Assembly (NCBI RefSeq): GCF_004962245.1
Contig: NZ_SUHQ01000023.1
Span: forward strand, 7,501-71,500
Source: Mesorhizobium sp.
GTDB lineage: Bacteria; Pseudomonadota; Alphaproteobacteria; Rhizobiales; Rhizobiaceae
Reading direction: 5' to 3'
DNA: 64,000 nt
The notes beneath the pieces were generated by a model that searched no databases, was not told the DNA's origin, and saw only the letters and a program-made list of their open reading frames with translations. Made by a program: the position numbers and the translations under genes. Shown here piece by piece: positions 1 through 64,000 of the stretch (positions are counted from its first letter, which is position 1; every line of letters starts with the position of its first letter).

Positions 1-1
1 T

Positions 2-1039
2 GCGACGGCGCTCAAGGCGGGAACCGTGCTGCGCGTCGGGCTCGAGGTCCGTGGCGACGCTGCCAAGGTCGTCCGCACCGGCATCTACGACAGGACCCAG
101 CATATCGTGACCATCGCGCTCGATGATCGCGGCCAATATGTGCCGGCACAGGAGCCGGAACCCAATCCCGAATTGCTGACCGCATTCGATGATTCGCCGC
201 CAGTGGTGGTGCGCGGCAATCTGCCGAACGTCTATGACGGCATCTACCGCGCCGCCTATTCCTACGGCATGTCCAAGGCGATGACCAAACGGCTGATCAA
301 GCTCCTGGCGTCCGGTGTCGATTTCCAGTCGCGGCTCAATCCGTCCGACCGTATCGAGGTGCTGTTCTCGCAGCCGGACGGCGACGACCAGGCATCCGAC
401 GACTCCGAGCTTCTCTACGTCTCGGCGATCTTCGGCGGCACGACCCGAAACTTCTACCGGTTCCAAATGCAGGACGGCAGCACCGACTATTTCGACGAGA
501 ACGGCCGCAGCGCTAAGCAATTCCTGCTGCGCAATCCGCTGCCCAATGGCAGGTTTACCTCTGGTTTCGGTGCCAGGCGTCACCCCATTTTGGGATATGT
601 GAAGATGCATACCGGAACCGACTGGGCAGCTCCGGTCGGATCGCCGATCATTGCCGTCGGCAACGGCGTCGTCGAAAAGGCCGGCTGGGCCGGCGGCTAT
701 GGCAAGCAGATCATCATCCGCCATGCCAATGGCTACGAGACGTCCTACAATCACCAGAGCGCCTTTGCCAAGGGCATCGCGCCGGGCGTTCGCATTCGCC
801 AGGGCCAGGTTATCGGCTATCTCGGCTCAACCGGCCTCTCCACCGGTCCGCATCTTCATTACGAACTGATCGTCAACGGCACCAAGGTCGACTCGATGCG
901 CGTCCGCCTGCCGGTCGGCAAGGTGCTGAAAGGCGACGACCTCGTTGCCTTCAAGCGCGAGCGCGAGCGCATCGATGACCTGCTCAAGCAGGAAGACAGT
1001 GATTCGCTGAAGGTCGCGAGCGCCAAGATCGAAGGCTGA
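2..1039 (+). CDS. M23 family metallopeptidase (LytM-like), 5' partial at window edge
   Basis: FTSGFGARRHPILGYVKMHTGTDWAAPVGSPI...GPHLHYELIVNG: HxxxD and HxH motifs of peptidase M23; frame open to the left edge. Confidence 0.93.
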   Translation, partial: ATALKAGTVLRVGLEVRGDAAKVVRTGIYDRTQHIVTIALDDRGQYVPAQEPEPNPELLTAFDDSPPVVVRGNLPNVYDGIYRAAYSYGMSKAMTKRLIKLLASGVDFQSRLNPSDRIEVLFSQPDGDDQASDDSELLYVSAIFGGTTRNFYRFQMQDGSTDYFDENGRSAKQFLLRNPLPNGRFTSGFGARRHPILGYVKMHTGTDWAAPVGSPIIAVGNGVVEKAGWAGGYGKQIIIRHANGYETSYNHQSAFAKGIAPGVRIRQGQVIGYLGSTGLSTGPHLHYELIVNGTKVDSMRVRLPVGKVLKGDDLVAFKRERERIDDLLKQEDSDSLKVASAKIEG

Positions 1040-1062
1040 GCCGGCTTCGGAGCCTTCTGGCC

Positions 1063-2616
1063 TCAGCTCTGCGGATTCTCGGATCCACGCGACCATGGCA
1101 GTCGCTCGCCGGAAACAGTCGTCCACGCCACGATCGCCGAGAGCAGGCAAAGCAGCGCGGTGACCAAGGCGACGGCGGCGAACGCTGCATCGCTGGCGGC
1201 AAGCCTTGCTGCATCGAGATCCGGTGCCAGGCCTGCCGGCGCCGGTTCGCCGAAACCCGGAATGCCGGCGCCGCCGTTCAGCACTCCGGCATAGACCCCG
1301 GCCGCCAGCGAACCCATGGCCGCCACCGCGATCAGGCCGCCAATGCGCGAGACGGCATTGTTGATTCCCGAAGCAGCACCCGTATCTCTGTCCTCGACCG
1401 CCGTCATGATCGCCGTCGACAGCGGCGACACCACCAGCGCCATGCCGAGTCCCATCAGCGCCATCATCGGAAATACCCCCATCCAGAAATTGTGGATGCC
1501 GGCATAGGCGAGCAAGGCAAGCCCGGCGAAGGCGGCGGCGACGACGAGACTGCCGCTGGCGATCGGAAAACGCGGACCGATTCGGTCGGACCACTGCCCG
1601 ACCGGCCCAGACAACAGCGCGATCAGCGCGGACAGCGGCAGGAAGATGAAGCCAACCTCTGCCGCGCTCAGTCCCCATCCGGCAATCAGCAACATTGGCA
1701 GGTAGAACAGATTGGCCGACAGCGCGAAGTATAGGAAAAAAGTCGCCACATTGGCGCCGGCGAAGGCGCCGATCCGAAACAGCGACAGATCGATCATCGG
1801 TTCGCGCTGCCGGCGCTCGAAGACGATGAAAGCGACGAGCAACACCCCGCCCGCGGCAATGCTCGGCCCCGGCATAAGCCCCTCACCCTTGTCACTCATC
1901 GAGGTCAAGCCGTAGGCGAGCGCTCCAAACGCGAGCGTCGCCAGTCCGGCGCCGCCAAGGTCGAGGCTGCGCTTCTCCGTCGGCGCATCGGCAGGGACCT
2001 TGGCAAGCAGAAGATAGATCGAGACAAGACCAAGCGGCAGGTTGATGGCGAAGATCGCCCGCCAGATGCCGTCGCCGAAGGCCGACAGCACAAGGCCGCC
2101 CAGCACCGGGCCAAGTGCCGTCGTCAGCGCCGAGGCCGCCGCCCAGATGCCGATCGCCCTGCCACGCTCCTTCTTCGGATAGGCCTTGGCGATGATGGCG
2201 AGGCTGCCGGGCACCATGATGGCAGCGCCAATGCCCTGGAGTGCACGGAACGCAATAAGCACCCCCGGGTTCGGTGCCACCGCGCAGGCCAGCGAGGCGG
2301 CAATGAACAGGACTATGCCCGCCACGAAAGCGCGCCGCAGACCGAATCGGTCACCAGCGGCACCGCCGGCGAGGATGAGCGCCGAAAGCGTCAGCGCATA
2401 GGCATTGGAAATCCATTGCGCCTCGGCGAGGCTGGCGCCGAGATCGACACGGATCGCCGGCGTGGCTATGGCCAGGACCGAACCGTCGATGAAGCCGAGC
2501 GAGGAAGCCAGAATCGCCGCGATCAGCACGAACCTGCGCCGCGACTGCGGGCAGAACGTATCGGCTGGAAGAGAGCTGGCCAGAGGGATGGCGGCGGCTT
2601 CGCTTGGAGACTTCAT
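1063..2616 (-). CDS. MFS transporter, DHA2-like drug efflux family
   Basis: 517 aa, about 14 hydrophobic segments, GFIDGSVLAIATPAI and GDRFGLRRAFVAG motifs. Confidence 0.9.
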   Translation of the reverse strand: MKSPSEAAAIPLASSLPADTFCPQSRRRFVLIAAILASSLGFIDGSVLAIATPAIRVDLGASLAEAQWISNAYALTLSALILAGGAAGDRFGLRRAFVAGIVLFIAASLACAVAPNPGVLIAFRALQGIGAAIMVPGSLAIIAKAYPKKERGRAIGIWAAASALTTALGPVLGGLVLSAFGDGIWRAIFAINLPLGLVSIYLLLAKVPADAPTEKRSLDLGGAGLATLAFGALAYGLTSMSDKGEGLMPGPSIAAGGVLLVAFIVFERRQREPMIDLSLFRIGAFAGANVATFFLYFALSANLFYLPMLLIAGWGLSAAEVGFIFLPLSALIALLSGPVGQWSDRIGPRFPIASGSLVVAAAFAGLALLAYAGIHNFWMGVFPMMALMGLGMALVVSPLSTAIMTAVEDRDTGAASGINNAVSRIGGLIAVAAMGSLAAGVYAGVLNGGAGIPGFGEPAPAGLAPDLDAARLAASDAAFAAVALVTALLCLLSAIVAWTTVSGERLPWSRGSENPQS

Positions 2617-2761
2617 GGAGCCTGCTTAGACCTCCTATGTGCCGGCAACAACCGGCCAGAGGATTGCGGTCGCTGGCACCAGAACAGGATCAGGACCTCT
2701 ATGCCACCGGACCCCGGCTCCTTCTCTTGCGAAAAATTATGGGCTGACCCAAGCGATGGCG

Positions 2762-4228
2762 TCAGTCGATGAATTCCACCGTGACGCCCGGCGACACGAC
2801 CTTGGCCAGTTCGCGCGCGTCCCAGTTGGTCAGCCGCACGCAGCCATGACTCTCGCTCCTGCCGATCTTGGAGGGATCTGGCGTGCCGTGAATGCCGTAG
2901 GTCGGCTTGTCCAGCGCGATCCAGACCGAGCCGACCGGGCCGTTCGGACCCGGCGGAATGGTCAGGACCTTGTCATTTTCGCCCTGCTTGAAATTGATCT
3001 TCGGGTTGTAGGTGTAGTTCGGGTCCAAGGCGACCCGCGACACCTCATGCAGGCCTGACGGCGATGGCGTGTCAGACGAGCCGATGGTGGCCGGATAGGC
3101 CGCGACCAGCTTGCCCGACGCGTCATAGGCACGGACCTGCTTGTTGCCCTTGTCGGCGATGATGCGCGCCACCGGCTTCGCCACCAGCTTGCCGAAATTG
3201 GCGACCTTGATGATCGTGCCGGGACGGTTGAAATTGGCCTCCGGATTGAGCGCCTTCAGGTATTTCTCGTCCATGTGGAAGCGTTCGGCCAGCGCTTCGG
3301 TGACGGAGGTGTAGCTCAGCCGGTCGAGTTGCGCCTTCTGGCCGTAGTCTTCCGGCACCGAGGCCACATAGGGGCCGGCCGCATCCTCGGGCGTGATCTC
3401 GTAGGAGGCGAAGGCATCGCCGCCGGTTTGCTCAAGGGCCGCCTGGATGCCGATCGCATCGGTCGATCGTAGATTGCTGCCGGTGATCTCGTTGTAGGCG
3501 GCGAGCGCCTTGTCGACATTCGAGCCGAAGCGCCCGTCGACGACGCCGGGCGAAGCGCCGGCGCGATCGAGCAGCACTTGCAACGCTGCAACATCCTCGC
3601 GTGCACCGAGCGAGAGCGACGGATCGGCGACAGTCTTGCCGCCGATCTTTGGCGGCAGCGCCGCCTGGTCGCCCGGCACCGTCGGCTCGACCGGTTCGAT
3701 CGAAGCTTCGTTGAGCGGCTGGCGCTTGACGGTGCGCGGATTTACCGGCTGTGGCGCTTCCGGATAGTCATTGCCATAGCTGCCGTCATTCCGCGGTGCT
3801 TCGGGAAAAGCTTCCACCGAATTGTCGTTATAGGAATCGTATTCGTCGACCGGCGGTACGACAACCAGGCCTTCCTCTTCCAACTGCCTGCGGCGCAAGC
3901 GCGCCGCATCTTCCGGGTCGTCGAGATAATAGCGGTCGTCCTTGACCGGTCCGAGATTACGCACGCTGTCGCGGCGGAGCGTACGGCGGTCGAACCTGGT
4001 CTGCGGCGGCTGGATGGCGAGGACCTTGCCGGTTTCCGCATCGACGATGACGCGGTTTCCCCTGGCGTCGTAGTAGACGTCTAAATCGCCGTTCTGGGCG
4101 ACCAGCACACCACCGTCATCGCCTGCACGAGCTGATCGCGGCGTGATATCTTCCGTCGGCGCGGCCATTGCGCTCGAAGAAAGCAGCCCGGCGGCGAACG
4201 CCGAAAGGGTGAAGATCGTGCGGAACAT
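2762..4228 (-). CDS. L,D-transpeptidase (YkuD) with peptidoglycan-binding region
   Basis: Catalytic motif IHGTPDPSKIGRSESHGCVRLTNWDA; signal-peptide-like MFRTIFTLSAFAAGLL supports a start near 4228 rather than 4339. Confidence 0.9.
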   Translation of the reverse strand: MFRTIFTLSAFAAGLLSSSAMAAPTEDITPRSARAGDDGGVLVAQNGDLDVYYDARGNRVIVDAETGKVLAIQPPQTRFDRRTLRRDSVRNLGPVKDDRYYLDDPEDAARLRRRQLEEEGLVVVPPVDEYDSYNDNSVEAFPEAPRNDGSYGNDYPEAPQPVNPRTVKRQPLNEASIEPVEPTVPGDQAALPPKIGGKTVADPSLSLGAREDVAALQVLLDRAGASPGVVDGRFGSNVDKALAAYNEITGSNLRSTDAIGIQAALEQTGGDAFASYEITPEDAAGPYVASVPEDYGQKAQLDRLSYTSVTEALAERFHMDEKYLKALNPEANFNRPGTIIKVANFGKLVAKPVARIIADKGNKQVRAYDASGKLVAAYPATIGSSDTPSPSGLHEVSRVALDPNYTYNPKINFKQGENDKVLTIPPGPNGPVGSVWIALDKPTYGIHGTPDPSKIGRSESHGCVRLTNWDARELAKVVSPGVTVEFID

Positions 4229-4280
4229 GTTGGCCAAATTCTCCGGTCCGTAATTGCCGCTGCCCGGCATTGCCTCTTTG

Positions 4281-4381
4281 GAGCGCCGCGCGTCGTTTCG
4301 GACGCGCAAAGGACGCTCTAACGCCTTGAATCTCCGCATCGTGCCTTCCGGAAATCGACTTCGATTTTCGGACCGACGCGG
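4281..4381. repeat. Dispersed repeat family B
   Basis: GCGCGTCGTTTCGGACGCGCAAAGGACGCTCTAACGCCTTGAATCTCCGCATCGTGCCTTCCGGAAATCGACTTCGATTTTCGGACCGACGCGG. Confidence 0.85.
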
Positions 4382-4479
4382 TAGGCGAACCCCTTCGCCA
4401 GCAAATCAGTTACCGAGCATAAGGTTCCAACATGAACCGGGCATGAAGATGGCGGATTTCTGGCGGTCTGGAGCAAGAG

Positions 4480-4587
4480 CTAGAGCATTTTACAGCCTAG
4501 TGGAATCACTTGGCGCCGCAGAAATGCGGCTAGACCAAAAATAGCTAGGGCGGGATGCCGGTCCAATTCGAACGCATCCTGCTCTAG
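4480..4587. repeat. Palindrome-ended intergenic element (CTAGAGCA...TGCTCTAG)
   Basis: CTAGAGCA at 4480-4487, TGCTCTAG at 4580-4587; internal CCGCAGAAATGCGG hairpin. Confidence 0.65.
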
Positions 4588-4949
4588 CTGGCGGAGAGTC
4601 CCAGTTCCTTGCGCGCCTGCGTCGTCAGTTTCAGCACGACAAGGCGATGGCTTTCGCGCAGATAGTCCTTCAGCGCGTCATCGTCCATGCTCTGGCTTGT
4701 CTGGCGCTGGATCCATTTCATGCCGCGTGACGCAAGATAGGGCGCGGGCCGAAGACCCGGCTGTTCCTTCAGGACGTCATAGGCGATGTCGGAGCATTTG
4801 AAGGTGACGAACGGCTCCCTGCCGTTATCCCAGCCGCCGATCGCAAAGACCTTGGCTCCGACCTTCCAGACATGGGCGCCGCCCCACTGGACGACATGGG
4901 TCGTCGAAGGCAGCGAGGCGCAGAAGCTGTTGTAATCGTCCAACGTCAT
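4584..4949 (-). CDS. MmcQ/YjbR family DNA-binding protein
   Basis: MTLDDYNSFCASLPSTTHVVQWGGAHVWKVGAKVFAIGG family pattern. Confidence 0.85.
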   Translation of the reverse strand: MTLDDYNSFCASLPSTTHVVQWGGAHVWKVGAKVFAIGGWDNGREPFVTFKCSDIAYDVLKEQPGLRPAPYLASRGMKWIQRQTSQSMDDDALKDYLRESHRLVVLKLTTQARKELGLSAS

Positions 4950-4986
4950 CCGCGCCCCGCCGTTTGATACACAAGGCGGCCTCGAA

Positions 4987-7602
<2,616 letters not shown>

Positions 7603-7695
7603 ATCTGTCTCCTTCCGTCACCAGCCCGCTTTGCGGCACCGGATCAGATTGCGGTGACGGACCCGCCCGTTCGAGCCAGGTCCTGTTCACGCGAG

Positions 7696-7724
7696 ATATG
7701 GTGCATAGCCCACGGTCTCTCAAG
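7696..7724 (-). promoter_or_regulatory. Putative RpoH (sigma-32) promoter of clpB
   Basis: Minus strand CTTGAGA-N14-CACCATAT, close to CTTGAAA-N11-16-CCCCATNT, about 95 bp upstream of the clpB ATG. Confidence 0.55.
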
Positions 7725-7770
7725 ACGCCTTGATGTCGGTCAACTCATTATATTCCACGGGCGCGCCAAA

Positions 7771-7800
7771 CAAAAACGGCGGAGGTTTCTCTCCGCCGTC
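7771..7800 (-). terminator. Rho-independent terminator after the DUF4167 gene
   Basis: Minus strand CGGCGGAG-AGAAAC-CTCCGCCG followed by TTTTTG, just past the stop at 7826. Confidence 0.8.
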
Positions 7801-7825
7801 CAGGAATGTCTGAAGCCTTGCTCGA

Positions 7826-8780
7826 TCAGTTGTTGACGTCGACTATGGCGGGCTCGCCACCGGCGTCTTCCGCCGGCGCTGCATCCACTTTATCGGCGCC
7901 AGCATTACCGCCATCCACCTGATCAGCACTGACACGCGGACGGCGCGGACGCCTGGGGCGGCGGGCAGCGCCGCTTTCGGCGGCTGCTTCCTTCATCTCG
8001 GCCTGGGCGGCGAGACCCGCCGGCGAAAAGTCTTCGAACTGCGGCGCGGGGTCGGCCGCAGAAACAGGCTCGACCGGAGGCACAGCTTCCACCTGCACGA
8101 GCGCCTCGTTCTGTACCGGTGTCTCGTTCTGTACCGGTGTCTCGTTGCGCTGGTTCTGACCACCGCGCTGTCCGCCCTGCTCGCCACGCGAACCATACTC
8201 GCTGCGCTGGCCGTTCTGGCCGTAGCCGCCATTGGGACGACGGTCGCGATGGCGGCCGCCATTGTTGTCGCGGCCGTTGCCGTCGCGCCCACCGTTATCA
8301 CGATTGTCGCGGCTGTTGTTTTCCTGGTTGAACGCCAACTCGGCCGGCGTGCCGTCGATGACCGGCTGCGGACCGGCACCGTGGTTGACCACCGGAGTTG
8401 CAGCCTCTCCGACATTGCTGTTGCCGACATTGTCGAACTGATCGCGATCGTCGTCGCCGTCGTCGTCGAAATCGTCGCGGTTCTGCTGAGCGTTCTGGAT
8501 CGGTAACTGCGCCTGCGCGGCAGCGATGATGCGATTGTAGTGCTCGGCGTGCTGAAGATAGTTTTCCGCCATCACCCGATCGCCGGAGCTTTGCGCGTCA
8601 CGGGCAAGGGTTGCGTATTTTTCGGCGATCTGCTGAGCCGATCCGCGGATCTTCACATCCGGACCGTTGCTCTCGTAATTGCGCGTCAGGGGATTTGGAC
8701 CCTTGCGGTTGTTGTTATTGCCACCGCCGCCATTGTTGTTGCGACCGCGCATGCGCCTGTTCTGCTGTTGTGGCCTCATT
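7826..8780 (-). CDS. DUF4167 domain-containing protein
   Basis: N-terminal RGRNNNGGGGNNNNRKGPNPLTRNYESNGPDVKIRGSAQQIAEKYATLARDAQSSGDRVMAENYLQHAEHYNRII is the DUF4167 pattern; low-complexity acidic/RG-rich tail. Confidence 0.88.
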
Positions 8781-9080
8781 CGACTCTCTTCATTTTGAAA
8801 TTTTCGAAAACTTTTCACGCACGGAGGCGCTCATGCAGCCAGCCGTTTCGTTTCTTCACCGGCGTTCGCCCGCATCGATTGCGTTGGCGCCACGTGTCAT
8901 CCTGTTCCGGTTACATCACTTGTCGGACGATTCCCGCACGAAGCTTGGGCGTCGTTTGCGCAAGAAGGCAGCTATTTCCAAGGAAACCGAATCGCTAAGA
9001 GCACTGCCTGCTTCGTCTCATCCGGTTGAGGCGACCCTAGCCGCATTCCCCGGCATTGCCAAGCGTTTTTTCGCACTGCA

Positions 9081-9959
9081 TCACGGCTTTGTCAGTTCGA
9101 AGATCAGAACCCTGTCGTTTCCGCCAAGATCACGGAACATCCCCGCCGGTATGTAGCCGGCTGCGGAGAATATGTCCGTGACTTCTTTGCGTTGCGTGTG
9201 GCCGATCTCGACCGCAATCCTGCCCTCGGCTTCCAAAAAACCTGCCGCCTCGGCGGCGATGATCCTGTAGGGACCCAGACCGTCCACGCCGCCTTCAAGG
9301 GCTTGGCGTGGATCGAAATCGCGGACTTCGTCCTGCAGATTTCCAATGTCTATGGATGCTATATAGGGAGGGTTTGCGACAATTACATGGTATCGGCCAG
9401 AAACTTTTTCGAACCAGTCGGATTTGAGCACCTGGAACCGGCCGGCTAGCCCCAATTCCCCGGCATTGCGCATGGCGGTCGCCAGCGCGCCTTGTGAAAT
9501 ATCGACACCGGTTGCGATCGCTGCCGGAACGGCGCTTAGCAGCGCCAGCGCGATGGCGCCGGTGCCGGTGCCGAGGTCGAGGATGCGGCATTCGCCTTGC
9601 CGCGCCGCTGTCGCCTTGGCGAAGGGCAACACCGCTTCGACCAGTGTTTCGGTATCCGGTCGCGGTTCCAGCGTTTCCGGTGAGAGCGAAAGGCGCAAGC
9701 CATAGAATTCGCGATGGCCGAGGATGCGATGCACCGGCTCGCCGGCGATGCGGCGCGTCAGGGCTGCATCGATCGCGGCAATCGCGCCGGCATCGACGTT
9801 GCGTTCGGGATCGGCGATGGCTTGCGTGCGGGTCGTGCCGGAAAGATGTTCGACGATCAGCCTTGCATCCAGCGCCGGATCGGCGACTGCGGCCGCGGCA
9901 AGGCGTGCCCGCGCCGCTTTCAGCAACTGCCCTAGCGTACCGGGCAGACTGTCAGCCAT
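9081..9959 (-). CDS. prmC: Peptide chain release factor N5-glutamine methyltransferase
   Basis: [15 protein letters not shown] and VANPPYI motifs; overlaps prfA. Confidence 0.96.
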
Positions 9960-11031
9960 CGAGGCCGATATCGGCGAGCAGCTTCGACTGGTGATCGGCG
10001 ATCAGCGCGTCGATGATCTCGTCGAGTTCGCCCATCATCACCCTGTCGAGCTTGTAGAGCGTCAGATTGATGCGATGGTCGGTGACGCGGCCCTGCGGGA
10101 AATTATAGGTGCGGATGCGCTCCGAGCGATCGCCCGACCCGACCTGCGATTTGCGCGATTCGGAGCGTTCCTCGTCGGCCTTGCCGCGCTCGAGGTCGTA
10201 AAGCCTGGCCCGCAGGATCTGCATGGCTTTCGCCCGGTTCTGGTGCTGCGACTTTTCCGCCTGCACCACCATGATGCCGGTCGGCAGATGGGTGATGCGC
10301 ACCGCCGAATCGGTGGTGTTGACGTGCTGGCCGCCGGAGCCCGAGGCGCGCATCGTATCGATGCGGATGTCTTCGGCCCTGATGTCGATGTCGACCTCTT
10401 CCGCCTCGGGCAGCACGGCAACCGTCGCCGCCGAGGTGTGGATGCGCCCGCCGGCCTCGGTCGCCGGCACGCGCTGCACGCGATGCACGCCGGACTCGAA
10501 TTTCAGATGGGCAAAGACCCCCTTGCCCGAAATGGTGGCGATGATTTCCTTGTAGCCGCCGACCTCGCCCTCGCTGGCCGACGCGATCTCGAAACGCCAC
10601 CCGCGTGCCGCGGCGTAGCGTTCGTACATGCGAAACAGATCGCCGGCGAAGAGAGCCGCCTCGTCGCCGCCGGTGCCGGCGCGGATTTCGAGGATGGCAT
10701 TCTTGTCGTCGGCGGCATCCTTGGGCAGAAGCAGGATCTGGATGTCCTTCTGCAGCGCTTCGATGCGCTCCTTGACCTCCGGCAGATCGGCCTCGGCCAA
10801 CGCCCGCATTTCGGCGTCGGTGCTTCTGTCGGCGAGCATCGCTTCCAGATCGGCCTGTTCATGCTCGGCGGTGCGCAGCGCCCTGATCTTTGCTACCATC
10901 TCCTGTATGTCGGCATATTCCGACGCCATCCTGACATAGGCGTCCGGTGCCGGTCCGGCCGACATCTGCGCTTCGAGCATGTCGAAACGCTTGACGACTT
11001 GATCCATACGGTCGCGGGGCAGGTTGATCAT
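9952..11031 (-). CDS. prfA: Peptide chain release factor 1
   Basis: [22 protein letters not shown] (GGQ motif), [17 protein letters not shown]. Confidence 0.98.
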
Positions 11032-11040
11032 GGCGAAAGT

Positions 11041-13335
11041 CTATAGCGGAATTGAGCGGTCGTCGGCAAAGGCCTGCAGCAGCGCCCGCATCGGCGACTT
11101 CTGGGACGGCGCCATGAGATTGTCGTCGAAGAACGCTTGCAGCTCGGCCAGCGGCAGTTCCGTCAGCATTGCCTTGACCGGACCGATCGAGGCCGGTGAC
11201 ATCGAGATCGACCGGTAGCCAAGGCCGATCAGCGCCATCGCCGAGATCGGCTTGCCGGCCAGTTCACCGCACAGGGTCACCGGGGTCTGATTGCGCACCC
11301 CGGCGTCGGCAATCTGCTTCAGAACGCGCAGGAACGGCGTCGACAGCGGATCGAAGCGGTCGGAGAGCTGCGTGTTGCCGCGATCGACCGCCATGACGAA
11401 CTGGAACAGATCGTTCGAGCCGACCGAGACGAAATCGACGGCCTTCATCAGCTCGTCGAGCTGGAACAGCAGCGAAGGCACTTCCAGCATGGCCCCGAGC
11501 TTCAGGCTGGTCGGCAAATGATGGGCAAAACGCGACAGATGCCGCACCTCGCGATCGATGATTTCGCGCGCCTGTGCGATTTCGCCGAGCTCCGTGACCA
11601 TCGGCAGCATCAGCTTCAGTTCACGCCCACCGCAGGCCTTCAGAAGCGCGCGGATCTGGGTGCGTAACAGGCCCGGCCGGTCGAGCGTCAGGCGGATGGC
11701 GCGCCAGCCGAGCGCCGGGTTCTCTTCCTGGGCCGCGTCCTTGAAATAGGGCAGCACCTTGTCGCCGCCGATATCGATGGTGCGGAAGGTCACCGGCTTG
11801 CCGCGCGCCGCGTCGAGCACGTCACGGTAGAGCCGTTCCTGGGCCTCCGCACGCGGAAAGGTCGAGGCGACCATGAACTGCAGCTCGGTGCGGAACAGGC
11901 CGATGCCGGCGGCGCCCGCCTCGGCAAGCTGCGGCAGATCGACGGCCAGGCCCGCATTCATCAGAAGATCGACCTGGACGCCGTCCTTGGTCACCGACGG
12001 CTTCTTGCGCAGTTCGCGATAGACCTCCTGCCGCCGAGCCCGGAAGCGGACCTTTTCGGCATAGGCGGCTTCGAGGTCGGGCTGAGGGCGCAGATGGATC
12101 GTGCCTTCTTCGCCGTCGACGATGATGGCGTCGCCGTTTTCCGCCATGGAGACGGCGCCCTTCATCTGGCCCGCGACCGGTATGCCCATGGCCCGCGCCA
12201 CGATGACGACATGGCTGGTCGCCGCGCCGTCCTCCAGCACCAGCCCGCGCAGCTTGTCTCTGGGATAATCGAGCAGTTCGGCGGCCCCCATCGAGCGGGC
12301 GACGATGATGGCATCTTTCGGCAGCGAGGCTGCGACATCGTCCGGCCCGCGCCCCATCAACTGGCGCAGCAGCCGGTTGGCGAGATCGTCGAAATCGCTC
12401 ATCCGCTCGCGCAGATACGGATCGGTCATGTGCAGCATGCGGGCACGCATGTCGCTCTGCACCTTTTCCACCGCCGCTTCCGCCGTCAGGCCATTGCGGA
12501 TCGCCTCTTCCAGCCGGCGCACCCAGCCGCTGTCATTTGCGAACATGCGATAGGCTTCGAGCACCTGGCGATGCTCGCCCTCGAAGGCGACTTCGCGGCG
12601 TTCCAGCATGTCGTCGATGGAGAGCCTGAGCGAACCGAGGGAGGTATCGAGGCGCCTGATCTCCTCCTCGCTGTCCTCGTTGAACAGATTGGTGACGACG
12701 ATGCGCGGCTCGTGCAGCACGACATGGCCGAGCCCGACGCCCTCGTTGAAGGACAGGCCGGTAAAGCTCACCGGGCGGCGCAGGTCGAGTTCGAGCCCGG
12801 GCCGGGTCAGCCGGGCGAGGTCGCCGGTGGCGATCATCTCGGCGATCACCATCGCCGTTGTTTCCAGCGCCTCGACCTCGTCGTCGCGGTAGTGGCGCAT
12901 GGTCTTGTTCTGGACGACCAGCACGCCGAGCGTGCGCCCCGCCCTGAGCACCGGCACGCCGAGGAAGGAATTGTAGATCTCTTCCCCCGTCTCGGGCAGG
13001 TAGGCGAAGGCGGGATGTTCCTGCGCGTTGGAGAGATTGAGCGGCCGTGCCGAGGCCGCGATCGTGCCGACGAGGCCTTCCCCCAGCCGGAGCTGCGCCA
13101 AATGGACGGCGTTCGGGTTCAGGCCCTCGGTGGCATAGAGTTCGAGCACCGAATCAGCGCGCAGCACGTAGAGCGAGCACACTTCGGCGACCATGTTGGA
13201 GGCGATGTCGCGCACGATGCGGTCGAGCCGCTCCTGCGGCTCCAGCGGCTCCTGCATGAGCTCGCGGAGCCGTTTCAGCAAAACGCGCGGGCCGCTGGCC
13301 GTATCACGCATCGCGGCTTGTTCTCCAATGGACAT
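11041..13335 (-). CDS. ptsP: Phosphoenolpyruvate-protein phosphotransferase PtsP (GAF + EI)
   Basis: N-terminal GAF domain, GAATSHVVIVARAMGIP, GIGLFRTELQFM, SVGSNDLFQFVMAVDRGN. Confidence 0.96.
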   Translation of the reverse strand: MSIGEQAAMRDTASGPRVLLKRLRELMQEPLEPQERLDRIVRDIASNMVAEVCSLYVLRADSVLELYATEGLNPNAVHLAQLRLGEGLVGTIAASARPLNLSNAQEHPAFAYLPETGEEIYNSFLGVPVLRAGRTLGVLVVQNKTMRHYRDDEVEALETTAMVIAEMIATGDLARLTRPGLELDLRRPVSFTGLSFNEGVGLGHVVLHEPRIVVTNLFNEDSEEEIRRLDTSLGSLRLSIDDMLERREVAFEGEHRQVLEAYRMFANDSGWVRRLEEAIRNGLTAEAAVEKVQSDMRARMLHMTDPYLRERMSDFDDLANRLLRQLMGRGPDDVAASLPKDAIIVARSMGAAELLDYPRDKLRGLVLEDGAATSHVVIVARAMGIPVAGQMKGAVSMAENGDAIIVDGEEGTIHLRPQPDLEAAYAEKVRFRARRQEVYRELRKKPSVTKDGVQVDLLMNAGLAVDLPQLAEAGAAGIGLFRTELQFMVASTFPRAEAQERLYRDVLDAARGKPVTFRTIDIGGDKVLPYFKDAAQEENPALGWRAIRLTLDRPGLLRTQIRALLKACGGRELKLMLPMVTELGEIAQAREIIDREVRHLSRFAHHLPTSLKLGAMLEVPSLLFQLDELMKAVDFVSVGSNDLFQFVMAVDRGNTQLSDRFDPLSTPFLRVLKQIADAGVRNQTPVTLCGELAGKPISAMALIGLGYRSISMSPASIGPVKAMLTELPLAELQAFFDDNLMAPSQKSPMRALLQAFADDRSIPL

Positions 13336-13387
13336 TTTGCCCGCCGCAGTTTCTCCCGCGGCCGGCGCTCACGCAACAACTCAATTA

Positions 13388-13509
13388 GGGCGCCGTGCGT
13401 CCAATTGGACGCACAAAGGACGCTCTAAGACTTTCGATCTGCTGCATCGTACTTTCCGAACCGAAGGTCAGCGCAGCAAAAATCGACTTCGATTCTCGGG
13501 CCGATGCAG
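13388..13509. repeat. Dispersed repeat family B
   Basis: GTGCGTCCAATTGGACGCAC AAAGGACGCTCTAAGACTTTCGATCTGCTGCATCGTACTTTCCG...AATCGACTTCGATTCTCGGGCCGATGCAG. Confidence 0.85.
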
Positions 13510-13513
13510 TCTG

Positions 13514-14767
13514 CTACTGCTTATCCAGACCGTAGACGGAATGCAAAGTACGAACTGCAAGTTCGGTGTAGGGACCGTCGATCAGGATCGAAATCTTGAT
13601 CTCGGAGGTCGTGATCGCACGGATGTTGATCGCCTTGTCGGCCAGCGCCTTGAAGGCGGTGGCGGCAACGCCCGCATGGCTGCGCATGCCGATGCCGATC
13701 ACCGAGACCTTCGACATGCCGGCTTCCGATTGCACCACGTCGTAACCGATCGTGGCCTTTAGCCGCTCAAGCACGGCAAGCGCCTTGTCGACATCGCCGG
13801 ACGGCACGGTGAAGGTCATGTCGGTGAACTTGCCGTCCTCGGAAATGTTCTGGACGATCATGTCGACATTGATGTTGGCCTCGGCCAGCGGCCCGAAAAT
13901 GCCGGCGGCAACGCCCGGCCGGTCGCCGACACGGCGCAACGAAATCTGCGCTTCGTCCTTGGCGTAGGCAATTCCAGTGACGACCTGCTGTTCCACGATC
14001 TCTTCCTCGTCGCAAATAAGCGTTCCGGGCGGATTGAGCAAATCCCCCATTCCGGGCGCGTCGGGATCGTCGAAGGACGACCGCACGAAAGTACGCACCC
14101 TGTGCACCATGGCAAGCTCGACCGAGCGCACCTGCAGGACCTTGGCGCCGAGTGAGGCCATTTCAAGCATTTCCTCGAAGGAAATCTTGGCCAGCCGCCG
14201 CGCCTTCGGTTCGATGCGCGGATCGGTGGTGTAGACCCCGTCGACATCGGTGTAGATGTCGCATCGGTCGGCCTTGACCGCCGCCGCGATGGCGACAGCG
14301 CTGGTGTCGGAGCCGCCGCGGCCGAGCGTCGCGATGCGGTTGTCCGGTCCGATGCCCTGGAAGCCGGCGACCACCGCCACCTGGCCCTCACCGAAGCGCT
14401 TGATCAGGAAAGCGCCGTCGATGTCGAGAATGCGCGCCGCGCCATGCGCATTGTCGGTCTTGATCGGGATTTGCCAGCCTTGCCAGGAGCGGGCATGGAC
14501 ACCCATGTTCTGCAGCGCGATCGCCAGCAGGCCGGCAGTGACTTGCTCGCCGGAGGCGACGACGGCGTCATATTCGCGCGCATCGTGCATCGGTGAGGCT
14601 TCGCGCGTCCATTGCACGAGTTCGTTGGTCTTGCCGGCCATCGCCGAGACGACCACCGCGACCTCATGGCCGGCATCGACCTCGCGTTTGACATGGCGCG
14701 CCACATTGCGGATGCGGGCGATGTCGGCGACGGAGGTTCCGCCGAATTTCATCACGATGCGCGCCAT
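13514..14767 (-). CDS. lysC: Aspartate kinase
   Basis: MARIVMKFGGTSVADIARIRNVA start; TDVDGVYTTDPRI; C-terminal ACT domains. Confidence 0.96.
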   Translation of the reverse strand: MARIVMKFGGTSVADIARIRNVARHVKREVDAGHEVAVVVSAMAGKTNELVQWTREASPMHDAREYDAVVASGEQVTAGLLAIALQNMGVHARSWQGWQIPIKTDNAHGAARILDIDGAFLIKRFGEGQVAVVAGFQGIGPDNRIATLGRGGSDTSAVAIAAAVKADRCDIYTDVDGVYTTDPRIEPKARRLAKISFEEMLEMASLGAKVLQVRSVELAMVHRVRTFVRSSFDDPDAPGMGDLLNPPGTLICDEEEIVEQQVVTGIAYAKDEAQISLRRVGDRPGVAAGIFGPLAEANINVDMIVQNISEDGKFTDMTFTVPSGDVDKALAVLERLKATIGYDVVQSEAGMSKVSVIGIGMRSHAGVAATAFKALADKAINIRAITTSEIKISILIDGPYTELAVRTLHSVYGLDKQ

Positions 14768-14978
14768 GGAAGCGAAATGCCTTTGACTGGGTGCCGTGCC
14801 GACGGCCGAAAAAACGGAAAAGAGAGCGTCCGGCTGGGCCGGCCGCTGAATGCGCGGCCTCCTTAGCCAAATGCTCCGGGTTTCGCAAGGCATGCCGCCG
14901 GTTGCGGCTGGCGAAGAAGGCAGCACTCGAGCGGAGCAGCGCGCGCCCGCACCGCCTGTCGGGGAAATGGTGGTGGCT

Positions 14979-15563
14979 TCAGCCCAGGCGCGCCGCGCCT
15001 CTCCACAGGCCCGGATAGTCGACAACGAAGCCGGCCGGCGAGACTTCAAGGATCTCGTCGTAGCCGAACATGGGCGCAGCATAGGCGTAACGGGTCCCGT
15101 CGAGACGCCGGTAGGTCTGTTCGAGGCGCACCAGCCTTAGTTCGGGAAATGTCAGATACGCGGCCGGAGCGGGTGTCGCCATGCCGACCTCCAGGTCGAA
15201 ACGGCGGATCGCCAGCAGATTGGTGGCGGGCGTGAAGCCGAGATCGATATCGATGAGGCCAGCGACGTCTCCTTGGCGTTCGCCGTTCAGCGTCCATCCA
15301 TCGTCGGCACGTCGTTCAATCGCATAATGCAGGTCTTGCGTGCCGAGAAAGCCGTCGACGCGCGCCGATCGCGCGCGCCAGCCGGCATCGCAGGTCACCT
15401 CGTAGGCAAGGTTGCACGGCTTGCCGTCCTGGACGAAAAGGGCCTGCCCCTTGAGGCTGTGCCCGCCATCCGATTGCGAAAGCCGGCCAGATTCGGACAA
15501 CAGGCACGCGTCATGGCCCTCCAGGTCAAGCCGACGCCAAAGGATCGAAGCTACGATTCGCAT
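14979..15563 (-). CDS. Putative glycolipid-binding domain protein
   Basis: MRIVASILWRRLDLEGHDACLL...GFVVDYPGLW resembles the glycolipid-binding (DUF1089) family. Confidence 0.72.
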   Translation of the reverse strand: MRIVASILWRRLDLEGHDACLLSESGRLSQSDGGHSLKGQALFVQDGKPCNLAYEVTCDAGWRARSARVDGFLGTQDLHYAIERRADDGWTLNGERQGDVAGLIDIDLGFTPATNLLAIRRFDLEVGMATPAPAAYLTFPELRLVRLEQTYRRLDGTRYAYAAPMFGYDEILEVSPAGFVVDYPGLWRGAARLG

Positions 15564-15768
15564 TTTGGTCCACTCCCTTTGAAGCGATGCCTTTCCTTCG
15601 TTCGCCCGGGTAATTTGTTTCCTTATGGGGCTTAACAAAGCTGACATGTGCTGACGGAACGCAAGCGGCAACACCCGACATTCGCGGACATCGTGAGCAT
15701 CGCCCTGTCAGCAGCCGAAAATGCTGTCTTGACATTCGCTGCCTCGCGCCCGACTTCCTAAACGCACC

Positions 15769-15818
15769 AGAGCGCGATCAGCAAAAGTGGTATCCGGTTT
15801 TGCGTCCGATCGCGCTCT
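15769..15818. repeat. Fold-back repeat related to family A
   Basis: AGAGCGCGATC-AGCAAAAGTGGTATCCGGTTTTGCGTCC-GATCGCGCTCT; shares core AAAAGTGG.A.CCGGTTTT. Confidence 0.82.
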
Positions 15819-15847
15819 GAACTTTTGAGCCTTCGGGAGACCAATCG

Positions 15848-16597
15848 ATGCCAGAGCCCCGACGTTCGACGATCGATGCCGGAGAAGTGGAGCGCTTTTC
15901 TGCACTTGCCGCCGAATGGTGGAATCCGAACGGCAAGTTCCGCCCGCTGCACAAGTTCAATCCGATCCGGCTCGCCTATATACGCGATCAGGTGGCGGCG
16001 CGCTTCGGCCGCGACCCGCGTGCGGCGCGGCCGTTCGAGGGCCTGCGGTTCCTCGACATCGGCTGCGGCGGCGGGCTGTTGTGCGAGCCGATGGCGCGGC
16101 TTGGTGCCGAAGTGGTCGGCGCCGACGCATCCACCACCAACATCGAAGTGGCCAAGCTGCATGCGGCGGAGGTCGGCGTGACGGTGGATTACCGCGCGAC
16201 GACGGCGGAGGACCTGGCCGACACCGGCGAGAAATTCGACGTCATCCTCAACATGGAAGTGGTCGAGCATGTCGCCGACATCGACCTGTTCGTGGCCAAA
16301 TGCGGCGAGATGCTCAAGCCGGACGGCATCATGTTCGTCGCCACCATCAACCGCACGCTGAAGGCGCTGGGTCTGGCCATCATCGGCGCCGAATATGTGC
16401 TGCGCTGGTTGCCGCGCGGCACCCACCAGTTCGGCAAGCTGGTGCGGCCGGACGAGCTGGAAAAGGCGCTTGCCGGCGCTGGCCTGGTCATCATCGACCG
16501 CACCGGCGTCACCTACAACCCGCTCGCCGACCGCTGGCAGCGGTCGAAGGACATGGACGTCAACTATATGGTGCTGGCGGAGAAGGCACCCGTCTGA
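15848..16597 (+). CDS. ubiG: Bifunctional 2-polyprenyl-6-hydroxyphenol methylase/3-demethylubiquinol 3-O-methyltransferase
   Basis: [43 protein letters not shown]. Confidence 0.96.
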
Positions 16598-16617
16598 AAC
16601 AGCCACAGCGCACGCTC

Positions 16618-16763
16618 AGAGAGCGTTTCGAAACTCGCTCTGGCGAGTCATATGGTGGTGGTTTCGAGAACCGGAGCGCAGCGGACATTTGGGTCCGTGA
16701 GCACCGGAAGCGCAGAAAACGCCATCAGATGGCCGCCAGAGTAGAGTTTCCAAACGGTCTCTC
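16618..16763. repeat. Approx. 145-bp fold-back repeat family C, copy 1
   Basis: AGAGAGCGTTTCGAAACTC...TTTCGAGAACCGGAGCGCAGCGGACATTTGGGTCCGTGAGCACCGGAAGCGCAGAAA...GAGTTTCCAAACGGTCTCT. Confidence 0.85.
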
Positions 16764-17277
16764 AGGCGTCGAGCGGCCGATAGCCGCCGCGCCAGTAGAC
16801 GAGCGCCTGACCGGCATCGCAAGTCCGGACCGCCTCGACCGAACCGATGATGATCGAATGGGCGCCGCGATCGATCATCTCGTCGAGGCTGCAGTCGAAG
16901 GCGGCCACCGCATCCGAAAGCAGCGCGGCTCCGGTCTTCAGCGTCGTCCATTCGGCGCCTTCGTAACGATCCTTTCCCTTGATGCCGCCGAAACCCGAAA
17001 ACCGCTCCGCCACGCGCTGGTGCCGGGGGCCAAGCGAATTGACGCCGAAATGCCTGAAACGCTCGATCAGCGGCCAGGTCGACGAGGATCGGTTGACGCT
17101 GGCAATCACTTTCGGCGGTTCGGCCGACAGCAAAACGACCGAAATGACGACAAGACCGGAGCGATCCTCGCCAATGCCGGCCGTGATGACGCTGACATTG
17201 CCGACGATCAGCCGCATCGCTGCCCGAAAATCAGCTATGCTGACCGGAAGCTCCTCCGGAGACCTGGATTCAGTCAT
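16762..17277 (-). CDS. Flavin reductase family protein
   Basis: FRAAMRLIVGNVSVITAG...PPKVIASVNRSSSTWPLI...FGVNSL; 12 bp from the LLM oxygenase. Confidence 0.88.
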   Translation of the reverse strand: MTESRSPEELPVSIADFRAAMRLIVGNVSVITAGIGEDRSGLVVISVVLLSAEPPKVIASVNRSSSTWPLIERFRHFGVNSLGPRHQRVAERFSGFGGIKGKDRYEGAEWTTLKTGAALLSDAVAAFDCSLDEMIDRGAHSIIIGSVEAVRTCDAGQALVYWRGGYRPLDA

Positions 17278-17289
17278 GCTGGCCTCCTC

Positions 17290-18413
17290 CTAGGCGGCCG
17301 ACTGCATCGCCGCCGGCGCTATGCGGATCCCTCTCTGCTCGAGAATGGGCAGGACGGTGTCACGGAAATACGGGAACTCCTCGGCATAATCGACGAAGGA
17401 CAGCGTCGATCCTCGAAACCCGGCCTCATGCAGTGCCGTGATCCCATCGGCGACCTGTTCCGGCGTGCCGGTGAGCGGGAAGCCGCCATGGCCGGCCGCC
17501 ATGCGGTCGCGAATGAGCGCCAGCAGATCGTGCGGAAACGACTGCGCATGAGCAAATTGCAGCCGCACCAGATTGTCGACGGCCGCCCAGTCGGCATTGG
17601 TGCGGCCGAAATGCTCGAGATAGTCCTTCGCTTCCTTTTCCGTCGGCCGGCAGACGACATGCGCAAAGGTCAGCACGTCGACACTGCTGCCGGCCGCCAC
17701 GGCCTGTTCCTTCAATGCCGCGATCTCGTCCCTCGAGCGCGCGAGGTCGATTGCCGGCGTGAACAGGAAATCGGCGTTGCGGACGGCGAATTTGCGGCCT
17801 CTTCGGAACCCGCCGCGTTGAGGATCGGCAGCGGTGACGACGGGCGCGGATCGCCGAGAACATTCTTCAGCTTGAACCAGGTTCCGTCCCAGTCGAACGC
17901 TTCGGTTCGGCTCCACAACGCCCTCACGATGTCGAACCATTCCTGCGCATAGCCGTAGCGCGTGACATGATCGTCGGGCAGCGTCAGCCCAAGCGCTTCG
18001 TATTCGGGCTTGTTCCAACCGGCAACGATGTTGAGGCCGATACGGCCACGGCTGATCTGGTCGATGGTCGCCAGTTGCTTGGCAACGACGACCGGATGGT
18101 TTGCCGCCGTGTGGGTGGTGGCGAAAACCGTGATATTGCGGGTAAGCGCCAGCAGCCCGGCCGCCCAGGTGATCGTCTCCAGCACGTTGCCGTGGAAGTT
18201 GGTTTCCCCGCCATAGCCGATCCAGCGGGCGATCGGCAGCATGAAGTCGATGCCGGCCTCGTCGAGGAGGCGGGCGAGGCGCAGATTGTTGTCCCAGGAA
18301 CTGACCCAGCGCTCGGGAACCTTGGTGACGGTCATGCCGCCGGAGCAGTTGGACGCGAATGTGCCGAGAAAGAAGGGCTGCGCATTGGGCGCGGTCTTGT
18401 CGAGCATGCTCAC
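17290..18413 (-). pseudogene. LLM class flavin-dependent oxidoreductase, disrupted by a frameshift
   Basis: N-terminal part in ORF 17712..18413 and C-terminal part in ORF 17290..18594, different frames; join near 17794-17803; span is 1124 nt, one short of a multiple of 3. Confidence 0.88.
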
Positions 18414-18442
18414 GGTGGTTCCCCCTCCATCTTTGATTATAA

Positions 18443-18467
18443 TTTATGATAGAAAGTCTATCATAAA
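18443..18467. promoter_or_regulatory. Perfect 25-bp palindrome, putative regulator operator
   Basis: TTTATGATAGA-AAG-TCTATCATAAA between divergent LLM and winged-helix genes. Confidence 0.8.
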
Positions 18468-18523
18468 CTTTTGTAGACGCAATCGTTTGGATCGGCGCAT
18501 GCTGCGCGGCGAGGAACAGAGTG

Positions 18524-19120
18524 ATGAACGACCGGCGCAAACTTTCGGAGACGCAAGCGAAATTGCTGGATCGCGGCTGGCATCTCGCGCGCACGCCGCT
18601 CGAAATCGACGTGGCGGAAGTCGAGTACGCGCTGATGCGCTGCTACGAGGCGTTCGGCCACTGGCAGGCCGAGTGCCTTGCCACGGTGATCGAGTTTTCC
18701 GCCAGCGGGCCTGAGAACGCACTGCTCCACATCATCAGGATGAATGACCGGCCAAAGAGCGTCCGCGATCTGGCCCAGATGACCAATCGTGATGACATTC
18801 CCAACATCCAGTACAGTTTGCGCAAGCTGCTGAAGGGCGGCCTCGTCAAGCGCATGGGCAGCGGCAGGGCCGGTGTCACCTACGAAGTCACGCCGCTCGG
18901 TTATCGCGTCACCGAACGCTATGCCGATATCCGTTCTGTCCTGCTCATCGAAACCGTGATGCGCGTTCCGGACATGGCAAGCAAGCTCGAAGAAGCGGCG
19001 CGCACGCTCGAACTGATGACGGGCATTTACGAGCAGGCGGCCCGCGCCGCCGCCACCCACCGCCGTCGACACCCGCAGCCGGAACCTGGGGGCGATCAGA
19101 ACGACAGCGATATAGACTAA
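18524..19120 (+). CDS. Winged-helix (MarR-like) transcriptional regulator
   Basis: MNDRPKSVRDLAQMTNRDDIPNIQYSLRKLLKGGLVKRMGSGRAGVTYEVTPLGYRVTERYA. Confidence 0.82.
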   Translation: MNDRRKLSETQAKLLDRGWHLARTPLEIDVAEVEYALMRCYEAFGHWQAECLATVIEFSASGPENALLHIIRMNDRPKSVRDLAQMTNRDDIPNIQYSLRKLLKGGLVKRMGSGRAGVTYEVTPLGYRVTERYADIRSVLLIETVMRVPDMASKLEEAARTLELMTGIYEQAARAAATHRRRHPQPEPGGDQNDSDID

Positions 19121-19133
19121 AGGGCCTCTTGGG

Positions 19134-20048
19134 TCACGCCGCCTGGCTTTGCGCCTTTGTGGCGATCTGGCTTTGCGCTTTCGTGGTGATGAAGACGCCG
19201 GCGGTGATGATGACGGCACCCGCCCAGGTCAGCAATTGATAGTGCTCGCCGAGAAAGACCGTTCCGGCAAACAGCCCGACCGCAGCCGCGACATAGCCGA
19301 TCTGGCTGAGATAGACCGGGCCGCCGACTGCCTGCAGCCGGAAGAAGAAGGCGAACATCGCCGCGGCTGACGCGACCTGCCCGACGACCACCAGCGGCAC
19401 GCCGCCGAGCAGGGCGAACGAACCGCCGCCCTGCAGCGTGAGGATGCCGCAAAGAAGCAGCGCGGCCGATGCCAGGTGGCTGCCGACGGCAAGCTCGATC
19501 GGTCCGGTCCCTTCGGGCCAGTCGACCGTACGGTAGATGTTGCCGGCGGCAAGGCTGACCGGGATGAGCAGCCCTACCGCCACCCAGAAGAATTCGGCCG
19601 GCTGGCCGGCCTCACCGCGCGTCACCGCCACCATCACCGCGCCAGCGAAGCCAACGGCAATGCCGACGACGCCAAGCAGATTGGGGCGCCGGACGCCGAG
19701 CAGGATCGAAAATACCAGCGTGACCACCGGCGACAGCGTGAACATGATGCCGGTGTAGCCGGCGCCAAGATGCGGAATGGCCGAGAACATCAGGAGATTG
19801 GGGAAGGCGTAGGACACCGCCGCGGTGACGAAGAAATAGCGCAGCCTGTGCGGAGTGAGCCGGATGCGCTGCCCGCGCAGCAGCAAGGCGCAGAAAAGCA
19901 CGCCGCCGGCGCCGAGCGAGATGACGAGCGCCCAGACCATGGCGGAAACGCCGGCCACTGTCGCGATCTTGCCGAACGGCAGCGTCAGGCCGAGCAGGCC
20001 GCCTGTGACGACCAAAAGGCCGAGCGCCGAATCCCAGATTAATTTCAT
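19134..20048 (-). CDS. DMT family (EamA) transporter
   Basis: 304 aa, about 10 TM segments; TFLGEHYQLLTWAGAVIITAGV-like C-terminal EamA pattern. Confidence 0.87.
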   Translation of the reverse strand: MKLIWDSALGLLVVTGGLLGLTLPFGKIATVAGVSAMVWALVISLGAGGVLFCALLLRGQRIRLTPHRLRYFFVTAAVSYAFPNLLMFSAIPHLGAGYTGIMFTLSPVVTLVFSILLGVRRPNLLGVVGIAVGFAGAVMVAVTRGEAGQPAEFFWVAVGLLIPVSLAAGNIYRTVDWPEGTGPIELAVGSHLASAALLLCGILTLQGGGSFALLGGVPLVVVGQVASAAAMFAFFFRLQAVGGPVYLSQIGYVAAAVGLFAGTVFLGEHYQLLTWAGAVIITAGVFITTKAQSQIATKAQSQAA

Positions 20049-20118
20049 TTCGTAACCCTGTCGCCTATTTTGCGGCTCTTGGCCGGCATCGCAACTTGAG
20101 ATAAGATAATATAAAGAT

Positions 20119-20132
20119 TCTTAACGTCAAGA
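20119..20132. promoter_or_regulatory. Imperfect palindrome, putative MarR operator
   Basis: TCTTAACGTCAAGA between divergent DMT and MarR genes. Confidence 0.5.
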
Positions 20133-20150
20133 TATTTAACGGTGAGATAG

Positions 20151-20642
20151 ATGGATCGCGCGGCGAAGGCCATCGAGCAGTGGAACAGGGAACGGCCGGA
20201 TCTGGATGTTTCTCCGATGGCCGTACTGGGACGGTTGAGCGAAGCCTCGTCGCTGATAGCACGAGAACGCCTCGCGCCGCTGTTTGCGCGTTTCGGACTG
20301 CAATCCGGGGAATTCGACGTGCTGGCGACGCTGCGCCGTTCGGGCGCCCCTTACGCGCTGACGCCGACGGCTCTCTATGAAGCGACGATGGTGACGTCGG
20401 GTGCTATGACCAACCGGCTCGACCGACTGGAAAAGTCAGGATTGATCATGCGCGGGCCGCATCCCAACGATCGGCGCGGCGTTGTCGTTCAGCTGACCGG
20501 CAAAGGTCTCGCATTGATCGAAGAAGCGCTGGCCGCTCACGTCGCCAACGAGCACGAAATACTCTCAGGCCTAACGCGCCAGGAGCAAGAGACCTTTGCT
20601 CACCTCCTTGAGAAATTGATAGGGAGCGTAAGCCAGGGGTGA
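20151..20642 (+). CDS. MarR family transcriptional regulator
   Basis: SGEFDVLATLRRSGAPYALTPTALYEATMVTSGAMTNRLDRLEKSGLIMRGPHPNDRRGVVVQLTGKG. Confidence 0.92.
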   Translation: MDRAAKAIEQWNRERPDLDVSPMAVLGRLSEASSLIARERLAPLFARFGLQSGEFDVLATLRRSGAPYALTPTALYEATMVTSGAMTNRLDRLEKSGLIMRGPHPNDRRGVVVQLTGKGLALIEEALAAHVANEHEILSGLTRQEQETFAHLLEKLIGSVSQG

Positions 20643-20743
20643 AAATCAGTGATTTTGACAGATCGGGGCCGATCGGCAGCGACCGTCAATCATTCCGTTC
20701 AGTGGCAAATCGCAACCCTTGGAGATTGGCTGAGACATCCCTT

Positions 20744-21013
20744 CCTTCGTCATCCCAGGGCGGAGCAAGGAGCGAAGCGACGCGGCGCAGACCCTGGGAT
20801 CCATGCCGTTACCTCAGCCGAAGAATGCAGCGGCCCAGAAAAAAGCTGTTCTGTCGCGATCCTTCCCACCCCCTTCTGCTCTGGCGGGCAGAGGGGGGCT
20901 GTCTCTCCGGCTTCCAAAGTCCTGCACCGTCGCGATACTTTGATGTCACGGCATGGATCCCAGGGTCTGCGCCGCGTCGCTTCGCTCCTTGCTCCGCCCT
21001 GGGATGACGAAGG
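20744..21013. repeat. Perfect 66-bp inverted repeat (arms 20744-20809 and 20948-21013) with 138-nt spacer
   Basis: Arm CCTTCGTCATCCCAGGGCGGAGCAAGGAGCGAAGCGACGCGGCGCAGACCCTGGGATCCATGCCGT and its exact reverse complement. Confidence 0.97.
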
Positions 21014-21106
21014 CATGGTGGCTGATGGCTAATCGCCAGCGTTGAAGATTGGCAGTTGAGGCCGGTTGGCAAAACCCATCCCGATCTGTCAGGATGGCTC
21101 CAGCAG

Positions 21107-21532
21107 TCAGTTGCGGTCCTCCGGGAACACCGGCACCGGCATGAACTCGACGCCGTCCTCGGCCAGGCTCTTCGCCTCCTCCAGCGTCGCCTCGCCATAG
21201 ATGCCGCGCGGATCGCTTTCGCCGAAGTGGATCTTGCGCGCTTCCTCGGCAAACTTGTCGCCGACATAGTCGGCGTTCTCGCGCACCTTTTCGGCCATGG
21301 CTTTCAGTTGCGCCAACGCCCGCTTCTGGGCCTCGCCCATGGCGAGCGCGATCTTTTCCTGGCTGCGGCCGGTGGAGACCGCCGGCGCCATCAATGCCTT
21401 CTCTATCCTGTGCGAGCCGCAGGTCGGGCAATCGACGAAACCGCGCTTCTTCTGGGTATCGAAATCGTCGTTGCTGCGAAACCAGCCTTCGAATTCGTGC
21501 TCGTGCTCGCAGATCAGGGAAAAGCGGATCAA
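21107..21532 (-). CDS. DUF1178 family protein
   Basis: MIRFSLICEHEHEFEGWFRSNDDFDTQKKRGFVDCPTCGSHRIEKALMAPAVSTGR. Confidence 0.92.
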   Translation of the reverse strand: MIRFSLICEHEHEFEGWFRSNDDFDTQKKRGFVDCPTCGSHRIEKALMAPAVSTGRSQEKIALAMGEAQKRALAQLKAMAEKVRENADYVGDKFAEEARKIHFGESDPRGIYGEATLEEAKSLAEDGVEFMPVPVFPEDRN

Positions 21533-22410
21533 GACGCCGCCCCCCTGAGAGGCAATGCCTCGGCCGATCCGGCATTCACAGCGAAATCCCGCGCATTTTT
21601 CAGGTTCGGGATCTTCTTGCGCGCCGCGGCCGACTGCGCCGGGTCGATCTCGGCGACGATCACCGCGGGCTCGTCATGCGCTGCCTCGGCGACGATGCGG
21701 CCCCATGGATCGACGATCAGCGAATGGCCATAGGTCTCGCGGCCGTCCTCGTGCAGTCCGCCCTGCGCCGCGGCGACGACATAGGCGCCGTTCTCGATGG
21801 CGCGCGCCCGCAGCAGCACATGCCAGTGCGCCTCGCCGGTCTGGCGGGTGAAGGCGGCGGGCACGGAAAGCAGGTCGGCGCCGGCCAGCGCCTCGGCGCG
21901 GAAGAGCTGCGGAAAGCGCAGATCGTAGCAGACGGCGAAACCCAGCCTCGCACCGTCGATCCCAGGGCCACTGATCTCGGTGACGACGGCCGCGGTGCCT
22001 GGCTCGTAGGCGGCGGATTCGCGCCAGCTCTCGCCATTGTCGAGATCGACGTCGAACATGTGGATCTTGTCGTAGGTGGCAATCGTGGCGCCATCCGGCC
22101 CGAACAGCAGCGCGCGGTTGGCGAGCTTGCCGTCGGCGCGCAGGATGGCGGTCGAACCGATATGCAGGAAGATGCCAAGTTCCTTCGCCAGCCTCCGCGA
22201 CGTCGAGACGATGATATCCTTGTCCTCGGACGTGAAGGAGGCGGCCCGCGCTCGGCTGTCGCGGACCAGCGCTCCGGTCATTTCCGGGGTCTGGACATAG
22301 GCCGCGCCCTGGCCGGCCGCCTCGCGCACCAGCCGCTCCAGATCGACCGCGTTGCGCTCCGGGCTCGTGCCCGAACGCATCTGGATCGCCGCCGCCTTGA
22401 AAGCACCCAT
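21529..22410 (-). CDS. Carbon-nitrogen hydrolase (nitrilase/Nit2-like)
   Basis: MGAFKAAAIQMRSG; TYDKIHMFDVDL; LGFAVCYDLRFPQLFR (catalytic Cys). Confidence 0.93.
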   Translation of the reverse strand: MGAFKAAAIQMRSGTSPERNAVDLERLVREAAGQGAAYVQTPEMTGALVRDSRARAASFTSEDKDIIVSTSRRLAKELGIFLHIGSTAILRADGKLANRALLFGPDGATIATYDKIHMFDVDLDNGESWRESAAYEPGTAAVVTEISGPGIDGARLGFAVCYDLRFPQLFRAEALAGADLLSVPAAFTRQTGEAHWHVLLRARAIENGAYVVAAAQGGLHEDGRETYGHSLIVDPWGRIVAEAAHDEPAVIVAEIDPAQSAAARKKIPNLKNARDFAVNAGSAEALPLRGAAS

Positions 22411-22420
22411 CGTCATGTCC

Positions 22421-22690
22421 TCAATTCGTCGAGCCATTGGCGAGCAAGCGGTCCAGCCGGCCCTCCGCCTCCAGCTCATGGAGATCGTCGGAGCCGCCGA
22501 CATGCGTGTCGCCGATGAATATCTGCGGAAAGGTCGAGCGGCCATTCGCACGGGAAATCATTTCCCGGCGCAGTTCCGGCGAGAAGGAGGCGTCGTGCTC
22601 GGTGTAGGCGACACCCTTGCGTTCGAGCAGCCGCTTGGCCGCCGTGCAATAGCCGCACATCATCCGTGTATAAATCGTCACGTCGACCAT
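22421..22690 (-). CDS. grxC: Glutaredoxin 3
   Basis: VTIYTRMMCGYCTAAKRLLERKG...RSTFPQIFIGDTHVGGSDDLHELEAEGRLDRLL. Confidence 0.94.
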   Translation of the reverse strand: MVDVTIYTRMMCGYCTAAKRLLERKGVAYTEHDASFSPELRREMISRANGRSTFPQIFIGDTHVGGSDDLHELEAEGRLDRLLANGSTN

Positions 22691-22717
22691 CGGTCAGCAA
22701 TCCTGCCTTTCCTCAAC

Positions 22718-23518
22718 CTATATAGTCGCGGACTCGTCGGCCCGAAAGTCCCCCGGCAGCACGCGCGCGAAGGTCAGCACGTCGACCGCCCCGGCACCGC
22801 CCCTCTTCAGCGCCTTGGTGACCGCGCGGACAGTGGCGCCGGTGGTATAGACATCGTCGATCAAGAGCACCCGGCGGCCGGCGACCTCGATCTCGGCCTC
22901 CTCGGGCACGCGAAAGGCGGCGCGCACATTCTCCTCACGTTCCCGCCGCTCCAGCCCGACCTGCTGGCGGGTGAGTTTGACACGCCTGACCGCGGAGGGC
23001 GCGAAAGGCAGGCCGCCAAGCTGCGAAACCGCCCTTGCCAGTTCCGCCGACTGGTTGAACTGGCGCCTGAAAAAACGCCGCCAGTGCAGCGGCACCGGCA
23101 CGACCACATCGGCCTCCGCGATCAGTTCGGCGCCGGCGCGCAGCATCCAGCGCGCCATCCAAGGCGCCAGGTCGGTGCGATCCTGGTATTTCAACCCTTG
23201 CACCATCTGGCGGGCGACGCCGGAGTAAGCGACCGCGGCCCGCGCGCGCTCGAAGGGCGGCGGGTCGGCGATCGCCTCGGCCGACAGGAAGCCCTCGCCC
23301 ATGTGGTGGATGAACGGCGTGCCCATCACCGGGCACCATGGCCGTTCCAGAAGCCTGAGCTTCGGCCAGCAGGCGCCACACAGCACGCCGGGCTGCGAGA
23401 CATGCCGCCGGCAGCCGGCGCAAACCGGCGGAAACAGGATGCGCGCCGGCCAGCCCAATGCCGTTCGGACAATACTCCTGATCTCAATACGCTTGATCTC
23501 TGGCATCGGATCGGCCAC
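22718..23518 (-). CDS. ComF family protein (phosphoribosyltransferase-like)
   Basis: FPPVCAGCRRHVSQPGVLCGACW; RVLLIDDVYTTGATVRAVTKALKRGGA. Confidence 0.92.
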   Translation of the reverse strand: MADPMPEIKRIEIRSIVRTALGWPARILFPPVCAGCRRHVSQPGVLCGACWPKLRLLERPWCPVMGTPFIHHMGEGFLSAEAIADPPPFERARAAVAYSGVARQMVQGLKYQDRTDLAPWMARWMLRAGAELIAEADVVVPVPLHWRRFFRRQFNQSAELARAVSQLGGLPFAPSAVRRVKLTRQQVGLERREREENVRAAFRVPEEAEIEVAGRRVLLIDDVYTTGATVRAVTKALKRGGAGAVDVLTFARVLPGDFRADESATI

Positions 23519-23571
23519 GTGGTTGGTCCTCCGCCACCCTATATCAGAGAGCGGAAACCAGGAACCAGCCG

Positions 23572-24459
23572 TTGCAGCCTATAGTCGATACATCTCTCTG
23601 GCTGGCGCACAAGCGCCGGGCGCTTGCCTATCCGACTGCCGGCGCGGATTTCCTGATGCGGCGGGCGGCCGAGGATCTTGCCGAGCGGCTGGGCGCCGTC
23701 GAGCGCAAATTCGACAGAGCGGCCGTGCTGTTTTGCCAGACGCCGGCGGCGTCCGACGTGCTCGCGACAAGCGGCAAGGTGGCGGACATCGTGCGCGTGG
23801 AGGCGGACGCTGCGTTCCTGGACGATGGAGCGGGGCGCGGTGCCGCGGGATTGGTGGCGCCGCTGGAAACCGTGCCGTTCGAGCCGGAAAGCCTCGACCT
23901 CGCCGTCTCTCTTTTGTCCCTTCAGGCAATGAACGACATTCCCGGCATGCTGGTGCAGATCCGCCGTGCGCTGAAGCCCGATGGTCTTTTCCTTGGCGCT
24001 TTTGCCGGCGCCGGTACGCTTTCCGAGCTGCGCGAAAGCCTGCTCGCCGCCGAGACCGAGCTTTATGGCGGCGCCAGCCCGCGCGTCATCCCGTTCACCG
24101 ACGTGCGCGACGCCGGCGCGCTTTTGCAGCGCGCCGGCCTGGCCCTGCCGGTCGCCGATGTCGAGACGGTAACGGTGCGGTACGATTCCCTGTTCGGCCT
24201 GATGGCGGATCTGCGAGCCATGGGCGAGACCAGCGCGCTCGTCGACCGCAGCAGGCGACCGGGCACACGCAAGCTGTTTGCCCGCGTCGCCGAAATCTAC
24301 GCCGAGCGGTTTTCCGACGCCGATGGTCGCGTCAGGGCGAGTTTTCCGATCGTCTGGATGTCAGGCTGGGCGCCCGACGCCTCGCAGCAAAAGCCACTGA
24401 AGCCGGGCTCGGCGAAAATATCGCTGAAGACAATACTGGAAAATCCCGGCGGGCGTTAA
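23572..24459 (+). CDS. SAM-dependent methyltransferase (BioC/NDUFAF5-like)
   Basis: LVQIRRALKPDGLFLGAFAGAGTLSELRESLLAAETELYGGASPRVIPFTDVRDAGALLQRAG. Confidence 0.85.
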   Translation: MQPIVDTSLWLAHKRRALAYPTAGADFLMRRAAEDLAERLGAVERKFDRAAVLFCQTPAASDVLATSGKVADIVRVEADAAFLDDGAGRGAAGLVAPLETVPFEPESLDLAVSLLSLQAMNDIPGMLVQIRRALKPDGLFLGAFAGAGTLSELRESLLAAETELYGGASPRVIPFTDVRDAGALLQRAGLALPVADVETVTVRYDSLFGLMADLRAMGETSALVDRSRRPGTRKLFARVAEIYAERFSDADGRVRASFPIVWMSGWAPDASQQKPLKPGSAKISLKTILENPGGR

Positions 24460-24467
24460 CCGGATTG

Positions 24468-24659
24468 CTATGGTTGGGGGGTGGTCGCGAAAGCGTTCAC
24501 CAGCCTGCTGTTGTTGTCGCTGAACAGCCACTTGATGGCATCGAACGCCTGGCTGGCGCCGCCTACGATGGTAAGCGACAGCACGGCCACGATCAGCCCA
24601 TATTCGATGGCCGTCGCGCCGGTCTCATCTTCCAGAAATCGTTGCAGCAATGTCTTCAT
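24468..24659 (-). CDS. Flp family type IVb pilin
   Basis: MKTLLQRFLEDETGATAIEYGLIVAVLSLTIVGG: canonical Flp pilin N-terminus. Confidence 0.93.
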   Translation of the reverse strand: MKTLLQRFLEDETGATAIEYGLIVAVLSLTIVGGASQAFDAIKWLFSDNNSRLVNAFATTPQP

Positions 24660-24759
24660 GACCGTCGATCCCGCTTGCCGAAACCCTAGCGCCGACCCGT
24701 TAAGAAAGGTTAATGGCACAGGCTTAACAGGCGATGAAACGACGGCTTCAAATCATATG

Positions 24760-25077
24760 TCAGCAGTCGCCACTGCGCTTGCCATTGTCGCGTATCACGC
24801 AGACCGAACTGGGCAACGGCTGCAGCACGCTTCTGCGCAGCGTGTAGGTGTCACGGCGGCCGATCGACCCTGTGCTCATCCTATCGAGGCCGCCGGCAAA
24901 ATCGGCGCGGCCGGACTGCGACCGCATCCGGCTGTCGAGGAAAGGCGTCGCGATCAAGGCCAGTGCCACCGCGGCCGACCCGAACAGCAACGTGATACGC
25001 AATATGCCCATGCCGGTATTGGCGGCGCTATAATTGCGATCGGGTCGGATCGAATCCCAGTCCCTGTCGAGGCTCAT
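24760..25077 (-). CDS. Hypothetical single-pass membrane protein
   Basis: MSLDRDWDSIRPDRNYSAANTGMGILRITLLFGSAAVALALIATPFLDSRM; coherent TM segment; start inferred. Confidence 0.65.
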   Translation of the reverse strand: MSLDRDWDSIRPDRNYSAANTGMGILRITLLFGSAAVALALIATPFLDSRMRSQSGRADFAGGLDRMSTGSIGRRDTYTLRRSVLQPLPSSVCVIRDNGKRSGDC

Positions 25078-25161
25078 GCAACCGCTCTCCGGCAAAGGCC
25101 CGGACAGGGCCTTCCTTGATTTCCACGCCCCTCAATTTTTCACGGCAAGATAAATCTTCGA

Positions 25162-25176
25162 TTAACGCTGTCTTAA
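25162..25176. promoter_or_regulatory. Putative CtrA-binding site
   Basis: TTAA-CGCTGTC-TTAA, perfect TTAA-N7-TTAA, 85 bp upstream of the gene at 25077. Confidence 0.5.
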
Positions 25177-25198
25177 ACGCGGGCAGTGAAGGCGCAAA

Positions 25199-25621
25199 TC
25201 ACAGAAGATCGATGAGGAACTGGATCAGCGGCGCATCGGCCGGCGGCATCGGAAAATCGCGCATCTGGCGTGGCCGCACCCATTTCAGCACCTGGCCCTC
25301 CTTCGGCTGCGCGATGCCGCGGAAGCGACGACAGACGAACAGTGGCATCAGCAGGTGAAAATCATCGTAGGAGTGGCTGGCGAAGGTGAACGGCGCCAGG
25401 CAGGGAATATCGGTTTCGATGCCGATCTCCTCGTACAACTCCCGGATGAGGCATTCTTCCGGTGTCTCGCCGGGCTCGACCTTGCCGCCAGGAAATTCCC
25501 ACAGGCCGGCGAGCTGCTTGCCTTCGGGCCGCTGCGCCAGAAGCACGCGGCCGTCGGTATCGACCAGCGCACAGGCCGCGACCAGGAGCAGGCGCTTGCC
25601 GACAGGGTTCGCGCCGGTCAT
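25199..25621 (-). CDS. mutT: (Deoxy)nucleoside triphosphate pyrophosphohydrolase (MutT/NUDIX)
   Basis: GLWEFPGGKVEPGETPEECLIRELYEEIGIE NUDIX box. Confidence 0.93.
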   Translation of the reverse strand: MTGANPVGKRLLLVAACALVDTDGRVLLAQRPEGKQLAGLWEFPGGKVEPGETPEECLIRELYEEIGIETDIPCLAPFTFASHSYDDFHLLMPLFVCRRFRGIAQPKEGQVLKWVRPRQMRDFPMPPADAPLIQFLIDLL

Positions 25622-26397
25622 GCGCCGGGCGGCCGGCGATAGTGGTAACGATAGACTTCGTCGAACCCGAGCGAGCGATACAGCGCCAGCGCCGGTGCAT
25701 TGTCGGCCTCGACCTGCAGCCAGGCTTCCCGGGCGCCGCGCAGCCGCGCCCATTTCAGCGCCGACAGGATGAGGTGGCGGCCATGGCCCTGGTTGCGCAC
25801 CGATCTGTCGGTGGCGATCTCGAACAGCCCTGCGAGATCGCCGTCATGGACGCAGATCAGCGTCGCCAGCGGCTCGGTGCCCTCTTCGAGCGCGAACAGC
25901 CCGGCTTCCGGCTGGATGGCGCCGATAATCTCCGACAGGCCCGGCCGCAGCGACACATCCGAGTCGCTCACCTTGAGCGCCGCGCCGATGAAGCGGCTGA
26001 TGTCCTTCAGCGGAATCTGGTCCATGGCGGCGTCGAGCTGGGCGTCCGCCAGCGGCAGCCGCATGACCAGCGACTCGGCGAAGCTGCTCCAGCCCTCGCT
26101 GTCGAGATGCTTGGAGAGAACGGAGCCCGACAGTGGCGATATGCGGAAGGTCAGCGGCCGGCCATAGGCGTCGAAACGACGGCTGGCGCGGCCGATGCGC
26201 TCGGCAATGTGCTGGATGTCGCCGGGATCAAGCGGATTGACCGAATTCAATCGCTTGGCCGGATGGCCTGCCGTCAGCCGCACCACCCAGGTGCCGTCAT
26301 AATGGACGGCGGCCGCCGGCCAGGCACGAAAACCGGCCGCCTCGTATCGGCGCACGATGGCAAGCACGCTTGCCGGATGTCTGGAAACCAACGCCAT
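25618..26397 (-). CDS. GNAT family N-acetyltransferase
   Basis: SVRNQGHGRHLILSALKWARLRGAREAWLQVEADNAPALALYRSLGFDEVYRYHYR. Confidence 0.9.
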   Translation of the reverse strand: MALVSRHPASVLAIVRRYEAAGFRAWPAAAVHYDGTWVVRLTAGHPAKRLNSVNPLDPGDIQHIAERIGRASRRFDAYGRPLTFRISPLSGSVLSKHLDSEGWSSFAESLVMRLPLADAQLDAAMDQIPLKDISRFIGAALKVSDSDVSLRPGLSEIIGAIQPEAGLFALEEGTEPLATLICVHDGDLAGLFEIATDRSVRNQGHGRHLILSALKWARLRGAREAWLQVEADNAPALALYRSLGFDEVYRYHYRRPPGA

Positions 26398-27638
26398 CAG
26401 CTCCGATAATCGCCGTTGATGGCGACATACTCCTTGGTGAGGTCGCAAGTCCACACCGTCGCCTTGCCGCGGCCGATGCCGATATCGGCACGGATACGGA
26501 TCTCGTCGCGCTTCATATACGCCGACGTCGCCTCTTCGGAGTAGCCTGGATCGCGCTCGCCCTCATGCGCCAGCCTGATGTCGCCGAACCAGATCGACAG
26601 GAGGTCGCGGTCGGCCGGTTCGCCGGCCTTGCCGACAGCCATGACGACGCGGCCCCAGTTGGCGTCCTCGCCGGCGACCGCCGTCTTGACCAGCGGCGAA
26701 TTGGCAATCGACAGCGCGATGCGCTTGGCCGAGCGGGCCGATTTCGCGCCGGTGACGGTGACCTCGACCTGCTTGCGGGCGCCCTCGCCGTCGCGCACCA
26801 CTTGCAGCGCCAGCGATTTCAGCACCTTGCCGAGTGCGCGGCGGAAGGCGCCGAGGCGCGGATCCCCGGCATCGGTGATATCGGGCGCGCCGCGCCTGGC
26901 GGCCGCGCCGGTGGCGAAGATCAGCAGCGTGTCGCTGGTCGAGGTGTCGCTGTCGACGGTGACCGCGTTGAAGGTCTTGGCGGTGCCGCGCGACAAAAGA
27001 TCCTGCAGCACGGGCGCCGCGATCGGTGCGTCGGTGGCGATGAAGGAGAGCATCGTCGCCATGTCGGGCGCGATCATGCCGGCGCCCTTGGCAATGCCGT
27101 TGATGGTGACGTCGGCGTCGCCGAGCTTCACCGTCGCGGTCGCCAGTTTCGGATAGGTGTCCGTGGTCATGATCGCCTTGGCGGCTTCGGTCCACAGATC
27201 CGGCCGGCCGTCCTTGACCAGTCCGGCCAGCAAATGGCTGAACTTGCCGGCGTCCAGCGGCTCGCCGATGACGCCGGTCGAGGCCAGAAACACCTCGCCC
27301 GGCGTGCAGCCCGCAGCCTTGGCTGCCGCCTCGCCGGTCATTGCCGTGGAGGTACGGCCCTTCTGGCCGGTAAAGGCATTGGCGTTGCCGGAGTTGACGA
27401 CCAGGACGCGCGCCTTGCCGGCCCCAAGATTCTGCCGGCAGAAATCGACCGGCGCCGACGGGCATTTCGACTTGGTGAACACGCCGGCGACCGTGGTGCC
27501 GGCGTCGAAGACTATGGTGAGCAGGTCGGTGCGGTTCTTGTACTTTATCCCGGCCTCGGCGGTGGCGATGCGGACGCCCTCGATAGCAGGCATTTTGGGA
27601 TACTTCTTCGGCGCGAGCGGCGAAATCGTGGCTGACAT
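26397..27638 (-). CDS. argJ: Bifunctional glutamate N-acetyltransferase/amino-acid acetyltransferase
   Basis: [21 protein letters not shown] (autoprocessing site), [12 protein letters not shown]; start at [14 protein letters not shown] rather than 27983. Confidence 0.96.
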
Positions 27639-27970
27639 GAAGACCTCGGGCGGGAAAACGCAAGGGGAACGCCGGTTTGCCCGATAGCGGGCGCCGGCGC
27701 AAGGGCGTTTTCCCAACGGTTGCGGGCGGCACCGGGAGCTTCGCCCTAAAGCCCGTTTCCGGAAACGAAACTGCAGATCATGATCGAGACCATCAACGGG
27801 GCCATGACCAGCGTGCGCTGCCGGATCTCCCGATCTTCGGTCAGCGGGAACACTGCAGAGAGGATGGCTGTGATCAGCGGATAGACGCCGGCAAGCACCA
27901 GCAGGGCAAAGCGGGACGTGAACCGAGGGGTGCGCAGCGGTTTGGGATAACGACCCGCATAAAAACAAGA

Positions 27971-28006
27971 ACCTAAAGCGCATCGCGAAAGCGATGCGCT
28001 TTAGGT
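27971..28006 (-). terminator. 16-bp stem hairpin, likely terminator of the PPIase gene
   Basis: ACCTAAAGCGCATCGC-GAAA-GCGATGCGCTTTAGGT; T-rich tail on minus strand (TCTTGTTTTTATG). Confidence 0.78.
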
Positions 28007-28016
28007 CTGGGCAGGC

Positions 28017-28934
28017 CTACTTGGTGTTCTCCAGCGCGTCGACCGTCTTCTTCAGATTCTCGTCCGGGATCTCGACCTTGGCGTCGGCGCGCAGCGACTT
28101 GACCAGCGCGATATACTTGTCGCGGATGACCGCCTGACGGGCCTGGTCCTTGACCTGCTCGAAGGCCGGCGGCTGCTTGGCGCGCTTGTCCTCGACCTGG
28201 ATGACGTGCCAGCCGAACTGCGACTGTACCGGCTGTTCGGTGTATTTGCCGACCGCCAGTGCGAAGACCGCCTTGTCGAATTCCGGCACCATCTGGCCGG
28301 GCCCGAACCAGCCGAGATCGCCGCCGCTGGTCTTGCCGCTCGGATCGCTGGTGTGCTCGTTGGCGAGCTTCTGGAAATCGCCGCCGCCGTCGAGCTGCTT
28401 GATGATCGCGTCGGCCTCTTCCTTCGTCTTCACGAGGATGTGACGAGCATGCACCTCGTTGGTCGGCGGCGTGTTGGCGATTTCCTGGTCGTAGCGGGCG
28501 CGAACCTCGGCATCCGTGACCTTGTCGACGACATCCTTCTCGACCATTTCGCCATGCAGGGCGCGCTGCTGCAGGAACGCCATGCGGCGCTGGAAGTCGG
28601 GATCCTTGTCGAGGCCGGTGGTGACCGCCTGGGCGGCCATGACCTTGATTTCGATCGCCGCCGAAAGCGCCGCGGCGCGGCGCTGTTCGGGCGGCATCTG
28701 CGCGAACTGCTGCGACAGCTCGCCTTCGGCAAGCGCAAGGTCTGCCTCGGTCAGCTTCTGGCCGTTGATCGTGGCGACCACGGCGTTCGGATCGACTGGC
28801 GCAGCTGCCGGCGCGGGTGCGGCCGGCTGGGCGGGGGCGGTATCCTGCGCCATCAGTGGTGACAGCGACAGAGCCGACAACCCGAATGCCAGGCCGAAGC
28901 TGGCGAGCGACGCGCGGCGGAACAATAAGGACAT
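28017..28934 (-). CDS. Peptidylprolyl isomerase (parvulin/SurA-like), exported
   Basis: Signal peptide; VHARHILVKTKEEADAIIKQLDGGGDFQKLANEHTSDPSGKTSGGDLGWFGPGQMVPEFDKAVFAL. Confidence 0.95.
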   Translation of the reverse strand: MSLLFRRASLASFGLAFGLSALSLSPLMAQDTAPAQPAAPAPAAAPVDPNAVVATINGQKLTEADLALAEGELSQQFAQMPPEQRRAAALSAAIEIKVMAAQAVTTGLDKDPDFQRRMAFLQQRALHGEMVEKDVVDKVTDAEVRARYDQEIANTPPTNEVHARHILVKTKEEADAIIKQLDGGGDFQKLANEHTSDPSGKTSGGDLGWFGPGQMVPEFDKAVFALAVGKYTEQPVQSQFGWHVIQVEDKRAKQPPAFEQVKDQARQAVIRDKYIALVKSLRADAKVEIPDENLKKTVDALENTK

Positions 28935-29030
28935 ACGATTAACTCCAATGGGAACAAGCTAGAGCGGGATGGCTTCCAGATCAGCCGGATTGTGGCCGAA
29001 TTTGGCGCGGTCGACAGGGCGAGCGCGGCG

Positions 29031-29059
29031 TTGACATCGATTGAGCCCCCTCTTATCTG
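29031..29059 (+). promoter_or_regulatory. Putative sigma-70 promoter of secA
   Basis: TTGACA-N17-TATCTG upstream of secA. Confidence 0.55.
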
Positions 29060-29186
29060 TCCAACGACTTTGCGTCCAGAACCGTTTTCCGGGCGCTATT
29101 TGCGTTCGTCCGCGTTTCACGTGGATTTGATGGGGCCAACCGGCGGCCATCGCAACGACTTGGAATGCTATCGAAAGGACCATTGA

Positions 29187-31919
29187 ATGGTCAGTTTTGG
29201 CGGTCTCGCCCGTAAGGTTTTCGGCTCCTCCAACGATCGCCGGGTCAAGTCGACCCGACCGCGCGTCGAGGCGATCAACGCCATGGAAAACGAGATGCGG
29301 GCGCTCTCCGACGCCGATCTGGCGGCCCGCACGGAAAAATTCCGCCAGGACGTCGCCAACGGCGCCAGCCTCGATGACCTCCTGGTGCCGGCTTTCGCCA
29401 CCGTGCGCGAGGCGGCGCGTCGCGTGCTCGGCATGCGCCCGTTCGACGTGCAGCTGATCGGCGGCATGGTGCTGCACAATGGCGGCATCGCCGAGATGCG
29501 CACCGGCGAGGGCAAGACGCTGGTCGCCACGCTGCCCGTCTATCTCAACGCGCTCGCCGGCAAAGGCGTCCATGTCGTCACCGTCAACGACTATCTTGCC
29601 ACACGCGACTCCGAATGGATGGGCCGCGTCTACAAATTCCTCGGCCTTACCGTCGGCGTCATCGTCCATGGCCTGACCGACGAGGAACGCAAGGCCGCCT
29701 ACGCCGCCGACGTCACCTACGCGACCAACAACGAGCTCGGCTTCGACTATCTGCGCGACAACATGAAATACGAGCGCAGCCAGATGGTGCAGCGCGGCCA
29801 TAGCTACGCGATCGTCGACGAGGTCGATTCGATCCTGGTCGACGAGGCGCGCACGCCGCTGATCATTTCCGGTCCGCTCGAGGACCGTTCGGAAATGTAC
29901 AACACCATCGATGCTTTCATGCTGAAGCTCGAGCCGGCCGACTACGAGATCGACGAGAAGCAGAAGACCTCGATCTTCACCGAGGAGGGCACCGAGAAGC
30001 TGGAAAACCTTTTGCGCGACGCCGGCCTGCTCAAGGGCGAGTCGCTCTACGACGTCGAGAACGTCGCTATTGTCCACCACGTCAACAATGCGCTGAAGGC
30101 GCATCAGCTGTTCCAGAAGGACAAGGACTACATCGTGCGCAACGGCGAGATCGTCATCATCGACGAATTCACCGGCCGCATGATGCCCGGCCGCCGCTAT
30201 TCGGAAGGCCTGCACCAGGCGCTGGAGGCCAAGGAGCATGTGGCGATCCAGCCGGAGAACCAGACGCTCGCCTCCGTCACCTTCCAGAACTATTTCCGCC
30301 TCTACAAGAAGCTCGCCGGCATGACCGGCACGGCGCTGACCGAGGCCGAGGAATTCGGCAACATCTACAATCTCGAGGTCACCGAGATCCCGACCAATCT
30401 GCCGGTCATCCGTATTGACGAGGACGACGAGGTCTACCGGACCGTCGAGGAGAAATACAAGGCGATCGTCAAGGAGATCAGGGAAGCGAGCGCCAAGGGC
30501 CAGCCGACGCTGGTCGGCACGACCTCGATCGAGAAATCCGAGCAGCTGGCCGAACGCCTGCGCAAGGACGGCTTCAAGGAATTCGAAGTGCTGAACGCGC
30601 GCCACCACGAGCGCGAGGCGGCGATCGTCGCCCAGGCCGGCAAGCCGGGCGCCATCACCATCGCCACCAACATGGCCGGCCGCGGCACCGACATCCAGCT
30701 CGGCGGCAATGCCGATATGCGCATCGCCGAGGAGCTGGCCGACATGCCGGCCGGTCCCGAGCGCGACGCCAAGGAAAAGGCAATCCGCGAGGACGTGCAG
30801 CGGCTGAAGGAGAAGGCGCTTGCCGCCGGCGGCCTCTACGTGCTGGCTACCGAGCGCCACGAGTCGCGCCGCATCGATAACCAGTTGCGCGGCCGCTCAG
30901 GCCGCCAGGGCGATCCCGGGCGCTCGAAATTCTTCCTGTCGCTGCAGGACGACCTGATGCGCATCTTCGGTTCCGAGCGCATGGACGGCATGCTGCAGAA
31001 GCTCGGCCTCAAGGAAGACGAGGCAATCATCCATCCCTGGATCAACAAGGCGCTGGAAAAGGCGCAGAAGAAGGTCGAGGCCCGCAACTTCGACATCCGC
31101 AAGAACCTTCTGAAGTATGACGACGTCTCGAACGACCAGCGCAAGGTGGTGTTCGAGCAGCGCCTCGAGCTGATGGACGGTGAAGGCCTGTCCGAGACCA
31201 TCGCCGAGATGCGCGAGGGCGTCATCGAGGAGATCGTCGCCAAGAACATTCCCGAAAACGCCTATGCCGAGCAGTGGAACGTCGCCGGCCTCAAGGCCGA
31301 GGTCGCCGAATTCCTTAACCTCGACCTGCCCATCGAGGACTGGGTTCAGGAGGAGGGCATTGCCGAGGACGACATCCGCGAGCGCATCACCGAGGCTGCG
31401 GACGCCGCCGCGAAAGACCGCGCCGAGCGTTTCGGCCCCGATGTGATGACCTATGTCGAGCGCTCCGTGGTGCTGCAGACGCTCGACCATCTGTGGCGCG
31501 AGCACATCGTCAACCTCGACCATCTGCGCTCGGTCGTCGGCTTCCGCGGCTACGCCCAGCGCGATCCGCTGCAGGAATACAAAGGCGAGGCGTTCGAGCT
31601 GTTCCAGGCGATGCTGGGCAATCTGCGCCAGGCGGTCACCGCGCAGCTGATGCGCGTCGAGCTGGTCCGCCAGGCGGCGGAAGCCCCGCCGCCCGAGGCG
31701 CCCGACATGTTCGGCAGCCATCTCGACGGCACCACCGGCGAGGACGATTTCAACGGCGGCGAGACCGGGCTTCTGGTCCGCCAGGAAACCAACGCCATCG
31801 TCGCCCCCGAAAACCGCGACCCGAAGAACCCCGCCACCTGGGGCAAGATCGGCCGCAACGAGGCCTGCCCGTGCGGGTCGGGGAAAAAGTACAAGCACTG
31901 CCACGGGGCGTTTGCGTAA
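29187..31919 (+). CDS. secA: Preprotein translocase subunit SecA
   Basis: [21 protein letters not shown]-terminal [14 protein letters not shown] zinc motif. Confidence 0.98.
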
Positions 31920-31940
31920 GGCGCTGCGTTCCGCCGACGC

Positions 31941-31990
31941 CGCCCCTCATCCGCCTGCCGGCACCTTCTCCCCGTGAACGGGGAGAAGGG
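31941..31990. repeat. Rhizobial RIME-like intergenic repeat with hairpin
   Basis: CGCCCCTCATCCGCCTGCCGGCACCTTCTCCCCGTGAACGGGGAGAAGG; stem CCTTCTCCCCGT-GA-ACGGGGAGAAGG at 31964-31989. Confidence 0.8.
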
Positions 31991-32077
31991 AGCACTCCAC
32001 CACCCCACCCAACCGTTTCTTAATGTGTTCTCGTTAGACGCATACGCAGAAAAGAGGCGGAAAACGGAGAGTATTGG

Positions 32078-33478
32078 GTGCGCTTTTCCGCGGCGACGAC
32101 AGCCGGGCGGTTCCTGCCGCAGCGCCTTGCGCTGCGTGTAAAGCCGCTGCTTGGCCGCATCGATGCCGTGCTGTTCACCGCCGACGAGCGCGGCGAGGCC
32201 GGCCGCATGTCGCTGATCGCCTTTTCCATCCGCATCGTCAGCGCCGTCATCGCATTCGTCAGCCAGGTGCTGATGGCGCGCTGGATGGGCTCGTTCGAAT
32301 ACGGCATCTTCGTCCTCGTCTGGGTGACGATGGTCATCGTCGGCAATCTCGCCTGCCTCGGCTTCCACACCTCGGTCATCCGCTTCATTCCCGAATACCG
32401 CGAGCGCAATATGCTGGCCGAGCTGCGCGGCATCGTGCTGACCAGCCGCCTGTTCGTGCTGGTTGCCTCCACGGTGATCGCCGCCCTCGGCGCGCTCGGC
32501 GTCTGGCTGCTCTCGCCCTTTATCGAAAACTACTATGTCGTGCCGTTCATCCTCGGCGTCATCTGCCTGCCGATGATCGCGATGTCCGACCTGCTGCAGG
32601 GGATGTCGCGAGCCAACTCATGGGCGCTGTTTGCGCTGGCGCCGACCTATCTGGTGCGGCCGGTGCTGATCCTGGCCTGCATGGCGCTGATGCTTCTGGT
32701 CGGCTTCGCGCCTGACGCCAGGACCGCGATTTTCGCCTCGATCGCCGCCACCTATGCCACCACGATCGGTCAACTCATCGGCGTCACGGCGCGCATGGAC
32801 AGGAATATCCCGGCCGGGCCGATGAAGGTGCATTTCGCGCAGTGGTTCGTGGTGTCGCTGCCGATCTTCCTGGTCGAAGGTTTCTTCTTCCTGCTCACCA
32901 ATGCCGACGTGCTGATGGTCGGCGCCTATATGGAGCCCAACGACGTCGCCGTCTATTTCGCCACGGTCAAGACGCTGGCGCTGGTGCATTTCGTCTATTT
33001 CGCGGTCAAGGCAGGCGTTGCCCAGCGCTACGCGCAATTCACCCATGGCGAGCCGGAAAAACTCGCCGCCTTCGCCCGCGAAACGGTATCGTGGACCTTC
33101 TGGCCGTCGCTGGCGATGGCGCTGCTGCTGCTGGCGCTGGGCCAGCCGATGCTGGCCTTGTTCGGCGCCGAATTCGTTGCCGGCTATCCGCTGTTGTTCC
33201 TGCTGGTCTTCGGCGTCGTCGCCCGTGCCGCCGTCGGCCCTTGCGAAAGCCTGCTCACGATGAGCGGCAACCAGAACATCTGCGCCGCCGTCTACGCCAT
33301 CACGCTGGCCTTCAACATCGGCCTCAATCTGGTGCTGATTCCGCTTTTCGGCCTGTGGGGCGCGGCGATGGCCACCGCCTTCGCGATGATCTTCGAGGCC
33401 GGCGCGCTGTCCTTCACGGTCTGGCGCAAGCTCGGCATCGTCATGGCCATTTTCGTAGCCGCCAAAGGAGCCGCGTGA
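32078..33478 (+). CDS. Polysaccharide flippase/oligosaccharide export (MATE/Wzx superfamily)
   Basis: 466 aa, about 12 TM segments, GTG start; SLIAFSIRIVSAVIAFVSQVLMARWMGSFEYGIFVLVW. Confidence 0.85.
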   Translation: MRFSAATTAGRFLPQRLALRVKPLLGRIDAVLFTADERGEAGRMSLIAFSIRIVSAVIAFVSQVLMARWMGSFEYGIFVLVWVTMVIVGNLACLGFHTSVIRFIPEYRERNMLAELRGIVLTSRLFVLVASTVIAALGALGVWLLSPFIENYYVVPFILGVICLPMIAMSDLLQGMSRANSWALFALAPTYLVRPVLILACMALMLLVGFAPDARTAIFASIAATYATTIGQLIGVTARMDRNIPAGPMKVHFAQWFVVSLPIFLVEGFFFLLTNADVLMVGAYMEPNDVAVYFATVKTLALVHFVYFAVKAGVAQRYAQFTHGEPEKLAAFARETVSWTFWPSLAMALLLLALGQPMLALFGAEFVAGYPLLFLLVFGVVARAAVGPCESLLTMSGNQNICAAVYAITLAFNIGLNLVLIPLFGLWGAAMATAFAMIFEAGALSFTVWRKLGIVMAIFVAAKGAA

Positions 33479-34758
33479 TGGCCGCTGTCCCGTTGCTCGA
33501 GGAAACCAGCGGCGGCCCGGCCGGCGCCATGGTGTCCGGCCTCGCCGGGTTCGCCCGCGACGCCGATCCCGCCCATATCGAACTGCTGGCCAACAACCGG
33601 CCCGAGCGCAAACTGGCCATTTACCCGGCCTCCGCCGGCTTCGATCTGGTCGAGGAACTCGACTACCTCTGCACCCGCACGATCGAGCCCAACGTCTTCT
33701 TCAACCCGCGCTTCCTGGCGCCCGCCATGCCGAGGCTGGAAGACCGCGAGGTGCGGCTGGCAGTCATCCGCGACGGCGACGAATACCGCAACCGGCTGCG
33801 CTTGCTGGTGCCGTTCTCGGTGGAGCGGCCGGCGGTGCCGCTCGGCGTGCGGGTCATGCGCACTTGGTCGAGCCCGTTCGGCCCGATCGGCACGCCGCTG
33901 GTCGACCGTGACGATCCCGTCGGCGTCCTCGAGGATTTCTTCTCGATGCTGTCGCGGCCGCATCTCAAGCTGCCGAAGGTCTTTGTCCTGCCCGACATCC
34001 GGCTCGACGGCCCGGTGGCCAGCTTGGCCGCCACCGTCGCCGAGACGCGTGGCCTGACGCTGGTCACCACCGGCAAGGCCGAACGCCCGGTGCTCGAAAG
34101 CGAGCTCGACGGCGAGGACTACCTGAAGGCCTCGCTGCGATCGCACCACTATCGCGAGTTCCGCCGCCTGAAGCGCCGCCTCGCTGATCTGGGCCGGCTG
34201 GAGCATCTCGTGGCGCGCGGACCGGACGAGATCCGCCATGCCATCGAACGTTTCCTGACGCTCGAGGTTGCCGGCTGGAAGGGCCGCGAGCGCACCGCCA
34301 TGGCCATCGACCGCTACCGCGCCGCCTTTGCCCGCGAAGCCGTGCACCGGCTGGCCGAGCAGGATCTGTGCCGCATCCATTCGCTGACGCTCGACGGCCG
34401 CACCATCGCTTGCCTGGTCGTCTTCGTCGAGGCCGGCGTCGCCTACACCTGGAAGACGGCCTATGACGAGACGCTCGCCGCCTATTCGCCGGGCACGCTC
34501 TTGATGATCGAGGTGACCAGGCAGCATCTCGACGATCCCAACATCATGATGACCGATTCCTGCGCCGTGCCCGACCATCCGGTGATGAGCCGGCTATGGA
34601 TGGAGCGCCGGCCGATCGGCACGCTGGTCATCGGCCTGACACCGGACGCCGACCGCCTCGCCCGCCAGGCGGCGTCGCAGCTTCACCTCTACCGCGAAAC
34701 CCGCAACATGGCGCGCCTCCTGCGCAACCGGATGAAGAGCTTGCTGGGGCGGCGGTAG
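33478..34758 (+). CDS. GNAT family N-acetyltransferase (CelD/FemAB-like)
   Basis: SLRSHHYREFRRLKRRLADLGRLEH...FLTLEVAGWKGRERTAM; TGATG overlap with the upstream flippase. Confidence 0.82.
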   Translation: MAAVPLLEETSGGPAGAMVSGLAGFARDADPAHIELLANNRPERKLAIYPASAGFDLVEELDYLCTRTIEPNVFFNPRFLAPAMPRLEDREVRLAVIRDGDEYRNRLRLLVPFSVERPAVPLGVRVMRTWSSPFGPIGTPLVDRDDPVGVLEDFFSMLSRPHLKLPKVFVLPDIRLDGPVASLAATVAETRGLTLVTTGKAERPVLESELDGEDYLKASLRSHHYREFRRLKRRLADLGRLEHLVARGPDEIRHAIERFLTLEVAGWKGRERTAMAIDRYRAAFAREAVHRLAEQDLCRIHSLTLDGRTIACLVVFVEAGVAYTWKTAYDETLAAYSPGTLLMIEVTRQHLDDPNIMMTDSCAVPDHPVMSRLWMERRPIGTLVIGLTPDADRLARQAASQLHLYRETRNMARLLRNRMKSLLGRR

Positions 34759-34840
34759 CGCACCTTTGCAGAGATGGGCGCTCTTTGGGGATTTGGCTGA
34801 GCGGCTGTCGGGCGCGCCCGGCGTCGTGTGACGATACGCC

Positions 34841-35557
34841 TTAACTTTCGATATATCCGGGTTCGAACCCAGCAGACCTCGCCAGACCCGGTTGATCGAG
34901 CACGCGAACATGGCCCTGACGGAATTCGAGTAACTTGCGCTCGCGCAGGTTCCGCAGCACTCGGTTGACATGAAGCGGAGTGAGGCCGAGGGCGTCCGCG
35001 AGATCGTACTGGGTGAGGGGGCATTCATAGCTGTCGCGGGTGACTGCGCCGACTCGCTCCAGCCGCGCCCTCAGTTCGAGGAACAGATGCGACGTCCGCA
35101 CCAAGGCGCTGCGTCGTCCGACATTGGTGAGATGTTGAGCGACAAGCGCTCCCCGATGCACAAGGGTTTCGAGGATGATGGAGAAGAGATGGGGCGACTT
35201 CATCGCAGCAAGGGTGAATGTCTTGGCCGAGGCCACCAGCACCGAAAGTTCGGTTTGAGCCACAAACGTTTCAAGAGCGCTGCCCGCGTATGCCTGAGGC
35301 AGGACGATATCGCCTCTCAAGGCAAAATCCAATATTTGGCGCTGCCCGCCCGCGAGTTCATGGGAAATGCAACCCCAGCCCGACTCGACTATGAATACGC
35401 GATCACTGTCTTCGCCCTGACTGACGATGACCGTCTCCGCCGGATAGCACTTCGGCGTGAATCCCAGCGTCTTGATAAGCGCCGTATCGTCGTCGTTAAG
35501 TCCGACATACGACGGGCGATTTTCATTTCCGCGCAAAAGATGTGACGCGTAGGTCAT
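34841..35557 (-). CDS. Crp/Fnr family transcriptional regulator
   Basis: Cyclic-nucleotide-binding-like N-terminus; CPLTQYDLADALGLTPLHVNRVLRNLRERKLLEFRQGHVRV C-terminal HTH. Confidence 0.93.
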   Translation of the reverse strand: MTYASHLLRGNENRPSYVGLNDDDTALIKTLGFTPKCYPAETVIVSQGEDSDRVFIVESGWGCISHELAGGQRQILDFALRGDIVLPQAYAGSALETFVAQTELSVLVASAKTFTLAAMKSPHLFSIILETLVHRGALVAQHLTNVGRRSALVRTSHLFLELRARLERVGAVTRDSYECPLTQYDLADALGLTPLHVNRVLRNLRERKLLEFRQGHVRVLDQPGLARSAGFEPGYIES

Positions 35558-35738
35558 CTACAAGCACGCCCGTCTTCGCTTTGAACTCCCTCTCTTGGAC
35601 AGAATGTACATCAAAATTGATGCGGTGAGTATCCTCCAATGACCACCATCGGATGGTGCCGCAACGGCCCTTTGGTTGATTGTACAGGCTCCGCTGGCTT
35701 GCCGAAGCCACGATTTTGAAATCGCTATGGGATGGCGA

Positions 35739-36020
35739 TCAGGTTTTGTTTCTCCTGAAGTTTTCCCGCATGGAATCGACTATTTCGCTGGCAATGAGAC
35801 AACTTCGGTTGTCTGTCTGGTCAGCGGCATTCCGCAACGTCATTGATGCGTCCTTGAGCAATCCTCTGATCTCTGCTGCTGACAACAGTTCGGACGCTTC
35901 GAGTTCCAGCAGCACGGATTCACTCACATGCAGCGCAGCAAGCGCAACCGCTCTTGGCCTGGTGGCAAGCAGCTTCAGAAGGTCGCTGCTTGGCCTGGTA
36001 CGCGATTTTTTTTTTGCCAT
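35739..36020 (-). CDS. Hypothetical protein
   Basis: MAKKKSRTRPSSDLLKLLATRPRAVALAALHVSESVLLELEASELLSAAEIRGLLKDASMTLRN...: helical, no opposing gene. Confidence 0.5.
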   Translation of the reverse strand: MAKKKSRTRPSSDLLKLLATRPRAVALAALHVSESVLLELEASELLSAAEIRGLLKDASMTLRNAADQTDNRSCLIASEIVDSMRENFRRNKT

Positions 36021-36314
36021 AGTTGCGTCTCGACCGGACAAAAGGTTCCTAGGCTCAAATTTACATCGCCTCGACGAGTTGACCGCAGTTCCAAGATTGG
36101 AAGAGGTCGATCATATTTTGTGAGGCATACTATCCCGGTTTGCAGCCGCGACACAGAGGCAAGGGATACCGAATTCGTCTTAGCTACTATCCTCCCTATC
36201 ACCTTGACATCACCGTGGTCACAGGCGCGCGAACGGCCGTACCGAGCCAGGGAACTCCGATCGATGTAGGCCCGTCAGGCCCACTCGGTCGCCGGTAGCG
36301 CAATTGTGAGAAAT

Positions 36315-36399
36315 TGGTGCCCCTAGCCGGGATCGAACCAGCACTCCTTGCGGAACTCGATTTTGAGTCGAGCGCGTCTACCAATTCCGCCATAGGGGC
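36315..36399 (-). tRNA. tRNA-Leu (anticodon CAA)
   Basis: Minus strand GCCCCTATGGCGGAATTGGTAGACGCGCTCGACTCAAAATCGAGTTCCGCAAGGAGTGCTGGTTCGATCCCGGCTAGGGGCACCA. Confidence 0.96.
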
Positions 36400-36693
36400 T
36401 CAGGCCGGGCGGCCTGGATGGGCGCGGACTATACGGTCGGAGGCCTGTTCGTCAACTGGCCAATTCCCGACATCCGACCTTCGCTCGACCCCAGCCTTCG
36501 ATTTCGTGCCCAGCTCTTCAATTTCGTGAAGCTACGGCCATTGTGCGGCGCGGAAAATCTTTCTAGACAGGCTGCGCATTAAAGCGCGTCGCGTCTGCAG
36601 AGATTCATGTCGCGCGCTTTTGGTCTTTGTTCGTGCATGTCGTGATCCCAAAACCACTGCGCATTTTTGGGCGACATACATTAGGGGTGCCCA

Positions 36694-37281
36694 ATGCTTC
36701 GCGGACTTTACGACTGGACCTTGTCGCTGGCGGCAAGGAAATCCGCCGAATGGTGGTTGGCCTTCATCGCTTTCGTCGAAAGCTCGGTGTTTCTGGTGCC
36801 GGCCGACGTGCTGTATCTGCCGATGGCGCTGTCGCGGCCGGATCGCGCCTATCGCTACGCGCTGGTCGCCACCCTCGCGTCGGTGCTGGGCGGCATCGCC
36901 GGCTGGTTCATCGGCCACTATGCCTATGACGCGGTGGCGAAGCCGATCCTCGAATTCTATGGCAAGTATGACGACTTCGAGGCGCTGCGCGTCTCGTCGG
37001 GCATCGGCTTCATCATCCTGATGCTGGTCACCTCCGGCCTCGCCCATCTGCCGCCGATCAAGGTGGTGACGATCCTGTCCGGTGTCATCGGCGTCAATCT
37101 CCTGTTGTTCATCGTGCTGGCGATCGTGGCGCGCGGCGCCCGCTTCCTGTTCCTCGCCTGGCTGCTGCGCCGCTATGGCGAACCGATCCGCGAATTCATC
37201 GAAAAGCGCCTTGGCATGATCGCGGGCACCGCCGCAGCCGCCCTGATTTTGCTCTATATAACAGTCAAATACGCCTTCTGA
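36694..37281 (+). CDS. YqaA/DedA family membrane protein
   Basis: WWLAFIAFVESSVFLVPADVLYLPMALSRPDRAYRYALVATLASVLGGIAGWFIGHYAYD. Confidence 0.88.
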   Translation: MLRGLYDWTLSLAARKSAEWWLAFIAFVESSVFLVPADVLYLPMALSRPDRAYRYALVATLASVLGGIAGWFIGHYAYDAVAKPILEFYGKYDDFEALRVSSGIGFIILMLVTSGLAHLPPIKVVTILSGVIGVNLLLFIVLAIVARGARFLFLAWLLRRYGEPIREFIEKRLGMIAGTAAAALILLYITVKYAF

Positions 37282-37351
37282 GCATGATCCCGAACCGAAG
37301 GTCCGCGTTAGCGAAAAGTGGGAACCGGTTTTTCGAAAAAAGATAATGCTC
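37280..37351. repeat. Dispersed fold-back repeat family A (long variant)
   Basis: GAGCATGATCCCGAACCGAAGGTCCGCGTTAGCGAAAAGTGGGAACCGGTTTTTCG...AGATAATGCTC. Confidence 0.88.
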
Positions 37352-37385
37352 AACAAGCAGGTCGAACGAAACGGACGGTAGATCG

Positions 37386-37904
37386 ATGACAGCGACCGTA
37401 AATGCCGACACTGGACGCCAGCGCACCCAGACGGCCTTGTTTCTGGCCATCGCCATGGCCGCAACCGTCGGCTCGGCATTGGCCTTCCAGCACCTCGGCG
37501 GCTACATCCCCTGCAAGCTCTGCTTCGAGCAACGCACCCCCTATTATGTTGGCGTCCCGCTGATGCTGCTGGCGGCGCTGTCGTCGGCGCTGCGCTGGCC
37601 GGCCTGGCTGACACGCGGCCTGCTGGCCGTCGGCGGCCTGCTGATGGTGTACGGCCTCTATCTCGGCGTCTATCACTCCGGCGTCGAATGGGCGTGGTGG
37701 ACGGGACCGACCGATTGTGCCGCGGCGGCGGGACCGGTGGACACCGGCGGCAAGGGCGTGCTCGACGCGCTCGACAAATTCGTGCCGCCCTCCTGCGACA
37801 AGGCGGCGCTGCGCATCCTCGGCCTGTCGCTGGCCGGCTGGAACGCCATCGCCAGCTTTATCCTGGCAGTCGTCGCCTTCCGCGGTGCGTTTGTGCGCGA
37901 TTGA
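37386..37904 (+). CDS. dsbB: Disulfide bond formation protein B
   Basis: ALAFQHLGGYIPCKLCFEQRTPYYVGVPLMLLAAL (CxxC); second Cys pair C-terminal. Confidence 0.9.
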   Translation: MTATVNADTGRQRTQTALFLAIAMAATVGSALAFQHLGGYIPCKLCFEQRTPYYVGVPLMLLAALSSALRWPAWLTRGLLAVGGLLMVYGLYLGVYHSGVEWAWWTGPTDCAAAAGPVDTGGKGVLDALDKFVPPSCDKAALRILGLSLAGWNAIASFILAVVAFRGAFVRD

Positions 37905-37917
37905 GCGGCACAGCGCC

Positions 37918-38056
37918 GAGTTCGTCCAGAAATTCGTCAGGCCGGAGCGCATGACGTGGCTCTCGAGAACCGGAGCGGAGCGTACTAAAGTACGTGAGCA
38001 CCGGAAGCGCAGAAAGCTGCGTCAGGCGACCGGCATGGCGGATTTCTGCCGAACTC
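37918..38056. repeat. Approx. 140-bp fold-back repeat family C, copy 2
   Basis: Core TCTCGAGAACCGGAGCGGAGCGTACTAAAGTACGTGAGCACCGGAAGCGCAGAAA; outer arms GAGTTCGTCCAGAAATTCG / CGGATTTCTGCCGAACTC. Confidence 0.85.
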
Positions 38057-38621
38057 TATGGTTCGAGTTCGACATCCCAGTATAGATAATCCATCCAGCT
38101 TTCATGCAGGTGGTTGGGTGGGAACAGGCGGCCATTGTTGTGCAGATCATGCACCGTCGGCTGGTAAGGCTTCTGCAGCGGCCACATCTTGGCGTGCGCC
38201 GGCATCATGCCGCCCTTCCTCAGATTGCAGGGCGAGCAGGCGGCGACAACGTTCTCCCACGTCGTCGCGCCGCCGCGATGGCGGGGAATGACATGGTCGA
38301 AGGTCAGATCCTCCGGCGTGCCGCAATACTGGCACTGGAAACGGTCGCGCAGGAAGACGTTGAAGCGGGTGAAGGCCGGATGCCGCGAGGGCTTCACATA
38401 GGCCTTCAGGCTGACGACGCTCGGCAGTTTCATCGAGAAGGTCGGCGACGACACGGCGTGCTCGTATTCGGCGACGATATTCACCCGCTCGAGGAACACA
38501 GCCTTGATGGCATCCTGCCACGACCAGAGCGACAGGGGGTAATAGCTGAGCGGACGATAATCCGCATTCAGCACCAGCGCTGGAAGCCCATCCGGAGATA
38601 CGGCAACCGTCACGTCATTGA
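38056..38621 (-). CDS. HNH endonuclease
   Basis: CQYCGTPEDLTFDHVIPRHRGGATTWENVVAACSPCNLRKGG; start approximate. Confidence 0.93.
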
Positions 38622-38742
38622 CCTCCTTGGTTCTAGAACCGATCGGCGCGGATACTGTAAGCCCGACATGACAGGGATGTGAAGCGGCTTGTCGATCAAA
38701 CGACGCGCCAAAAATGCATGATTTCAATGGTTTTTTGCGAAT

Positions 38743-39384
38743 TCAGGCCGGGGGCGCGGCGTCCCTGCCCTTCAATTCGCGATAATACGCCCAGAAAAGC
38801 CGCGATGCGACACCTCGCCATGGGCTCCATGATTCGGCGAGTTGGATCAGTATTTTCTCGGGCGGACGCGGGTCGATGCCGAGCGCGTGGCCGACCGCGC
38901 TCTGCAGGGCAACGTCGCGAGCCGGGAAGACATCGGGGTGGCCGGCGGCGAACAAAAGATAGACTTCCGCCGTCCACGGGCCGATGCCGGACACCTTGGT
39001 CATGGCCGTGATCGCCTCGGCGGCATCGAGCAGGCAGAGATGATCGAGGTCGAGCCCGTCGACCACCGCCTGGGCCACGGCGATCAGGCCGCGCTGCTTC
39101 GGTCGCGACAGTCCGGCCTCGCGAAAAATCGCCTCATCGGCGGCAAGGATGGCTTGCGGCGTCAGCGGATCGACGAGTTTTGTCAGCCGCCCGAAGATGG
39201 CGTCGGCGCTGGCGCGGGAAACCTGCTGCGAGACGATGATCGAGGCAAGGCTTCTGAACCCCGGCTCCGACAGCCTCAGCGGCACCTCGCCGGCCATGCC
39301 GCGCACCTTTGTGAGGCGCGGGTCGAGCAGGCAAAGCGCGTCGAGCCCTTGCGAGATGTCGTCGAGCGTGGCGATGCGTTGCAT
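38743..39384 (-). CDS. DNA-3-methyladenine glycosylase 2 family (AlkA-like)
   Basis: SIIVSQQVSRASADAIFGRL; MTKVSGIGPWTAEVYLLFAAGHPDVFPARDVALQ (HhH-GPD). Confidence 0.94.
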   Translation of the reverse strand: MQRIATLDDISQGLDALCLLDPRLTKVRGMAGEVPLRLSEPGFRSLASIIVSQQVSRASADAIFGRLTKLVDPLTPQAILAADEAIFREAGLSRPKQRGLIAVAQAVVDGLDLDHLCLLDAAEAITAMTKVSGIGPWTAEVYLLFAAGHPDVFPARDVALQSAVGHALGIDPRPPEKILIQLAESWSPWRGVASRLFWAYYRELKGRDAAPPA

Positions 39385-39515
39385 GTCTGCTAGTTCCCTG
39401 GACCGCGCAAAATCAGGTTCCACAGCGTCCCTTGTGCGTACCGATGGACGCGCGGCGCTGTAGGTGCAAAGTAGCAATTGGCGAAAGTTCTGCACAACCC
39501 GATTGCCGCCGAAGG

Positions 39516-40391
39516 ATGACACTCCTGACATTCCGCTTCGCGCCAAGCCCGAATGGCGAACTGCATCTCGGCCACGCCTATTCGGCGCTGCTCAATCAGA
39601 AATTGGCGACGGCGACGGGCGGGCGCCTGCTGCTGCGAATCGAGGATATCGACACGACGCGCTGCACGCCGGAATTCGAAGCCGGCATATTTCGCGATCT
39701 GAGATGGCTCGGGCTTGCCTGGGAAGAACCGGTGCGCCGCCAGTCCGAGCATTTCACGGACTATCGGGCAGTGCTCGATCGGCTGATCAGGGAAGACCTC
39801 GTCTACCCGGCCTTCATGAGCCGTGGCGAAATCCGCGCCTTCATTGCCGACAGCGAAAGGCGCGGGCGCGACTGGCCGCGCGACCCCGACGGCGTGCCGC
39901 TCTATCCCGCCGCCGACAAGGCGTTGCCGACCAGGGAACGCAAGCGACGGATTGCCGAGAATGCGCCATTCGCCTGGCGGCTGGACGTCGATGCAGCAAT
40001 GGCGCGCGTCAGCACGGAGCTGTCGTGGGTGGAATTTTCGGACGAGAGGCTTTCCGCGACGCACACCGTAGAAGCCCGCCCGCAGGACTGGGGCGACGTG
40101 ATCGTCGCGCGCCGCGATATCCCGACGAGCTATCATCTCGCCGTCGTCGTCGACGACGCGCTGCAAGACGTCAGCCACGTGGTGCGCGGCCAGGACCTCT
40201 ATTCCGCCACCAGCGTGCAGCGCCTGCTTCAGGCGGTGCTTGGCCTGCCACAACCAAGCTACTTCCACCATCGTCTCATCCTCGGCCCCGACGGACGAAA
40301 ACTGTCGAAGAGCGCCAGGGATACCGGCCTTGCCGCCTTGCGCGAGGCCGGCGCATCACCCGAAGACGTCCAGCGGCTGATTGGGTTCTAG
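39516..40391 (+). CDS. gluQ: Glutamyl-Q tRNA(Asp) synthetase
   Basis: RFAPSPNGELHLGHAYSALLN...RIEDIDTTRC; short GluRS-like protein ending soon after KLSKSARD. Confidence 0.92.
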   Translation: MTLLTFRFAPSPNGELHLGHAYSALLNQKLATATGGRLLLRIEDIDTTRCTPEFEAGIFRDLRWLGLAWEEPVRRQSEHFTDYRAVLDRLIREDLVYPAFMSRGEIRAFIADSERRGRDWPRDPDGVPLYPAADKALPTRERKRRIAENAPFAWRLDVDAAMARVSTELSWVEFSDERLSATHTVEARPQDWGDVIVARRDIPTSYHLAVVVDDALQDVSHVVRGQDLYSATSVQRLLQAVLGLPQPSYFHHRLILGPDGRKLSKSARDTGLAALREAGASPEDVQRLIGF

Positions 40392-40545
40392 ATCACGTTT
40401 GGTCTTGAACTCTCACTGATCCGGCGCGCCTCTTCAATTCGGATGAGCCTATGGATCAACCGTTTCGTTTTGCTTGCCAGGTTGAACCACATTACAGCAG
40501 GCGCGACAGTCGACCTTCACCGGATTCACGGGCAGCCTCCTGAAA

Positions 40546-41421
40546 ATGCACAGCGTCAAGCGGTTCATCCCCGCCTCCTTTGTCGTCCTGTGGGCGACCG
40601 GCTTCATTGGCGCTCGCTATGCCATGCCGTGGGCCGAGCCTTTCACCTTCCTGGCCGTGCGCTTCGTTCTGGCGGCCGTCCTCTTGACCGTCTTGATGAT
40701 GGCGCTTGGCTCCAAGCGGGCGACGCGCACGGAAGCGCTCCACGCGACCGGCGCCGGCATCCTGATGCATGGCGTCTATCTCGGCGGCGTGTTCTGGGCC
40801 ATCCACAGGGGCATGCCGGCCGGGCTTTCGGCGTTGATCGTCGGGCTGCAGCCGCTGATCACGGCGGTGATGGCCGGCAGGTTTCTCGGCGAGGCCATCC
40901 TGCCGCGCCATTGGGCCGGCCTCACTGTCGGACTTGCCGGCGTGGTCATCGTGCTTTGGCCGAAGCTCGGAGCGCTTGGCGGCGGCGTGACGGCCGAGAC
41001 GCTGATCGCCTCGCTTGTCTCGGTGCTTGGAATGAGCGCCGGCACGATCTGGCAGAAGCGCTTCGCCTCTGGCGGCGATCTCGTGGCGGCCACCATGTGG
41101 CAATATGTCGGCGGCGCGTCGCTGATGGTCCTGGCCTCGCTCGCCTTCGAGACGCGAACGGTCGTCGTCAACGGCGAGCTGATCTTTGCCATGGCATGGC
41201 TGGTGCTGGTGCTGTCGATCGGCGCCATCTTCCTCTTGATGGTGATGATCCGCGACGGCGAGATGTCGAAAGTCGCATCGCTGTTCTATCTGGTACCGGC
41301 CGTCACCGCGATCATCGCCTGGGTATTGTTCGGCGAACAGTTGAACCTGGTCCAGATCGTCGGCATGGCGATCGCGACGCTCGGCGTCGGGCTGGCAACC
41401 GCTCAGCCGACCAAAGCATGA
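40546..41421 (+). CDS. DMT family (EamA) transporter
   Basis: FIPASFVVLWATGFIGARYAMPWAEPFTFLAVRF; two EamA repeats. Confidence 0.9.
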   Translation: MHSVKRFIPASFVVLWATGFIGARYAMPWAEPFTFLAVRFVLAAVLLTVLMMALGSKRATRTEALHATGAGILMHGVYLGGVFWAIHRGMPAGLSALIVGLQPLITAVMAGRFLGEAILPRHWAGLTVGLAGVVIVLWPKLGALGGGVTAETLIASLVSVLGMSAGTIWQKRFASGGDLVAATMWQYVGGASLMVLASLAFETRTVVVNGELIFAMAWLVLVLSIGAIFLLMVMIRDGEMSKVASLFYLVPAVTAIIAWVLFGEQLNLVQIVGMAIATLGVGLATAQPTKA

Positions 41422-41461
41422 TCCCTAAAAGTGGGAACCGGTTTTCGGAAAAGATCATGCT
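41415..41461. repeat. Dispersed fold-back repeat family A (short variant)
   Basis: AGCATGATCCCTAAAAGTGGGAACCGGTTTTCGGAAAAGATCATGCT. Confidence 0.9.
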
Positions 41462-41470
41462 CAACAGGAA

Positions 41471-42379
41471 TCAGCCAACTCGGGCGCGTGCCTCCAGATA
41501 GCGGCTGATGGCGGCGTTGAGCTCGCCGCCGAGGATGAAGATCGCCGAGACGATGTAGAGGAAGACGACCGCGACCATGATCGAGGCAAGGCCGGCATAG
41601 GTCGTCACATAGGACGAGAAACGGTCGAGATAGGCGGCGAAGATGGTCGACCCGATGAGCCAGGCAATCAGCGTGAAGATGATGCCAGGTATGATCGAGA
41701 CGAAACGGCGCTTGCCCGCCGGCAGCCAGAAATGCACCGCGAACAGCCCACCGACGATGACGGCGGAGGCGATGATGTAACGCCACAGCGTGATCGTGCC
41801 CATATAGGGTTCTATCCATTCGAAATTGGCTTCGGCCAGCCGGCCCAGCAATGGCGCGAAGACCAGCAGCACGCTGATCGCCAGGAAGCCTGCGGTGGCG
41901 ATCAGCACGAAAGCGATGCTCTGCACCCGGCGGTAGATGATGCCCCGCGTTTCGGAAACGCGGTAGGCGCGGTTGAGTGAGGTGCGCAGCGCCTCGATGC
42001 CGTTTGAGGCGAAAAAAGCGGCGAGCAGCACGCCATAGGTCAAGAGGTCGGTGCGCTGGACGGTGAGCACATTGAGCACTTCGCGCGCGATCGGCTTGGC
42101 GATCTGCTCGGGCCAGGTGTCGAAGACGAGATGCACGGCCGTGTCCGCAAAAGCCTGTGCGCCGAGGAAGCTGGCCAGTGTCGTGGCAAAAATCAGAAAG
42201 GGGAAAAGTGCCATCAGCGCTGTGATCGCCAGATGACTGGCCATCGCCCAGCCATCGTCCGCGTTGAAATGGCCGAGCGCATCATAGAGCACGCGTTTGA
42301 CGGCTACGATCGTCCGCAACAAGAACCGCGTTCCCTTCGATTGTCTCGACGCCGCGAATATGGGAAGGGATTGCGGCAA
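41471..42379 (-). CDS. YihY/virulence factor BrkB family membrane protein
   Basis: DDGWAMASHLAITALMALFPFLIFATTLASFLG...ILGGELNAAISRYLE. Confidence 0.92.
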   Translation of the reverse strand: MPQSLPIFAASRQSKGTRFLLRTIVAVKRVLYDALGHFNADDGWAMASHLAITALMALFPFLIFATTLASFLGAQAFADTAVHLVFDTWPEQIAKPIAREVLNVLTVQRTDLLTYGVLLAAFFASNGIEALRTSLNRAYRVSETRGIIYRRVQSIAFVLIATAGFLAISVLLVFAPLLGRLAEANFEWIEPYMGTITLWRYIIASAVIVGGLFAVHFWLPAGKRRFVSIIPGIIFTLIAWLIGSTIFAAYLDRFSSYVTTYAGLASIMVAVVFLYIVSAIFILGGELNAAISRYLEARARVG

Positions 42380-43246
42380 ATGACAAGCCTAAGTCAAACC
42401 GCTTCTGCTCCGCCGAAGGAATTGCGCACCATCATTGTCACCGGTGCCTCCTCCGGGATAGGCGCCTATTGTGCCCGGGCGCTGAAGGCGGAAGGCTGGC
42501 GGGTGTTCGCGACGGCGCGCCAGCCCGCGGATATCGCTGCCCTCGAAGCCGATGGCATCGAGGCCTTCTATCTGGACTACCGCGAGGCCGGTTCCATCGA
42601 GACGCTGGTGGCGTCGGTGCTGGAGCGGACGGGCGGACGGCTCGATGCCCTGTTCAACAACGGCGCCTACGCACAGCCCGGCGCCGTCGAGGACCTGCCG
42701 GTCGCAGCACTCAGGGAGCAGTTCGAGGCGAATGTCTTCGGCTGGCATGACCTCACCCGCCGTATCGTGCCGGTGATGCGCCGTCAGGGCCATGGCCGTC
42801 TCGTCCATTGCTCGTCGATCCTCGGCCTGGCGCCGCTGCGCTTTCGCGGCGCCTATTCGGCGTCGAAGCACGCTATCGAAGGGCTGATGCTGTGCATGCA
42901 TCAGGAACTCGAAGGCAGCAGCATCCATGTCTCGCTGATCGAGCCGGGGCCGGTGAGATCGAAGATCGCCAGCAACGGTCTTGCGTGGTTCCTGAAGAAC
43001 ATCGACCATGAGAAGTCCGTCCATCGCCTCGCCTACGAAGCGCAGCTGGAACGGCTTCGGGCCGGCGGCAGCACGTCACGGCTGAAGCCCGGGCCGGAGG
43101 TGGTTCATGCGGCCTTGCGCCATGCGCTTCTGTCGCGGCGCCCGCGCCCGCATTATGTGGTAACCGTGCCGGCCAGGATCGGCGTGATCCTCAAACGGAT
43201 CCTGCCGGCATCGATGCTCTACCGCCTGCTTGCCAAACGCGCCTGA
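42380..43246 (+). CDS. SDR family oxidoreductase
   Basis: TIIVTGASSGIGAYCARALKAEGW; NNGAYAQPGAVE; YSASKHAIEG. Confidence 0.93.
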   Translation: MTSLSQTASAPPKELRTIIVTGASSGIGAYCARALKAEGWRVFATARQPADIAALEADGIEAFYLDYREAGSIETLVASVLERTGGRLDALFNNGAYAQPGAVEDLPVAALREQFEANVFGWHDLTRRIVPVMRRQGHGRLVHCSSILGLAPLRFRGAYSASKHAIEGLMLCMHQELEGSSIHVSLIEPGPVRSKIASNGLAWFLKNIDHEKSVHRLAYEAQLERLRAGGSTSRLKPGPEVVHAALRHALLSRRPRPHYVVTVPARIGVILKRILPASMLYRLLAKRA

Positions 43247-43271
43247 ACGCAATCGAACCTGGAAACACACC

Positions 43272-43463
43272 ATGGCAACCGTCTTCAACGTCCTCGCTGT
43301 CCTCGTCATGGTCGCCGTGGTGATCGTGCTGATCCGCGGCCTCATCAACATGATGCGCGGTGGCTCCGGCATAACCTCCAACAAGTTGATGCAGACGCGC
43401 GTGCTGCTGCAGTTCGTGGCATTGGTGCTGATCCTGCTGGCGGTGTATGTCACCCGCAAGTGA
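43272..43463 (+). CDS. Twin transmembrane helix small protein (HIG1-like domain)
   Basis: MATVFNVLAVLVMVAVVIVLIRGLINMMRGGSGITSNKLMQTRVLLQFVALVLILLAVYV. Confidence 0.85.
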   Translation: MATVFNVLAVLVMVAVVIVLIRGLINMMRGGSGITSNKLMQTRVLLQFVALVLILLAVYVTRK

Positions 43464-43491
43464 CGAGAGTGGCGATTTCGGGAGGCAGAGC

Positions 43492-44073
43492 GTGGTCAAG
43501 CTCAACAAGATCTACACCCGCACCGGCGACGATGGTACCACCGGCCTTGGCACCGGCGAACGACGGCTGAAATCCGATCTGCGCATCGATGCCTATGGCA
43601 CGGTTGACGAAGCCAATGCCTGCATCGGCATGGCCCGCGTCCACACAGCGGCAACACATCCGGCGATCGACGCGATGCTTGGCCGGATCCAGAACGATCT
43701 TTTCGACCTCGGCGCCGATCTGGCCGTGCCGGACGACGGCAAGCCGCTCGGCTATGAGCCGCTGCGCATCACAGCTGTGCAGACCGACCGCGTCGAAAAG
43801 GACATCGACCTGCTCAACAAGGATTTGCAGCCGCTCAAATCCTTCGTGCTCAACGGCGGCACGCCGGCGGCCGCCGCCCTGCACCTCGCCCGCACGGTGG
43901 CACGGCGGGCCGAGCGCGTCATGGTGGCGCTGGCGCAAGACCCAAACGAGCACATCAACCGCGATGCGATAAGATACATCAACCGCGTATCGGACTTTCT
44001 GTTCGTCGCCGCACGCGCCGTCAATGACAATGGAAACGCCGACGTGCTATGGGTTCCCGGCAAGAACCGCTGA
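43492..44073 (+). CDS. Cob(I)yrinic acid a,c-diamide adenosyltransferase (PduO type), GTG start
   Basis: VKLNKIYTRTGDDGTTGLGTGERRLKSDLRIDAYGTVDEANACIGMA. Confidence 0.93.
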   Translation: MVKLNKIYTRTGDDGTTGLGTGERRLKSDLRIDAYGTVDEANACIGMARVHTAATHPAIDAMLGRIQNDLFDLGADLAVPDDGKPLGYEPLRITAVQTDRVEKDIDLLNKDLQPLKSFVLNGGTPAAAALHLARTVARRAERVMVALAQDPNEHINRDAIRYINRVSDFLFVAARAVNDNGNADVLWVPGKNR

Positions 44074-44098
44074 ATCTGCCGAGGCGGGAGGGGGTCTG

Positions 44099-44902
44099 AT
44101 GTTCATCCCGCTTTACGACACCAACCGGCTGCGCCACATCAAGCAGCAATATGTGACGATCGGCCTGATCGCGTTCAACACGCTCATCTACTTCGCCACC
44201 GCGCTTGGCGGCGAGCAGTTCTCCAACGCCGCTGTGCTGGGCCTCGGCTTCATCCCGTCGGTCGTCCACGACAGCGTGGAACTGGCTCCGCAGTTTGTCG
44301 TGATCCCGGAGAGCCTGAGCTACATCACCTATTCCTTCCTGCATGCGGATATCTTCCATCTCGGCGGCAACATGCTGTTCCTCTGGGTGTTCGGCGACAA
44401 TGTCGAGGACGCGCTCGGCCATATCCGCTTTCTCGTCTTCTACCTGCTTTGCGCCGTCGCCGGTGCCTTCTTCCAGGGTCTGGTCGCGTGGGATTCGCAG
44501 GTTCCGCTGATCGGCGCCTCGGGCGCCATCGCCGGTGTGGTCGCCGCCTATCTGATCCTCTATCCCAGGGTAAAGGTATGGGTGCTGGCCTTTGCCCGCA
44601 TTCCGCTGCGCATCCCCGCCTTCATCCCGCTCATCCTGTGGATCCTGTTCCAGGTCGTGATGTTCGCCGCAGGTGGCGAGGATCAGGTTTCCTGGGCCTG
44701 CCATGTCGGCGGCATCATCGCCGGCGCCGTGCTGGTGCTCATCTTGCGCAACCGCGGCGTACCGCTGCTTGCCGGCGCTGACGAGGAGCCCACGGTGGCA
44801 GCCGGCCAGACGCCGGTTCCTGCCGGCCCGGTTGCGAGCAGTGAAGCACCGGCGCAGCCGGCACCACGCTGGGGACGGGGAAGCGCGTCCAGTTCGGACT
44901 GA
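44099..44902 (+). CDS. Rhomboid family intramembrane serine protease
   Basis: HLGGNMLFLWVFGDNVED; LIGASGAIAGVVAAYL (catalytic GASGA). Confidence 0.94.
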   Translation: MFIPLYDTNRLRHIKQQYVTIGLIAFNTLIYFATALGGEQFSNAAVLGLGFIPSVVHDSVELAPQFVVIPESLSYITYSFLHADIFHLGGNMLFLWVFGDNVEDALGHIRFLVFYLLCAVAGAFFQGLVAWDSQVPLIGASGAIAGVVAAYLILYPRVKVWVLAFARIPLRIPAFIPLILWILFQVVMFAAGGEDQVSWACHVGGIIAGAVLVLILRNRGVPLLAGADEEPTVAAGQTPVPAGPVASSEAPAQPAPRWGRGSASSSD

Positions 44903-45096
44903 ACCGATTTGAGTGCTTTACGGATATTGACGAGCAAGGTTACCGCAACTACGGAAGCTTTCCACCACATTGGGCGGTCGGAGACTAGAATTCCGTCCGG
45001 AATGTCGGCTTTCGACAATTCTGAAGAGGCGCACACTGCTATAGCGCGCCCAATTATCTTGAAAGAGGTGGCTTTCGTGAAAGAGGTGACAGGCAA

Positions 45097-45846
45097 ATGA
45101 AGATCCTTGTGCCCGTGAAGCGGGTGGTCGATGCGAACGTCAAGGTTCGTGTGAAGGCTGACGGTTCGGCGGTGGAACTCGCCAACGTCAAGATGGCGAT
45201 GAACCCGTTCGACGAGATCGCGGTCGAAGAAGCGATCCGGTTGAAGGAGGCCGGCAAGGCCGAAGAGATCATCGTTGTTTCGATCGGGCCGCAGCAGGCG
45301 CAGGAGACGCTGCGCACGGCGCTTGCCATGGGCGCCGACCGCGCCATCCTGGTCAAGACCGACGAGCAGACCGAGCCGCTCGGCGTCGCCAAGGTGCTGA
45401 AGGGCGTCGTCGAGGCTGAGAAGCCCGGCCTCGTCATCCTCGGCAAGCAGGCGATCGACGACGATTCCAACCAGACCGGCCAGATGCTGGCCGCACTTCT
45501 GGGCTGGGCGCAGGGCACCTTCGCCTCCAAGGTGGTTATCGACGGCGACAAGGCCAAGGTGACGCGCGAGGTCGATGGCGGTCTGCAGACGGTGGAATTG
45601 ACGATGCCGGCGATCGTGACCGCCGATCTTCGCCTCAACCAGCCGCGCTATGCATCTCTGCCCAACATCATGAAGGCCAAGAAGAAGCCGCTCGACGAAA
45701 AGAGCCCTGCAGACTACGGCGCCGACGTCAAGCCGCGGCTGAAGGTGATCAAGACCGAAGAGCCGAGCGGCCGCAAGGCAGGCGTCAAGGTCACGAGCGT
45801 CGCCGAACTGGTCGACAAGCTCAAGAACGAAGCCGGCGTGTTGTAA
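45097..45846 (+). CDS. etfB: Electron transfer flavoprotein subunit beta
   Basis: [51 protein letters not shown]. Confidence 0.97.
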
Positions 45847-45869
45847 GCGATCGGGAAAGGAACAAGAAA

Positions 45870-46799
45870 ATGGCTATTCTTCTGATTGCTGAACACGACA
45901 ACGCCACCCTTTCCGACCAGACCGCCAAGGCGCTTTCGGCTGCCCTGCAGATCGGCTCGGACGTGCATGTGCTGGTTGCCGGCAAGGGCGCCAAGCCGGC
46001 TGCGGATGCCGCCGCCAAGCTCAAGGGCGTAAGCAAGGTGCTGCTCGCCGACGCCGACGAACTCACCGAGCGTCTCGCCGAACCGATGGCCGCGCTCGTC
46101 GTGTCATTGGCCGGCGCCTATGACACCATCATCGCGCCGGCGACCTCGTCGGGCAAGAACGTCGCGCCACGCGTGGCGGCCCTGCTCGATGTGGCGCAGG
46201 TGTCCGAAATCATCGAGGTGGTCTCGCCTGACACGTTCAAGCGGCCGATCTATGCCGGCAACGCCATCCAGACGGTGCAGTCAACCGACGCCAAGAAGGT
46301 GATCACGGTCCGCACCGCCTCCTTCCAGGCAGGCCCCGAGGGTGGTTCGGCCACGGTCGAAACCATCAAGGCGGCTGCCAATCCCGGCCTGTCCTCCTTC
46401 GTCGAGAACAAGCTCTCGGAGACCGATCGGCCGGAACTGACGTCGGCCAAGATCATCATCTCGGGCGGCCGCGCGCTGGGCTCCTCGGAGAAATTCCAGG
46501 AGGTTATCCTGCCGGTCGCCGACAAGCTTGGTGCCGCGGTCGGCGCATCGCGCGCCGCGGTCGATGCCGGCTATGCGCCGAACGACTGGCAGGTCGGCCA
46601 GACCGGCAAGGTCGTCGCGCCCGATCTCTACATCGCCGTCGGTATCTCCGGCGCCATCCAGCACCTTGCCGGCATGAAGGATTCGAAGGTCATCGTCGCC
46701 ATCAACAAGGACGAGGAAGCACCGATCTTCCAGGTCGCCGACTACGGCCTCGTCGGCGATCTGTTCGTCATCCTGCCGGAACTGCAAAAGGCGCTTTGA
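45870..46799 (+). CDS. etfA: Electron transfer flavoprotein subunit alpha
   Basis: [72 protein letters not shown]. Confidence 0.97.
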
Positions 46800-46828
46800 C
46801 GCTTTCCGCTGAAGCGTATTAAATTGTG

Positions 46829-46864
46829 AAGGGTGGGGTAGACGAAGTCGCCCCGCCCTTTTAG
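46829..46864 (+). terminator. Putative rho-independent terminator after etfA
   Basis: AAGGGTGGGG-TAGACGAAGTCG-CCCCGCCCTT followed by TTAGTTT. Confidence 0.7.
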
Positions 46865-46916
46865 TTTGCACCGCACAAAAAGCAGGCTGCAAAAGCCTTT
46901 TGACGGGATCGGTGTA

Positions 46917-47795
46917 ATGAGCAAGATCGAGACGATCGGCATCATCGGCGCGGGCCAGATGGGCGGCGGTATCGCCCATGTTTCCGCGCTTTCAGGTTAC
47001 AAGGTGCTGGTCTACGATATCTCACCCGACCGCATCGAAAAGGGCATCGCCACCATCAGCGGCAACATGGCCCGCCAGGTCGGCTCCGGCAAACTCGAGG
47101 AAAAGCTGCGCAACGAGGCGATGGCGCGCATTTCGGCAGCGCCCACCATGGCCGATCTCGCAGGTGCCGATCTGGTGATCGAAGCAGCGACCGAGGACGA
47201 GACGGTCAAGCGCAAGATCTACGCCCAGCTATGCCCGCAGCTCAATCCCGAAGCCATCCTGGCGACGAACACCTCGTCGATCTCGATCACGCGTCTCGCC
47301 GCGCAGACCGACAGGCCGGAGCGTTTCATCGGCATCCACTTCATGAATCCGGTTCCAGTGATGAAGCTGGTCGAACTGGTGCGCGGCATCGCCACCGAGG
47401 ACCAGACCTTCGAAGCGGCAAAGGCCTATGTGAACCACCTCGACAAGACGATCACGGTCTCGGAGGATTTTCCGGCCTTCATCGTCAACCGCATCCTGCT
47501 GCCGATGATCAACGAGGCGATCTACACGCTGTATGAAGGTGTCGGCTCGGTTGACGCGATCGACACCGCCATGAGGCTCGGCGCCAACCATCCCATGGGA
47601 CCGCTGCAGCTTGCCGATTTCATCGGGCTGGACACCTGCCTGTCGATCATGCAGGTGCTGCATGACGGCCTGTCGGATTCGAAATACCGCCCCTGCCCGC
47701 TGCTGGTGAAATATGTCGAGGCCGGCTGGCTCGGTCGCAAGACCGGACGCGGCTTCTACGATTATCGCGGCGAGCATCCCGTTCCGACGCGTTAG
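46917..47795 (+). CDS. 3-hydroxybutyryl-CoA dehydrogenase
   Basis: [49 protein letters not shown]. Confidence 0.95.
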
Positions 47796-47800
47796 AACAT

Positions 47801-47837
47801 TGCGCGTCCAATTGGACGCGCAAAACACGCTCCAACT
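47801..47837. repeat. Dispersed repeat family B (truncated copy)
   Basis: Perfect palindrome TGCGCGTCCAATTGGACGCGCA then AAACACGCTCCAACTC. Confidence 0.8.
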
Positions 47838-47839
47838 CT

Positions 47840-48478
47840 TTACCAGCGCACGAAAAGCCGCCCGCCGAGCGCTCCGAGCGCGGCGAGGATGGCAATCGCG
47901 ATCGTATACCAGGCGGCGACGAAAAGCGGCGAGTCGTCGAAGCAGTGTGCGGCATAGAAGGTTGCTGCCAGCCCGCCGGCGAGCAGACCCGCCACCATTC
48001 CGGCAAGCACCGGCCGCGTCGGTGCGCCATAGCGCAGCACCGCGAGAAAGACCGCCAGCGGCCCGATGCCGATTAGCGGAATGAACGTCAGGCAGATAGC
48101 TATGTTGCTGCCGACCAGTCGCGTGCCCCAGTCCGCCGCAGGCACGGAAAGAAGTTCCAGAACCACCGCAATGACCACCAGCAGCGGTGCGGCGATCATC
48201 CAGGTCGCCGCCCTGCTCGTCGATGCACCGGGTGTCGACAGGGCGCGGATCAAGGCGAAGGCGCTGACGGCAAGGACAGCCGTGAAGACGAATTTGGCGA
48301 GGAAACGCATCGTGTGCATGGCGGTCGCGATGTCGGCGCGAGGGCCGATCGCCAGCCAGAAGACCACCGCCGCGATCACGGTAGCCGCCCCGGCGGCCAC
48401 CCACCAGGCCAACCCCAGCGGCATCGCCCTGCTGCGGACATCGGCGTCAAGCGCTTTGATGAGATCGTCGGTCCTCAT
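47840..48478 (-). CDS. NrsF (DUF1109) family anti-sigma factor
   Basis: MRTDDLIKALDADVRSR..., about 6 TM, immediately downstream of an ECF sigma gene. Confidence 0.85.
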   Translation of the reverse strand: MRTDDLIKALDADVRSRAMPLGLAWWVAAGAATVIAAVVFWLAIGPRADIATAMHTMRFLAKFVFTAVLAVSAFALIRALSTPGASTSRAATWMIAAPLLVVIAVVLELLSVPAADWGTRLVGSNIAICLTFIPLIGIGPLAVFLAVLRYGAPTRPVLAGMVAGLLAGGLAATFYAAHCFDDSPLFVAAWYTIAIAILAALGALGGRLFVRW

Positions 48479-48479
48479 G

Positions 48480-49031
48480 TCATTCCTGCCCGAATCGTTT
48501 GGCCCCGAACCGCTTGGCAATGGCGGCAAGCCCGCGATGAAGCGACACGCGCACCGCCGTCTCGCTGATGCCGAATTTCGCCGCCGTCTCGCCGATGGAG
48601 CGGCCTTCGACCGATATGGCCGACACCACGGAACGCTGCGCAGGCGGCAGGCCGTCCAGGGCCCGGTTGATGTCGCGCTCGCTGACGGTCTCCGCTTCCG
48701 GTTCGGCGAGGGTCTCGGCGATGCCGTCGATCTCGATCTCGATGCGCCGCCCACGCCGCCGGAAGGCGTCGATCAGCTTGAAGCGCGCGATGGCGTAGAT
48801 CCAGGGCAACACAGCCAGGTCTTGGCGCCAGGTATGCCGTTTCACATGAATGGCCAGCAAGGTTTCCTGCACGACATCCTCGGGGTCGACCCCGCCCTGC
48901 ACGATCTTGCGCCTGGCGAAGCCGCGAACGAGAGCAGCCGTCCGGTGCAGAAAGTCGGCGTAAGCCCTTTCATCTCCCGCGATCGCGGCCCGCATCAGCC
49001 GGGAAAGCTCGGCCTCGTCCTTGCCGGTCAC
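48480..49031 (-). CDS. ECF RNA polymerase sigma factor (SigF/NrsF type), GTG start
   Basis: DPEDVVQETLLAIHVKRHTWRQDLAVLPWIYAIARFKLIDAFRRRGRR; ISVEGRSIGETAAKFGISETAVRVSLHRGLAAIAKRF. Confidence 0.92.
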   Translation of the reverse strand: MTGKDEAELSRLMRAAIAGDERAYADFLHRTAALVRGFARRKIVQGGVDPEDVVQETLLAIHVKRHTWRQDLAVLPWIYAIARFKLIDAFRRRGRRIEIEIDGIAETLAEPEAETVSERDINRALDGLPPAQRSVVSAISVEGRSIGETAAKFGISETAVRVSLHRGLAAIAKRFGAKRFGQE

Positions 49032-49047
49032 AAGAGTTCACTCCCGA

Positions 49048-49074
49048 TATTCGCACTCGGCGCTGGTTTGTTAC
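49048..49074 (-). promoter_or_regulatory. Putative autoregulatory SigF-type ECF promoter
   Basis: Minus strand GTAAC-N16-CGAATA just upstream of the ECF sigma gene. Confidence 0.55.
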
Positions 49075-49161
49075 GTGGCCGACAAAATAATGTCCAAGCC
49101 AAACTACGGGAATACGAAAGTTTGCACCCCTTGGCGACCGATTGAAGCAGCTCACGAATGT

Positions 49162-49176
49162 TGACTATGACGATCA
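49162..49176 (+). promoter_or_regulatory. Putative iron-responsive operator (RirA, TGA-N9-TCA)
   Basis: TGA-CTATGACGA-TCA about 60 bp upstream of an iron ABC SBP gene. Confidence 0.35.
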
Positions 49177-49237
49177 TGTATTGATAGGTGCAGCCGTGCT
49201 AAACCAAAGACCATCGAGATCGAGAGGGATGACGTCC

Positions 49238-50245
49238 ATGAAATATGCTCTTTCCGCCCTTGCCGGTGCCACGGCGCTTGCAATCAGCCTGATCGCCGGT
49301 CCGGCAATGGCCCAGGACGGCGGCATAGTCGTCTACAACGCCCAGCACGAGAGCCTGACCAATGCCTGGGTTGAAGGTTTCACCAAGGAAACCGGCATCA
49401 AGGTCACCGTTCGCCATGGCGGCGACAGCGATTTCTCCAACCAGATCGTCGCCGAAGGCGCCGCCTCGCCTGCCGACGTGTTCCTGACGGAAAACTCACC
49501 CGCCATGGTGCTGGTCGAGTCCGCTGGGCTGTTCGCGCCGGTCGACGCCGACACGCAGACGCAGGTTCCGCAGGATTACCAGCCGGTCAGCGGCAAATGG
49601 GTGGGCATCGCCGCGCGCAGCACCGTCTTTGTTTACGACAAGACCAAGCTGACCGCCGAGCAATTGCCCAAGTCGCTGCTCGATCTCGCCGATCCGAGCT
49701 GGAAGGGACGCTGGGCCGCTTCGCCCTCCGGCGCCGATTTCCAGGCGATCGTCAGCGCGCTTTTGCAGCTCAAGGGTGAGGCCGCAACGGCCGACTGGCT
49801 GAAGGCGATGAAGGAGAACTTCACAGCCTACAAGGGCAACAGCACGGTGATGAAGGCAGTCAATGCCGGCGAAGTCGAAGGCGGCGTGATCTATCACTAT
49901 TACTACTACGGCGACCAGGCCAAGACCGGCGAGAACAGCAAGAACATCGGGCTCCACTATTTCAAGAACCAGGATCCGGGCGCGTTCGTCTCGGTTTCCG
50001 GCGGCGGCGTGCTGGCTTCCAGCAAGCACCCGAAGGAAGCCCAGGCCTTCTTGAAATGGGTGACCGGCAAGGGTGGGCAGGATGTGCTGAAAACCGGTGA
50101 TTCCTTCGAATACGCGGTCGGCAAGGGCGCGGAGTCCAATCCGGCGCTCGTGCCGCTGGCCGATCTGCAGGCGCCGAAAGTCGACGCGACGACGCTGAAC
50201 TCCAAGAAGGTGACCGATCTGATGACGGCAGCCGGCTTGCTTTAG
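49238..50245 (+). CDS. Fe(3+) ABC transporter substrate-binding protein
   Basis: Signal peptide MKYALSALAGATALAISLIAGPAMA; IVVYNAQHESLTNAWVEGFTKETGIKVTVRHGGDSDFSNQI; YHYYYYGDQAKTG. Confidence 0.92.
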   Translation: MKYALSALAGATALAISLIAGPAMAQDGGIVVYNAQHESLTNAWVEGFTKETGIKVTVRHGGDSDFSNQIVAEGAASPADVFLTENSPAMVLVESAGLFAPVDADTQTQVPQDYQPVSGKWVGIAARSTVFVYDKTKLTAEQLPKSLLDLADPSWKGRWAASPSGADFQAIVSALLQLKGEAATADWLKAMKENFTAYKGNSTVMKAVNAGEVEGGVIYHYYYYGDQAKTGENSKNIGLHYFKNQDPGAFVSVSGGGVLASSKHPKEAQAFLKWVTGKGGQDVLKTGDSFEYAVGKGAESNPALVPLADLQAPKVDATTLNSKKVTDLMTAAGLL

Positions 50246-50275
50246 TCCACGTTCGTCCTAAAAGGGCAACCGACT

Positions 50276-50319
50276 GCGCTCCTGCGGGAATTCGCTTTCC
50301 GCAGGAGCGCTCTGTTTTT
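50276..50319 (+). terminator. Intercistronic hairpin/attenuator between SBP and permease genes
   Basis: GCGCTCCTGCGG-GAATTCGCTTT-CCGCAGGAGCGC followed by TCTGTTTTT. Confidence 0.85.
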
Positions 50320-50421
50320 CGAGGTGGCATTCGTCCATGACGACAAGCTGCGTTATTGGCCGTGTTTGCGGCCCTTCGATCGTTTCCGCCACCAAGCGGC
50401 AGCGGCGTGGCGCCTGAGCCG

Positions 50422-51996
50422 ATGCAGTCTGCGGCCGACCTTGCACGTTCGGGCTTGCCATCGGCGACGGCCTTGGGCCGGCGCTCGGTCTCGTGGATTT
50501 CGCTCGCTGCCATCCTCATCTCGCTTTTTTCCCTGCTGCCGCTTGCCTTCATCATCTGGATTGCCGTGCAGACCGGCTGGGAAACGGTATCGGCACTGGT
50601 CTTCCGGCCGCGTGTCGGCGAGTTGCTGACCAACACGCTCCTTCTGGTGGTGCTGGCAGTACCGACCTGCATCGTGCTCTCGGTGGCGCTGGCCTGGCTC
50701 ACCGAACGCAGCAATCTCCCCGGTGCCCGCCTGTGGGCCTGGCTGTCGGTGGCGCCGCTCGCCATCCCCGCCTTCGTGCACAGCTACGCCTGGATCAGCC
50801 TGGTGCCGGGACTGCACGGCCTGGGGGCCGGCGTTCTGATTTCCGTCATCGCCTATTTCCCGTTCCTCTATCTGCCGGTGGCGGCAGCTTTGCGCCGGCT
50901 CGATCCCGCTCTCGAAGACGCCGCTGCAGCCCTCGGCCTCGGACCGTGGCGCGTTTTCCTGCGGGTGGTTCTGCCGCAACTCAGGCTCGCCATCTGCGGC
51001 GGTTCGCTGCTGATCGGCCTGCATCTCCTGGCCGAGTACGGCCTCTACGTGTTCATCCGCTTCGACACCTTCACCACGGCGATCGTCGACCAGTTCCAAT
51101 CGACCTTCAACGGACCGGCCGCCAACATGCTGGCCGCCGTGCTGGTGACATGCTGCTTCGTGCTGCTCGGGATCGAAGTGCTCGTGCGCGGCGAGGAGCG
51201 CTATGCCCGCGTCGGCTCGGGCGCGGCGCGCCAGCAGCAACGCACAAGGCTCGGCCGCGCCACGATCCCATGCCTGCTGCTTCCAGTCGTCACCACGTTG
51301 CTGGCGCTTGGCGTGCCATTCGTCACCATCAGCCGCTGGCTTGTCGCCGGCGGTGTCGATGTCTGGCGGTTCGCCGAGATCGGCCTGGCGCTCGGCCAGA
51401 CCCTGTTCCTGGCGCTCGCCGGCGCCCTGCTCGCCACCGTCGCCGCCATGCCGATGGCCTGGATATCGATCCGCGCGCCGGGACCGCTGCAGCGCCTTCT
51501 GGAAGGTTGCAACTACATCGCCGGCTCGCTGCCCGGCGTCGTCGTGGCGCTGGCGCTGGTCACCATCACCGTGCGCGTCGCCTTGCCGCTCTACCAGACG
51601 CTGTTCACGATTCTGATTGCCTATGCGCTGATGTTCCTGCCACGCGCCCTGATCAGCCTGCGGGCGTCGATCGCGCAGGCGCCGGTCGAACTCGAACGCG
51701 CCGCCGCCAGCCTCGGCCGATCACCGCTCAACGCGCTGTGGTCGACGACGATCCGCCTGTCGGCGCCGGGTGCCGCGGCGGGCATGGCGCTGGTGGCGCT
51801 CGGCATCATGAACGAACTGACCGCCACGCAAATGCTTGCGCCCAACGGCACCCGCACGCTGGCGATGGCGTTCTGGTCCCACAGCGGCGAGATCGATTAT
51901 GCATCCGCCGCACCTTACGCCCTGATCATGGTGGCGATGTCGCTGCCCCTGACCTGGCTGCTGTATGTCCAGTCGAAGCGGATGGCCGGGCGATGA
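50422..51996 (+). CDS. Iron ABC transporter permease
   Basis: About 12 TM, two permease halves; [31 protein letters not shown] (EAA loop). Confidence 0.92.
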
Positions 51997-53075
51997 GCTT
52001 CCTCGAACTCACCGATGTGCACAAGCATTACGGCCCGGTGGCCGCACTGGACGGGGTCGACCTCAGCGTGGCCAGCGGCAGCCGCACCGCGATCGTCGGG
52101 CCGTCCGGCTGTGGCAAGACGACCTTGCTGCGCCTGATCGCCGGCTTCGAGGCGCCGGATCAGGGCCGCATCGTGCTCGACGGCGAGGTGCTGGCCAATG
52201 GCGGCAGCGCCGTGCCCGCATATCGGCGTGGCATCGGCGTGGTGGCGCAGGACGGCGCCCTGTTCCCGCATCTGAGCATCGCCGACAATATCGGCTTCGG
52301 CATGGCGCGCGACGAGGACAAGCGCACCGAGCGCATCGTCGAGCTCGCCTATATCGTCGGGCTGGACAAGGCGATCCTGAAACGCCGGCCGCACGAGCTT
52401 TCCGGCGGCCAGCAGCAGCGTGTGGCGCTGGCCCGCGCCATGGCCATGAAGCCACGGCTGATGCTGCTCGACGAGCCGTTCTCGGCGCTCGACACGGGTC
52501 TGCGCGCCTCGATGCGCAAGGCGGTGGCCGAGCTTCTGGAAACCGCCGGCATCACCACGATCCTGGTCACGCACGACCAGGCCGAGGCGCTGTCCTTTGC
52601 CGGCCAGGTCGCAGTGATGCGCGACGGCAAATTCTCGCAGGTCGGCACGCCGCGCGAGCTCTATCTCAAGCCGAAAGACAGGATGGTCGCCGAATTCCTC
52701 GGCGACGCCATCATCCTGCCGGCCAAGATATCAGGCGGCTTCGCCAGTTCGCCGCTCGGGCGCATCGCCGTCGACAGCACCGAGCGGCGCGATATCGTCC
52801 GCATCATGCTGCGGCCGGAACAGGTGCTGCTGAAACGGACGTCGCGTGAAGGCATGTCGGGGACGCCGGACATGCTGTTCGGCGAGGTGACGGAGTCCGA
52901 ATTCGCCGGCTCGATGTGCACCATCGCGGTGCGGCTCTTGAACAGTCCCGATCCGCCGGACGCAGCCGCGATCGGCAACACGCCACTGATCCTGCGCAAG
53001 CCGGGCATGGACACACCGGTGGTCGGCGAGATCGTGCGGCTGACCGTTTCCGGCAAGGCGCATGTGTTTGCCTGA
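51993..53075 (+). CDS. ABC transporter ATP-binding protein (Fe3+ type)
   Basis: [49 protein letters not shown] overlap with permease. Confidence 0.94.
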
Positions 53076-53123
53076 ACGCTCTTGTGTCTCTCGCCGCTCG
53101 CTGATCAGGACAATAGGCTGGCT

Positions 53124-54191
53124 TCAATCGACCCGCTTACCAGCCTGATCGAACCAATGCAGCTTTTCGGCCTTGGCCACGACGCGCAACTGGTCGCCGG
53201 GCTTGGCGTTGGCGCGACCAGAGACGCGCACGACGATACGGCTGCCGCCTGCCGCGCAGTGAAGAAAGCTTTCGGCACCGACCGGTTCGACCGCCTCGAC
53301 TGTCGCCGGCAGGACGAGCGCACCGGGCAGCGCCTCCGCATTGAAGGTGACGTCGGCATCTTCCGGGCGAAAACCCAGTGTCGCGGCTTGTGTTTCGGGA
53401 GCCGCGAAGTCGATCGCCGTGCCGTCGGCCAGTATCGGGCCTGAGGAACTTCCGGTCAGCGCCAGAAGATTCATCGGCGGCGCGCCGATGAAGGAAGCGA
53501 CGAAGGTCGAGGCCGGCTTCTCGTAGATGTCGAGCGGCGCGCCCGTTTGCTCGACCAGTCCGGCGTTCATGACAACAAGGATGTCGGCCAGCGTCATCGC
53601 CTCGAGCTGGTCGTGGGTGACATAGACCGAGGTAACGCCAAGTTTGCGCTGCAAATTCTTGATCTCGACCCGCATCTGGCCGCGCAGTTTGGCATCGAGA
53701 TTGCTGAGCGGCTCGTCGAACAGGAAGACTTTCGGATTGCGCACGATGGCGCGGCCCATGGCGACACGCTGGCGCTGGCCGCCGGAAAGCTCGCGCGGGC
53801 GCCGGTCGAGCAGCGCCGAGAGTTCCAGCACCTTGGCTGTCGAGCGCACCCTGCTGTCGATCTCGTCCTTCGGCGTGCCGCGATTGCGCAGGCCATAGGC
53901 CATGTTGTCGTAGACCTTCATATGCGGGTAAAGCGCGTAGTTCTGGAACACCATGGCGATGTCGCGCTCGGTCGGGCCGATGGCGTTGACCACCTTGCCG
54001 TCGATGGCGACCGTACCGGCAGAAATGGTCTCCAATCCGGCGATCATTCTGAGAAGGGTGGACTTGCCGCAGCCGGACGGGCCGACCAGAACGCAAAGCT
54101 CCTTGTCGGGAATGGCGATGGACACGCCCTTCACGGCTTCGATGCCGCTGGGATAGACCTTCTTCACGTCCTTCAGATCGACGGTCGCCAT
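53124..54191 (-). CDS. ugpC: sn-glycerol-3-phosphate ABC transporter ATP-binding protein UgpC
   Basis: [51 protein letters not shown]-terminal TOBE. Confidence 0.93.
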
Positions 54192-54198
54192 CGGCTTC

Positions 54199-55047
54199 TC
54201 ACTTTTCGGATTCGACCAGGCCGCGCACGAACCAGCGTTGCATCAGCACGACCACCAGGATCGGCGGCACGATCGCCAGCATCGCTGTGACCATGACCAG
54301 GTGCCATTCGGTGTCGGCATCGGCGAAGGAAACCATCTTTCTCAGCGCGATGACGATGGTGTTCATATCGTTGCTGTTGGTGACGAGCAGCGGCCAAAGA
54401 TACTGCGTCCAGCCATAGATGAAGAGGATCACGAACAGCGCCGCGATGTTGGTGCGCGACAGTGGCAAGAGGATATCGAAGAAGAAGCGCCATGGCCCGG
54501 CACCGTCGACACGCGCCGCCTCGACCAATTCGCCCGGTATGGTCATGAAGAACTGGCGGAACAGCAGCGTCGCGGTGGCCGAGGCGATCAGCGGGACGAT
54601 CAGGCCGGCATAGGTGTCGATCATGCCGAGATCGACCATCACCTTGTAGGTCGGCAGGATGCGCACCTCCACGGGAAGCATTAAGGTGATGAAGATCAGC
54701 CAGAAGAAGGTCATGCGCAGGGGAAAGCGGAAGAACACGATCGCGTAGGCCGAGAGGATCGAGATGAAGATCTTTCCCACCGCAACGCCGAGCGCCATGA
54801 TCGTGGTGTTGAGGAGCAGTCTGCCGACACTGACGCCGCCGATGCGACCAATGCCGCCGAACAGCGCCTCGCTGTAATTGTTCCAGAGCTGGCCGCCGGG
54901 CAAGAGCGGCAGCGGCGGCCTGAGGATCGTTTGCAGCGTGTGTGTCGAGGCAACGAACGTGTAGTAGATCGGAAAAGCCACGATCAATATGCCAAGGATG
55001 AGCACGGCATGGGCGATGAAGGTGCGGAGTGGGGACTGGCCGATCAT
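54199..55047 (-). CDS. ugpE: sn-glycerol-3-phosphate ABC transporter permease UgpE
   Basis: [51 protein letters not shown]. Confidence 0.93.
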
Positions 55048-55055
55048 CGCTGCCC

Positions 55056-55925
55056 TCAACCGTAGTGGACTTTGCGTTCCACGTAGCGGAACTGGATAGC
55101 CGTGAGCGCAATGACGATGACCATCAGGATGACCGACTGCGCCGCCGAATCGCCCAGGATCAGATTGACGAAGCCGTCATTGTAGACCTTGTAGACCAGC
55201 GTCTCGGTCGTCTTGCCCGGCCCGCCGCCGGTGACGGCATGAACGATGCCGAACGTGTCGAACAGGGCATAGACGGTGTTGACGACCAGCAGGAAAAAGG
55301 TCGTCGGCGCCAGCAGCGGGAAGACGATGGTCCAGAAGCGCTTGGTCTCGCCGGCGCCATCCATGGCCGCCGCCTCGATCAGCGTTTTCGGCACCGCCTG
55401 CAGGCCGGCGACGAAGAACAGGAAATTGTAGCTGATCTGCTTCCAGGCAGCCGCCGACACCAGCAGGATCATGGCGTGGGTGCCGTTGAGCAGCGGGTCC
55501 CATGCGATGCCGAGGCTTCTCAGCAAATAGGCCAACGAGCCGATCGAAGGATTGAACAGAAACAGCCACAGCATGCCGGCAATCGCCGGCGCCACGGCAT
55601 AAGGCCATATCAACAGTGTGCGGTAGAGGCCTTTGCCGCGCATCGCCTTCTCGGCCATGACCGCAAGCAGCAGCGCCACGCCCATGGCGACGATCGCAGT
55701 CGCAAGCGAGAACACCACGGTGACCTTGATCGAATTGAGGTAGGCCGGATCAGCCAGCACCTTCCGGAAGTTGGCGAACCAGACGAACTTGGTCCTCAGC
55801 CCGAACGGGTCTTGCCTGAGCATCGACTGGTAAAGCGCCTGGCCGGCCGGCCAGTAGAAGAAAACCAGTGTTATGGCGAGTTGTGGCGCCACCAGCAGGT
55901 AAGGCAGGATCTTGTTGGGAAAGAC
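55056..55925 (-). CDS. ugpA: sn-glycerol-3-phosphate ABC transporter permease UgpA
   Basis: [32 protein letters not shown]; likely begins upstream of the listed ATG with [12 protein letters not shown] at a non-ATG start; start uncertain. Confidence 0.9.
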
Positions 55926-55965
55926 GACGCGTGGAGACAGGCTGATTTCCTCGCTATCTCAGGAA

Positions 55966-55993
55966 TCGCCCACGCGAGCTTGCGTGGGCGATA
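55966..55993 (-). promoter_or_regulatory. Intercistronic hairpin between ugpB and ugpA
   Basis: ATCGCCCACGC-GAGCTT-GCGTGGGCGAT, perfect 11-bp stem. Confidence 0.8.
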
Positions 55994-56024
55994 TTCAAAC
56001 CGACACTAACCGAGATAATCCCCG

Positions 56025-57335
56025 TCAGTTCTCCAGCGCTTCCTTGATCGCGGCGTTGCCGCGCGTGACCGCATTGTCAAGCGCCTGCTGAGCGGTTTGC
56101 TGGCCGGCCAGCATCTTTTCGAGTTCCTCGTTCTGGATATCGCGCACCTGCGGCAGATTCGGCAGGCGTACGCCCTTCGAGTTGTCGGTCGGCGCCTTGC
56201 CCGTCATCTGCAGGATGGGTGTCTCGCGGCCGGGGTTCTTGTCATAAAAGCCGGATTTCTTGGTCGCCTCATACGCGGCGAGCGTCACCGGCAGGTATCC
56301 CGACTTCTGGTGCAGATATTCTTGCACGTCGGTCTTGGACAGATAGGCGAAGAAGGCCGCGACGCCCTTGTATTGCTCATCCGACTTGTTGCCAAACACC
56401 CACAGGCTGGCACCGCCCGGCGTGGTGTTCTGCGGTGCGCCCTTGGCGTCGGTATCATAGGGAAGCTGGCCGATGCCATAGTTCATGCCGGACTTGACGA
56501 TGTCGCCGAGGCCACCCGACGATTCGGTGAAGATGCCGCATTCGCCGGCAAGGAAGATCTGCTTGGCCTCGGAGGTGCGGCCGCCATATTTGAAGGTACC
56601 GTCCTTGGCGAGGTCTGCGAGCGCCTGGAAGTGGTTGACGAAAATCGGTGCGTTGATCTTGAGTTCGACATCACCGCCAGCCAGACCGTTCTGCTGGGTG
56701 GCCCACGACACATCATTCCATGCCGCGAAATTCTCCAGATGGATCCAGGTCAGCCAGGTAGAGGTATAACCGCAAGAAGCGGCGCCGCTCGCCTTGATCT
56801 TCTTGGCAGCTTCCCACACCTCGTTCCAGGTCTTGGGCGGGTTGTCTACATCGAGCCCTGCCTTCTGGAAGATGTCCTTGTTGTAGTAGAGGATCGGCGA
56901 GGAAGAGTTGTACGGGAAGGACAGCATGGTGCCGTCCGGCTTCGAATAATAACCGACGATGCCGGGCAGGTATTGGCTCTTGTCGAAGGTCATGCCAGCA
57001 CCCGTCATCACATCGGCCACTGGCTTGATCGCACCCTCGGCCGCCATCATCACGCCGGTACCGACGTCGAACACCTGCAGGATATCGGGCGCCTGTCCGG
57101 CACGGAAGGCAGCGATGCCCGCATTCAGCGTCTCCGGATAGGTGCCCTTGAACACCGGAACGAGCTCATAATCGCTCTGGCTGGCGTTGAAATCCTTGGA
57201 GATCTTGTCCACAACCTCGGCGTTGGCGCCGGTCATGGCGTGCCACCAGCTGATCTGCGTGACTGCAAAGGCGGAGGTTGTGGAAAGCAGGGTCAAGGTG
57301 GCGGCAACACCGGCCGCGAAGCCGAAGAACTTCAT
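56025..57335 (-). CDS. ugpB: sn-glycerol-3-phosphate ABC transporter substrate-binding protein UgpB
   Basis: Signal peptide; TQISWWHAMTGANAEVVDKISKDFNASQSDYELVPVFKGTYPETLNAGIAAFRAG. Confidence 0.95.
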   Translation of the reverse strand: MKFFGFAAGVAATLTLLSTTSAFAVTQISWWHAMTGANAEVVDKISKDFNASQSDYELVPVFKGTYPETLNAGIAAFRAGQAPDILQVFDVGTGVMMAAEGAIKPVADVMTGAGMTFDKSQYLPGIVGYYSKPDGTMLSFPYNSSSPILYYNKDIFQKAGLDVDNPPKTWNEVWEAAKKIKASGAASCGYTSTWLTWIHLENFAAWNDVSWATQQNGLAGGDVELKINAPIFVNHFQALADLAKDGTFKYGGRTSEAKQIFLAGECGIFTESSGGLGDIVKSGMNYGIGQLPYDTDAKGAPQNTTPGGASLWVFGNKSDEQYKGVAAFFAYLSKTDVQEYLHQKSGYLPVTLAAYEATKKSGFYDKNPGRETPILQMTGKAPTDNSKGVRLPNLPQVRDIQNEELEKMLAGQQTAQQALDNAVTRGNAAIKEALEN

Positions 57336-57548
57336 GTTTCATCTCCCGTTTGTCGTTGGCGAAAGGGGCACTCTCGCAAAGGCAATATGTGCCGCTCGTG
57401 ACAATTGGACAACGGTTTTGTTGCAGATCGAAGAACTTGATCTCCACTTAAAGTGGTGCACGCCTCCGAATGGGAGCCGATGGAAAGGAATTGCCAAGCC
57501 GGCTTACCATTCGACAATGGCAACGGAGACCGGCACAATCGCCAGCGC

Positions 57549-58236
57549 TCAGTCCGCCCCGCCGAGCGCCGTCTCGACCAGTCGCTTGGCGTCCGGTCCA
57601 GACCATTCGGCCGGGCCGTTCATATGGGCGATCAGGCAGCCTTCGCCGTCGATCAGCATGGTCACCGGCAGGCCGAGCGCCAGGCCGCGCGTCTTGAGAT
57701 CATTGAACAGCGTCATCGTCGAATCGCGATAGTAGCCGAGCGCTTCGACGCCGGTTTCCTCAAGGAACTTCTTCGGCTTGGTGTCGTCGCCGGCATCGAC
57801 GTTGACCGCGACGACCTCGAACGCGTCGCTGCCCATTTCTTTCTGCAGCGCATCGAGCGCCGGCATTTCGGCGCGGCAGGGCGCGCACCATGTCGCCCAC
57901 AGATTGAGCAGCACAGTCTTGCCGGCATGGTCGGCGATCGTCATCGGCTTGCCGTCAGGGTCGTTGAAGGCAAGGCCTTTCAGCGATTGCGGCGGATCGG
58001 CCGGCAACAGCGCGGCAACCTGGCCGGTGGCGGCCGCCGCGACCGTCTTGGCGCGATCGGCCTTGGCGGCGCAGGCGGCATCGTCCTTGCTGTCGCCAAC
58101 CGCGACTGGCGCGGGTGCGATGTTGCCAGAACCGCTCTCGCTGACATATACCGCGACCGCGCCGGCAAGCACGCCCGCCACCAAGGCGGCGAGGATGAGG
58201 CGCGGGGCCGGGAAAAATCGATTGCCGTCTGCCATT
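57549..58236 (-). CDS. TlpA family thiol:disulfide reductase
   Basis: [31 protein letters not shown] (WCAPC). Confidence 0.94.
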
Positions 58237-58270
58237 TTCTGAATACTGCTCCGGAGCACGGGTTATAGCG

Positions 58271-59671
58271 ATGAGCGACAAGAAGGCCAGCAACCAGATG
58301 TGGGGCGGACGTTTTGCCTCGGGTCCGGCCGCGATCATGGAAGCGATCAACGCGTCGATCTCGTTCGACCGCAAACTCTACGCGCAGGACATCAGAGGCT
58401 CGATCGCCCACAGCGAGATGCTGGCGCAAACGGGCATTATTTCGACGGCCGATCAAGAAAAAATCGCTCACGGGCTGAACACGATCCTGGCAGAGATCGA
58501 GGCCGGCACGTTCGAATTCTCGACCCGGCTGGAAGACATCCACATGAATGTCGAGGCTCGCCTTGCCGAACTGATCGGTCCGGCCGCCGGCCGCCTGCAC
58601 ACTGCCCGCTCGCGCAACGACCAGGTGGCGGTCGATCTCAGGCTGTGGGTCAAGGACGAGTGCTTTCGCGTCGCCGAGGCGCTGAAGGGCCTGATCACAG
58701 CGTTCCTGGAACGCGCCGAGGAGCATGCGGCAACGGTGATGCCGGGCTTCACTCACATGCAGGCGGCGCAGCCGGTGACCTTCGGCCACCACTGCATGGC
58801 CTATGTCGAGATGTTTTCGCGCGACCTGTCGCGCGTTCGCGACGCCATCGAGCGGATGGACGAAAGCCCGCTCGGTGCTGCCGCCCTTGCCGGCACCAGC
58901 TTCCCGATCGACCGGCACCAGACGGCCAAGGCACTCGGCTTCCGCGAGCCGATGCGCAACTCCCTGGACAGCGTTTCGGACCGCGATTTCGCGCTGGAGT
59001 TTTTAGGCCTGGCGGCGATCTGCGCGACGCATCTGTCGCGGCTGGCCGAAGAGATCATCATCTGGTCGACGCCGCAATTCGGCTTCGTCAGGCTGTCGGA
59101 CTCATTCTCCACCGGCTCCTCGATCATGCCGCAGAAGAAGAACCCCGACGCGGCTGAACTGGTACGCGGCAAGACCGGCCGCGTCACCGGCCATCTGGTC
59201 GGCCTGCTGACGGTGATGAAGGGTATGCCGCTGACCTACGGCAAGGACATGCAGGAGGACAAGGAGTCCGTGTTCGACGCCGCCGAGACGCTCGACCTGA
59301 TGCTGGCGGCGATGACCGGCATGGTGCGCGACATGACGGTGAACGCCGCCGCCATGAAGAAGGCCTCCGGCGCCGGCTATTCGACCGCGACCGACCTTGC
59401 CGACTGGCTGGTGCGCGCGCTCGGCCTGCCTTTCCGCGAGGCGCACCATGTCACCGGCCGCGCGGTGGCGCTGGCCGAAGAGAAGAAGATCGGGCTGGAC
59501 AGGCTGCCGCTGGAAGGTTTGCAGTCCATTCACCCCGGCATCACGGCGGACGTGTTTTCCGTGCTTGCCGTACAGAATTCGGTGAAGAGCCGCACGAGCT
59601 TCGGCGGCACAGCGCCGTCGGAAGTGAGGAAGCAGATCCGGTACTGGAAAAAGCACATCGCCAAGGCGTGA
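58271..59671 (+). CDS. argH: Argininosuccinate lyase
   Basis: [50 protein letters not shown]. Confidence 0.98.
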
Positions 59672-59730
59672 TGCCAGGGTGCAATGCCAGCAAAACTCGG
59701 CTAGAAGCGGCAGGCAAAAGTTTCGGACGG

Positions 59731-59946
59731 ATGGCACGGATGACCGGAAGCAGGATTTTGGTGACACTGACGCTGCTGGCGGCGATGGCGGCCGTTACAG
59801 CCTGCGGCAGGAAGTCCGGGCTCGACACGCCCTATGAGGCGGCCGTGCAGGCACGCAAGGACGCCGCGAAGGCCAAGCAGCCCGTGCCGCCGGAGCCGGA
59901 AAAACCGGTCGAGGACAAGAAGTTCGTTCTCGATCCGCTGATCTAG
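59731..59946 (+). CDS. LptM-like small lipoprotein
   Basis: LLAAMAAVTACGRKSGLDTPYEA: lipobox plus CG(R)KG.L pattern, between argH and lysA. Confidence 0.82.
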   Translation: MARMTGSRILVTLTLLAAMAAVTACGRKSGLDTPYEAAVQARKDAAKAKQPVPPEPEKPVEDKKFVLDPLI

Positions 59947-59978
59947 AGCCGATGAGATCACCCGATCTCATCGTGCTC
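59946..59978. terminator. Hairpin between lptM-like gene and lysA
   Basis: GAGC-CGATGAGATC-ACCC-GATCTCATCG-T-GCTC; no strong T tract. Confidence 0.55.
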
Positions 59979-59998
59979 CAACTTCCGGAACCACTCTT

Positions 59999-61267
59999 GT
60001 GAACCATTTCGATTACCGCGACGGCGTACTGCATGCCGAGGACGTGGCGATATCAGATATCGCCACAAGCGTCGGCACGCCGTTCTATTGTTATTCGACG
60101 GCGACGCTGACCAGGCATTTCCGCGTGTTTGCGCAGGCCTTTGCCGGGCTCGACGCGCTGGTCTGCTACGCCATGAAGGCGAATTCCAACCAGGCGGTGC
60201 TAAAGATCCTGGCCAAGCTCGGTGCCGGCGCTGACGTGGTCTCCGAAGGCGAATTGCGCCGCGCGCTGGCCGCCGGCATTCCGGCCAACAAAATCCTGTT
60301 TTCGGGCGTCGGCAAGACCGCGCGCGAAATGGATTTTGCGCTCTCGGCCGGCATTCTCTGTTTCAATGTCGAATCCGAGCCGGAACTGGAAATGCTGTCG
60401 GCCCGAGCCGTGGCACTGGGCAAGATGGCATCGATCTCGCTGCGCATCAACCCGGATGTGGATGCCAGGACCCACAAGAAAATCTCCACCGGCAAGGCCG
60501 AGAACAAGTTCGGCATTCCCTGGCAGAAGGCGCGCCAGGTCTATGCCCGCGCAGCACAACTGCCCGGCATCAAGGTCACCGGCATCGACACCCATATCGG
60601 CAGCCAGATCACCGAGTTGCAGCCCTTCGACGACGCCTTCGCGCTGCTGGCGGAGCTGGTCGGCGCGCTGCGTGCCGACGGGCACGCCATCGAGCATGTC
60701 GATCTTGGCGGCGGCCTCGGCATTCCCTACCGCGTCGACAACAGCCCGCCTCCCCTGCCGGACGCTTATGCCCAGATCGTCAGGAAGCACGTCACCAAGC
60801 TTGGATTGAAGGTGATGTTCGAGCCGGGCCGGCTGATCGTCGGCAATGCCGGCATCCTCGTCTCGCAAGTGATCTTCGTGAAGGAGGGCGATGCCAGGAA
60901 TTTCCTGGTCGTCGACGCCGCGATGAACGATCTGATCCGGCCGACGCTCTACGACGCCTTCCATGACATCAAGCCGGTGGTGCAGCAGCCGGCCGCGGCG
61001 CCGCGCATGACGGTCGACGTCGTCGGTCCGGTCTGCGAGACCGGCGACTATCTCGGCCTCGACCGCGACCTGCCGCGGCTGAAGGCCGGCGACCTGATCG
61101 CTGTCGCCACCGCCGGCGCCTATGGCGCGGTGCAGGCCGGTACCTACAACACCAGGCCGCTGGTGCCCGAAGTGCTGGTCGACGGCGACCGTTTCCATGT
61201 CGTGCGCCCGCGCCAGACCTATGACGAGCTGATCGGACTGGATTCGCTGCCCGACTGGCTGGAATAG
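59999..61267 (+). CDS. lysA: Diaminopimelate decarboxylase, GTG start
   Basis: YAMKANSNQAVLKILAKLGAGADVVSEGELRRALAAG; VGPVCETGDYL. Confidence 0.97.
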   Translation: MNHFDYRDGVLHAEDVAISDIATSVGTPFYCYSTATLTRHFRVFAQAFAGLDALVCYAMKANSNQAVLKILAKLGAGADVVSEGELRRALAAGIPANKILFSGVGKTAREMDFALSAGILCFNVESEPELEMLSARAVALGKMASISLRINPDVDARTHKKISTGKAENKFGIPWQKARQVYARAAQLPGIKVTGIDTHIGSQITELQPFDDAFALLAELVGALRADGHAIEHVDLGGGLGIPYRVDNSPPPLPDAYAQIVRKHVTKLGLKVMFEPGRLIVGNAGILVSQVIFVKEGDARNFLVVDAAMNDLIRPTLYDAFHDIKPVVQQPAAAPRMTVDVVGPVCETGDYLGLDRDLPRLKAGDLIAVATAGAYGAVQAGTYNTRPLVPEVLVDGDRFHVVRPRQTYDELIGLDSLPDWLE

Positions 61268-61335
61268 ACCATGATCCCGAACCAAAGGTCCGCGTCAGCG
61301 AAAAGTGGGAACCGGTTTTCGGAAAAGATCATAGT
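61268..61335. repeat. Dispersed fold-back repeat family A (long variant)
   Basis: ACCATGATCCCGAACCAAAGGTCCGCGTCAGCGAAAAGTGGGAACCGGTTTTCGGAAAAGATCATAGTC. Confidence 0.88.
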
Positions 61336-61361
61336 CAAACAAGAATAGAGCGCCTGCAGCG

Positions 61362-61664
61362 CTACAGCCGGTGCTGAACAAGCGCTCTGGTCTCGGCAAT
61401 CCTGTCCTCGTCGCGGCGATAGAACGTCCACTGCTTGATGCGCTTGCTGCGCAAAAGGCCCGCCTGGGTGAGCACCCGCATATGCTCGCTGAGCGTTGCC
61501 TGGGTGATCCCGAGCTTTTCCGCGATCAACAGCGCGCAGACGCCGTCCTCGACCAGATCGCCATCCACCTGCGGCGGAAAATGCGCGCGCGGGTCCCTCA
61601 GCCAATCGAGGATTTGCAGCCTGCGCTCGTTGGCGATCGCCTTGAAGACATTGACCTCTTGCAT
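61362..61664 (-). CDS. ArsR family winged-helix regulator
   Basis: FKAIANERRLQILDWLRDP...CALLIAEKLGITQATLSEHMRVLTQAGLLRSKRIKQWTFYRRDE. Confidence 0.92.
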   Translation of the reverse strand: MQEVNVFKAIANERRLQILDWLRDPRAHFPPQVDGDLVEDGVCALLIAEKLGITQATLSEHMRVLTQAGLLRSKRIKQWTFYRRDEDRIAETRALVQHRL

Positions 61665-61714
61665 TTAGCCATTTTGCTAAGTTACTAAGTGATGTCAACC
61701 CTTGGGAGCAGGAC

Positions 61715-62677
61715 ATGCTGAACGGCAATATGATCACACGCGAACGCATCATGATCACACGCGAACGCATCGCTTCGATGGAACCGCGCATCCGGCCATT
61801 CGTGCGCCACACTCCGGTGCTGCGTGTCGACATGGCCGATTTCGGCCGCCCGCCTCTTAGCGTTGACCTGAAGCTCGAATGCCTGCAGCATTCCGGCTCG
61901 TTCAAAGCGCGCGGCGCTTTCACCAATCTTCTCGAACGGCCGGTTCCCAAGGCTGGCGTCGTCGCGGCATCGGGCGGCAATCATGGTGCTGCAGTCGCCT
62001 ATGCCGCCATGCGGCTTGGTCACAAGGCAACCATCTTCGTTCCCGAAGTGAGCCCGCCGGCCAAGCTGGAACGCATCCGCGGCTACGGCGCCGAACTGGT
62101 CGTTGGCGGCGCGCGCTATGCCGAGGCGCTGGCTGCCAGCGAAGACTTTGCCGAAAAGTCCGGCGCGCTGCAGATCCACGCCTTCAACCAGGAGGAGACG
62201 CTGGTCGGGCAAGGCACGCTTGGCCTCGAGATCGAGGCCGATCTGCCTGAGCTCGACACGCTGCTGGTCGCCGTTGGTGGCGGCGGCCTGATCGGCGGCA
62301 TCGCCGCCTGGTTTGCCGGCCGCATCAGGATCATCGCCGTCGAGCCCGAGGGCGCACCGACGCTTTATCGCGCCTTTGAGGCTGGCCGGCCCGTCGATGC
62401 GCCGGCCGAAGGCATCGCCGCCGATTCGCTGGCGCCAAAGCGCGTCGGCGAAATGATGTTTCCAATCGCCGAGGCCTTCGTCGAGCGTTCCATACTGGTC
62501 AGCGACGACGAGATCATCGCCGCACAGGCGGCGCTTTGGGACCGGGTGCGAATCATCTCCGAGCCGGGCGGCGCCGCGGCCTTCGCGGCAATCCTGTCCG
62601 GCCGCTACGCGCCGGCTGCGGGCGAGCGTGTCGCCGTGCTGGTCTGCGGTGCAAACGCCAATCCGGCTAAATTCTGA
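61715..62677 (+). CDS. Threonine/serine dehydratase-like PLP enzyme
   Basis: LECLQHSGSFKARGAFTNLL (PLP lysine); ASGGNHGAAVAYAAMRLGHKATIFVP; VAVGGGGLIGGIA. Confidence 0.93.
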   Translation: MLNGNMITRERIMITRERIASMEPRIRPFVRHTPVLRVDMADFGRPPLSVDLKLECLQHSGSFKARGAFTNLLERPVPKAGVVAASGGNHGAAVAYAAMRLGHKATIFVPEVSPPAKLERIRGYGAELVVGGARYAEALAASEDFAEKSGALQIHAFNQEETLVGQGTLGLEIEADLPELDTLLVAVGGGGLIGGIAAWFAGRIRIIAVEPEGAPTLYRAFEAGRPVDAPAEGIAADSLAPKRVGEMMFPIAEAFVERSILVSDDEIIAAQAALWDRVRIISEPGGAAAFAAILSGRYAPAAGERVAVLVCGANANPAKF

Positions 62678-62791
62678 CGATAACGAGGGCAGTCCTGTTC
62701 ACGTTTTCGGGAACCGCCTCGCCTTCGCCGTGTTTGCTGGTATGTTTCGAGTCGTGAGGTTCGGGCTATCCCGCCCGAGCAGGAAGGGCCG

Positions 62792-64000
62792 ATGACGGAA
62801 CGACCCACCTTCACCAGCGATCGCAGCCTGGCCGGGCGCCTTGCCCTGAGCCGGTTGGCAACGCGGGTCTCGATGACGGTCGAGCGTGGCTGGCCGTTGC
62901 TGCTTCCGCTGGTCATTGTTGCCAGCCTGTTCCTCAGCGTCTCGTGGCTTGGCCTCTTCCTTCTGCTGCCCGATACGGCGCGCATCGGCCTCCTGGCAGT
63001 GTTCGGCATCGCAGCCCTTGCCGCGCTCTATCCCCTGAGCTTCTTCCGGGTGCCGTCCAGCGCCGAGATCGACCGGCGCATCGAGGCGGCCAACCAATTG
63101 CTGCACAGCCCGGTGCTGGTGCAGACCGACCGGCCGAGCGGCCGGGAAAGCATTTTTTCGCAAGCGCTGTGGCGCGAGCACCAGAAACGCATGGCCGAAA
63201 AACTCGGCAACCTCGGTGGCGACCTGCCGCGCACGCGGGTTCCAGAGCGCGATCCGTGGGGGCTGCGCGCGGTGGCGGCGCTTCTGTTGGTCACCGCCTT
63301 TGCCTTCTCCTTCGGACCGTCGGGCGGCCGCATCGCAGACGGGTTCAGTGCCCACGCGGCGCGTGACGCCGTGCCGCCGCGCATCGACGCCTGGGTGACG
63401 CCGCCGGCTTACACCGGCAGGCCGCCGGTCTTCCTCACCGCCCCAGCCGTCGCCAACCCGGTCGCCGCCAGCCCGGCCCTCGCCAACAATGGCAATCAGG
63501 CGGCGTCCGCCTTCACCGTTCCGGAAGGCAGCGATGTCTCGCTGCGCGTCACCGGCGGTTCGGGCGAGGAAACGCTGAGCTACGCCGACGCCGGCGGCAA
63601 CGCCCGCACCATCGAGCCGACCGGGCAACAGGCCGACACGACCAAGGCGGCGGCAACCCCGGCGACGCCCTCCACAGTACGCCAGTTCACCGGAAAGCTG
63701 ACGGCCAACGGCACGCTGACGCTGAAATCGGGCGATGACGAACTCGGTCAATGGGCTTTCGCGGTGATCCCGGACAAGCCGCCGCAGATCCGCTTCGTCG
63801 GCGAGCCGAAACGCGCTGCCAACGGCACATTCGAACTCAACTATCAGATCGAAGACGACTATGGCGCGGCCACCGCCAAGGCGGATTTCGCGTTGGCCGA
63901 CCCACCGGCGCCGAATGCGCATCCGCTCTATGGCCCGCCCGAAATGCCGCTGTCGCTGCCGCGCCGCGGCGCCAAGGGGAATGCAGCCAAGACCACGAAG
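62792..64000 (+). CDS. TIGR02302/DUF4175-like membrane protein, 3' partial at window edge
   Basis: Manual translation MTERPTFTSDRSLAGRLALSRLATRVSMTVERGWPLLLPLVIVASLFLSVSWLGLFLLLPD... open to the right edge; not in the supplied ORF track. Confidence 0.85.
   Translation, partial: MTERPTFTSDRSLAGRLALSRLATRVSMTVERGWPLLLPLVIVASLFLSVSWLGLFLLLPDTARIGLLAVFGIAALAALYPLSFFRVPSSAEIDRRIEAANQLLHSPVLVQTDRPSGRESIFSQALWREHQKRMAEKLGNLGGDLPRTRVPERDPWGLRAVAALLLVTAFAFSFGPSGGRIADGFSAHAARDAVPPRIDAWVTPPAYTGRPPVFLTAPAVANPVAASPALANNGNQAASAFTVPEGSDVSLRVTGGSGEETLSYADAGGNARTIEPTGQQADTTKAAATPATPSTVRQFTGKLTANGTLTLKSGDDELGQWAFAVIPDKPPQIRFVGEPKRAANGTFELNYQIEDDYGAATAKADFALADPPAPNAHPLYGPPEMPLSLPRRGAKGNAAKTTK

Follow-up and report, generated by a model that had tools for sequence, protein, structure and literature searches.

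We report here that a gene for an LLM-class flavin-dependent monooxygenase from the soil rhizobium Mesorhizobium sp. is one base short of its orthologues, and that this break is most likely an early step in the ordinary, recurrent loss of the small gene module to which it belongs. The orthologues are intact, the gene shows no further decay and all stages of loss are found at the same site. The gene lies in a stretch of 64,000 nt (GCF_004962245.1, NZ_SUHQ01000023.1, positions 7,501-71,500 of the forward strand), henceforth called the window. Taken alone, the case is either a young pseudogene of the ordinary kind or an error in base calling. It is the comparative state of the site that we find mildly interesting: across about 150 species, this one chromosomal address is found intact, frameshifted, truncated, reduced to the reductase or empty, so that one can measure how fast, and in which order, a two-component oxygenase module decays.

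Results

A missing base divides the oxygenase gene between two frames

The broken gene and its parts are as follows.

17290..18413, minus strand: LLM-class (PF00296) flavin-dependent monooxygenase gene, minus one base (Pfam Bac_luciferase, orthologue alignment)
17712..18413, minus strand: ORF of the 5' frame with 205 authentic and 28 out-of-frame codons, then a stop (ORFs, translation)
17798..17799, minus strand: missing-base site, GG here and one base longer in the aligned orthologues (alignment with orthologues)
17290..17799, minus strand: 3' remainder of the gene, read in the -1 frame, conservation still full (translation, orthologue comparison)

The region measures 1124 nt, which is no multiple of three, and reads from a GTG codon (18413) through ...ILNAAGSEE before it runs out of frame and into a stop at 17712 (233-aa ORF); the 3' frame resumes at GRKFAVRNADF... 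and stays open to its own stop at 17290. Both frames combined yield 374 residues, and the span, the strand, the two minus-strand frames and the clean join of the halves are all as the initial annotation of this DNA had described them. The combined protein matches Bac_luciferase (PF00296) over residues 17-334 with 196.9 bits against a gathering threshold of 27.9 and is hence a member of the LLM class. The further claim of an apparent 1-nt deletion is borne out by a DNA alignment with orthologues from 29 other oxygenase-positive genomes of the genus: all 29 are intact and one base longer in the G run at about 17798-17799, a frame-changing difference of the kind that defines a frameshift pseudogene. 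Moreover, the same frame switch was recovered blindly by a codon-usage HMM. A second orthologue set takes in the 80 loci that come closest among named GTDB genomes, possibly with some overlap in species with the 29; it spans Mesorhizobium, Aminobacter, Rhizobium, Kaistia, Stappia, Variovorax, Haliea and others at 73-97% amino-acid identity, and matches in a single frame at 80 of 80 loci. Because the orthologues in both sets are intact, the two-frame layout is private to the window's genome (G000).

These comparisons bear on a programmed -1 ribosomal frameshift, raised earlier as an alternative, which would yield full-length enzyme from the two-frame gene. While the halves are offset by -1 and meet exactly, the layout recurs in none of about 110 orthologues, the join (GAA GAG GCC GCA) lacks a slippery heptamer of the form X XXY YYZ, and downstream of it the RNA is less structured than its shuffles (z +2.8). 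Intact orthologues, a missing heptamer and weak downstream structure together refute programmed frameshifting, whose probability we put close to nil. We rate a functional split, in which the halves would be made separately and then assemble, as no more probable: the 3' frame is open, to be sure, but it has no start codon near the join, the last 28 residues of the 5' product are unrelated, and a split is seen in no orthologue.

Apart from the missing base, the gene looks well kept. Compared with 27 orthologues, it has a dN/dS of 0.055 ahead of the break and 0.063 beyond it, both near the lower limit of what intact genes show, and among 251 columns invariant in the other orthologues (106 of them after the break) not one is altered in the window. 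An old pseudogene is ruled out, as there is no decay beyond the one base. With a single base missing and both halves otherwise undecayed, the break, to judge from these alignments, is either very recent or confined to the assembly.

The module is lost repeatedly at one site

Six neighbouring features define the module and its site.

15848..16597, plus strand: ubiG, left boundary of the module site (NCBIfam UbiG 300.6 bits, above cut-off)
16762..17277, minus strand: flavin reductase (PF01613), intact, 12 nt downstream of the oxygenase (Pfam 112.7 bits, low dN/dS)
18443..18467, no strand: 25-bp palindrome TTTATGATAGA-N3-TCTATCATAAA in the promoter interval (conservation, genome scan)
18521..19120, plus strand: winged-helix (HTH_27) regulator, divergent, intact (profile match, open frame, genus distribution)
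19134..20048, minus strand: EamA-family transporter, right boundary of the module site (profile match, site comparison)
20151..20642, plus strand: MarR-family regulator, right boundary of the module site (profile match, site comparison)

Oxygenase, divergent regulator and flavin reductase thus form a module at one site that extends from ubiG to eamA/marR. The palindrome, about 30 nt ahead of the oxygenase start codon, is conserved in Mesorhizobium, has variants in other genera and, with up to 3 mismatches allowed, is unique in the genome. It is probably the operator of the divergent regulator, which, given a single-copy operator, would be a local regulator. A separate palindromic repeat of about 150 nt occupies the intergenic interval between the convergent reductase and ubiG (16605-16762; fold -70.6 kcal/mol, z -5.6); it has 23 matches in G000, dozens in relatives and none in Rfam.

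Across a comparison set of 147 genomes of the genus (G000 counted in), oxygenase and regulator occur in 31, the window's included, and never apart, the oxygenase being full length with 83-100% DNA identity. The regulator is absent from all 116 oxygenase-less genomes, two of which hold fragments of it. A reductase sits at the site in 31 of 31 oxygenase-positive genomes, as expected of an LLM oxygenase with a separate flavin reductase encoded beside it, and persists nearly full length without oxygenase and regulator in 19 others; several genomes hold remnants, and the majority have nothing. The oxygenase is intact, then, in about 30 related species and absent or in pieces at the same site in others. 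That reductase and regulator are intact, as first annotated, is true in the window; what was missed is the repeated loss of the module at this site, the lack of any intact regulator where there is no oxygenase, and the frequent survival of the reductase after the oxygenase has gone.

For 23 of the genomes without oxygenase we went through the interval from ubiG to eamA. Six hold an intact reductase alone, and three of these (G018, G007, G086) retain the last 40-58 oxygenase codons; three others contain scraps (G023, G076, G015), with a 2-nt frameshift in the G023 reductase; the remaining 14 are clean. The site is also empty in G075, a closed single-contig genome that is closest to the window on the ubiG tree and has a 97% identical ubiG. 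This tree has at least 18 changes in oxygenase presence or absence and does not by itself separate gain from loss, but the oxygenase remnants that persist at the site (G018, G007, G086, G023, G015) do point to loss. In a closed, one-contig genome (G118; L027) it is the reductase that a one-base insertion frameshifts (928-1415), with oxygenase and regulator intact. Given repeated module loss at the site, the window's frameshift fits as another instance. Plasmid records with oxygenase orthologues come without annotation.

Real mutation or assembly error

The initial annotation left recent pseudogenisation and assembly error side by side. These were the right two options, although the module context was missed, and the comparison with relatives speaks for a real loss of very recent date; in our judgement the base is probably truly missing in the organism. 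Were it an assembly or sequencing error, the organism's gene would be intact and encode an ordinary working two-component monooxygenase. Such an error would agree with a lone base lost in a G run, with the lack of further decay and with normal purifying constraint on both halves; it would also agree with the source being a draft (122 contigs, 6.9 Mb, contigs of 200-850 bases among these) that has other single-G deletions and more internal frame switches than closed genomes.

The last two points stem from a survey with a codon-usage HMM permitting frame switches, which covered 1.14 of the assembly's 6.9 Mb and flagged 16 internal switches as opposed to 1 in 0.6 Mb of closed genus genomes; several of the draft's 16 are mobile genes or overlaps. 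We rejected the idea that most flagged switches are errors, as they turned out to be 4-nt gene overlaps or IS/phage genes. Flags besides the oxygenase fell on a UvrD-like helicase, an FMN-dependent hydroxyacid oxidase, a groEL paralogue and several mobile or short items, as well as on a thiolase and an ABC ATPase, both on contig C47. The helicase gene (contig C32, ~124390, L178) has a 16-nt frameshifting deletion relative to 8 aligned relatives, which is no homopolymer miscall, and the hydroxyacid oxidase gene (contig C47, 4329-5515, L159) has lost one base, with G in place of GG, by comparison with its closest relative. From the 16-nt deletion together with the single-G deletions it follows that G000 has real broken genes plus further single-G deletions that may be errors. 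Several indels, not just one, set apart the groEL copy, a divergent paralogue; the thiolase gene, located at a contig end (contig C47, 1-700, L159), has apparently several frame changes, due to low contig-end quality or decay. A four-genome frameshift comparison over 120 kb was noisy owing to start-site differences, and, with the exception of the oxygenase gene, its hits resembled start-site or shadow-ORF differences.

Against an error at the oxygenase speak a G run that is just three long and lies within a 124-kb contig, the 16-nt deletion elsewhere in G000 that no homopolymer artefact explains, and module loss that is common in the genus, nearest relative included. On balance we consider an error unlikely, if far from negligible, and proceed with a real mutation.

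Discussion

Our proposal is that loss of one base from the short G run would throw translation out of frame at codon 206 and into a stop 28 codons on. The resulting 233-aa product would lack the last ~170 residues of the barrel and is presumably inactive, so that the window's allele is probably a very young loss-of-function form of a two-component LLM flavin monooxygenase, caught at a stage when reductase, divergent regulator and palindromic operator are still intact. Later on, oxygenase and regulator would be lost together and the reductase would last longer, until finally an empty ubiG-eamA site is left. Accessory catabolic genes of bacteria are known to undergo pseudogenisation in steps and loss in parallel, likewise with frameshifted, remnant and empty-site stages at a single locus; different here is that the oxygenase-regulator pair goes as a unit, whereas the reductase often stays under constraint.

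Six orphan reductases contain no stop codon and have dN/dS values of 0.07-0.09, no different from reductases that retain their oxygenase (mean 0.079), and between the members of two similar orphan pairs (G008/G009, G018/G007) dN/dS is near 0.1. Though drawn from few branches, these values suggest that the reductase may serve other oxygenases after the loss of its neighbour. Since the regulator-oxygenase pair is repeatedly discarded while the reductase remains under undiminished purifying selection, we tentatively raise the option, without giving it the better chance, that the reductase is no dedicated partner and has been drafted to feed reduced flavin to other oxygenases, which would fix the module's order of death.

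As for the enzyme itself, its best NCBIfam match is the dimethylsulfone monooxygenase SfnG (TIGR04021; full length, 173.9 bits). Both are of the two-component FMNH2 type (PF00296), but the score is far under the curated equivalog cut-off (382.95 bits), and SfnG identity was rejected. The nearest solved structure by sequence is that of the pyrimidine monooxygenase RutA (TIGR03612; PDB 6sgg, 5wan; E ~1e-40, residues 17-362) and, like in the RutA system, the partner is a RutF-like PF01613 reductase. RutA identity was rejected as well, with 158.7 bits for the oxygenase against an equivalog cut-off of 498.3; there is no rut operon around and the window's reductase reaches 102 bits on RutF, where the cut-off is 255. 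By these profile scores the oxygenase appears to belong to an uncurated subfamily between SfnG and RutA, which points to an unnamed, widely conserved group with its own regulator and probable operator. A literature search for the oxygenase cluster and its pathway found no paper.

Gene neighbourhoods lead us to infer that the oxygenase, using reduced flavin supplied by the reductase, may take part in breaking down an aromatic compound, one that possibly contains nitrogen, via a CoA thioester. In 15 of 64 more distant loci it adjoins a relative of the bifunctional salicylyl-CoA 5-hydroxylase/oxidoreductase, and the one relative tested scores 1357 bits on NF006101 (cut-off 1078). Often these loci add a StyA-like epoxidase, a short-chain dehydrogenase, and thioesterase/RidA/cupin genes or an enoyl-CoA hydratase. 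A conserved cluster at loci L061-L084, hosted by Rhizobium, Kaistia and Agrobacterium, combines StyA-like epoxidase, the LLM oxygenase described here, flavin reductase, a salicylyl-CoA 5-hydroxylase/OYE fusion, SDR, thioesterase, RidA and cupin.
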